A stretch of DNA of 52,326 bases from a bacterium (lineage in GTDB: Bacteria > Babelota > Babeliae > Babelales > Vermiphilaceae): positions 1 to 52,326 of the forward strand of contig JAJYDS010000008.1 in the NCBI GenBank assembly GCA_021777215.1, read 5' to 3'. This document shows, piece after piece, positions 1 through 52,326 of the stretch (positions are counted from its first letter, which is position 1; each line of letters starts with the position of its first letter). The notes under the pieces are model-generated. The model was not told the DNA's origin. It did not search any database and was given only the letters and a program-made list of their open reading frames with translations. Made by a program: the position numbers and the translations under genes.

Positions 1-30
1 AAAACAGTAAACTTCTACTATATTTTTCAT
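1..30 (-). CDS. N-terminal fragment of an unidentified gene cut by the left edge
   Basis: Reading leftwards from an ATG at 28-30, ten codons are open to the window edge (MKNIVEVYCF). A good ribosome binding site, AAGGAG, lies 8 nt upstream of the ATG on the minus strand. That site and the 55-nt gap to the Nudix gene are the only evidence. The product cannot be named from ten residues. It would be the next gene after the Nudix hydrolase on the same strand, so the two may be co-transcribed. Confidence 0.45.
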   Translation of the reverse strand, partial: MKNIVEVYCF

Positions 31-68
31 GGTAGGCTCTCCTTCTGGTTTGACAGGTTGAGCCTACC
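31..68. promoter_or_regulatory. 9-bp inverted repeat abutting the left-edge start codon
   Basis: GGTAGGCTC (31-39) and GAGCCTACC (60-68) are perfect complements separated by 20 nt. In the minus-strand transcript the second arm ends directly before the ATG and the Shine-Dalgarno AAGGAG sits at the loop-stem junction, so the hairpin could limit ribosome access. On the plus strand the stem is followed by a T-rich run, so a plus-strand terminator is the alternative. No plus-strand gene enters from the left, which makes that less likely. Confidence 0.4.
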
Positions 69-85
69 GCTTTTTTAGATTTTTT

Positions 86-517
86 TTAATTTCCTGATTC
101 ACTTATATATTCATAAAGATGCGGTAACACTGTAGGATAAGTCATATCAGTAGGACACGACCGCATAAGATAGACACTGCCTATTTCTGATTCAGGCAGC
201 GGCCCTAATTCATGCACTTTAGCAAGACACAAAAGTCCACTACTCTGGGCTCCTGTCTTTTCATCGCATACTTTGTAGATATTAACCGGCTTAATATCAA
301 AGCGCACCGCCCCTGATTCCTCACGCAATTCACGCCGCGCGGCAGCCAAAAGAGTTTCACCCTGTTCACGTTTGCCCCCCGGACACTCAAGCGTTGAGCG
401 CTTTTTATGTTGCACAAAAATCCATTTATCCTCAAAGCGCGCCATAATGACGACAAACTTCACATAATCATAATTTTTGCTGGAGAGATAGGGAGAAAAA
501 CCTAAAAAAGTAAGCAT
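86..517 (-). CDS. Nudix hydrolase (MutT/YtkD-like)
   Basis: A 143-residue protein with a complete Nudix box at about residues 48-70: G-x5-E-x7-R-E-L-x-E-E-x-G (GKREQGE ... RELREESG). This signature binds Mg2+ and hydrolyses nucleoside diphosphates linked to another moiety. The single-domain size and the C-terminal YP-x-VLPHLYEYI segment resemble the 8-oxo-dGTP pyrophosphatase subgroup (MutT/YtkD), but the substrate cannot be read from sequence. The start is uncertain. ATG at 515-517 has only a weak GAAGAA upstream, and an internal Met at residue 25 (MARFEDKW) would give a protein beginning just before the first Nudix strand. It is divergent from asnS and about 55 nt upstream of the left-edge gene. 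Confidence 0.88.
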   Translation of the reverse strand: MLTFLGFSPYLSSKNYDYVKFVVIMARFEDKWIFVQHKKRSTLECPGGKREQGETLLAAARRELREESGAVRFDIKPVNIYKVCDEKTGAQSSGLLCLAKVHELGPLPESEIGSVYLMRSCPTDMTYPTVLPHLYEYISESGN

Positions 518-673
518 GCTCGAATTTCTTCAGTTCAGGGTTAAAATCAGGATTAATAAAAAAGATACCCTTTTAGTATACGTAAAAAATGGCAAAAATC
601 GTGCCAGCCCCCGAATTCTGATGAACTTAACAGTTAAAAACTCCTTTCTTACATCTTACACATGTAGCCAATT

Positions 674-702
674 TTGACCTCGCACTTGGGAAAAAGTATG
701 CT
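674..702 (+). promoter_or_regulatory. Sigma-70-type promoter of asnS
   Basis: TTGACC (674-679), a 17-bp spacer and TATGCT (697-702). Spacing is ideal and both hexamers are near consensus. Transcription would begin near 709. The promoter lies inside the longest possible reading frame of asnS, whose first codon would be the TTG of the -35 box, so the gene must start further downstream. Confidence 0.72.
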
Positions 703-745
703 ATCAGGGTGTTATAGTACCCTTAAATCGCTAAAGCGAGGCCAC

Positions 746-2131
746 ATGCGTACCAAAATCAAACTAGTATCCCAGGCGGATCTTGGTAAAATTATAACCA
801 TCAAAGGCTGGATCAGATCAGTCCGCAATCAAAAAACTTTTTCCTTCATCGTAGTCAATGATGGCTCCAATCTCGCTGGCCTCCAAGCAGTTTTTGAAGC
901 AAATACCCCGGGATATGAAGAAATAATTAAGTCCCTGGATACTGGCGCTTCAGTCTCAATTACCGGCACTTTGGTACAAAGCACAGGAAAAGAACAGTCT
1001 TTTGAGTTAAAAGCGCAAGAGGTAACCCTTCTTGGCACCTGTGACCCTGAAACCTACCCCTTACAAAAAAAACATCACACGTTTGAATTTTTACGTACAA
1101 TAGCTCATTTACGCCCCCGCACCAACACTATTGGCGCGATTGCCCGTGTACGCAATGCCCTCTCTTTCGCAACACACAAATTTTTCCAAGAACGCGGCTT
1201 TTTATATCTGCATACTCCTATCATCACTGGTTCTGATTGCGAAGGCGCTGGACAAATGTTTAACGTCACTGCATTCAATCTGGAAAAGCTACCCCACACC
1301 CCGCAAAAAAAAATTGATTATAGCCAAGACTTTTTTGGCCGCCAGACCTATCTGACCGTATCAGGGCAACTTGAAGGTGAAACATATGCCTGCGCACTAT
1401 CAGATATTTATACCTTTGGGCCTACCTTTAGAGCAGAAAACTCCAATACCGCGCGCCATTTAGCAGAATTCTGGATGATCGAACCAGAAATGGCATTCGC
1501 GACCCTCGAAGATGATATGGAATGCGCAGAGAGTTATTTGAAATATTGCTTGAAGTACGTTCTGGATAATTGTCCTGAAGATATGAAATTTTTTGAGAAC
1601 TTCATCAGCAAGGGTATTATCGCCAAACTTGAACATGTGGTTAACACACCATTTCAAAAATTAACCTACACCGAAGCCATTGAAATCCTCAAAAAAGCAC
1701 CGAAAAAATTTGAATACCCTGTTGAATGGGGCTCTGATTTACAATCGGAACACGAGCGCTTTTTAGCAGAAGAACACTTTAAAAAGCCAGTCACCCTCAT
1801 AAACTATCCACAAAAAATCAAATCATTCTACATGAAGCTCAACCCTGACGGCAAAACGGTTGCTGCGATGGATGTCTTGATGCCTTCAGTAGGTGAGATT
1901 ATTGGCGGTTCACAGCGTGAAGACAAGCTTGAACTGCTAGAAAAACGTATGGATGAATTAAAATTACCTAAAGAAGCTTATTGGTGGTATTTGGATTTGC
2001 GCCGCTATGGCAGCGTTCCTCATGCAGGATTTGGACTTGGCCTTGAACGGTTAGTCCTGTTTGCTACAGGCATGGAAAATATTAGGGATGTTATTCCATT
2101 CCCTCGTTATCCAAAACATGCGGAATTTTAA
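746..2131 (+). CDS. asnS: Asparaginyl-tRNA synthetase
   Basis: Class IIb aminoacyl-tRNA synthetase that charges tRNA-Asn with Asn in the cytoplasm. An N-terminal OB-fold anticodon-binding domain (about residues 1-105, with [16 protein letters not shown]) is followed by the catalytic core. Motif 2 is visible as [20 protein letters not shown] and motif 3 as [12 protein letters not shown]. The length of 461 residues from ATG 746 matches the family. An upstream in-frame TTG at 674 is rejected because it forms the -35 box of a good promoter. A direct AsnRS means the cell need not make Asn-tRNA only by transamidation. It is convergent with the M16 peptidase gene, with a long hairpin between them. 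Confidence 0.96.
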
Positions 2132-2155
2132 ACCCACTAAAAAGCTCGCAATAAA

Positions 2156-2189
2156 AGGATATGTGTTCGCGGATGCGAACACATATCCT
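2156..2189. terminator. 15-bp perfect hairpin between convergent asnS and M16 genes
   Basis: Arms 2156-2170 and 2175-2189 are perfect complements around a GGAT loop. On the minus strand the stem is followed by TTTATTG and, shortly after, CTTTTTAG, which suits termination of the M16 transcript. On the plus strand no T tract follows, so for asnS it would act only as a strong 3' end barrier. The position between two converging stops supports a shared terminator. Confidence 0.7.
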
Positions 2190-2222
2190 CCAAAAAACTC
2201 TGATATATCTTGGGATATACAA

Positions 2223-4964
2223 TTACACCGTTTTTTTAGTGTCACCTATCCTACCAATACGCAGTGTTATTAATGTATGCATATCGAGCATTTTCTTTGC
2301 GGCCTGTTGCATATCACGCAAGGTAACGTGCGACAACTGTTGTGCTCGTTTATCAAAATAATCTGCTGGTAAATTATATTTATCTAGAAATAAGAAAGCG
2401 CCAGCCATAGCCTGATTTGTTTCGAAATTATTTACTAGCGAATTTACCACCGCAGAACGTGCTTGTACTAATTCTTCTGGCGTCACCGAATCTGCTGCAG
2501 TCATAATCGTTTTTTCTATCTGTTCTTGGGCGCTTTGTAAGTTATCAAGAGAAACGGTCGTTTTAACCAAAACCATTCCCGGCTGTTCGCCAATATTGGC
2601 AAGCAACGAACCATTGATACCGTAAAAAAGCCCCGAGCGCTCACGCAATTCAAATAAGCGTGAATGCATAGAACCTAACACGCCGGAACCAAAAATTTGG
2701 TCGAAAAGAAAACAGGCATCAAAATCAGGGTTTCTCCGATCAATTGAAAGACCAGCGTAACACAAGACAACTTGATCGCGATTAATGGGATAATCGACTA
2801 TCTCTGCGACTTGTGGTTTTAATTGAGGAAAAACCATCGGCTCAACCACAGGCCCTTGCCAATCACCCAATTTTTGCTCGAGCACTTCTTTTAAATCGTA
2901 GCCGCGAATGTCACCAACAATTGCAAGTTTTGACCCGCGAGGCGTACTATATTTTTCATAAAAATCGACTAAATCTTTTCGCTTTATTTTCTCAATCGAA
3001 TCTTTGGTACCCATTTCGTTTTTACTATACGGGTGCCCCTTATAAATTTTCTCTCGAATAAGCTGACCGGCAAATAAGTTTGGTTCATCCCAATAATTTT
3101 TAATATCCACCAAAATCTGCTCGCGCACTTTTTCTATTTCTTGTTTATCAAACAGAGCATGAACAACCAACTCTTTTAATAGATCAAGACCAATTTCAAA
3201 ATCATCGTGCATCATCGCCAGGCTTATGTATCCAGGGGATACACTCAGCGCCATACCACGCGACTCAATTGCATTGGCAAATTCCGCTGCCGAATACTTA
3301 CTTGTTCCCTCAACAAGCATCTTACTCATAAAATTATATAAACCCTGCTTATCGTCGGGATCGTAATAAGACTTTGCCTTAAATTCAAGTATTAAGTTTA
3401 TTTTTGGGGTAGCCTCATTTTCGTGATACAACACTTTAAGACCATTAGACAGCATAAATGTTTTCGGTTTTGCGAAATTGAAAGGGGCCGGTTCGAACAC
3501 TTTTATTTGTGACGCAGCACTACTTTTTTCAATAGGGGTTTTTCGTTCACGAGAAGTAAGAATGCGCGCATCTTCTTCATCAGATGCTTGCTGGAGTTTT
3601 AACCATTCGGCTTTCTCAGAATCAGGCATAGGCGATACAAACCCTTTATGCATAACCGCCTGTCTTAAATATGCCTTACATAAATCTACAACCTGTCCTC
3701 GCACCGCTTCAGGAGATTCTTGTAAGTAATTAAAAAGATAATTCTCATCCTGAGTGGCTAAAAAAGCTTTTCCTATTTCATATGCCTGTTTTGTTGAATC
3801 TTCCAAAATAGTATATAAACGCATTTGCGATTGTCGGATAGCCCGAAGCATTTCGTTATCAGTAATCCCGTTGGTTATAACATCTTCAATTTCTTGAGCA
3901 ATAACCCGCTCGATTTCAGCAAGACTTTCCATATCTTTTGGCTCAAAAACAATAAAAAAGAGTGAGTGATCAAAAAGATCCCAATAGGCCGTTTCAAGCG
4001 AAGTAACCAACTGCAACTCATCAACCAATTTTTGCTGTAAACGAGAACTTTTACCCGCACCCAATACCCACGAAGTAACTTCAAGAATATGCTCATTACG
4101 TTCTTTAAAGCCTGGCACCACAAAAGCAAAGACCACAAATGGTTGTTGTATCTCACGATATAAAGTTACTGCTTTTGAAACAATATCTTTATTGGTATAA
4201 AATTCTTCTTTTTTGTAGCCAGGATTGGCGGAAATAGAACCAAATTGTTCTTGAGCTAGCGTAAAAATTTCATCCGCAACAACATCTCCAACTACAACAA
4301 GAGTAGCATTGTTGGGCCAATAATGTTTTTTATAAAAAGCTCGCAAATTGCTTCCATAAAAATGCCAGATATCTTGTTTAAACCCAATAACAGGATAATG
4401 ATATGGATGCTCAACAAAAATTGACGCTATTAACTCTTCAATAAGACTCATTTGATGGTTATCGCGATACATTTTCAATTCTTGAATCACCGTCTTCATT
4501 TCAGAATTGAGCGGTTCATCACGAAAAGCAACGTTACTCATGCAATCGGCCATAATTGGCAACGTTTCTTTCCAGTGCTGTGTAGGAAACTCAAATTCAT
4601 ATCCCGTATAATCCCATGAAGTAAACGCGTTAATGGATCCTGATAATTTGTGAGCTATTGCATTTAAATCACCTTCAGCTAGCTTGCTGGTTCCTTTAAA
4701 AAGCATGTGTTCGATTAGATGGGCAATTCCCTTTTCTCCAGTCTTTTCATCTTTAGAGCCAACATTATACCAAATCTGAAGAGACACCTTAGGAATATTG
4801 TGCATACTCCGAACCAAAACCGTTAAGCCATTGCTCAATATTTTTCTTCGAACAAAGCCTTCTTTTTTTACACTATTGTCAGCTGTTTTCTTTGGACTAA
4901 GCATGCCCGCCCTATCATTTTTATAATTACAAAAAATATTTTTCTCATCAATGCCAATTATCAC
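2223..4964 (-). CDS. Two-domain M16 (insulinase/pitrilysin-type) zinc peptidase
   Basis: The 913-residue protein holds two tandem M16 units. The first has the inverted zinc motif HxxEH (HLIEH at residues 82-86) and the downstream acidic segment SEMKTVIQELKMYRDN that supplies the third ligand. The second unit (from about residue 500) has no HxxEH (the matching stretch reads LYNFMSKMLVEGT), so it is the usual inactive partner half that closes the substrate chamber. Such enzymes degrade short to medium peptides. The start is a GTG at 4962-4964 (two stops lie directly upstream in frame), and an ATG at residue 21 (MLSPKK) is an alternative. No signal peptide is evident, so it is probably cytoplasmic, although periplasmic relatives exist. 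Confidence 0.93.
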   Translation of the reverse strand: MIIGIDEKNIFCNYKNDRAGMLSPKKTADNSVKKEGFVRRKILSNGLTVLVRSMHNIPKVSLQIWYNVGSKDEKTGEKGIAHLIEHMLFKGTSKLAEGDLNAIAHKLSGSINAFTSWDYTGYEFEFPTQHWKETLPIMADCMSNVAFRDEPLNSEMKTVIQELKMYRDNHQMSLIEELIASIFVEHPYHYPVIGFKQDIWHFYGSNLRAFYKKHYWPNNATLVVVGDVVADEIFTLAQEQFGSISANPGYKKEEFYTNKDIVSKAVTLYREIQQPFVVFAFVVPGFKERNEHILEVTSWVLGAGKSSRLQQKLVDELQLVTSLETAYWDLFDHSLFFIVFEPKDMESLAEIERVIAQEIEDVITNGITDNEMLRAIRQSQMRLYTILEDSTKQAYEIGKAFLATQDENYLFNYLQESPEAVRGQVVDLCKAYLRQAVMHKGFVSPMPDSEKAEWLKLQQASDEEDARILTSRERKTPIEKSSAASQIKVFEPAPFNFAKPKTFMLSNGLKVLYHENEATPKINLILEFKAKSYYDPDDKQGLYNFMSKMLVEGTSKYSAAEFANAIESRGMALSVSPGYISLAMMHDDFEIGLDLLKELVVHALFDKQEIEKVREQILVDIKNYWDEPNLFAGQLIREKIYKGHPYSKNEMGTKDSIEKIKRKDLVDFYEKYSTPRGSKLAIVGDIRGYDLKEVLEQKLGDWQGPVVEPMVFPQLKPQVAEIVDYPINRDQVVLCYAGLSIDRRNPDFDACFLFDQIFGSGVLGSMHSRLFELRERSGLFYGINGSLLANIGEQPGMVLVKTTVSLDNLQSAQEQIEKTIMTAADSVTPEELVQARSAVVNSLVNNFETNQAMAGAFLFLDKYNLPADYFDKRAQQLSHVTLRDMQQAAKKMLDMHTLITLRIGRIGDTKKTV

Positions 4965-5110
4965 TGCTCATCATATCAACAATCTCTTGTTATTAATGTG
5001 CTCTCCTTTTTATACGAGTATAGCATAGAATAGCTCAAGACTAATCGTAGCCAAACCATATAGGGCAAAACTTGACCCTAACGTTTTTCAAAAAAAATAC
5101 GAAATATACA

Positions 5111-5173
5111 CATATATCATAAAATAATTTAAATTTAACTGTGAATTTTAAATTATTTTGATAGCATATATCA
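5111..5173. promoter_or_regulatory. AT-rich inverted repeat framed by direct repeats, possible operator
   Basis: The gap between divergent M16 and ComEC-like genes is very AT-rich. It holds a perfect 13-bp inverted repeat (AAAATAATTTAAA at 5121-5133, complement at 5147-5159, 13-nt centre). This is framed by two copies of CATATATCA (5111-5119 and 5165-5173). Symmetry plus repeats between divergent starts suggests a regulator-binding or nucleoid-protein site. Chance is a serious alternative at this A+T content. Confidence 0.35.
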
Positions 5174-5213
5174 CAAATAATAAGCAAAAATTTTATCTAT
5201 AATTAAAAAAATC

Positions 5214-6371
5214 ATGCGCCACTTTTCAAGCTTGTTACCTTGTTATTTCACCTTCGTTCCTATGCATCCATTGTTGATCGCAACACTTTTTTTAATCCTC
5301 GGAATAGGTTGGCAATCATGGCTGCAACACTCTTGGTTTATCATAGGCACAGTGATTCTCATGCTAATAACAGCCCTTTCTTTATACACACAAAAAACAC
5401 GGTATCTTTTCTTTTTTACTACCTTTGTTCTTGGCGGACTACTCTACACAAAACAACACACTGACCATAATAAAATTTTTCTCTCATTTGCCAATAAACC
5501 TCTAGCCTGTATTGCCACGGTCATCTCCGAAGAAAAAAGATCTGACAATTCCCGTATCAAACAGATGCTTATAATCCAAATTGAAAAAATATATCCCCAT
5601 ACGCCGAAACCTGGCCACTGGTATACAGCAAACGCCTACATACAAATGTATCTTGCTCAGCCAACTAATGCAGTACCAGGGGATACTTTGGCTATAACCG
5701 GAATAAGCATAAAAAAAGCTCCCAATGAATCATTTGAAAGATATCTTATCAAAGAAGGATTTGCCGCATCGATATGCCTGCCTCAACTACATGCTATACT
5801 TCTTTCTCGCCCTCAACTGAACATACGCCGTACATTGTGGGCTCTTAAAACAGACCTTCTTTATCGCATAAAAGAAAAACTTTCTTCAAAAACATTTGCT
5901 CTATTTTCTTCGATTTTTCTCGGAAATAAACAAATGGTTAAAAAAGAAATGAATACCATAAAAGACTATTATAAAACTTGGGGCATCTCTCATCATCTTG
6001 CTCGATCAGGACTTCATTTAGTTATCTTTATTGCTCTTTGGGGTCTATTGCTTAATCTCCTAGCGCTCCCCTTTATGCTAAAGCAGCTTACACTCCTCTT
6101 TATCTGTTTCCTCTATTTTCTCCTGAGTTGGACTTCTATCTCTTTTATGCGTGCATTTTTTACTTTTATTTTGTATAAAACATGCACATTCTCAAAAATT
6201 TCCTCAAATACGGTACACATACTCAGCATTGTCACTTTCATAACACTCATTTGTAATCCCAGCCAGCTCTTTTTTTTAGATTTTCAGCTAAGTTTTGGAC
6301 TCACGGGCGCCCTCGCCTGGTTTAATCTCATTCTGCAGACACAAAAAAGAGTTTTAGGCCAAAACTGTTGA
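5214..6371 (+). CDS. ComEC/Rec2-family membrane protein lacking the metallo-beta-lactamase domain
   Basis: A 385-residue polytopic membrane protein. Four N-terminal hydrophobic helices are followed by a soluble OB-like region (about 85-200), then the ComEC competence core from about residue 255 (GISHHLARSGLHLVIFIALW) with further membrane helices. ComEC forms the inner-membrane channel for DNA uptake in natural transformation. Full-length members are about 700-800 residues and end in a nuclease-like beta-lactamase fold. This one stops inside the competence domain, so that part is missing. The reading frame is clean, and the end is a normal TGA at 6369-6371. An alternative start lies at Met17. 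No clear ribosome binding site is seen at either. Confidence 0.8.
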   Translation: MRHFSSLLPCYFTFVPMHPLLIATLFLILGIGWQSWLQHSWFIIGTVILMLITALSLYTQKTRYLFFFTTFVLGGLLYTKQHTDHNKIFLSFANKPLACIATVISEEKRSDNSRIKQMLIIQIEKIYPHTPKPGHWYTANAYIQMYLAQPTNAVPGDTLAITGISIKKAPNESFERYLIKEGFAASICLPQLHAILLSRPQLNIRRTLWALKTDLLYRIKEKLSSKTFALFSSIFLGNKQMVKKEMNTIKDYYKTWGISHHLARSGLHLVIFIALWGLLLNLLALPFMLKQLTLLFICFLYFLLSWTSISFMRAFFTFILYKTCTFSKISSNTVHILSIVTFITLICNPSQLFFLDFQLSFGLTGALAWFNLILQTQKRVLGQNC

Positions 6372-6432
6372 TTCTATCTCGTCTTCTCTCCTACGATTAA
6401 GCATAATGGGAACCCAAAAAAAGGAGAACCTG

Positions 6433-7860
6433 ATGAAGGCAGCCAAACAAGGCCTGGCCAAACGCACCTTTTATGCCTATCAGCAAAATTTCATCATAAC
6501 ATGTCTTTTCTGCATACTGCCCTGCACGCAACAATATGCACATGGCCACGATAATGCCTTTAGTCAAGATACTTTACTTACCCCCACCTATAATCGAGCC
6601 CCACAAAAAGAATGGACTTTTATAGGCTATTTGGCCGCGGATAATGATTTGCGAGGATTTGCCGCACGAAATATAAAACAAATGGCTCAAGTAGGATCTA
6701 ACAACCGACTCAACGTTGCCGTGCAATTAGATATCCGTATAACGGGGAATCAAAAAATTACCCGTCGCTATTTTATAGAAAAAGATAAAATTTTACACGT
6801 AAATGCCGACGATCCATCCTCACAGCAAATGGATAGCGGAGATCCTCGCACACTCATTTCATGCTGCAAATGGGCCATTAAAAACTATCCCGCACGCCAC
6901 TATGCCTTAATATTGTGGAATCACGGCACCGGCATAATAGATCCGGTCACAGGAAAAATTATACGTCCAGCAGACCTGTTCACCTATAACCCATCAAGTC
7001 ACAAACTTGACCTTGATAGAAGTGTCGGTTTTTTGGATTTCATAAAAGGCATACATGAACCTACGCGTGGCGTCTGCTGGGATGACACAACTGGACATTA
7101 TCTCACTAATCAAAAACTAGAAGAAGCTCTTAAAGAAGTATGCGCCACTTCTTTACCGGGTAAAAAATTTGACCTTGTCATCTTTGACGCCTGCCTCATG
7201 TCGATGGTTGAGATTGCCAATATTATAAAAAATTATGCACACATCATGACTGGTTCGCAAGAAGTCGAATTGGGTACAGGTCTGGACTATAGCAAAGTAT
7301 TTGAGCCATTCCTCTTTGAAACCCCAGACGTCAAAACTTTCGGCGCACACCTTGTGCAAGTATATGAAAAAACATATGGAAAAATAACAAATGATTTTAC
7401 CCACTCAGCAATTCAGCTGAATGCATTAGATTCTCTAGAAAAAAACATCGATCTGATCGCCCAATTATTACTCCATGGTCTACGCATACAAAAAGGCGAT
7501 TCGGTAAAAAATGCTATTCGAGTCAGCAGAAACAAACTGGTATGCACCCATTTTGATGAGCCAAGTTACATAGACATGCATCACTTTTATCACAACCTCC
7601 TTGCTAATATAAAACTGCTCGCATTTACCAATGAAACTGAAGGTTTAGATATAAAAAATCAACTCAGCAAGGCATTAGAGATAGGATTACATTTAATAGA
7701 AAACGCCGTGATTGCAAACGTATCGGGCAAAAACTTAAGCCAAGCACGCGGCCTTTCAATATACTTTCCTGAACACCGCATTCATTCGTCATACCGCAAG
7801 ACAAATTTTGCCAATAGTAATCACTGGGCGACATTCTTAACCCAATATTTATTGGTATAA
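6433..7860 (+). CDS. Secreted clostripain-family (C11) cysteine peptidase
   Basis: The start at ATG 6433 is set by AAGGAG at 6421-6426, 6 nt upstream; an earlier ATG at 6406 lacks such a site. The 475-residue product begins with a positively charged, hydrophobic leader (to about residue 37), consistent with export. The C11 catalytic His lies in LWNHGTG (His164) and the nucleophile in FDACLMSMVE (Cys254). The family's C-terminal GLSIYFPEH motif is present near the end. C11 enzymes cleave after basic residues, often after self-processing. Export suggests action in the envelope or on host proteins. It follows the ComEC-like gene by 61 nt and ends before a strong hairpin. Confidence 0.9.
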   Translation: MKAAKQGLAKRTFYAYQQNFIITCLFCILPCTQQYAHGHDNAFSQDTLLTPTYNRAPQKEWTFIGYLAADNDLRGFAARNIKQMAQVGSNNRLNVAVQLDIRITGNQKITRRYFIEKDKILHVNADDPSSQQMDSGDPRTLISCCKWAIKNYPARHYALILWNHGTGIIDPVTGKIIRPADLFTYNPSSHKLDLDRSVGFLDFIKGIHEPTRGVCWDDTTGHYLTNQKLEEALKEVCATSLPGKKFDLVIFDACLMSMVEIANIIKNYAHIMTGSQEVELGTGLDYSKVFEPFLFETPDVKTFGAHLVQVYEKTYGKITNDFTHSAIQLNALDSLEKNIDLIAQLLLHGLRIQKGDSVKNAIRVSRNKLVCTHFDEPSYIDMHHFYHNLLANIKLLAFTNETEGLDIKNQLSKALEIGLHLIENAVIANVSGKNLSQARGLSIYFPEHRIHSSYRKTNFANSNHWATFLTQYLLV

Positions 7861-7877
7861 AAATACTAATGTATTAT

Positions 7878-7917
7878 GACGAGCCCACAAAGAGAGCGCT
7901 CTCTTTGTGGGCTCGTC
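7878..7917 (+). terminator. 40-bp perfect palindrome, rho-independent terminator
   Basis: Positions 7878-7897 and 7898-7917 are exact complements with no spacer, giving a stem of about 18 bp and a tight loop around AGAGCGCTCT. It is followed by TATTTTC on the plus strand. It lies 18 nt after the stop of the C11 peptidase. On the minus strand the flank reads ATAATAC, so the plus direction is favoured. Confidence 0.85.
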
Positions 7918-7962
7918 TATTTTCAACAAAGCAATCAACATTTAAGACAGATAGGACCCTAT

Positions 7963-7987
7963 TTTTTGATCAAAACAACCGTATACT
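7963..7987 (+). promoter_or_regulatory. Possible promoter of the uracil-DNA glycosylase gene
   Basis: TATACT at 7982-7987 is a good -10 box, 34 nt before the ATG and after the palindromic terminator. No convincing -35 hexamer sits at 16-18 bp, only a T-rich stretch (from 7963). The gene needs its own promoter because the terminator precedes it. Confidence 0.4.
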
Positions 7988-8020
7988 AAAAAGAAAAATT
8001 TCTACAAAGAGAGAACTATC

Positions 8021-8593
8021 ATGGATTCAATCACGTATAAAAAACAACTATTAGAACAATTATATGCCCCCTATAAACAGTGTGTACACTGCCCTTTGGG
8101 CAAGCTAGGACGCACACATGTTGTCTTTGGCGAGGGAAATCCCAACGCATCCCTCATGTTTATTGGCGAGGCTCCCGGACAAGAAGAAGATATGCAAGCC
8201 CGCCCATTTGTTGGCCGCTCAGGAAAACTACTCACCCGCGCACTAGAAGCATTCGGCATCTCCCGTGAACAAGTTTTTATTACCAATATTGTCAAATGTC
8301 GTCCACCCAACAATAGAAAACCACTCCCGGGCGAAAGCAAAACATGCAAAAATTTATTGCTTTTAAAGCAAATAAAAATTGTAAAACCTCGAGTCATTTG
8401 CACCCTCGGAGCCGCAGCACTTGAAGGCCTATTAGAAAAAGAAGTAAAAATTTCACAAACTCGGGGAAAGGCTATTGTTTTTGATTCGATCACGCTTGTC
8501 CCAACATACCATCCAGCCTACATTTTGAGAAACCCAAAAGAACTGAAAACTCTCATAAAAGACATTGAACTTGCCCTAAGCCTTACACAATGA
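8021..8593 (+). CDS. Family 4 (Fe-S) uracil-DNA glycosylase
   Basis: A 190-residue enzyme that excises uracil from DNA to start base-excision repair. Motif A reads GEAPGQEED (residues 49-57) and the C-terminal motif HPAYILRNP follows at about 166-174. Four cysteines (21, 24, 93 and 109) fit the 4Fe-4S cluster of family 4 enzymes (CVHC, KCRPP, CK). Length is typical. The start has AGAGAGAA upstream. Many older annotations call this family a phage SPO1 DNA polymerase-related protein. It sits directly left of the origin-like repeat block. Confidence 0.93.
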
Positions 8594-8610
8594 GAATTAT
8601 TTCTAAGAGG

Positions 8611-8657
8611 GTGGTGGATAACTTGGTGGATAACCTGGTGGATAAGTGGTGGATAAC
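8611..8657 (-). repeat. Left arm: four DnaA-box-like repeats
   Basis: Four GGTGGATAA units with periods of 12, 12 and 11 bp. The linkers give modules GGTGGATAACTT, GGTGGATAACCT, GGTGGATAAGT and GGTGGATAAC, in that order. Confidence 0.9.
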
Positions 8658-8751
8658 CAAAAACACCCCATGAATACAAGCCATCAATCGCACAATAAAA
8701 AATGATCTGTCGCCTATCCGAATCCAGACGGCGTTTCGAGAGGCCAAAAAA

Positions 8752-8798
8752 GTTATCCACCAAGTTATCCACCACTTATCCACCAGGTTATCCACCAC
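8752..8798 (+). repeat. Right arm: four DnaA-box-like repeats
   Basis: Four TTATCCACC units with periods of 12, 11 and 12 bp. Read on the minus strand the modules are the same four as in the left arm but in the order second, third, first, fourth. The arm is therefore a permuted, not a simple, inverted copy. A lone ninth unit follows at 8855-8863. Confidence 0.9.
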
Positions 8799-9010
8799 CC
8801 CACAAGATCAATTTTGCGCGCAAAATAAAGTCTTTTTTGGGCAAACAAAAAAAGTTATCCACCAAAAATCGCTCCATCTATTATTATTATATTCTCCATA
8901 TATAACTAAAACAGAATAATAGAAAAAGCAAAAAGGGAAGATTTTGAGGTTGTTCGATAGAGATGAAAACAAAAAATACCAGACCCCGAGCTTTTCTTTC
9001 CCCTCTTTTT

Positions 9011-9019
9011 TGATACAAT
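9011..9019 (+). promoter_or_regulatory. Extended -10 promoter of nusA-infB
   Basis: TGATACAAT at 9011-9019 matches an extended -10 (TGnTATAAT with one change). There is no good -35, which extended -10 promoters do not require. A start near 9026 would leave a leader of about 35 nt before the GTG of nusA. Confidence 0.55.
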
Positions 9020-9060
9020 GGGGTAAGTAGCATTTTTTTTAGTGTATTTCAGGGGAAGCC

Positions 9061-10152
9061 GTGAAACTTTCAGAGGTAATTGAAGAATTAGTTGAAGAGC
9101 GAGGGCTGGACAGAGAGCTTTTGAGCGATATTATTCGCGAAGGCATGCTTGCCGCCTATCAAAAAAAATACCCTGAACTCAACCTTAAGGCAACGTATGA
9201 GCCGCAAACTGACGAGATTACAATCAGTGTTGAAAAAAGAGTTGTGGTCGCAGTAGAAGATGATGCTTGTCAGTTGAGCCTTAAAAAAGCAAAAAACTTG
9301 AATAAAAATGCTGAGATTGACGATCTGATGTGGGTTCCTTTTGAGGGGCCTATTGGTCGCATTGAAGTGCTTCGCGCTCGTCAGGTTATTGCCAGCAAGA
9401 TCCGCTCTCTAGAGTCTGCAGCTGTTTACAATGAATTTAAAGAGAAAGAGGGCTCTATCATCCATGGTGTTATTCACAAATGCGAGTTGGGAGGTACTGC
9501 CGTCAAGCTTGATGACAGTATGGGTTTTTTGCCAAAATCTCTTTCGATTCCCGGAGACAAGTGTGCGGTTGGGTATCCGATTAAGGTATTGCTCAAAGAG
9601 GTTTTGCCTGAGCCTCGACACGAGAATCAACTCATTTTAGACCGGTCTTCGGAGCTTTTTTTACAGCGTCTTTTTGAGCTTGAGATTCCTGAGGTTTTTG
9701 AAAAGCTTGTAGAGGTTAAAGGAATTGCCCGTGTGCCAGGATACAAGTCGAAGATTGCTGTTGTTTCCAATGACACCAATATTGATCCGGTAGGAACTTG
9801 CGTTGGTGTCGGCGGTAGCCGCATTAAGCCTATTCTTAAAGAATTGGGCGGTGAAAAAATCGATGTGATAGCTTGGAGTGCCAATCGTGAAACTTTTATA
9901 AAGGACGCGTTAAAGCCCGCTGAAATTGAGCGCGTTGAAATGATCGATGCCACAGCTGCACAGGTCTGGTTGGCAGAGGAGCAACGTTCTTTGGCTATTG
10001 GCAAAATGGGACAAAATATTTCTCTTGCAGCCAAACTCACCGGCGTGTCAATCCAATTGGCTCAACGTGCTGAAGGTGAAAAAAAAGAGGTTGCCTTTGA
10101 GGAGCGGGAGCTTTCTGAATCTAATCATAACGGCGAAGACGTGCACGAGTAA
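9061..10152 (+). CDS. nusA: Transcription termination/antitermination factor NusA
   Basis: The 363-residue protein contains the NusA N-terminal RNA polymerase-binding domain (about 1-125, opening KLSEVIEELVEERGLDRELL), an S1 domain (about 130-200) and two KH domains. The KH signature is seen in GTCVGVGGSRIKPILKEL. It binds elongating RNA polymerase and modulates pausing, termination and antitermination. It ends in an acidic tail without the C-terminal AR repeats of enterobacterial NusA, as in many other phyla. The start is GTG 9061 with AGGGGA at 9051-9056. rimP, the usual upstream neighbour, is absent, and infB follows after 89 nt. Confidence 0.95.
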   Translation: MKLSEVIEELVEERGLDRELLSDIIREGMLAAYQKKYPELNLKATYEPQTDEITISVEKRVVVAVEDDACQLSLKKAKNLNKNAEIDDLMWVPFEGPIGRIEVLRARQVIASKIRSLESAAVYNEFKEKEGSIIHGVIHKCELGGTAVKLDDSMGFLPKSLSIPGDKCAVGYPIKVLLKEVLPEPRHENQLILDRSSELFLQRLFELEIPEVFEKLVEVKGIARVPGYKSKIAVVSNDTNIDPVGTCVGVGGSRIKPILKELGGEKIDVIAWSANRETFIKDALKPAEIERVEMIDATAAQVWLAEEQRSLAIGKMGQNISLAAKLTGVSIQLAQRAEGEKKEVAFEERELSESNHNGEDVHE

Positions 10153-10241
10153 TTGTTGGTTTTAGCCAACCTTGGGCCTTGTTGTGCTGTGATTCGGAGC
10201 TTAAGAGAGTGTAATAAGCCTTAACCTTGTGAGTTGAAGCA

Positions 10242-12356
10242 ATGCGTATTTACGAATTTTCAAAAGAGTTGGCCATTGCAACGAAAGATGTTTTGGCGGC
10301 GCTGGCCGAGGGTGGGTTTGAAGCAAAAAACCACATGTCTGTTATCACTCCAGAGGCTATTGACTTTTTGCGTAAAAAATTTGCTACCCAGGAGAAAAAA
10401 GTGTCATCATCGGTTCAAGGGCGAGAAAGAGTTTCTCCAAACTCACAGGGGAAAATAGAAAAAAGCGTTGCATTAGAAAAAGCTTCGCATAAAACAGTTG
10501 AAAAAAGAGAAGCGGCTGTAGAGGCTTTGGCTGTTGATAAAAAAACTCGCGACGCTGAGGCGCCAATAAAAAAGAGAGAGTCCAAGCAAGATGTTTCTAG
10601 TCAGAACACCAAGAAAAGTGCGCCCGAATTGGTAGCGAGTCATACTCCTGCTTTAACAGAATTAATTCTCAAGCCGACGAGCGTTGCTGATCTTGCTGTC
10701 GCGCTTAATCGTCCGGTGACGGAAATTATAGTGACGTTGCTTAAATGGGGTATGGTTACAAGCAAAAATCAAATTATGGGCGATGATATTGTTGCTCGGC
10801 TGGCGGAGCACTATCAAGCAAAGTCTGTGCGTCCTGCTGCCGAAAAAATGTCTGAACAAAAGATGGTCAAAGAGGTTGTCGCCAAAGATAAAAGTTCTAA
10901 GGCGCGTCCGCCCATTGTAGTTGTTTTGGGCCATGTTGATCATGGGAAAACCAGTTTGCTTGATTTTATTCGCAAAACGCGGGTTGCTGCCAAAGAAAAG
11001 GGTGGTATTACACAGCATCTTGGCGCCTATCAAGTGCATATTCCTCAGGGTGATATTATTTTTCTTGATACACCCGGGCATGAAGCTTTTCCTAAGATTC
11101 GTATGCGTGGTTTGCGGGTTGCAGATATAGCTGTTTTGGTTGTTGCGGCCGATGATGGAGTTATGCCGCAAACAATTGAGGCTATTAAGTTTGCAAAGTC
11201 AGCAGAAGTTCCTCTTGTGGTTGCTCTTAATAAAATTGATAAAGTTGATAAGGCGCGTCTTGAGGTGTTGCGTCGTCAACTAGCTCAATATGACTTGCTT
11301 CCAGAAGAATGGGGTGGAGATGTGGTGTGTATACCTGTTTCGGCAAAGACGGGAGAAGGTGTTGAGCGTTTGCTTGAAATGATCGTTCTGCAGGCCCAGA
11401 TGATGGAGTTGCAGGCCCAAATGTCTGGCCCTGGTGTTGGCTATGTTTTGGAAGCAAAAATTGAAAAAGGGCGAGGTCCGGTTGCAACTTTGATTTGTCG
11501 TCAAGGTCTGGTCTCGGTAGGAGATTACTTTTTATGTGGCAAGACAGGTGGTAAGATAAGTTCCTTGGTTAATTCATTTGGGGAGCGGCTTGAGGAGGCT
11601 GGCCCTACTATACCAGTACTTGTTGCAGGTTTTGCGGACTTGCCAGAAGCTGGGGATTCTTTTGAGGTTGTTTCGAAGGAGCAGTACCGTAAGGCGGGTG
11701 TTGATACTGTTGTTCGCCAGACCGTCACTGAACGGGTCACTCCTGAAGAAGGTTCAATACCATTGATAGTAAAAGCTGATAGCGATTCGTCGAAGGAAGC
11801 TATTATTGATGCAATGCATAAACTTTCAAAAAAAATAAAAAAGAATTTTAATGTTGTGTATGCCAGTTTGGGAGACATTGCTGAAAGTGATGTAGATTTA
11901 GCGGCAAATACTGGCGCATCTATTCTTGCATTTCATGTTAAATCAGAACAAAATTCTCTTTTTCTTGCGCAACAGCGCAAAGTTTCTATTTATTCATTTT
12001 ATATTATTTATAAACTTTTAGAGTTTCTTGAAGAGCTTGCTCAAAAAAATAAAGCTGTTGTTATGGTTCAAAAGAAAATTGGCCAAGCAAGTGTTGTCCG
12101 TGTTTTTGATATTAAAGGCGTGGGTGTTATTGCGGGATGTCAGGTTCGTGATGGTCGCTTTTCGCGCGATGGTTCGGTTGTTATTTATCGTTCGGGTAAA
12201 AAGATTGGTGAAGGCAAAATTAAGAGTTTGCAACGCGAAAAGAAAGCAGTTAAAGAGGTGCACACGGGCTTTGAATGCGGATTTCTTGTTGAAGGTTTTG
12301 TAGACTTTGCTGTTGATGATACCGTTGAATGCTTTTTGGAAGTTCCTCAAGTATAA
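10242..12356 (+). CDS. infB: Translation initiation factor IF-2
   Basis: A 704-residue GTPase that places initiator tRNA on the ribosome and promotes subunit joining. An IF2-N motif begins the protein ([20 protein letters not shown]). A Lys/Glu-rich linker and a second IF2-N-like segment (about 140-195) follow. The G domain has G1 GHVDHGKT (230-237), G3 DTPGHEAF and G4 NKID. The C-terminal domains II-IV are complete. Length is at the short end for IF-2 because the linker is short. It is in the usual nusA-infB order, and neither rbfA nor truB follows. Confidence 0.97.
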
Positions 12357-12371
12357 TATTCATTGCTAGAG

Positions 12372-12399
12372 TTGCTTTTTCTGTACGTTGAACTATAGT
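12372..12399 (+). promoter_or_regulatory. Promoter of the wecA-like gene
   Basis: TTGCTT (12372-12377), 16 bp, TATAGT (12394-12399). The -10 box is the first part of an inverted repeat, so binding of a regulator there would block initiation. Confidence 0.5.
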
Positions 12400-12427
12400 A
12401 GCTGGGAAAAATGGGATAGCTACTATA
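12394..12427. promoter_or_regulatory. 10-bp inverted repeat overlapping the -10 box
   Basis: TATAGTAGCT (12394-12403) and AGCTACTATA (12418-12427) are perfect complements with a purine-rich 14-nt centre (GGGAAAAATGGGAT). No T tract follows, so it is not a terminator. It may be an operator or a leader hairpin 26 nt before the wecA-like ATG. Confidence 0.45.
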
Positions 12428-12453
12428 TCTGGTTGCAGTAAAAAGGGATTAGT

Positions 12454-13455
12454 ATGAATAGCTTGCTGGTGAATTCTTTTTTTGCCTTAGGTATATCGTT
12501 TCTTGTTACTTTTGCTCTTGTTCCTCTTCTTTCTTCTTTAGCTCGTCGCATACATTTTCTTGATGTTCCTGATGGAACCATTAAGCAACATAGCAAACCC
12601 GTTCCCTATCTTGGGGGTGTCGCAGTGTATCTTGGTTTTTTGTGCGCATTTGTTTTTGTATTACCGTTTCAGAATTCTCTTATCTCTTTTTTAATAGGGG
12701 CAACTTTGTTGCTTTTTATCGGATTGATGGATGATTTTTTTGTTTTAAAGCCCTATCAAAAATTCTTTGGGCAATTAATAAGTGCTTTTTGTTTTTTAAA
12801 GGCAGGTTTTTATCTTAAAGAACATTTTTTTTCTTCAGGTGAATTGTTAACTGTAGGATTGTCTTTACTTTGGATTCTGAGCATTATTAATGCTTTTAAT
12901 TTAATTGATGTCATGGATGGCCTTGCGACATTGGTTGCTTTATTAGCCGCAGGTGGTTTTATAGCTATTGCAATAGCTTGTCACAATGGGGCGCTTGTAT
13001 TACTTTTTTGTTCCCTTATAGGAGCGTTGGCGGCATTTTTTCTGTTTAATCGCCCTCCAGCTCAAATCTATCTTGGAGATGCAGGTTCTCTGTTTTTGGG
13101 AGGGGTTTTTGCGGCAGCACCCTTTTTATTTCCTTGGGGTATGTACACTATTTATGGTTTTTTGACCCCTATAATTATTTTAGTAATCCCTTTATTGGAG
13201 GTTGTCTCTCTTATTGTTATTCGCCGGTATAAAAAAATCCCTTTTTATAGGGGAAGTCCTGATCATTTCTCCCATTATTTATTGCGAAATGGATGGAATA
13301 AATGGGGTATTTTGGGCTATATTGCCTTGTTAGGATGTGTGGGGGCAGGAGTGGCTCACGAATTTTTCTTAGGGTATTTATCCCTAGCCCAGATGGTTGG
13401 CGTGGGGGGTGTTTTTTTGGGGCTTTGGTTTGGGCTGCTTTTTGTGAAAGAATAA
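12454..13455 (+). CDS. WecA/TagO-type polyprenyl-phosphate sugar-1-phosphate transferase
   Basis: An integral membrane enzyme of the MraY/WecA family with about ten hydrophobic helices over 333 residues. It would transfer a sugar phosphate from a UDP-sugar to undecaprenyl phosphate, starting assembly of a cell-surface glycan. Family motifs are DVPDGTIKQHSKPVPYLGG, MDDFF, the Mg-binding NLIDVMDGL, IYLGDAGS and, near the end, SPDHFSHYLL. The PVPYLGG loop and the C-terminal HFSHYLL (an HxxH-type motif) fit WecA/TagO better than MraY, and no other peptidoglycan gene adjoins it. AAGGGAT precedes the ATG. The sugar specificity is unknown. Confidence 0.88.
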   Translation: MNSLLVNSFFALGISFLVTFALVPLLSSLARRIHFLDVPDGTIKQHSKPVPYLGGVAVYLGFLCAFVFVLPFQNSLISFLIGATLLLFIGLMDDFFVLKPYQKFFGQLISAFCFLKAGFYLKEHFFSSGELLTVGLSLLWILSIINAFNLIDVMDGLATLVALLAAGGFIAIAIACHNGALVLLFCSLIGALAAFFLFNRPPAQIYLGDAGSLFLGGVFAAAPFLFPWGMYTIYGFLTPIIILVIPLLEVVSLIVIRRYKKIPFYRGSPDHFSHYLLRNGWNKWGILGYIALLGCVGAGVAHEFFLGYLSLAQMVGVGGVFLGLWFGLLFVKE

Positions 13456-13537
13456 AAAAGAGCCCAAATTCCAGTCTTTTTCATAAAATCAGAAAAAAAC
13501 AATATGTTGCTTTTTTGTTGCTTTCCGTGGAATGCAA

Positions 13538-13565
13538 TTGTTTTTATAAAAAAATAGCGTAAAAT
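13538..13565 (+). promoter_or_regulatory. Possible promoter in the long gap after the wecA-like gene
   Basis: TTGTTT (13538-13543), 16 bp, TAAAAT (13560-13565). It would start transcription near 13572, ahead of a structured non-coding stretch. Confidence 0.4.
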
Positions 13566-13571
13566 AGGGGT

Positions 13572-13812
13572 GTAGTTGTTGTTGCTTTTTTCCGGCGTTA
13601 TGAGTTGTTGCAAAATTTATAGTGGCCTGGGAAAATAAGTACAGCTTAGTTGACAGAGGTGTTACTCCTCTCTACAACAATGCGATGAAGGAAGTATGGT
13701 TAGAAGCACTGCTTGAGGGGAGTAATAGATTAAGATCTTGGAAATTTTTTCGCTACAGTTCCTTCTTAGCTCATAAGATCTTATTCTATTACTTTGCCTC
13801 GTTTTTTATTCT
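13572..13812 (+). ncRNA. Candidate structured non-coding RNA of unknown class
   Basis: The 500-bp gap between the wecA-like gene and nfo holds no convincing protein. From a possible promoter it runs through a small hairpin (AGAGG...CCTCT around 13655-13672). It ends at a 19-bp stem with one mismatch (13721-13739 with 13775-13793) followed by TTTTTT at 13802-13807. Promoter, stems and terminator about 240 nt apart suggest an independent RNA gene. I could not match it to tmRNA, RNase P RNA, 6S or SRP RNA by eye. A 91-codon GTG-started frame spans 13622-13897 but has no ribosome binding site, and the hairpin lies inside it. Confidence 0.35.
13714..13810 (+). terminator. Long imperfect hairpin with T tract
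   Basis: AGTAATAGATTAAGATCTT (13721-13739) pairs with 13775-13793 with a single mismatch, extended outside by GAGG/CCTC, with a 35-nt loop. GTTTTTTATT follows directly. This is typical of a rho-independent terminator in form, though the loop is long. Confidence 0.55.
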
Positions 13813-13955
13813 TCCTAGATCAAGAAATATGCTTTCCCGTCGATATTTTGTTTTTATTTTATATACCGGTTTGCATATTTTAAACCCATCACCCTGATCT
13901 GTTACTATTTGTATTTTGCGCATACAACAACAAAGAAAATTTTTTAGGCAAGCGT

Positions 13956-14816
13956 TTAGTGTACAAGTTTTTTTAATATGTCCATGTTCTGTGCATAACT
14001 TTCTAGAGTATCGTTAGGGGTCTCAAGAATTTTCGGAATTGCATGAAAACGCTCATCGTTACATAGCAAGCGAAACGCTTCAAGTCTCAGGCAGCCCTGT
14101 CCAATTTCTTCATGTCGATCAATACATGATCCCAATTCTTTTTTTGAGTCATTAACGTGTATTGTTTTTAGATTCTGTATGCCACAGATTTTATCAAAAT
14201 TGCTCATGGTTTGTTCATATGTTTGCGGGGTGCGTAGGTCATACCCCGCAGCAAAAATATGACAAGTGTCTAAACAAAACCCAATGTTTTTTTTGTGATG
14301 ACTTAATTCGCGTATTGTAGCTAATTGTTCAAAATGTCTGCAAACAGTTGTGCCCTGCCCTGCCATGGTCTCTAGTAGTAAAATGGTTCTACCAGAATAT
14401 GTTTCATAAAGTTGATCAATGTTGTTGGCAATCTTTTTTAGAGCCCATGGTTCTGATTCTGTTACATATGCTCCTGGATGTATTACTAAATAAGGTATGC
14501 CTAAAAGATCGCAGCGTTGTAATTCATGGTTAGCCGCCGTTATAGATTTTTTTTCTATTTCGGTATTAGGGGAGCAGAGGTTTATTAGGTATGAGGCATG
14601 GGCTACAATACAGGTTATAGATGATTGCTTAGCGGCGTTTTTAAAAAGGGTGATTTCTTCATCTGAAAGTTGTCTTGCCAACCATTGGCGATTGTTTTTT
14701 GTGAATAATTGTATAGCGGTACAGTGTATTGACTCGCCGCTTTCTATAGCCTTTTCAAGTCCACCAGCTATAGACATATGTGCGCCAAGCAGCAACTGTT
14801 TGTTTGTTTTTTGCAT
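13956..14816 (-). CDS. nfo: Endonuclease IV (AP endonuclease)
   Basis: TIM-barrel enzyme with three metal ions that cuts DNA 5' to abasic sites, completing the repair begun by glycosylases such as the family 4 UDG encoded in this window. The metal-ligand motifs are all present in order: VAHASYL, VIHPGAY, LLETMAGQG, CLDTCHIFAAG, IHVNDSKKELGS, DRHEEIG and ILETP. The start is taken as ATG 14814-14816 (MQKTNKQLLLGAHMS), with AAGAGC upstream, giving 286 residues. An in-frame TTG eight codons earlier (14840) is possible but would place the ribosome binding site inside the gene. It is divergent from the barrel-like protein gene. Confidence 0.95.
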   Translation of the reverse strand: MQKTNKQLLLGAHMSIAGGLEKAIESGESIHCTAIQLFTKNNRQWLARQLSDEEITLFKNAAKQSSITCIVAHASYLINLCSPNTEIEKKSITAANHELQRCDLLGIPYLVIHPGAYVTESEPWALKKIANNIDQLYETYSGRTILLLETMAGQGTTVCRHFEQLATIRELSHHKKNIGFCLDTCHIFAAGYDLRTPQTYEQTMSNFDKICGIQNLKTIHVNDSKKELGSCIDRHEEIGQGCLRLEAFRLLCNDERFHAIPKILETPNDTLESYAQNMDILKKLVH

Positions 14817-14919
14817 ACAAGCTCTTTTTGTAGAGGCCAATCAATCTATTTTATTTGACAAATAAGGAGAAATTATTACGATAGCATTCAGCTAAAGAAT
14901 AGCGTATTTTTTATTTGCT

Positions 14920-14944
14920 AAAAAGGAGTCGATGACTCTTTTTT
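14920..14944 (+). terminator. Terminator-like hairpin in the leader of the barrel protein
   Basis: GGAGTC-GAT-GACTC flanked by A and T runs forms a stem of about ten pairs with one bulge, followed by a T-rich tract (to about 14962). It sits 35 nt before the ATG at 14979. A terminator between divergent starts makes sense only as a leader attenuator or as a stop for transcription entering from upstream. Confidence 0.45.
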
Positions 14945-14978
14945 AGTTTTTCCCCCTTTTTTAGGTTTAAAGGATTAT

Positions 14979-16988
14979 ATGAAAAAGATTCCTGGCATCC
15001 AGCGGGTATTGCGTCAGGTTTTTATGTGCAGTTGTTTTTTTGCAGCTTCCCAGCTCCGTGCAGATGCTATAAAAGACGCCTTGTTAGCACCTCCTACTTC
15101 AGATTTGCTTTGGAACTATGCCGGTACCTTTAGACCTGAAATGTTTTATGGCAAAAATATAAGTTTGCTGAATAATTGCAATCCCGAAGACCGCATTTGG
15201 TATATGAAGCATACACTTGATTTAGTGTTGGCTCTCGCATACGGTGCTAAGAGTTACGGAAAAACGGTAGCAGATTTAAAAATTACGTGGCGTAATAAAG
15301 CTATTTGGGGTGATCCTTATAGTATTGCTGCCACAACGCTTGATACGACCAAAGTTCTTGATTATGTAATGCCGCCACACAATCATGCCATACCACGTCT
15401 TTTTAATTGGATGCGGGAGATATGGTTGCGGTTTGATTTGGCTCAAGCTCTCGGTTTATCATGCGCGAATCAACATACTTTCATGGCGGGTATTTTCCCC
15501 TTTCAATTGGGTCGCGGCATTGCGCTTGGTGATGCATATGCGGTAGGACCTGATCCTCTTGGCTTTTATACTGATTTTATTGTTGACCAGTATGCGCCGG
15601 GATTAAAATTTTCAGGTGATATTGTTGCTAAAAAACTCGCATATGATTTATACGTAGCAATTCTTAATAATCGCTCTGATGATTTACGGTGGACTGGTGA
15701 ACGAATTCGTGCGCAAGAAATTGGTCGTATGGATAAGCCAGAACGTGGTTTTGGTGTAGTTAACTATATCGTAGCTGGTCATCTTAATTGGCAAGTTTTT
15801 GATACAAAAAAAATGGGAAAATTGAGTTTAGAACCATATTGGCTTTTCAATAGTGATCCTGAACAACGTGTTATTTTTTTAAGTGACGCACAAAGCAAAT
15901 TAGCTACATTAGGTTTTGCGGGCGAATATGTAGGGGATCTCTTTGAATGCGGTTTCGATACCGCTGCAAATATTGGTCATCAACGGGTCAAAGGAATTGA
16001 TCGCAATACTATACAAGCAGAAAACAGAAATGGTTGCTTTGTGTTTGTCAATAGTCATGTGCGTGCTGGAGCAGCCAATGGACCAAAAATTCTTTTTGTT
16101 ACTGGAGATGATTCAAAGCCGGGCACTGCTCAATATCTTATTACCCAGCAGCGGTTGAGTGAGCATATTGGCGAGAATTTGGAGATGGAAAATGGTAAAT
16201 GTATTGGTATGGCAAAAACAGCGGTCTGTTGTTGCGATACTCCGACCGATGTAACTCTGTTTAATGCAAGCAATCGCTATCGCGATGGATATATTAACAA
16301 ATATGAAGGATGGATGTTTGTCGCTGATTTGGCTGTGTGGCTGTATAAAAAAGATCTAAGGTTTGCGACAATGGCAGGTATTGCCTCAGGTGATGATGAT
16401 CCAAATTTTGAAACTAAAGATGGTAATTATAAGGGGTTTATTGGATTGCAAGAAATTTATTCAGGAAAAAGGGTGCGTAGTGCATTTGTTCTTGGCGGTG
16501 CGGGTAAATTACGTCGCCCTATGGCCTTGCCAATTGGTAATCAAGCACCACGCCAATTTGCCATTAATGTTTCTCGTTTTAGTGATTTAGTATTTGGTGG
16601 CATAGGGCTAAATTGGAAACCTACCGATTGGGAAAAAACTTTTGCCTTTAACCCAAATGTGCTTGTCTACTGGGAAGAAAAACCAACTAAATGTTTTAAT
16701 TTAGCTACAAAAAAAGATGATCCACTCAAATTGGCCAACACTTATCTAGGATTGGAAGCTAACTTGTTTGTTGATTACTTTATCTTACGAGATTTGCGTT
16801 TCTTTTTAGTCACCTCCTTCTTCTTTCCTGGTAGACACTTTTCTGATATTCGGGGTAAGCCAATTGATGATATTCAGCTGCGCAGGTTAGATAGACTTGA
16901 TCGTTCTGGCTTCAATCAGTCACGTATCCCAAATATTGGGGATAATATTGCCTATACCTTTAACGTTGGCTGTGAATTCAAATTCTAG
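14979..16988 (+). CDS. Predicted outer-membrane beta-barrel protein, family not recognised
   Basis: The 669-residue protein begins with a Sec-type signal peptide (basic MKKIPGIQRVLRQ, a hydrophobic stretch and a likely cut after QLRADA, about residue 30). It ends in the aromatic-terminal beta-strand pattern of barrels (NVGCEFKF, last residue Phe). The body is rich in alternating hydrophobic strands and Gly/Asn turns. It has a Cys cluster (AVCCCD, about residue 413) that is unusual for outer-membrane proteins. I recognise no enzyme motif. AAAGGA precedes the ATG. Porin or carbohydrate-type channel is the most reasonable guess, possibly lineage-specific. Confidence 0.7.
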   Translation: MKKIPGIQRVLRQVFMCSCFFAASQLRADAIKDALLAPPTSDLLWNYAGTFRPEMFYGKNISLLNNCNPEDRIWYMKHTLDLVLALAYGAKSYGKTVADLKITWRNKAIWGDPYSIAATTLDTTKVLDYVMPPHNHAIPRLFNWMREIWLRFDLAQALGLSCANQHTFMAGIFPFQLGRGIALGDAYAVGPDPLGFYTDFIVDQYAPGLKFSGDIVAKKLAYDLYVAILNNRSDDLRWTGERIRAQEIGRMDKPERGFGVVNYIVAGHLNWQVFDTKKMGKLSLEPYWLFNSDPEQRVIFLSDAQSKLATLGFAGEYVGDLFECGFDTAANIGHQRVKGIDRNTIQAENRNGCFVFVNSHVRAGAANGPKILFVTGDDSKPGTAQYLITQQRLSEHIGENLEMENGKCIGMAKTAVCCCDTPTDVTLFNASNRYRDGYINKYEGWMFVADLAVWLYKKDLRFATMAGIASGDDDPNFETKDGNYKGFIGLQEIYSGKRVRSAFVLGGAGKLRRPMALPIGNQAPRQFAINVSRFSDLVFGGIGLNWKPTDWEKTFAFNPNVLVYWEEKPTKCFNLATKKDDPLKLANTYLGLEANLFVDYFILRDLRFFLVTSFFFPGRHFSDIRGKPIDDIQLRRLDRLDRSGFNQSRIPNIGDNIAYTFNVGCEFKF

Positions 16989-17029
16989 TATTTTTGAAAG
17001 TAGCTACTTGTTTTAATTGTTTACACTGT

Positions 17030-17074
17030 CCCCTTGTCTGGACTTGGTTTTATGCCAGAGATATTATCAAGGGG
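17030..17074 (+). promoter_or_regulatory. Two-stage hairpin between the barrel gene and aspS
   Basis: CCCCTTG (17030-17036) pairs with CAAGGGG (17068-17074), and inside it TCTGG (17037-17041) pairs with CCAGA (17055-17059). The downstream sequence is only moderately T-rich (ATTTCTTG). It may terminate the barrel-protein transcript or lie in the leader of aspS. Confidence 0.4.
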
Positions 17075-17145
17075 GATTTCTTGTGTTATTCTGAAGCTTT
17101 ATTGAGCATATGATTTAAGATAATTTGGGTTTATCGGGGAAAACA

Positions 17146-18915
17146 ATGCGCCAATATGAAAGAACGGTGTTCTGTGGTGCGGTGACAACCGCTCAGTTAG
17201 AAAAGAATGTTGCACTTTGTGGATGGGTGCATAAACGGCGTGATTTTGGTAACCTTATTTTTGTTGATTTACGTGATCGTAGTGGCCTTATACAGCTTGT
17301 TTTTAACCCTACCACTTCACCGCAAGCTCACGCGGATGCTCATGCCCTGCGTTCTGAGTTTGTTATTGCGGTGACCGGTGTAGTGACTCCTCGAGCCCCT
17401 GGCATGATAAATTCTGATTTGCCAACAGGTCAGTGGGAAGTGCAAGTTGAATCGTTAACTATATTAAATAAAGCAAAAGTATTGCCCTTTTCTCCAGAAG
17501 ATACCCAAGTTGATGAAGAGATGCGATTAAAATATCGCTATATCGATCTTCGGCGCCCTGTGATGCATGAGAATTTGGCACTGCGTAGCAAGGTGTTATT
17601 TGCAGCACGTGAATTCTTCATCAAAGAAGATTTTTGGGAAATTGAAACGCCTATTTTGACTAAAAATACCCCTGAAGGCGCCCGAGAGTTTTTAGTGCCA
17701 TCGCGCGGTGCTAAAGGAGAGTTTTACGCCCTACCTCAATCGCCTCAAATGTACAAACAGTTATTGATGGCCAGTGGTATTGAACGCTATTTCCAAATAG
17801 CGCGCTGCTTTCGTGACGAAAATACGCGTGCGGATAGGCAGCCAGAATTTACTCAACTTGATCTTGAGATGTCATTTGTGCAAGAGAGCGACGTAATCGA
17901 TCTTATGGAGCGACTTTTTGCTTTTCTTTGGAAAAGAATATTTGCTCAAGAATTGCCCATTCCTTTTATGCGTATGACGTATGATCGAGCTTTTGCCGAG
18001 TACGGTAATGACAAGCCAGATATGCGTTTTGAGAATACGATTCATGACTGTACGCCGCTTTTTAAAAATACTGAGCTTTCTTTTTTGCATGCCGTGCTTG
18101 ATAAGGGTGGTAAAATCGGCGGTATTCATTTAGCCAATACGCAATTTACCCGCTCAGAAATAGATGGCTGGAGCGATAGAGTAAAAGAACTTGGTGGGCA
18201 AGGGTTATTGTGGGTGCGCATTAAAGAAGATGGTTCGCTTGAATCTCCTGTTGCCAAGTTTTTACCAAGTACTTTTTTTGAGTCGGCATGCCAGGTATTT
18301 TCTGGCCTTGGCCCGAATAGTATTCTGTTTATGGTTGCTGGCGAGTATAAGCCTACTTGGGAATTGTTGGGAAAATTACGCTTAGCTCTGGGTGAACAAT
18401 TGGGGCTTATTCCAGCAGGACAGTTTAAATTTTTATGGGTTACTGATTTTCCCCTTTTTGAATACGATGAACAAAGCAAACAATGGAGCGCCGTTCACCA
18501 TCCATTTACTTCACCGCAAGCGGGCTGGGAAACGCAAGAATTGGGACAAATGAAAGCGCGTGCCTATGATGTGATACTCAATGGTATTGAGTTGGGCGGT
18601 GGGTCTATCCGTATTCATGATGCGCAGATGCAAGATAAAGTGTTTGACTTGATTGGTTTGACAAAACAACAAGCTCAAAAAAAATTTGGCTTCTTACTTG
18701 AGGCGATGGAACTTGGTTTTCCGCCACAAGGAGGTTTAGCCATTGGTGTTGATCGTTTTATTATGCTGCTCACGGGAAGCAAATCTATTCGTGAAGTGAT
18801 AGCATTTCCAAAAACGGCGAGCGCCTACGATTTGCTCATGGAGAGTCCAACAATTGTTCCCGAGGAGCAATTAAAGGACTATGGTTTGTGCGTTATTCGT
18901 AAAAAAGAAAAATAG
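17146..18915 (+). CDS. aspS: Aspartyl-tRNA synthetase (bacterial type)
   Basis: Class IIb synthetase of 589 residues from ATG 17146, which follows GGGGAAA; a TTG seven codons earlier is not preferred. The N-terminal OB-fold anticodon domain includes LCGWVHKRRDFGNLIFVDLR. Motif 2 contains CFRDENTRADRQPEFTQLD and motif 3 contains GLAIGVDRFIMLLTG. The bacterial GAD insertion occupies about residues 285-420, making this the bacterial rather than the archaeal type. Whether it charges only tRNA-Asp or also tRNA-Asn cannot be told from motifs alone, but asnS in the same window makes a discriminating role likely. Confidence 0.97.
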   Translation: MRQYERTVFCGAVTTAQLEKNVALCGWVHKRRDFGNLIFVDLRDRSGLIQLVFNPTTSPQAHADAHALRSEFVIAVTGVVTPRAPGMINSDLPTGQWEVQVESLTILNKAKVLPFSPEDTQVDEEMRLKYRYIDLRRPVMHENLALRSKVLFAAREFFIKEDFWEIETPILTKNTPEGAREFLVPSRGAKGEFYALPQSPQMYKQLLMASGIERYFQIARCFRDENTRADRQPEFTQLDLEMSFVQESDVIDLMERLFAFLWKRIFAQELPIPFMRMTYDRAFAEYGNDKPDMRFENTIHDCTPLFKNTELSFLHAVLDKGGKIGGIHLANTQFTRSEIDGWSDRVKELGGQGLLWVRIKEDGSLESPVAKFLPSTFFESACQVFSGLGPNSILFMVAGEYKPTWELLGKLRLALGEQLGLIPAGQFKFLWVTDFPLFEYDEQSKQWSAVHHPFTSPQAGWETQELGQMKARAYDVILNGIELGGGSIRIHDAQMQDKVFDLIGLTKQQAQKKFGFLLEAMELGFPPQGGLAIGVDRFIMLLTGSKSIREVIAFPKTASAYDLLMESPTIVPEEQLKDYGLCVIRKKEK

Positions 18916-18939
18916 TTTTTTAGTCTGATTTTGCTAAAG

Positions 18940-18995
18940 ACTCTCTGGTATTGATAACAAAAGTAGTGTTTTTCATGCCAGGGAGTTTTCTTTTT
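18940..18995 (+). terminator. Rho-independent terminator of aspS
   Basis: ACTCTCTGG (18940-18948) pairs with CCAGGGAGT (18978-18986) with one G-U, followed by TTTCTTTTT. It lies 25 nt after the aspS stop. Confidence 0.6.
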
Positions 18996-19064
18996 GTTAC
19001 ACTTTTTTATTTTTATGAATAATTTAAGAACAGAGCAGAAAGTAGCAATTTTCAGAAGCTGGGT

Positions 19065-19070
19065 TATAGT
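19065..19070 (+). promoter_or_regulatory. Possible -10 box of eno
   Basis: TATAGT is 29 nt before the eno ATG. No good -35 is seen at the right distance. A promoter is expected here because a terminator separates eno from aspS. Confidence 0.35.
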
Positions 19071-19099
19071 AGGACTAAAAATACTAAAAAGGACAGTAT

Positions 19100-20359
19100 A
19101 TGAAAATCAAAAAAATTGTTGGGAGAGAAATTTTTGACTCACGAGGTATTCCCACACTTGAAGTATCACTTTTTTTGGATGAGGGACAACAGGTTGTGGC
19201 CTCAGTTCCTTCAGGCTTATCTAAAGGTTCTTATGAAGCCTTTGAAATGCGGGATGGAGGTAGACGCTTATTTGGCTTTGGTCTCACCAAAGCGATAGAT
19301 ATTCTCGATAGAGAAATTGCCCCCGTATTAATCGGCAAAGAGCCTGATGTGGTAGCTATGGATTTGGAGATGATTGCGCACGATGGCACTGTTGATAAAT
19401 CAAATTTGGGTGCTAATACGATTTTGGCAGCCAGTATCGCGGTGCTAAAAGCGCAGGCATTAGTCAATGATGTCCAGGCCTATGAGTTAATTGCTCGGCT
19501 TTGTGGTATTGAATCGGTAACTATGCCCTATCCCTTTTTTAATGTTATTAATGGTGGGGTTCATGCTGATAATAAGTTACATGTGCAAGAATTTATGGTT
19601 GTTCCGGTTAATTTGCCGACATTCCGTGCTGCATTTGAAGCGGGTATCACTCTCTTTCATGAACTAAAAGAAGTATTGCATGCGCATGGTAAATCAACCG
19701 CGGTGGGCGACGAAGGTGGCTTTGCGCCTGAGTGTGAAAGCGAGACGGAAGCTTTTGACTGTCTTATGGAGGCTATTGAGCGTACTAAAGAATCATGTGC
19801 AGCACATTTTGTTTTGGCTATTGATGTGGCAGCATCACAATTTTATGACGCAAAAAGCAAGCGTTACGAATGGTATGGCGCTCCTATAACTGCTGATGAT
19901 TTGATTGCTCTGTATGAACAATGGATTTCTCAATACCCTCTTTATGCTATTGAAGATGGGCTTGGAGAACATGATGTTGCTGGATGGCAGCGTATGATGA
20001 AAAAAATTGGCGATAACGTGCAGCTTGTTGGTGACGATCTTTTTGCAACCAATTCAGAACGTATTTGGACCGGTATTGAAAAAAAACTTGCAACAGCGGC
20101 AATAATAAAACCAAATCAGATTGGTACGGTGACCGAGGCTCTTCAAGCAATAGCTCTGTGTAAGGAACATGGCATGAATGTTATCGTTTCTCACCGATCA
20201 GGAGAAACTAATGATTCTTTCATTGCGGATCTTGCACTCGGATCCAATACAGGTGCGCTTAAAGCGGGTGGTTGTTCGCGCGGCGAACGATTGGCAAAAT
20301 ATAATCATTTATTACGCATAGAAGATGCGCTCGTGCTTTCAGCCTTGAACCCGACGTAA
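19100..20359 (+). CDS. eno: Enolase
   Basis: Interconverts 2-phosphoglycerate and phosphoenolpyruvate in glycolysis. The 419 residues carry the catalytic set: VQEFM, GDEGGFAP, the Asp of IDVAAS, IEDGL, GDDLFATN, IIKPNQIGT and SHRSGET. The mobile active-site loop reads SGLSKG at residues 38-43 where most enolases have SGASTG, and the family's AASEF is AASQF. The metal and catalytic ligands are kept, so activity is expected. AAAAAGGA is 6 nt before the ATG. The last 21 bp overlap the end of the convergent secretin gene. tpiA, another glycolytic gene, is at 33 kb. Confidence 0.95.
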   Translation: MKIKKIVGREIFDSRGIPTLEVSLFLDEGQQVVASVPSGLSKGSYEAFEMRDGGRRLFGFGLTKAIDILDREIAPVLIGKEPDVVAMDLEMIAHDGTVDKSNLGANTILAASIAVLKAQALVNDVQAYELIARLCGIESVTMPYPFFNVINGGVHADNKLHVQEFMVVPVNLPTFRAAFEAGITLFHELKEVLHAHGKSTAVGDEGGFAPECESETEAFDCLMEAIERTKESCAAHFVLAIDVAASQFYDAKSKRYEWYGAPITADDLIALYEQWISQYPLYAIEDGLGEHDVAGWQRMMKKIGDNVQLVGDDLFATNSERIWTGIEKKLATAAIIKPNQIGTVTEALQAIALCKEHGMNVIVSHRSGETNDSFIADLALGSNTGALKAGGCSRGERLAKYNHLLRIEDALVLSALNPT

Positions 20360-23224
20360 TGGATTTGGTTCATCTTTTATTAATTCTTTAATTTTATCTG
20401 CTGATGCCGGTTGTTTAGCTGTTGCAATTTGCGTCGTTTTTTGACCGTTGACAGGTTTTGATACAGTTACTTGTGTTTGGCTGTTGCCCTTACTTTCTTC
20501 TTTCGTGGTGGCCGAAATTTGTCCGGCAAGGGTTGTTTTTGGTAACTGTTTGTCTGGGGAGTTTATTTCTTGTTTGTTCACTCCTGTGATGGCGGGTGTT
20601 TTGGATGCAAGTTGAGTTACGGACTTTTCTGTTTTTTCAGATACCATTTTTGGTGATAATTGTGTTGTGACGAGTGTTTCGATTTGTGTTGGTTTAATGG
20701 TGTTTTGCGCCATGATGAGTGGTTCGATATGCTTTGCCTGGTTTTTTTCTACAAAAGATTTTATTTCTGACTCGGTATCCTGAGTGTCAGCTTTGAAGAA
20801 AATGCGGGTAACAGGATCTTTTACCGAATCGAAAAGATCGCCTTGTTCTGCCGACGCTTTGGCGAAATTTACATATTTTTGTGTTTCAGGTGAGACGCCA
20901 CTGCGGAGGTAGGGATGAATAATGATTGGCTGAATAAATACAGTGAGATTTGTTTTTGTTGCTTCTGAATTACGGCCCTTGAAAAACCAACCCAAAATGG
21001 GAATATCCCCCAAAATTGGTGTTTTTCTGATAGTGTCTGTTGTATCACTGCGGAGTAAGCCGCCAATGGCTAAAATATCTTTATCATGTACTATTGCATT
21101 GGTGTAAATATTACGAGTCGTTCTGTTAGCGGCACTATTATTAAGGTATTGGCTGATGTCAATCGTCACCTGCATACTAACCGATTGGGCTTCGCTACTA
21201 ATACGAGGTTTGAGTTTAACCGCTAAGTTGGCGGTTATGTATTTATTTTTTACTGTCGTAGAGCCAGCCGTACCCACTGATTCATCGGGTAAGTTACGTG
21301 ATTCACCAATCACGACAAGTGCTTCCTGGTTGTTGGTGGCTAATACGTGGGGGGCGGAGAGAATTTTTGTTTTGGATATATTTTTTAATATTTGAGCGAA
21401 GCACCAGGTCCTGCCATCATTGTCATTAAATGAAAAGACCATTGAACCAGCAGCGGTATCTGCCGCCTGGCTAGATTTTACCCCGCTTTCATCGAATACA
21501 CCAAGCAGATCGGCATTGATGCTTTTTGGGGTTCCCTGTGTTGGATCCAAAACAAGGCCATCACCATTTGGCGCCATACCAGCTTGAAGTTGTACGTCAC
21601 CAGGTAGAGGTATTTTTGCTGGGTTGCGCAATGAAGCCCCTAATTGTTTTATATCATCTAAAGTAAGGTCAGCGATAATAACTTCTATCAGTACCTGTGG
21701 CTGGGGTTGATCAATTTTTTCAAGCAATTCTCTAAGAACCCTCCAATCATCATAGCGAGCAGCGATAATGAGTTTGTTGCCACCAAATACAGGTGTATTG
21801 CCGCCATCACCTGTGCCAGCGGTTCCTTGATCAAGCATTGCCTTATCTGTCTGAATTATAACATCACCAAAGGTTCGTTGATTGCCCATTTGATTAAGTG
21901 GCGCGCCCTTTGCTTGCCCAGTACCAAGAGCTTTTGCTGAATCGATGACTTTATCAAGAGCTTCTTTTGCCTTATCCGCCTCTAGATATTGTAATTGATA
22001 AATATGTAAAATCGATTTTCCTGATTCGAGTTCTACATCAATATATTTATAAATAAAGTCTTGAATACGCTCAACTGCTTGCGCTTTTCCCAACACAATA
22101 AGCGAGTTTGTGCGTGTATCGGGAATAATCTTTACACTTTTTGAAAAATAGCTTGCATCACTTTGTTTTTTTGTGTCCATGCGATAGCGATCAAAACCTT
22201 CGGTGGTTTTGATGATATTTTCGGTGAATAATTTTGCAATTAATTCCGCAGATGCATGATGGAGTCGAATGACGGCAAGCTTTTCGGCGAAACCTGCTTT
22301 ATCAAGTTCTACCACAATTTTCATAATTGATTTGATGAGATTTGTCTTGGCACTAAAAATAATGCCGTTGGTTGACTGGTCGACTTTATACGAATCTTTT
22401 GGCAGTAGTGAACTGAGGAGTTTATTCAAATCATTATTAGCATCATCAGAAGCTTTGGCATTTGCTAAAAAGTAAACGTATTGAATCTGTTCTTCGCTAT
22501 TGGGAAGGTTTTCTGGTTTTGTGCCGATATAGATTTTTCCTGGTTCGCGCGAGATTGCATCAGTATTTTTTTTAATGACGTACATATCTCCTTTTGGGAG
22601 TAAGCTGTAATTGGCTATACTTAACATAATTCTGAGTAATTCCCAGGCTTGATCTAGGCTTACTTTTTCATCAATCGAGAGCGTCACGCTACTAGTAATA
22701 GCGTCTGCTCCTTGCGGGAGGAGAATGTTACATTCTTTTTTAGCAGATAAAAAATTTATAACATCAACTAACGGTTCATTGTTATACCGGAAGCTGATAA
22801 TTTTTGTTGGATCTTTTTTTGTTTTTTTATGGATTGGTTCGTTCTGTGCGGGGGCGCTTACTGGTTCTATGGCGATATTTTCAGTTATTGAATCTTGGAC
22901 TTCTTGATTATCCGGTTTGGCAATCAGAGAGTCTTGTCCTTTTAATTCTTGCGAGCTGGAGATAACGGGCGAATTTATAGCCTGACTAGCAGCAGCCGTG
23001 TCGGCCGTGTAAGAGTAATGAAAATTACTTAAAAGGCAGAAAATGCCTACAGTTATCAAGAGACTATTTTTTTGAAATAAAACAGTGTTCTTTGTATATA
23101 TACGTGCATTAATTCTGGTTTTCATTGATGAATAATCTCTCTGGTTCTGTTGATAATGGGTACCTATGTCAGATACTACTGTTTTTTGATGCATGGGTAT
23201 GGCGTTGAGTATTTTACTGTTCAT
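20339..23224 (-). CDS. Secretin (GspD/PilQ family), second copy of the operon
   Basis: A 961-residue outer-membrane channel protein. An N0/STN-like domain (about 140-215, IISFRYNNEPLVDVINFLS) is followed by N1-N3-type repeats and the secretin core (about 500-780). The core includes PHVLATNNQEALVVIGES and the hallmark GGLLRS...TPILGDIPILGWFFKGR. A long Thr/Lys/Gln-rich tail follows (about 830-961). A hydrophobic segment at about 55-75 would be the signal peptide if translation starts at Met35 (23122). ATG 23224 has GGAG upstream and lies 5 nt after the previous stop, which suggests coupling. The start is therefore unresolved. It is a paralogue of the other secretin gene in this operon. Confidence 0.9.
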   Translation of the reverse strand: MNSKILNAIPMHQKTVVSDIGTHYQQNQRDYSSMKTRINARIYTKNTVLFQKNSLLITVGIFCLLSNFHYSYTADTAAASQAINSPVISSSQELKGQDSLIAKPDNQEVQDSITENIAIEPVSAPAQNEPIHKKTKKDPTKIISFRYNNEPLVDVINFLSAKKECNILLPQGADAITSSVTLSIDEKVSLDQAWELLRIMLSIANYSLLPKGDMYVIKKNTDAISREPGKIYIGTKPENLPNSEEQIQYVYFLANAKASDDANNDLNKLLSSLLPKDSYKVDQSTNGIIFSAKTNLIKSIMKIVVELDKAGFAEKLAVIRLHHASAELIAKLFTENIIKTTEGFDRYRMDTKKQSDASYFSKSVKIIPDTRTNSLIVLGKAQAVERIQDFIYKYIDVELESGKSILHIYQLQYLEADKAKEALDKVIDSAKALGTGQAKGAPLNQMGNQRTFGDVIIQTDKAMLDQGTAGTGDGGNTPVFGGNKLIIAARYDDWRVLRELLEKIDQPQPQVLIEVIIADLTLDDIKQLGASLRNPAKIPLPGDVQLQAGMAPNGDGLVLDPTQGTPKSINADLLGVFDESGVKSSQAADTAAGSMVFSFNDNDGRTWCFAQILKNISKTKILSAPHVLATNNQEALVVIGESRNLPDESVGTAGSTTVKNKYITANLAVKLKPRISSEAQSVSMQVTIDISQYLNNSAANRTTRNIYTNAIVHDKDILAIGGLLRSDTTDTIRKTPILGDIPILGWFFKGRNSEATKTNLTVFIQPIIIHPYLRSGVSPETQKYVNFAKASAEQGDLFDSVKDPVTRIFFKADTQDTESEIKSFVEKNQAKHIEPLIMAQNTIKPTQIETLVTTQLSPKMVSEKTEKSVTQLASKTPAITGVNKQEINSPDKQLPKTTLAGQISATTKEESKGNSQTQVTVSKPVNGQKTTQIATAKQPASADKIKELIKDEPNPLRRVQG

Positions 23225-23229
23225 ACGCG

Positions 23230-23796
23230 CTACTCCGCAAGCTCAGATTGGGGTGATTTTTTTTGAAGTGTGGCAATAGTGAGTGCTACATCAATGGTTC
23301 GAGGGCGTCTTTTAGAACGGGTTATTTCTAGCTCTTTGGTATACACCAAGCTTTTCTTTTTTTCTATTTCTTCGAGCAAATCACAAACCTGCTTCATGTT
23401 CAGATCGTCAAAAGTTGCTTTAAGAATTACCTCGCGGTAAGTGGTATCTTTATCTACTTGCGAAACATTTATTAATTGGGGGGTTAAAGATAAATTTCTT
23501 AACACGTTTTCAAAATATTGTCTGATTATAAAATCTTTGTTTTCTTCTAGCAGCGCATCTACTTTTTGTTTTTGTTGATCAACAACTTCATTTTTTTCAA
23601 GAATAGTTCTCACTTCTTCGCGTTTTTCATTGACGTAAGAAATTTGTTTTTTAAGTGTACTTACCCGCTTGAGATAAAAAGCAACAAACAAAATAAGCAT
23701 TAAAAAAATTGCCGAAAGCGTTGCAATCAGATAGGTTCGAAATTCTTTTTCATCCAATTCCTGGATGAAGGTACGTATTTTATCAAGAATTTCCAT
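23230..23796 (-). CDS. PilO/GspM-like inner-membrane assembly protein
   Basis: The 188-residue protein has a short cytoplasmic N-terminus, one membrane helix (about 21-42), a coiled coil (about 45-90) and a small alpha/beta periplasmic domain. This is the layout of PilO and GspM, which link the cytoplasmic PilM/GspL module to the secretin. Sequence identity in this family is low, so the call rests on layout and position. Its ATG shares one base with the stop of the pilM/gspL-like gene (TAATG), and the secretin gene begins 5 nt after its own stop. Confidence 0.75.
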   Translation of the reverse strand: MEILDKIRTFIQELDEKEFRTYLIATLSAIFLMLILFVAFYLKRVSTLKKQISYVNEKREEVRTILEKNEVVDQQKQKVDALLEENKDFIIRQYFENVLRNLSLTPQLINVSQVDKDTTYREVILKATFDDLNMKQVCDLLEEIEKKKSLVYTKELEITRSKRRPRTIDVALTIATLQKKSPQSELAE

Positions 23797-25403
23797 TACG
23801 ATTCCTCGCTTTCTTTAAAGCGGAGTTCCACGTTATCAAATCTAATCTCTTGAGGTGGTTCTACTAGGCTGAATATTTTTGAATTATCAAGCGCATGAAT
23901 TAATAATTTGAGTTCAGGAAAATCTTTAACTTGAGCGCTCAAAACTATTTTGTCATCAGTGATGGTGAGTTTGTCGAGGTTAAATCCCAAAGCTGGCGCA
24001 TCGATCAAATTGGTGAGTTCCAGAAGATACTTTAAAAATGGTGCACCTTGGAATACTGAAACAATGTTTTTTTTCTCAGTTAATTTTTCTTTAGCGCTTT
24101 CAATGACATCGTCAAATGAAGTTCCCTCTATATCCTCAAATTTTTCTCTAAGAGCTCCTACAGCTTCTTTTTTGCTTGAGGTAAGAGCAAGATCTAATTT
24201 GCGTGTTTGCAAAAAAGTATGGAGACTTAAAAGGCTAAATAACACAAGAAATAAACTGCCTCCGACAATTATTTGTTTATCAATGATTGTGTTGCTTGTA
24301 TCAGTAAATTGATTTTTGCGCAGATTAAAATCTTCTGTTTCTCTGCAAGGAAGTGCTGTGCTTAGGCTTACTATGGTTGAGCTAGGGGGGGTGGCTACAT
24401 TTTCCAATTTTATCGAACTATTTTCAAAGAGTTTACCGATTTGAAATTTTTCGGTTGCTAGATGCGATTGATTTTCAATGAATAGTTCTATGCCTTTAAT
24501 TTCTGCCCCGCCGCCCAGAAGGATGAGTTTTGTTAGTGCTTGGCTGTTATCTGTCTGCATGGTAAAAGAACTGAGCGTAAAACTAATATCGCGCCAAAAA
24601 GCCGTCAAAGCGGTGTTCATGGCAGCGCTATAGTCAGGATCATCGGGTTTGAGTATGCCAAATCGAATGCTATTTTCGATGATAGTACTTGTAGGTAAAT
24701 GTGTTTGTTCGCTGGCTGTTTTTGCAATCTGTAAGGTGCCATGGGCAAGGGTACGAATGAAGCGCAGTTGCCCGTTTTGGATGTAAGCGATGCGTGTTGC
24801 ATTTTTTCCTATATCAATAAGAGCAGCACCACCAGTAAGTGCAGCATAGGTAGGAATTTTGAGATATAAGCCGTAGAGTGCAAATAAATCGACCGTGATT
24901 ATTTCAGGAGAAACGCCTGCGGCCGCAAATAGTTGAAGATGATTTACTAAATACTGATTTTGTACTGCTGCGACCAAAATCTCTACGCTTTTTTCTTCTT
25001 CATGACGCTTGGTGATGATAAAATCAATTGTCGCATCAGTGAGTTTGAATGGAAGTAACGGTTCTATCTCATAAGGAAGTACTTTTTTTATCTTGTCGTA
25101 TGATAAAAAAGGCAGCCGTAATTCTTTGAAGATAACATATTCGCTCGAGAGCGCCGAATGGATTGAGTCATATGTGTCTAAGGTGTGCAAAATTGTTTGA
25201 ATAGTTTTTGCTGCGCGCTCTTGATAAGAAGAGGCGCCATTTTCAATTTTTTCATCCAGGCATTTTTCAATGGTGGTCGTAGCGCCGGCGCAGCGAATTT
25301 GACTGGCGCTTATATGTGTTTTGCCTATATCAAAGCCAACAACGCGTTTGGGAAAAAGATAGTAATTTTTAATCTGTTCGGGCAAAAAAATATTTTTTAT
25401 CAT
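23796..25403 (-). CDS. PilM-PilN fusion / GspL-like protein
   Basis: The first part (about 1-345) has the actin-like fold of PilM/GspL, with a phosphate-1 motif VVGFDIGKTHISAS and a second nucleotide-binding segment GAALIDIGKNATRIAYI. A membrane helix (about 372-395) and a coiled-coil plus periplasmic domain resembling PilN follow. This combined architecture is what GspL has in type II secretion; type IV pilus systems usually split it into PilM and PilN. It would sit on the inner face of the inner membrane and bind the assembly ATPase, which is not encoded in this window. The start codon overlaps the stop of the upstream secretin gene (ATGA), so translation is probably coupled. Confidence 0.82.
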   Translation of the reverse strand: MIKNIFLPEQIKNYYLFPKRVVGFDIGKTHISASQIRCAGATTTIEKCLDEKIENGASSYQERAAKTIQTILHTLDTYDSIHSALSSEYVIFKELRLPFLSYDKIKKVLPYEIEPLLPFKLTDATIDFIITKRHEEEKSVEILVAAVQNQYLVNHLQLFAAAGVSPEIITVDLFALYGLYLKIPTYAALTGGAALIDIGKNATRIAYIQNGQLRFIRTLAHGTLQIAKTASEQTHLPTSTIIENSIRFGILKPDDPDYSAAMNTALTAFWRDISFTLSSFTMQTDNSQALTKLILLGGGAEIKGIELFIENQSHLATEKFQIGKLFENSSIKLENVATPPSSTIVSLSTALPCRETEDFNLRKNQFTDTSNTIIDKQIIVGGSLFLVLFSLLSLHTFLQTRKLDLALTSSKKEAVGALREKFEDIEGTSFDDVIESAKEKLTEKKNIVSVFQGAPFLKYLLELTNLIDAPALGFNLDKLTITDDKIVLSAQVKDFPELKLLIHALDNSKIFSLVEPPQEIRFDNVELRFKESEES

Positions 25404-27994
25404 GCGACTGCCCCTGTAGTTTCTTGCGGCTCAGATTTTTTTCTTTTTGCTTGGCGACGGCCTCGCTTGGCGGATTTTTTTGCTTTTTGTTCAGGGGTAT
25501 AGGTATAACCAAGCTGTTCTTTTGCATAGTCTTCAAATACTTTTTCGGTGTCGTCTTTTCCTGGGGTGAAGAACAGTTTATTTACCGGATCATGCAATGT
25601 TGAATCTTGTGCCATTTCCTTAATAACCTTATCGAAATCACGAACCCGTGAACGATTAACACGTCGTACTTCCTCTGGTGCATCCGGCCGTATGATCTGA
25701 CTTGAGATCAAAATCAGTAAATTGTCTTTTATTTGTACTTTTTGCTTATTTTTAAAGAGCCAGCCAAGGATTGGAATATCTCCTAGAATAGGTACTTTGG
25801 TGGTAATGTCTGATATATTATTTCTAATCAGACCACCAAGAGCGAGCACTTCTTTGTTAGCAACAATAGCACTTGTTTTGACTTGACGGTTAGTTTTAGT
25901 GATAACGCTTATTGGCTTTTGTGAGGTTGGATCAGTAACTGTTGTATCGGGCAAGAACTCGTTTAGTTCAACATTTACCGTTAATACAATTTTACCATCA
26001 GAGTTGATAAGCGGCGTTATTTCTAGTTTTAATAAAGCTGAATCATCAGCTTCAGCAGTTGTCTCATTTGAACCAGCGATTACGGTACCTGTTGGGATAC
26101 GAATTGTTGTTCCGACATAGACTTTTGCTGCGGTATTATTGGTAGTCGTAACGAATGGATTTGCAATGACTTGCGAATTTGATATTGTTTGCAAGATTTT
26201 AAAAATACCCCATATGCCGTATTTGTCTGAACCCATGGTAAGGACCGTACTGCCCGCACTACCTCCGCCAGCAACGAGATTAATTAAGTCGCCAAGTAAC
26301 CGCTGTACACCGCTGCCATTTGTATTTTCAACAATACCTCTTTGTGTTGATGGATCACCCCACCAGAATCCTGATGTTTGGAATTTAGCATTATTTCCCA
26401 GAAATCCGTTAGGGCCGGGAACTTTACTTCTAATCTGAGTCCCCAACTGTTTTGTATTATTAAGATTTATTGAAAGAATTAATACTTCAATAGCCACCTG
26501 TGCTTGTGGTTCATCAAGACGCTCAATAACTTCTTTTACTTGGAGAAAATCTTCATAATCACCTTTTACAATTATCTTGTTGGTGGCAACTTCAGGAATA
26601 AAACTCATTGGTTTTAAATATTTATCACTGCCGCGCACGCCGCCATTTTTTCCTGCCTCTGAATCCTTACCAAACTGGGTAAGGTTGGTCATAATAGCGG
26701 CAATTGTTGTAGCATCAGCATATTTGAGTTGATACGTATGGAGCGGCGAATAGGGCTGATCGAGCTCAACGTCAACATATTTAACTATAAAATCTTCAAT
26801 TTTTTTAAGCGCGTCTTTAGGTCCGAGTAAAATCAAGGTGTTGGTACGCGGTTCAGCGATAATGCGTGCGTTTTCAGGGAAATACATTGATGTTGGTTGT
26901 TTTCTGGTGGTGAAAAAGCGTGCAAAATCTTTATCGTCTGATTGAGTTAAGCTTTTATACAGATCTTCTACTGTTTTTGCATCAACCCGTTTAAGCTTTA
27001 GTACGACCATCTCCTGTGGCATGGTTACTTTGTCAAGCTCTTTGACAATCTCCATTAATTTTTTGATATTGTATGCCTTATCAATAATCAGTATTGCCTT
27101 GGCATCTTGCAAAGGGATAGCGGGAGCTTCTTTGCTTTTGAGCATATCTACCACTGAACCAATTGCTTCAATCGTGCTGTTAGCTATGAAATAAACATAG
27201 CGAATAATTTGATCATTGTCGGGCAATAAAGAAGGGTCGACGCCTATGAAAGTTGGTTCAGGAGATTTTTGGGCTGAGGAAATTTGTGAAATTTTATAAA
27301 ATTTAGGATCAGCCGTAGGTACTATGGAAAAACCGGAAATGTAGAGGAAGGTGATAAACAAATTCCATGCTTTCTCGCGCGAGAGCGGTTCATTTGTTTT
27401 AAAGGTAATTTTATTACCCTTAATGCTTTTGGCCGCTGGATCTAACGGGGAAATGTTATCATCTGAGATGAAGGTGATATTAAAAAATTCCTCAATCTGT
27501 GTTACCAGATTTTTTAAATCCGCATTTTCAAAATGAAATTCAAGCGTGTCGCTTTCGCTGATTTTATTGTCATCACTGGATGTTGTCGTTTGTGTGTTAG
27601 TTTTAGACCCTACTTTTTGTTTTTGTGGAGCTGGTGGTCCTTGCGGTGTTATGTGTTGCGGTATGGTTGTCTCGCTTGCATTTAGCTTTTGTTGTGGTGT
27701 AGAGAGTGCCGTTGATTGAACTGTTTTTCCTGGCGTTGCAACTGACGGTGTTTTTAATGTTTCATTGAGCGTTTGAATCGGTGAATCCACGTCGATGTAT
27801 GTTTCGGTGCCCCGTGCCTTTGGTTCGGTGTGTTGGGCATACAGTGATTGTTCCTCAGGAGCTCCTGAGGTAAGCATGCCATAGGTGGAGGATTGGCTTG
27901 CAGTTTTTCCTGCGCGCCGCGCGAAAATTTCGCTTGTGCATAGTAAACTTACTATGAGCGTGCATTGAATAATTATTGTATACCTACCGTTCAT
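25400..27994 (-). CDS. Secretin (GspD/PilQ family), first copy of the operon
   Basis: 864 residues. A signal peptide (about 1-25, ending SEIFA) is followed by a Pro/Thr/Gln-rich linker (about 30-145), an N0-like domain (about 150-235), N1-N3-type repeats and a secretin core. The core has NPFVTTTNNTAAKVYVG and GGLIRN...VPILGDIPILGWLFKNK. It would form the gated outer-membrane pore of a type II secretion or type IV pilus machine. The C-terminus is basic (AKKSAKRGRRQAKRKK). It shares domain order and several motifs with the second secretin but not the long C-terminal tail. It begins 6 nt after the gspC-like stop. Confidence 0.92.
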   Translation of the reverse strand: MNGRYTIIIQCTLIVSLLCTSEIFARRAGKTASQSSTYGMLTSGAPEEQSLYAQHTEPKARGTETYIDVDSPIQTLNETLKTPSVATPGKTVQSTALSTPQQKLNASETTIPQHITPQGPPAPQKQKVGSKTNTQTTTSSDDNKISESDTLEFHFENADLKNLVTQIEEFFNITFISDDNISPLDPAAKSIKGNKITFKTNEPLSREKAWNLFITFLYISGFSIVPTADPKFYKISQISSAQKSPEPTFIGVDPSLLPDNDQIIRYVYFIANSTIEAIGSVVDMLKSKEAPAIPLQDAKAILIIDKAYNIKKLMEIVKELDKVTMPQEMVVLKLKRVDAKTVEDLYKSLTQSDDKDFARFFTTRKQPTSMYFPENARIIAEPRTNTLILLGPKDALKKIEDFIVKYVDVELDQPYSPLHTYQLKYADATTIAAIMTNLTQFGKDSEAGKNGGVRGSDKYLKPMSFIPEVATNKIIVKGDYEDFLQVKEVIERLDEPQAQVAIEVLILSINLNNTKQLGTQIRSKVPGPNGFLGNNAKFQTSGFWWGDPSTQRGIVENTNGSGVQRLLGDLINLVAGGGSAGSTVLTMGSDKYGIWGIFKILQTISNSQVIANPFVTTTNNTAAKVYVGTTIRIPTGTVIAGSNETTAEADDSALLKLEITPLINSDGKIVLTVNVELNEFLPDTTVTDPTSQKPISVITKTNRQVKTSAIVANKEVLALGGLIRNNISDITTKVPILGDIPILGWLFKNKQKVQIKDNLLILISSQIIRPDAPEEVRRVNRSRVRDFDKVIKEMAQDSTLHDPVNKLFFTPGKDDTEKVFEDYAKEQLGYTYTPEQKAKKSAKRGRRQAKRKKSEPQETTGAVA

Positions 27995-28000
27995 ACCTGG

Positions 28001-29119
28001 TTACTCGATAATAGGAGTTATGGCATTTCTTCTGCCCTGTTGCAACATATTTCTGCGTTCTTGCTCGCGAATGTCTTGTGCTGTAGGAGCAAATTTATAT
28101 TTTTCTTCTAAAATTTTTTTTTGTTCTTGTTTGAGTCTTTCTGGTCGGAGTGTTGCTTGTGTTGTGGATTCAATCGAGGTATCAGCTTCTTTTACAGGTC
28201 TAAAATCTTGAAGAGTATAGTGTAACATTATTTCTTCGTTATTTCTCTGCGCCGTAACTATTACCGTGTCATCTTCATTCATCGAGGTTATTTTTTTGTA
28301 AATAGCGACACGGTTTGCTGTTGACGTTGTTGGTATACCATTGATTGCCGTGATAAGGTCACCTGTTTGCAATCCGAGACTTTGTGCAAATGCGTCATCC
28401 TCTGGATGCCCTATGCGAACCCCTATGCTGGCACCTTTTTTGTAGAGTGTTGTTATATCGAAGATATCGATAAAATGAGCAAGGTTGTTAACACGTTGGA
28501 CAAAAAGATCGGCATTGACCAAGAACATATTTTCACCGATTTTTTGCACAACTTCTTGCCACTCGCCAGTTGCTTTATATGAAGGATCTGCTTGAGCATC
28601 TTTTTCTCGCAGATAAAGCACCTCTTGTTGGCCGTTAGAACGTAAGAAAATAACCTTATTATTTAAAATGCGCACGAGCTGCGCATCTTCTATAGCATCG
28701 CCCTCTTTATATATTCGTTCTGTATTTGTCTTATTATCGGCAATAATAGCTCTATTTTTAGCACTATTATTGAGAACAACCGTAATGCCTTTTAAGGTAA
28801 TATTAAGAGGATCAAAAAATTCTGGTTTAGGAGGTTCAGGGATAGCAACCATTTTAGGCATTGGCGGTTGTGGCATTGGACCTATTAAATCCTGTTCTTG
28901 TGGCGTCGGCATTTCTTTTTCATAGGTGCCAAAAAGATCATGTTCATAAATTTTTTTTGTAGAAATTTTAAGTTCTGATTCCTTTAGCGGTTGTCCGCTT
29001 TCGCTGATTTCAATAGATTTTTTGAGAGGCACGGCTGGCCGCGAAAAGAGTATAAAGATGAGGGTGAAAAATATACAAAGGAGTAAGAAGCTGTTCAGAA
29101 TCCAGAGAGGACGATTCAT
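28001..29119 (-). CDS. GspC-like protein with a C-terminal PDZ domain
   Basis: 372 residues from ATG 29117-29119, which follows AAGGAA at 6 nt; an in-frame TTG just before is not needed. One N-terminal membrane helix (about 5-27) is followed by a periplasmic linker and an HR-like domain (about 110-175, LKGITVVLNN...IIAD). A PDZ domain lies at about 225-310 (GVRIG...LGLQTGDLITAINGIPTT). This is the order seen in GspC, which connects the inner-membrane platform to the secretin and selects cargo. It is the first gene of the operon, and a promoter precedes it. Confidence 0.85.
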   Translation of the reverse strand: MNRPLWILNSFLLLCIFFTLIFILFSRPAVPLKKSIEISESGQPLKESELKISTKKIYEHDLFGTYEKEMPTPQEQDLIGPMPQPPMPKMVAIPEPPKPEFFDPLNITLKGITVVLNNSAKNRAIIADNKTNTERIYKEGDAIEDAQLVRILNNKVIFLRSNGQQEVLYLREKDAQADPSYKATGEWQEVVQKIGENMFLVNADLFVQRVNNLAHFIDIFDITTLYKKGASIGVRIGHPEDDAFAQSLGLQTGDLITAINGIPTTSTANRVAIYKKITSMNEDDTVIVTAQRNNEEIMLHYTLQDFRPVKEADTSIESTTQATLRPERLKQEQKKILEEKYKFAPTAQDIREQERRNMLQQGRRNAITPIIE

Positions 29120-29150
29120 CAATAGTTCCTTTTTGTCGACATTCTTTCAC

Positions 29151-29180
29151 ACAATACCCGGCTTGTTGTTATTTTGTCAA
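29151..29180 (-). promoter_or_regulatory. Promoter of the gspC-secretin operon
   Basis: On the minus strand TTGACA (29175-29180), 18 bp, TATTGT (29151-29156). A second TTGACA lies directly upstream (29182-29187). Transcription would begin near 29144, leaving a leader of about 25 nt with AAGGAA before the gspC-like ATG. Confidence 0.65.
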
Positions 29181-29245
29181 GTGTCAATTCTGGGCATTTC
29201 TAACAAAAAGGCCCAATGTGCCGCTCCTTTTGCGAGCCGCTTTGC

Positions 29246-30235
29246 CTATGGTGATGGGATAGTGGCAAGCATTTTCTGAATAATTTGATCAGGTGTTATT
29301 TCTTGAGCCTCCGCTTCATAAGAAAGCACAAGACGATGACGCAATACTGCAGGAGCTATCGCTTTTACATCGTCAGGAGTTACAAAGTGCCGTTTTTTTA
29401 AAAAGGCATGTGCTTTTGCTGTGTGATATAAGGCAAGTGTTGCACGTGGTGATGCACCGTAATGAATATATGGTTTTATATCTTTTAGATTGTATGTTTC
29501 CGGTTTTCTGGTGGCAAATATAAGCGATACGATATAATCAGCTACTTTTTCATCAACATAAACAGCTTCGACTAATTTTTGTGCAACAAAGATATCTTCT
29601 TTTGTGAGTACCGGTGAAAGTGAATCGATGGTAGCTGTTTTTTTTATAATCTCTTTTTCTTCTTGCATGCTTGGATAGCCCACGAGCAATTTGAACGTAA
29701 AACGATCAATTTGTGCTTCAGGAAGGCGGTACGTTCCTTCTTGCTCGAGCGGATTTTGGGTGGCAAATACTAAAAATGGTTCATCCAACTTGAAAGAATG
29801 TGATCCGATGGTTACTTGATGCTCCTGCATAGCTTCAAGCAGAGCTGCTTGCACTTTTGCTGGCGCGCGATTAATTTCATCGGCTAAGATGAGATTGGCA
29901 AAAATTGGACCCTTTTTAGTCTCAAATTCGTGTGTCTTTTGATTAAAAATAAGAGTGCCAATTAAATCAGCGGGCAATAGATCAGGGGTAAATTGAATGC
30001 GATTAAAGGTAAGGCCCAATGCTTTATTAATTGCCTTAATGATGGTTGTTTTGGCAACACCTGGAACACCTTCGAGCAAAATGTGACCGTTGCTCAAAAT
30101 GGCAATCATAATGAAATTAATAATTTCTTGCTGGCCAACAATAACTTTACCGATTTCAATGGGTAGCCCCTGGAATCGAGTGCTTTCTTCTTTTATTTGG
30201 GCAATAAGAGTTTGCGTTGATTCTAAATCTTTCAT
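29246..30235 (-). CDS. MoxR-family AAA+ ATPase
   Basis: 329 residues. Walker A GVPGVAKT (56-63), Walker B LILADEINRA, a sensor segment FATQNP and the MoxR-specific C-terminal lid with RATLALYHTAKAHA are all present. MoxR ATPases act as chaperones that help assemble or activate metal- or cofactor-containing and surface protein complexes. They usually work with a VWA-domain protein and a DUF58 protein, and neither is encoded here. It lies upstream of the gspC operon on the same strand, but a good promoter separates them. Confidence 0.92.
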   Translation of the reverse strand: MKDLESTQTLIAQIKEESTRFQGLPIEIGKVIVGQQEIINFIMIAILSNGHILLEGVPGVAKTTIIKAINKALGLTFNRIQFTPDLLPADLIGTLIFNQKTHEFETKKGPIFANLILADEINRAPAKVQAALLEAMQEHQVTIGSHSFKLDEPFLVFATQNPLEQEGTYRLPEAQIDRFTFKLLVGYPSMQEEKEIIKKTATIDSLSPVLTKEDIFVAQKLVEAVYVDEKVADYIVSLIFATRKPETYNLKDIKPYIHYGASPRATLALYHTAKAHAFLKKRHFVTPDDVKAIAPAVLRHRLVLSYEAEAQEITPDQIIQKMLATIPSP

Positions 30236-30466
30236 AACTATCGCGCCTAGATATGAAAACCTGTTTTATACTTAAAAAAACACATGCTTGTGCATGCGAG
30301 AATGTAGTATACCATTAACAAAAAAATGGGTCCAGGGAGCATTTATTTGAGCAGTATTAACTTTTATATAAAAACTCAGATGATCCATATTTTCTGATTC
30401 TATTGAATCCAAAAGTGTCCGGGGGTATTCTGGATAAAAATTAAAAATTTTGCTGAAAGGGTTCCC

Positions 30467-30997
30467 ATGATTCTCTCCGGCATTGAAATAAAGAAACAGC
30501 TCGGGAAAAATATTGTGATCGAGCCGTATAGTGAAGCGCAATTGAACCCCAATAGTTATAACTTGCGTTTGTATGAACAACTCATGGTGTACAATGAATC
30601 AGTTTTGGATATGAAAAATCCTCTTACCACGCGTATGATCACGATTCCTCAAGAAGGTCTTGTTCTTGAGCCGGGCAGGCTGTATTTAGGTCGCACACTC
30701 GAATATACGCAGACAGAATGTTATGTTCCCATGCTTGAGGGGCGATCTTCTATAGGACGTCTGGGACTCTTTATTCATATCACTGCGGGTTTTGGGGATG
30801 TCGGTTTTAAAGGTTTTTGGACCTTGGAGATTTCCTGTATTCACCCTATTCGCATCTATCCGCATGTGCAAATTTGTCAGATTTTTTATCACACCATTGA
30901 GGGTGCCTATATCCATTATGTCAGTAATAAGTACCAAAATAATCAAGGCATTCAGCCTAGTATGCTTTACAAGGATTTTCAGGAGACGGTAAAATAG
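30467..30997 (+). CDS. dcd: dCTP deaminase
   Basis: Deaminates dCTP to dUTP, feeding dTMP synthesis. The 176 residues carry the family motif EGRSSIGRLG, with the catalytic Glu and the Arg-Ser-Ser nucleotide contacts, followed by ITAGFGDVGFKG. The C-terminal region that orders over bound nucleotide is present. Some relatives also act as a dUTPase, which the motifs do not settle. AAAGGG precedes the ATG. It is a lone plus-strand gene between two minus-strand blocks. Its product dUTP is a source of the uracil that the family 4 UDG removes. Confidence 0.92.
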   Translation: MILSGIEIKKQLGKNIVIEPYSEAQLNPNSYNLRLYEQLMVYNESVLDMKNPLTTRMITIPQEGLVLEPGRLYLGRTLEYTQTECYVPMLEGRSSIGRLGLFIHITAGFGDVGFKGFWTLEISCIHPIRIYPHVQICQIFYHTIEGAYIHYVSNKYQNNQGIQPSMLYKDFQETVK

Positions 30998-31018
30998 ACT
31001 ATAGGGTAACCAATAAAT

Positions 31019-31810
31019 CTATTTTGTAGGTGCTAATTCTTTTTGGATTGGGCCACTGGTAAGCCCGCGGATAAATTGATAAATATAGGGATTATCTGAC
31101 TGCCAAATAGTTTTTGCATCGCCGGTAAATTTAATGACTCCTTCGTGTAGGAGAGCAACCTGGTCAGCATAGTTAAAACTTTCTACATCGTGCGAAATAA
31201 TCACCGAGGTGACGCCCAATTTTTTCTGCATGTCAGCAATCAGTTCATGTATGACGCGTGAGGTAATCGGATCAAGGCCGGTGGTTGGTTCATCGTAGAG
31301 AATAATGCTTGGATTTGCTACTAATGTGCGTGCAAGACCAACGCGCTTTTTCATGCCACCAGAAAGTTCGGCGGGATATTTGTGTAAAAGAGACTCTTCG
31401 AGGTGTACCATAGTAAGATTTTTTTTTACGATAGGCAATACCTGCTCAACTGGCATGCCTTTTTCTAGTAGCGTAATGCCAATGTTTTCAAATACTGTTA
31501 AAGAATCGAGCAAGGCAGCAAACTGAAATACATAGCCTATTTTTCCAAAAAATGTGCATAAACGATCTTCTGATAGCTTGGTAATATCAATGCCATCGAT
31601 AACAATGGCGCCTGAGGTTGGTTTAATGAGGCCAATAAGTTGTTTGAGCAAAACCGACTTGCCTTCTCCTGAGCGTCCAATTATGAGCGTTGTTTTGCCG
31701 CTTGGTATGTCGAGGGTAACGCCTCGGGTGATCCAGGTTTCATCGAATTTTTTTTTCAGATCAATGATTTTTATAGCCATAAGAATCGTGTTTTTTGTAG
31801 CTTTTGGCAT
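31019..31810 (-). CDS. ABC transporter ATPase, MlaF-like
   Basis: 263 residues with Walker A GRSGEGKS (45-52), Q-loop FQFAALLDSLTVFEN, signature LSGGMKKRVGLARTL, Walker B IILYDEPTTGLDP and the switch His in VIISHDVESF. The sequence around TVFENIG and the adjacent MlaE-type permease place it with MlaF ATPases, which power lipid transport between the two membranes. A second possible start is Met11 (31780, MAIKIIDL). The longer form keeps the 27-nt gene spacing seen throughout this cluster, and neither start has a clear ribosome binding site. Confidence 0.9.
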   Translation of the reverse strand: MPKATKNTILMAIKIIDLKKKFDETWITRGVTLDIPSGKTTLIIGRSGEGKSVLLKQLIGLIKPTSGAIVIDGIDITKLSEDRLCTFFGKIGYVFQFAALLDSLTVFENIGITLLEKGMPVEQVLPIVKKNLTMVHLEESLLHKYPAELSGGMKKRVGLARTLVANPSIILYDEPTTGLDPITSRVIHELIADMQKKLGVTSVIISHDVESFNYADQVALLHEGVIKFTGDAKTIWQSDNPYIYQFIRGLTSGPIQKELAPTK

Positions 31811-31837
31811 AGATATTTTATGCGTAAAACAAACAGT

Positions 31838-32626
31838 TTACAGGCATTCGATGAGCTTGGTAAGAAAATAGTTTGCAATAACAATCGAGATAGAGCTAGC
31901 TACAACGCTTTGTGTTGTGGCTTTTCCCACGCCGCTAGCACCTCCCGCCGTATAATAACCTTTATATGTTCCCACCCAGGTGAGGATGAAGCCAAAAACC
32001 GTTGCCTTGCAAAGGCCGCTTGCAATATCAGAAAGATCGACAAGTGTCTGTATGCTATTTACATAATCATCGGGGCTTAATCCTAGGACAAAGACACAGA
32101 TAATGTATCCGCCCAATATGCCAAAAATCATAGAAAAGAGTGTTAAAAGTGGGACAATAATAGTGCCGGCAATAAGGCGCGGGACTATAAGATATTGAAA
32201 TACATCTATACCGAGCGTGCGTAATGCATCGATTTGTTCCGTGATGCGCATGGTGCCAATTTCGGCAGTAATTGATGACCCTGCGCGTCCGGTGACCATG
32301 AGCCCGGTGAGTACCGGTCCCAATTCTCTTACCATGCTCAGGGCAACAATGGCGCCAATAAGCTGCTCGCCGCCCACGCGTTGAAAGCCAACATACGTTT
32401 GCAATGCCAGCACCATACCGGTAAATAGACCAGTCAGAATGATAATAACCAGTGAGTCAATGCCGATATGGCTCATTTGCACAGCGACTTTATTGATTCT
32501 TAGTTTGGTAGTCGTAGCTGTTTTTACCGCTTGCAAAAGGAAAAGAGTGAACGAGCCCAAAGTATGGCATATATGCAGTGTTGCACAACCAATAAAGTCA
32601 ATGCCCGCAGTAATCGTCATACGCAT
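31838..32626 (-). CDS. MlaE-family lipid ABC transporter permease
   Basis: A 262-residue inner-membrane protein with about five to six helices and the MlaE signature region VTGRAGSSITAEIGTMRITEQ. It would form the membrane channel of an MlaFE-type complex that moves phospholipids to or from the outer membrane. The periplasmic MlaD substrate-binding subunit, normally the next gene, is not in the cluster and must be elsewhere or absent. It follows secG by 26 nt and precedes the ATPase gene. Confidence 0.9.
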   Translation of the reverse strand: MRMTITAGIDFIGCATLHICHTLGSFTLFLLQAVKTATTTKLRINKVAVQMSHIGIDSLVIIILTGLFTGMVLALQTYVGFQRVGGEQLIGAIVALSMVRELGPVLTGLMVTGRAGSSITAEIGTMRITEQIDALRTLGIDVFQYLIVPRLIAGTIIVPLLTLFSMIFGILGGYIICVFVLGLSPDDYVNSIQTLVDLSDIASGLCKATVFGFILTWVGTYKGYYTAGGASGVGKATTQSVVASSISIVIANYFLTKLIECL

Positions 32627-32652
32627 AACCAGGTGTATCAGTTCACAGATGG

Positions 32653-33024
32653 CTAGTTTGCAGCAGGAGTAGTTTCAGCTGGTTGCTCTTCTTGAGCTGG
32701 GGTTATTGGTGCAGGCGTAGGGAAACGGTTTCCCATAGGGCCATTGTGAGAAACTTGTTGGGTTTCTTGTTCAGGCTCATAAGCCCCTATTCGCTGTGAT
32801 GTTTTCATGAGGGCGAGGATAAGGGAGCCGCCCAAGAAAAGCGCACCCAAAATCCAGGTAATTTTTTGAAAGAGTTCTTGGCCTCCAGAACCACCAAAAA
32901 GTAATTGAGTGCCGCCACCAAGACCGCCAATACCCATACTGCCTTTACCTTTTTGGATAAGAATAATAAGCATAAGTAAGAAGCATGTGCAGACAAATAA
33001 GGTAACTAAAAATCCGTATAACAT
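32653..33024 (-). CDS. secG: Protein translocase subunit SecG
   Basis: The 123-residue protein has two membrane helices (about 2-22 and 55-76) separated by the typical Gly-rich loop (GKGSMGIGGLGGGTQLLFGGSG). It ends in a Pro/Thr/Ala-rich cytoplasmic tail. SecG assists SecYE in export of the signal-peptide proteins found in this window. Its place directly after tpiA is common among bacteria and supports the call. Confidence 0.9.
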   Translation of the reverse strand: MLYGFLVTLFVCTCFLLMLIILIQKGKGSMGIGGLGGGTQLLFGGSGGQELFQKITWILGALFLGGSLILALMKTSQRIGAYEPEQETQQVSHNGPMGNRFPTPAPITPAQEEQPAETTPAAN

Positions 33025-33051
33025 AATAAATCCATTCGTTAGTGAGTAATA

Positions 33052-33816
33052 CTATCTCTGTAATTCTACTATGTTTTTAAATTTTTGAAAATCGAGACTT
33101 GCGCCACCAACTAAAACACCATCAAGATCGGTAAGTTTTATAATGTCTAGGCCGGTCTTTTCATCGACACTGCCACCATAGATCAACTTTATTTTTTGGC
33201 TGACATGGCCCAGTTTTTGTTGTAGATGGGCGCGAATCCATGTGTATGTTTTATGTAAGGTATCGGGGGTTGGGGTAGTGCCGGTTCCGATTGCCCATAC
33301 AGGTTCATACGCGATAGCAAGCGATGGAAGGGCCTGGGCATGATTAAACAAAGCGAGAATCGGGGTGAGCTGTTCTTCCAGGATGGAGAGCGTTTTTCCT
33401 GCACGATGATCTTTGCTGGTCTCCCCGATGCAAATGATGGGTGTTATTTTATGGCTGATTAATTGGGTTACTTTTTGTGCGATATGCTCGTTTGTTTCCT
33501 GGCACTGAGTACGTTGTTCACTGTGCCCTACAAGACAGTAAGTGCATCCAACTTCAGCAAGAGATTGCGCATTTACCTGCCCCGTATGCGCACCTGGTTT
33601 ATAAGCTGAACAGTCCTGGGCGCCCAGAGCTAGGGAAGTATTTTTAAAAAGTTCATGCAGTGGCGCTAACGAACAAAATGAAGGGCAGAGAACGATTGTT
33701 GCAGCAGGTTTTTTGCCTAGTTCAATCAACTCAGCATGATGTTCCTTGGCAAAAGCGACTTCTTGGTTAAACGAAAAATTAGTTTTCCAGTTGGCAACAT
33801 ACAAAAATGGTTTCAT
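33052..33816 (-). CDS. tpiA: Triosephosphate isomerase
   Basis: Interconverts dihydroxyacetone phosphate and glyceraldehyde 3-phosphate. The 254 residues hold the substrate Lys in ANWKTN (Lys11), the electrophilic His in VGHSEQR (His98) and the catalytic Glu in AYEPVWAIGTG (about 168). The phosphate loop is IYGGSV. GHSEQR replaces the usual GHSERR, which does not touch the catalytic residues. AGGGGA precedes the ATG. It heads the tpiA-secG-mlaE-mlaF cluster, which has gaps of 26-27 nt throughout. Confidence 0.96.
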   Translation of the reverse strand: MKPFLYVANWKTNFSFNQEVAFAKEHHAELIELGKKPAATIVLCPSFCSLAPLHELFKNTSLALGAQDCSAYKPGAHTGQVNAQSLAEVGCTYCLVGHSEQRTQCQETNEHIAQKVTQLISHKITPIICIGETSKDHRAGKTLSILEEQLTPILALFNHAQALPSLAIAYEPVWAIGTGTTPTPDTLHKTYTWIRAHLQQKLGHVSQKIKLIYGGSVDEKTGLDIIKLTDLDGVLVGGASLDFQKFKNIVELQR

Positions 33817-33924
33817 GTGATCCCCTGGCTTTTATGAGGTGAAAATTTTGTACTAGCCTAGTATGACTCCTGTATAAAAGCTAGAGCCTTGTTTGTTTTT
33901 AAAAAGATATTTTGTTGCTATTGT

Positions 33925-34829
33925 TTATGCTGCGATTGCTAGGAAAGGAAGCGTGTTTTGCACAAAATTTTCTTCATCTTCTTGATAGTTGGTATGCGTG
34001 CAGTGAGCATTCAGTAGATGAAGCCGCCCTGAATCGGCAAGTGTTTTTAAGCCCAGCCAATCTTCTTTAAAGAGTGCCGACTCAGCAAGAGGTTCGATCT
34101 TTTGAGCGCTTCCCTTTTTATAAAAGCCAAAATGGCACGATTGGATGGGTTCAATAATATCATCTGCATCAGAAGAGACTAAGACCATTTTTTTAAGACC
34201 GCAGATATTCTGTTTAAAAAGCTCTGAATCGGCATGTTTTTTTTCATTATTAAGATATGGCAAAAAGATACATTTTTGCAGATATAAATCATAGTGCATG
34301 GTATCATGCCAGTAGCCGGCAAAGCTTATATATTTTTGGGTGAGCGCTGTGTATAAAAAAGTATGCATATATTGTTCGACCATTTTGAGCCAAGAGAAGC
34401 GATCATCCATCGCTCCAGGGGTCCCAAAGACGCCTTGTTGTGGCGTACCCCACGAAATGTACGTATATACTTTTGGATTATTATAGCGTTCGATAAAGTA
34501 GCGGGCTACAAGGCCGCCTTGCGAATGGGCGATAATGGTGCATCCGTCGCGTAAATTGGGATCACTTTGTAATTCCTGCGCAAGCCAGGAGACTTGCGTA
34601 TACATATTTGCCAGCGACGTGGATTTTCAAGACCGAGTTTGACGCTTTTGATAAACGCATCAGGAATATATTTTTTAATATAATTAATAGTTGGCTGCAT
34701 ATCATGATCATCAGCAAGAATACCATGCACGAGAACGATGGGTAATGGCCTTGGCGTGGCATACAGCAGGCCGCACAACAACAAGCTGATGCAAGTGAAT
34801 TTTTTGAAAATTTATGACACGCGTAACAT
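33925..34829 (-). pseudogene. Frameshifted palmitoyl-protein thioesterase (PPT1-like) gene
   Basis: Two frames together spell a eukaryotic PPT1-type enzyme, which removes palmitate from proteins. The 5' part (to about 34620) reads PLPIVLVHGI...INYIKKYIPDAF. The 3' part (from about 34605) reads TIIAHSQGGLVARYF, GTPQQGVFGTPG, YWHDTMHYDLY, IFLPYLNNE and FGFYKKGSAQKIEPL. The nucleophile Ser (HSQGG), an Asp in DADDIIEP and a His near the end (NAHCTHTNY) fit the triad. A one-base shift is needed between 34605 and 34626. In addition, the only ATG with a good ribosome binding site (34827-34829, AGGGG) meets an in-frame TAA after five codons. A signal-like stretch (FKKFTCISLLLCGLLYA) follows that stop. 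Assembly error is an alternative for one lesion, less so for both. Confidence 0.8.

Positions 34830-52326: not shown

Follow-up and report, generated by a model that had tools for sequence, protein, structure and literature searches.

A block of inverted repeats directly upstream of nusA is almost certainly the replication origin (oriC) of the Dependentiae lineage from which the 52,326-nucleotide stretch analysed here (the window) derives. This reading draws on the concentration of nine DnaA-box-like repeats at one block, which holds more than half of the copies in the genome, on the sign change of the GC skew at the same place, here and in the sampled turns of two complete genomes, and on a layout common to relatives that includes a DnaA-trio-like motif. 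Across the phylum, the letters of the box covary with residues of DnaA domain IV, and it is likely that initiator specificity and origin were repeatedly rewritten together.

A box block upstream of nusA

The host was assigned to Candidatus Dependentiae/Babeliales by a search with NusA. Nine exact copies of TTATCCACC occur in the window, all within 251 bp (8613-8863, Table 1), with four on the minus strand (starts 8613, 8625, 8637 and 8648) and five on the plus strand (starts 8753, 8765, 8776, 8788 and 8855), just as the first-pass annotation had counted them. Dinucleotide shuffles of the whole window yielded a mean of 0.34 copies and a largest count of three, with nine or more in 0 of 100 shuffles. 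Genome-wide, the draft assembly (1,197,282 bases, 43 contigs) includes 16 exact copies, the seven outside the block being found one each on seven contigs. The left and right arrays are inverted copies of one another, with arms of 34 nt that are fully complementary, and position 9 is a C in all nine boxes instead of the A found in the canonical E. coli R box TTATNCACA. An AT-rich tract had likewise been reported beside the boxes, and indeed A+T reaches 77% at 8864-8945 and 85% at 8879-8926, vs. 55% over the arrays. The window also contains a DnaA-trio-like arrangement, i.e., a box followed by a 0-16 bp spacer and at least three NAN trios (box 8855-8863, 14 bp, CTA TTA TTA TTA). These trio-like repeats after the lone box are absent from the first-pass annotation, as are the lineage-specificity of the last C of the box and its covariation with DnaA.

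Table 1. Coordinates of the repeat block and its neighbouring genes in the window.
Feature	Coordinates	Strand	Remark
Uracil-DNA glycosylase family 4, upstream neighbour	8021..8593	+	
Left array: four TTATCCACC boxes, spacing 12, 12, 11	8613..8656	-	
Central spacer, 96 bp, separating the oppositely oriented arrays	8657..8752		Length of ~100 bp also kept in relatives
Right array: four TTATCCACC boxes, spacing 12, 11, 12	8753..8796	+	
Lone box, 67 bp past the last array box	8855..8863	+	In 48 origins of the phylum, 66-68 bp separate the last two plus boxes
14-bp spacer, lone box to trio-like repeats	8864..8877		
DnaA-trio-like run CTA TTA TTA TTA; complement 3'-GAT-AAT-AAT-AAT-5'	8878..8889		Trio rule, PMC8287927
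AT-rich presumed unwinding element, 77% A+T, core 85%	8864..8945		Holds the cumulative GC-skew minimum (8912)
nusA, downstream neighbour, then infB	9061..10152	+	TIGR01953, E 3.7e-97

Elsewhere in the window, a 669-aa open frame (14979-16988, plus strand) has no NCBIfam or Pfam match, and a ComEC-like protein of 385 aa (5214-6371, plus strand), which may be truncated, has a Competence domain match near its C-terminus.

The cumulative GC skew of the window is lowest at 8912, a position within the AT-rich flank, and the skew calculated over 2-kb windows is negative from position 1 to ~8,900 and positive for nearly all of the remainder. Skew in the rest of the host genome was sampled by stretches of the 43-contig draft, with partial coverage: no second minus-to-plus switch was seen in ~40 sampled pieces, and the pieces on other contigs were each single-signed (two small ones near zero) with the exception of C14, on which the skew passes from plus to minus at ~65-78 kb (C14:65001-78418, L422), the presumed replication terminus. 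The dnaA gene sits on a different contig (C41:16882, Bac_DnaA E 1.3e-67), within a stretch of uniformly positive GC skew, and its domain IV, downstream on C41, matches E. coli 1j1v. No box cluster was found in the 3.5 kb surrounding dnaA, which hold a single near-match (TTATCCACA at C41:18135).

Overall, the block combines a box cluster beyond chance expectation, a skew minimum, an AT-rich element, a DnaA encoded in the same genome and a position conserved in relatives, and it lies away from dnaA, beside which a classical dnaA-linked origin is located. An oriC adjoining nusA rather than dnaA is what the first-pass annotation had proposed, naming three observations that would speak against it: a distant skew minimum, absence of the block next to nusA in close relatives, or a stronger box cluster beside dnaA. 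None of these was made when skew, relatives and dnaA were checked, and the proposal is thus supported.

Layout of the probable origin across the phylum and in complete genomes

Our survey covered 101 genomes of the phylum (77 genera, 19 families), with 80 origins scored. Most genomes with readable DNA upstream of nusA share one design, in which a minus-strand array, ~100 bp, a plus-strand array and a lone plus-strand box ~67 bp further on are followed after ~14 bp by the DnaA-trio-like CTATTATTATTA, the AT-rich tract and then nusA, and the skew of these relatives turns from negative to positive. At least four repeated boxes were found upstream of nusA in 73 of the 82 genomes having both DnaA and origin data. 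Successive boxes are spaced by 11 bp in 316 of 366 cases across the phylum, and by 12 bp in 47. The motif TATTA[ATC]TA starts no more than 26 nt past the lone box in 47 of 80 origins, vs. 2.8% of shuffled tails, and its offset from this box is 14 or 15 in 39 origins. The strict trio pattern is absent from the other 33 of the 80 origins, many of which carry CTACTACTA-like runs. For uncultured Dependentiae, this offers an origin-finding rule, namely to search upstream of nusA.

In six genomes (G101, G117, G032, G033, G055 and G059), the searched box form was not repeated beside nusA; in most of them the boxes are degenerate or rewritten, and none is visible in G059. The latter genome has a frame-broken dnaA domain IV fragment directly upstream of nusA, at the expected site of the block (L288, C12 7140-7342), and its full dnaA sits on a different contig. 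Several arrays depart from the common form in other ways: the left array of G122 (L211) is expanded, with many TTATCCACC copies following one another head to tail every 11 bp and an assembly gap (25 boxes counted in 800 bp), and two box forms alternate within one array in G120/G121 (L052, TTATGCACC and TTATCAACC) and in G064 (L063, TTATCCACA and TTATCCCCA), possibly as strong and weak sites. A record labelled Melioribacter roseus (L046/L113) has a Dependentiae origin-nusA contig, and its bin (3.6 Mb) is probably mixed. At the dnaA locus, a conserved gene with the motif DPHxxNFxxEKxTxKIxIIDTEHFP (L122, minus strand, with homologues in L114-L133) adjoins dnaA in ~12 relatives.

Two complete genomes, presumed to be those of Chromulinavorax destructans (G046, 1,174,272 bp) and Babela massiliensis (G026, 1,118,422 bp), have dnaA near coordinate 1 and the block near 652 kb, where it is bracketed by the turn of the sampled skew in both. 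In G046, the block lies at 651.7 kb and nusA at ~652.1 kb, with negative skew over 160-608 kb and positive skew from 660 kb on. The oriC predicted for C. destructans SeV1 from skew and boxes (651641-652233 of 1,174,272 bp, PMC6561590) coincides with this position, and hence corresponds to the nusA-side block, the identity of G046 being presumed. The available passages of that paper name the box TTATCCACA, whereas G046 mixes TTATCCACA, TTATCCACC and TTATCCCCA, and these passages make no mention of nusA linkage, arrays, trios or DnaA co-variation. In G026, the nusA block lies at 651.6-652.3 kb, and the sampled skew, mostly negative over 110-648 kb, is positive from 653 kb onward and stays so past the end of the sequence up to 60 kb. 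A single origin located 152 nt upstream of dnaA had been claimed for B. massiliensis from GC skew (PMC4378268). This published position seems wrong, since the sampled skew bottoms out between 648 and 653 kb, where the nusA block lies, and the search of the first 3 kb of G026 revealed no box.

Homology with characterized initiators suggests how DnaA may bind, extend and unwind the DNA at a block whose anatomy, skew, conservation and covariation are observed here. DnaA, encoded on C41, would fill the two oppositely oriented arrays, in which the 11-12 bp phasing would bring neighbouring molecules to roughly the same side of the helix. From the lone box, at its fixed distance of 67 bp, a DnaA-ATP filament may then grow over the trio-like repeats (8878-8889), upon which the AT-rich flank would melt and admit helicases, and forks departing both ways would generate the skew flip. 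The C at position 9 of the box, instead of A, would be read by the Arg423 of this lineage.

Box letters and DnaA domain IV

DnaA and its box are usually regarded as nearly invariant. In this phylum, box types differ by lineage, with TTATCCACC in the family of the window, TTATCCACA in other families, mixtures of TTATCCACC and TTATCCACA, and further types TTATCAACA, TTATCGACA, TTATGAACA, and TTATGCACC accompanied by TTATCAACC. The covariation set comprised 73 genomes, each having a DnaA domain IV and four or more repeated boxes, and left out L046/L113; residues are numbered as in E. coli DnaA, using a sequence whose domain IV agrees with 1j1v. Boxes were recognized by TTAT, and those entering the main table also had to have a C in position 8 and either A or C in positions 7 and 9; counts with the last five letters left free give the same picture.

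Boxes with C9 occur in 33 of 36 genomes with Arg423 vs. 1 of 37 without it. Among the former, genomes combining Arg423 with Arg432 have mostly C9, and those combining it with Lys432 have mixtures. Similarly, CC at positions 5-6 is found in 63 of 65 genomes with Asp433 vs. none of the eight (from five families) without it. The DnaA of the window's lineage has GGRDH together with Arg423, and Asn433 accompanies the TTATCAACA and TTATGAACA boxes. The exceptions are G049 (Ser423, some C9), G072 and G079 (Asp433 without CC) and three Arg423 genomes without C9. When all 70 domain IV columns were scanned with no prior choice, the best-ranked column was residue 423 for position 9 (|r| 0.85, vs. 0.58 for the runner-up) and residue 433 for CC at positions 5-6 (0.81 vs. 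0.43). Residue 432 alone was rejected as the setter of position 9, as R432 without R423 gives A9, and no clean partner residue was found for the variation at position 7 (TTATCCCCA in G064 and a few members of family f5). A change at position 8 was seen in a single genome (G117; L197 upstream of nusA, L332 for DnaA domain IV), in which the boxes are TTCTCCAAC/TTATCCAAC, with A at this position, the array geometry is kept and DnaA carries T436C.

In E. coli DnaA, residues 423 and 432-435 contact bases (PMC5043019), and a review describes a van der Waals contact to the thymine opposite box position 9 (PMC6727663). It is thus plausible that the guanine opposite C9 is read by Arg423 (Pro423 in E. 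coli). More broadly, we favour a scenario in which Dependentiae repeatedly rewrote initiator specificity and origin together, with residue 423 setting position 9, residue 433 (with 432) setting positions 5-6 and, once, residue 436 setting position 8, on a frozen geometry.

The oriC could be correctly placed and the correlation between box and DnaA still reflect shared ancestry and drift, with no recognition code. Both traits are indeed common to related genomes, and an independent-pairs test, underpowered on its own, pointed in the same direction as the main counts with too few pairs for significance. However, the switches recur in several families, traits simulated under an Mk model on a NusA tree (one quick tree) reached the observed association in 0 of 5000 runs for 423 and 0 of 5000 for 433, and the top two of the 70 columns are both known base-contacting residues. 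We therefore regard ancestry and drift as an unlikely source of the association.

The same covariation, together with the skew, led us to reject two readings in which the block is not an origin. Clusters of DnaA boxes outside oriC occur in other bacteria, and a block directly upstream of nusA-infB might be a (datA-like) titration or regulatory cluster, or a DnaA-controlled nusA promoter, with replication starting elsewhere. This is very improbable given a skew minimum within the block, a turn on which the complete genomes agree, and an AT-rich trio-like element at a fixed distance after the boxes. The genome as sampled showed neither a second minus-to-plus switch nor another cluster of boxes. 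The inverted arrays could also be taken for an RNA hairpin that serves the nusA operon as leader or terminator, and the predicted transcript fold is strong (z -7.5). Yet both arms consist of units of 11-12 bp in tandem, whose spacers are permuted, the window has no Rfam match, and a hairpin would leave the tracking of DnaA residues by box letters unexplained, such that we give this reading hardly any credence.

Comparison with known systems

As an oriC, the nusA-side block resembles that of E. coli, in which closely spaced DnaA sites form two arrays of opposite orientation (Rozgaja et al., 2011, cited in PMC6727663). In the E. coli origin, weak sites are guided by a few strong ones, whereas the arrays of the window consist of near-identical consensus-type boxes, and the window block has in addition a separate lone box on the DUE side. 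The likeness to the basal unwinding system of B. subtilis lies on this side. That system comprises a DnaA-box, a spacer of up to 16 bp (commonly 10-13) and at least three NAN trios starting with 3'-GAT-5' (PMC6669920, PMC8287927; Dependentiae are not mentioned in the latter). The window presents the same order of box, 14-bp spacer and trios, as read from its sequence, but without a second adjacent consensus box.

No precedent for DnaA-box co-evolution was found in the literature searched, in which subscription papers were thinly covered. The closest comparison is with the Epsilonproteobacteria, where class-specific box letters were attributed to variation in domain IV, with residues 435 and 438-439 proposed, 423 judged unlikely, and the determinant of box specificity in divergent bacteria not settled (PMC5043019). 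In contrast, the signal in Dependentiae resides in residues 423 and 433, and the switches recur inside one phylum. With a fixed origin geometry on which box and recognition residues switched jointly several times, this phylum represents a natural mutational series for initiator recognition; if our interpretation is true, DnaA would have an amino-acid-to-base code that can be read, and mutually exclusive initiator/origin pairs would become possible.

Follow-up and report, generated by a model that had tools for sequence, protein, structure and literature searches.

Why should one operon carry two different secretins around a single set of inner-membrane platform genes, and which machine do the two serve? 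To our knowledge, the bacterial secretins whose structures have been solved are all rings built from a single polypeptide. The locus lies in a window of 52,326 nucleotides, by which we mean the whole stretch of DNA analysed here, from the phylum Dependentiae (Babelota/TM6), a lineage of parasitic bacteria; the closest named records are Candidatus Dependentiae, Candidatus Babeliales and candidate division TM6. The window genome is 1.2 Mb in size and 92% complete, and the two secretins of the operon, here D1 and D2, are the only ones that it contains.

Layout of the operon and its two secretins

As the first-pass annotation had it, five minus-strand open reading frames follow one another in the order gspC, secretin, gspL, gspM, secretin, with successive junctions of +6, -4, -1 and +5 nt. 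The first, gspC (28001..29122), encodes an inner-membrane GspC with a PDZ domain (PF11356 T2SSC at E 6e-10, plus the PDZ match; NF041515 GspC_delta at E 3e-21, which is below the cut-off); its listed start is TTG, and an alternative ATG lies one codon inside it, at 29119. It is followed by gspD1 (25400..27994, 864 aa; PF00263, PF03958 twice, PF21305 N0 and TIGR02517) and by gspL (23796..25403, 535 aa; PF11104 at E 6e-22, PF05134 T2SSL at E 9e-7), whose product combines a PilM-type actin-like domain, a single membrane segment as read from the sequence and a periplasmic domain. The PilO-like gene that comes next (23230..23796, 188 aa) matches the GspM profile NF040576 weakly (E 5e-5), and we assign it as gspM because its size and position are conserved in 56 operons. 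Last comes gspD2 (20339..23224, 961 aa counted from the listed start; PF00263, PF03958 twice and TIGR02517), the final 21 nt of which overlap a convergent enolase gene. A candidate sigma-70-like promoter, TTGACA-18-TATTGT, lies at 29180-29151; sigma-70-like sites were no commoner in our promoter scan than in shuffles, so that this operon promoter is only putative. Directly upstream, also on the minus strand, is a gene for a MoxR-type AAA ATPase (29246..30235; PF07726, E 9e-64), which adjoins gspC in 49 of the 56 fetched loci. Beyond it, on the same strand, lie genes for an MlaF-like ABC ATPase (31019..31810; PF00005, E 2e-32), a neighbour in 16 of the 23 loci long enough to reveal it, and an MlaE-type permease (31838..32626; PF02405, E 1e-82); both are known as neighbours of the secretin operon by position only.

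Judged from their sequences, D1 and D2 are both complete GspD-type secretins, with domains N0 to N3, a barrel and C-terminal helices. PF00263 covers profile positions 2-168/169 in the two copies (E 1e-34 in D1 and 3e-32 in D2), Secretin_N is matched twice in each, and the gspD profile TIGR02517 aligns over about 590 of its 600 positions, beginning at profile position 3 in D2, with scores of 279 bits (D1) and 281 bits (D2) against a curated cut-off of 351. AF2 models of both contain N0, N1, N2, N3, the barrel strands and the C-terminal helices (mean pLDDT 70 for D1 and 63 for D2); pTM was low, as were TM-scores owing to uncertain domain placement, and the models are taken for domain content only. 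The top PDB match is PulD (6hcg) for either model, and T2SS GspD is the best PDB and HMM match for both copies. Characterised T2SS GspDs (PulD, XcpQ, EpsD and ExeD; PDB 6hcg, 5wln, 5wq8 and 6i1x) have the same order of N0-N1-N2-N3, secretin domain and C-terminal helix, and likewise sit in operons with GspC, L and M. Neither copy lacks the membrane-strand region, the barrel strands and PF00263 domain being full in both, and so the pair is not a split secretin in which one partner has no barrel.

What sets the Dependentiae proteins apart from other T2SS GspDs is that there are two paralogs per system, with long N-terminal linkers and C-terminal tails and an extra C-terminal box, DP[IV]xxxFF. The box reads DPVNKLFF at residues 802-809 of D1 (25568..25591, minus strand) and DPVTRIFF at residues 803-810 of D2 (20795..20818, minus strand). 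It lies about 57 residues past the LGxIPxLG motif in 48/50 D1 and 43/48 D2 sequences, with its Asp invariant in both, and is found in 0/71 GspDs from outside the phylum. Its presence in both copies could be plain inheritance. The GGL...P.LG.IP.LG.LF motifs and the barrel strands are invariant or almost so in D1 and D2. Other conserved columns are specific to one copy, including G451, R454 and Y459 in the N3 region/loop of D1 and W494 in D2, and these copy-specific sites show that the two are not interchangeable in constraint. The Thr/Lys-rich tail noted earlier on the second copy is present (about 150 aa, 13% Thr and 13% Lys) but does not define D2: past the box its length and composition differ among relatives, residues 856-940 are predicted to be disordered (pLDDT ~30, AF2), and the conserved part is a terminal LKxL....NP segment. 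At the other end, the true start of D2 may be Met34 (~23125), since a signal-peptide-like hydrophobic stretch begins far downstream of Met1.

Conservation and origin of the pair

Our phylum scan covered 101 genomes, all from one order, of which 68 were near-complete (completeness of 90% or more, contamination of 5% or less). Secretins are present in 96 of the 101. At least two occur in 66 of the 68 near-complete genomes, none in the other two (G088 and G017), and exactly one in 0/68; lone secretin matches are confined to genomes that are 87% and 70% complete. The order C-D1-L-M-D2 recurs in all 56 operons fetched across the phylum, usually with the MoxR gene upstream; among these a secretin is split into two frames in L074 and L075, and the locus stops within D2 in L077 and L078. 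An extra tandem copy of D2 is found in G004 and G011. The suggestion of a full, distinct secretin pair around a common GspL/GspM platform is therefore true, and phylum-wide. Relatives with one secretin only and no tail had been named as evidence that would speak against it; one-secretin relatives are absent from the near-complete set, and the tail is variable.

Outside the phylum we found one secretin per operon, as the first-pass annotation had stated for known systems. A GspD search in named genomes gave 79 loci, 8 from Dependentiae and 71 from elsewhere. The pair is present in 7 of the 8, the eighth contig ending too soon, and a second secretin in 0/71 of the others within flanks of up to 9 kb per side. 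Likewise, none of 31 whole genomes of other bacteria (~100 secretins) has two secretins together, the closest two being ~39 kb apart. These outside loci are chiefly from Pseudomonadota, Bdellovibrionota, Myxococcota, Thermodesulfobacteriota and Nitrospinota, and it is for these that the control speaks.

Secretin trees across the phylum place D1 and D2 in one clade apart from the GspDs of other phyla (SH-aLRT 99; 100 in a 27-row analysis; the outgroups left out the enterohaemorrhagic E. coli plasmid EtpD matches). The Dependentiae PilQs (~450-620 aa; families f8, f9, f13, f16-f19) fall into a clade of their own (SH-aLRT 100), and their genes lie at other loci. Among families f1, f2, f3, f5, f8 and f12 the D1 group and the D2 group each have a support of 99, and D2 of f13/f16/f17 comes out as one clade at 93 under a mixture model. 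AU tests on the 27 rows rejected neither a single D1 clade (p 0.34) nor a single D2 clade (p 0.39). For f13/f16/f17 a shared duplication is not rejected, although a further one at their base may have occurred (support 62). D1 and D2 thus appear to be descended from an ancient duplication of GspD within the Dependentiae lineage, and the identical gene order favours a single event. A separate duplication in f5 was also considered, and is rejected (AU p 0.004, 27 rows).

The two copies are today only ~27% identical. Their dN/dS values lie between 0.03 and 0.16 in four pairs of relatives (rough in three of the pairs, where dS is high), and such low ratios point to purifying selection on D1 and on D2. 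D2 is the faster-evolving copy in 1282/1326 genome pairs, with a mean identity of 33% against 37% for D1. The partial correlation of D1 and D2 distances, 0.66, is the highest among operon gene pairs, a value that is confounded by homology and may reflect merely common ancestry and similar constraints.

The machine served by the pair

The ATPase, platform and pilin genes that had been described as absent are indeed missing from the operon, but not from the genome. On contig C23 the genes gspF-G-H-I-J-K form a cluster with an MCE (MlaD) gene after it, and a GspE-type ATPase of 569 aa is encoded on contig C1. GspG is of the T2SS type (PF08334, E 2e-10); gspJ and gspK were called by position and conserved order, K having no Pfam match. 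Together with two secretins of GspD type and a GspC/L/M platform, in which GspC and GspL score above Pfam cut-offs and GspM weakly, the genome holds the GspE, GspF and pseudopilins G-K expected of a T2SS, which on this gene content is complete, the operon genes being joined by a remainder encoded elsewhere. A single GspD per system is usual for a T2SS without being strictly defining, and here there are two across the phylum. Our PilM family search is insensitive in this group and overlooks the divergent GspL of G013. The window genome also has a second, scattered pilus-like set: contig C18 carries GspF-B, C10 an ATPase of 386 aa, C36 and C12 pilins, and C41 minor-pilin-like genes. Nearly all genomes with the pair have a single GspG.

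Both secretins are kept in genomes whose only GspF is the T2SS-type protein encoded beside gspG-K, GspF-A (G013, G016, G018, G022, G023, G024, G031, G032, G035 and G077), and in G013 and G035 there is also only one ATPase match of this family. The reverse is seen in G088 (97% complete, 10 contigs), which is without GspF-A, GspG and both secretins while retaining GspF-B and the MCE gene. These two patterns indicate that the pair follows the T2SS, and we consider it very probable from this distribution that D1 and D2 serve one T2SS machine. Three genomes depart from the pattern. D1 and D2 are present in G060 and G095 where GspF-A, GspG and the MCE gene were not found; since the entire block is missing, MCE included, these exceptions are likely assembly gaps. 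G017, with gspF-K and no secretin found, is also without a whole block, as expected from an assembly gap.

One mixed ring or two rings

We propose that the operon encodes the outer-membrane and platform part of a complete Dependentiae T2SS with two GspD paralogs, both of which would be required for one working outer-membrane pore. In the simplest form of this model D1 and D2 would be subunits of one mixed ring, which their N0 domains would dock to the common GspC/L/M platform and their common DP[IV]xxxFF box would bind to the same outer-membrane partner, with the pseudopilus putatively pushing folded proteins through the pore. We give this explanation as a whole an even chance of being correct. 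The mixed channel and the two channels on one platform that were suggested at the outset remain the two live options, although the machine is not the incomplete one then assumed. The absence of single losses in these reduced genomes, the common platform, the common box and the linked evolutionary rates speak indirectly for a mixed ring rather than independent ones; against it, each copy keeps every domain needed for a ring of its own in the AF2 models, and on balance a mixed ring rather than two separate ones is in our view as probable as its opposite. Known GspD ring structures are homomeric and often 15-fold, and in a 15-fold ring two subunits could not strictly alternate. The stronger statement, that the Dependentiae T2SS secretin is an obligate hetero-oligomer of two full-length GspDs fixed early in the phylum, is one we would make tentatively, at somewhat less than even confidence.

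The strongest competing explanation is that D1 and D2 form alternative homomeric rings that share one GspC/L/M/E/F machine by competition or by spatial assignment. It is a real though lesser possibility, and so is its corollary that the phylum has two exit routes differing in substrates, timing or host-facing surface. The completeness of N0-N3 and barrel in each copy agrees with it, the D1 N3 loop residues and D2 W494 would fit divergent gates, and the faster evolution of D2 and its renewed duplication in two genomes point the same way. Yet single losses would be expected in genomes so reduced, and none is seen among the near-complete ones. That one copy is instead no working pore, and acts on the other as a scaffold, a plug or an assembly factor, is unlikely: the asymmetric rates and the long disordered D2 tail with its conserved end would suit such a role, but conserved barrel strands and GGL...P.LG.IP.LG.LF motifs in both copies would be needless without a pore.

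We find it similarly improbable, and slightly more so, that D1 serves the T2SS and D2 a type IV pilus-like system that in this family lacks a PilQ of its own. PilQ is likewise a secretin pore with PilM/PilO-like platform relatives. In favour of this reading, the window genome has a second GspF, a second ATPase and pilins yet no third secretin, and it was suggested for Chromulinavorax that pili might pass through a derived PulD channel (PMC6561590). D1 and D2, for their part, fall outside the Dependentiae PilQ clade, and their operon is not of the PilMNOPQ type, having a PDZ-bearing gspC and no visible PilP. The distribution across genomes disfavours a pilus role for D2: families without a second GspF (f3, f5, f6 and others) retain both secretins, as do families with a separate PilQ, and G088 has the second GspF but neither secretin. 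Finally, that the pair is an artefact of assembly, a recent duplication or a product of decay in a single genome is refuted by its occurrence in 56 operons, assembled independently and spread over the phylum, by the low D1/D2 identity and by purifying selection on both.

The closest precedents for the arrangement are found in mitochondria and rhizobia, and neither has two complete secretins. In the mitochondria of some protists GspD and GspDL have been put forward as pore proteins of a single T2SS, perhaps in a pore built from several proteins, but each retains only a portion of the C-domain and separate genes encode the N-domains, whereas the Dependentiae pair is full-length and bacterial (PMC10128026). 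Rhizobial type III secretion has two secretin-related genes, RhcC1 and RhcC2, in one system; RhcC1 keeps the N-terminal part only and RhcC2 is Tad-derived, a partial replacement unlike the two complete GspDs seen here (PMC3459982). The Babela and Chromulinavorax papers mention a T2SS or derived PulD channel and leave the pair unmentioned in their main text, and our search of the main texts of open-access papers turned up no description of it. Two kinds of GspD, GspD-alpha and GspD-beta, are described in the one species E. coli (PMC10329019). Each of these is encoded in a T2SS operon of its own and not in a shared platform operon. A whole phylum of intracellular parasites with two complete GspDs per machine offers a test case of the way in which a homomeric ring may turn heteromeric once its gene is duplicated, and gives the mitochondrial T2SS with its two GspDs a bacterial counterpart to be compared with.

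Secretins beyond the D1/D2 pair

Besides the paired operon secretins D1 and D2, the secretin scan and tree place a separate PilQ-type secretin of ~450-620 aa in families f8, f9, f13 and f16-f19 (loci L009-L034, e.g. L010, L115), and the window genome's family possesses a pilus-like gene set without a secretin of its own. In the genomes G004 and G011, D2 is followed by a further, tandem secretin gene, the third of the locus (fetched loci L093, 1536-3887, minus strand, and L094, 13942-16308, plus strand), and these tandem copies cluster with D2 in the tree. Secretin counts from the genome scan likewise give three each for G007 and G012.

ATPase genes

A MoxR-type AAA ATPase precedes gspC in the window (29246-30235, minus strand) and throughout the phylum in the fetched Dependentiae loci, and was found before gspC in 0/71 GspD loci from outside it (flanks up to 9 kb each side). 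The second ATPase is split over two genes in fetched locus L040 (5791-7553, plus strand), encoding a 195-aa N-terminal-domain-like protein and then a 386-aa motor.

Linked Mla lipid-transport genes

We also noted that both T2SS clusters have linked Mla lipid-transport genes. MlaF and MlaE lie upstream of MoxR-gspC in the window (31019-32626, minus strand), and among loci long enough to show it, MlaF, usually with MlaE, holds this position in 16 of 23. At the second cluster, the gene after gspK encodes an MCE/MlaD protein in almost every gspF-K cluster that was read; in fetched locus L041 the Mla-linked stretch is 12492-14132 (plus strand). G088, a 97% complete genome, has lost the T2SS and retained the MCE gene.
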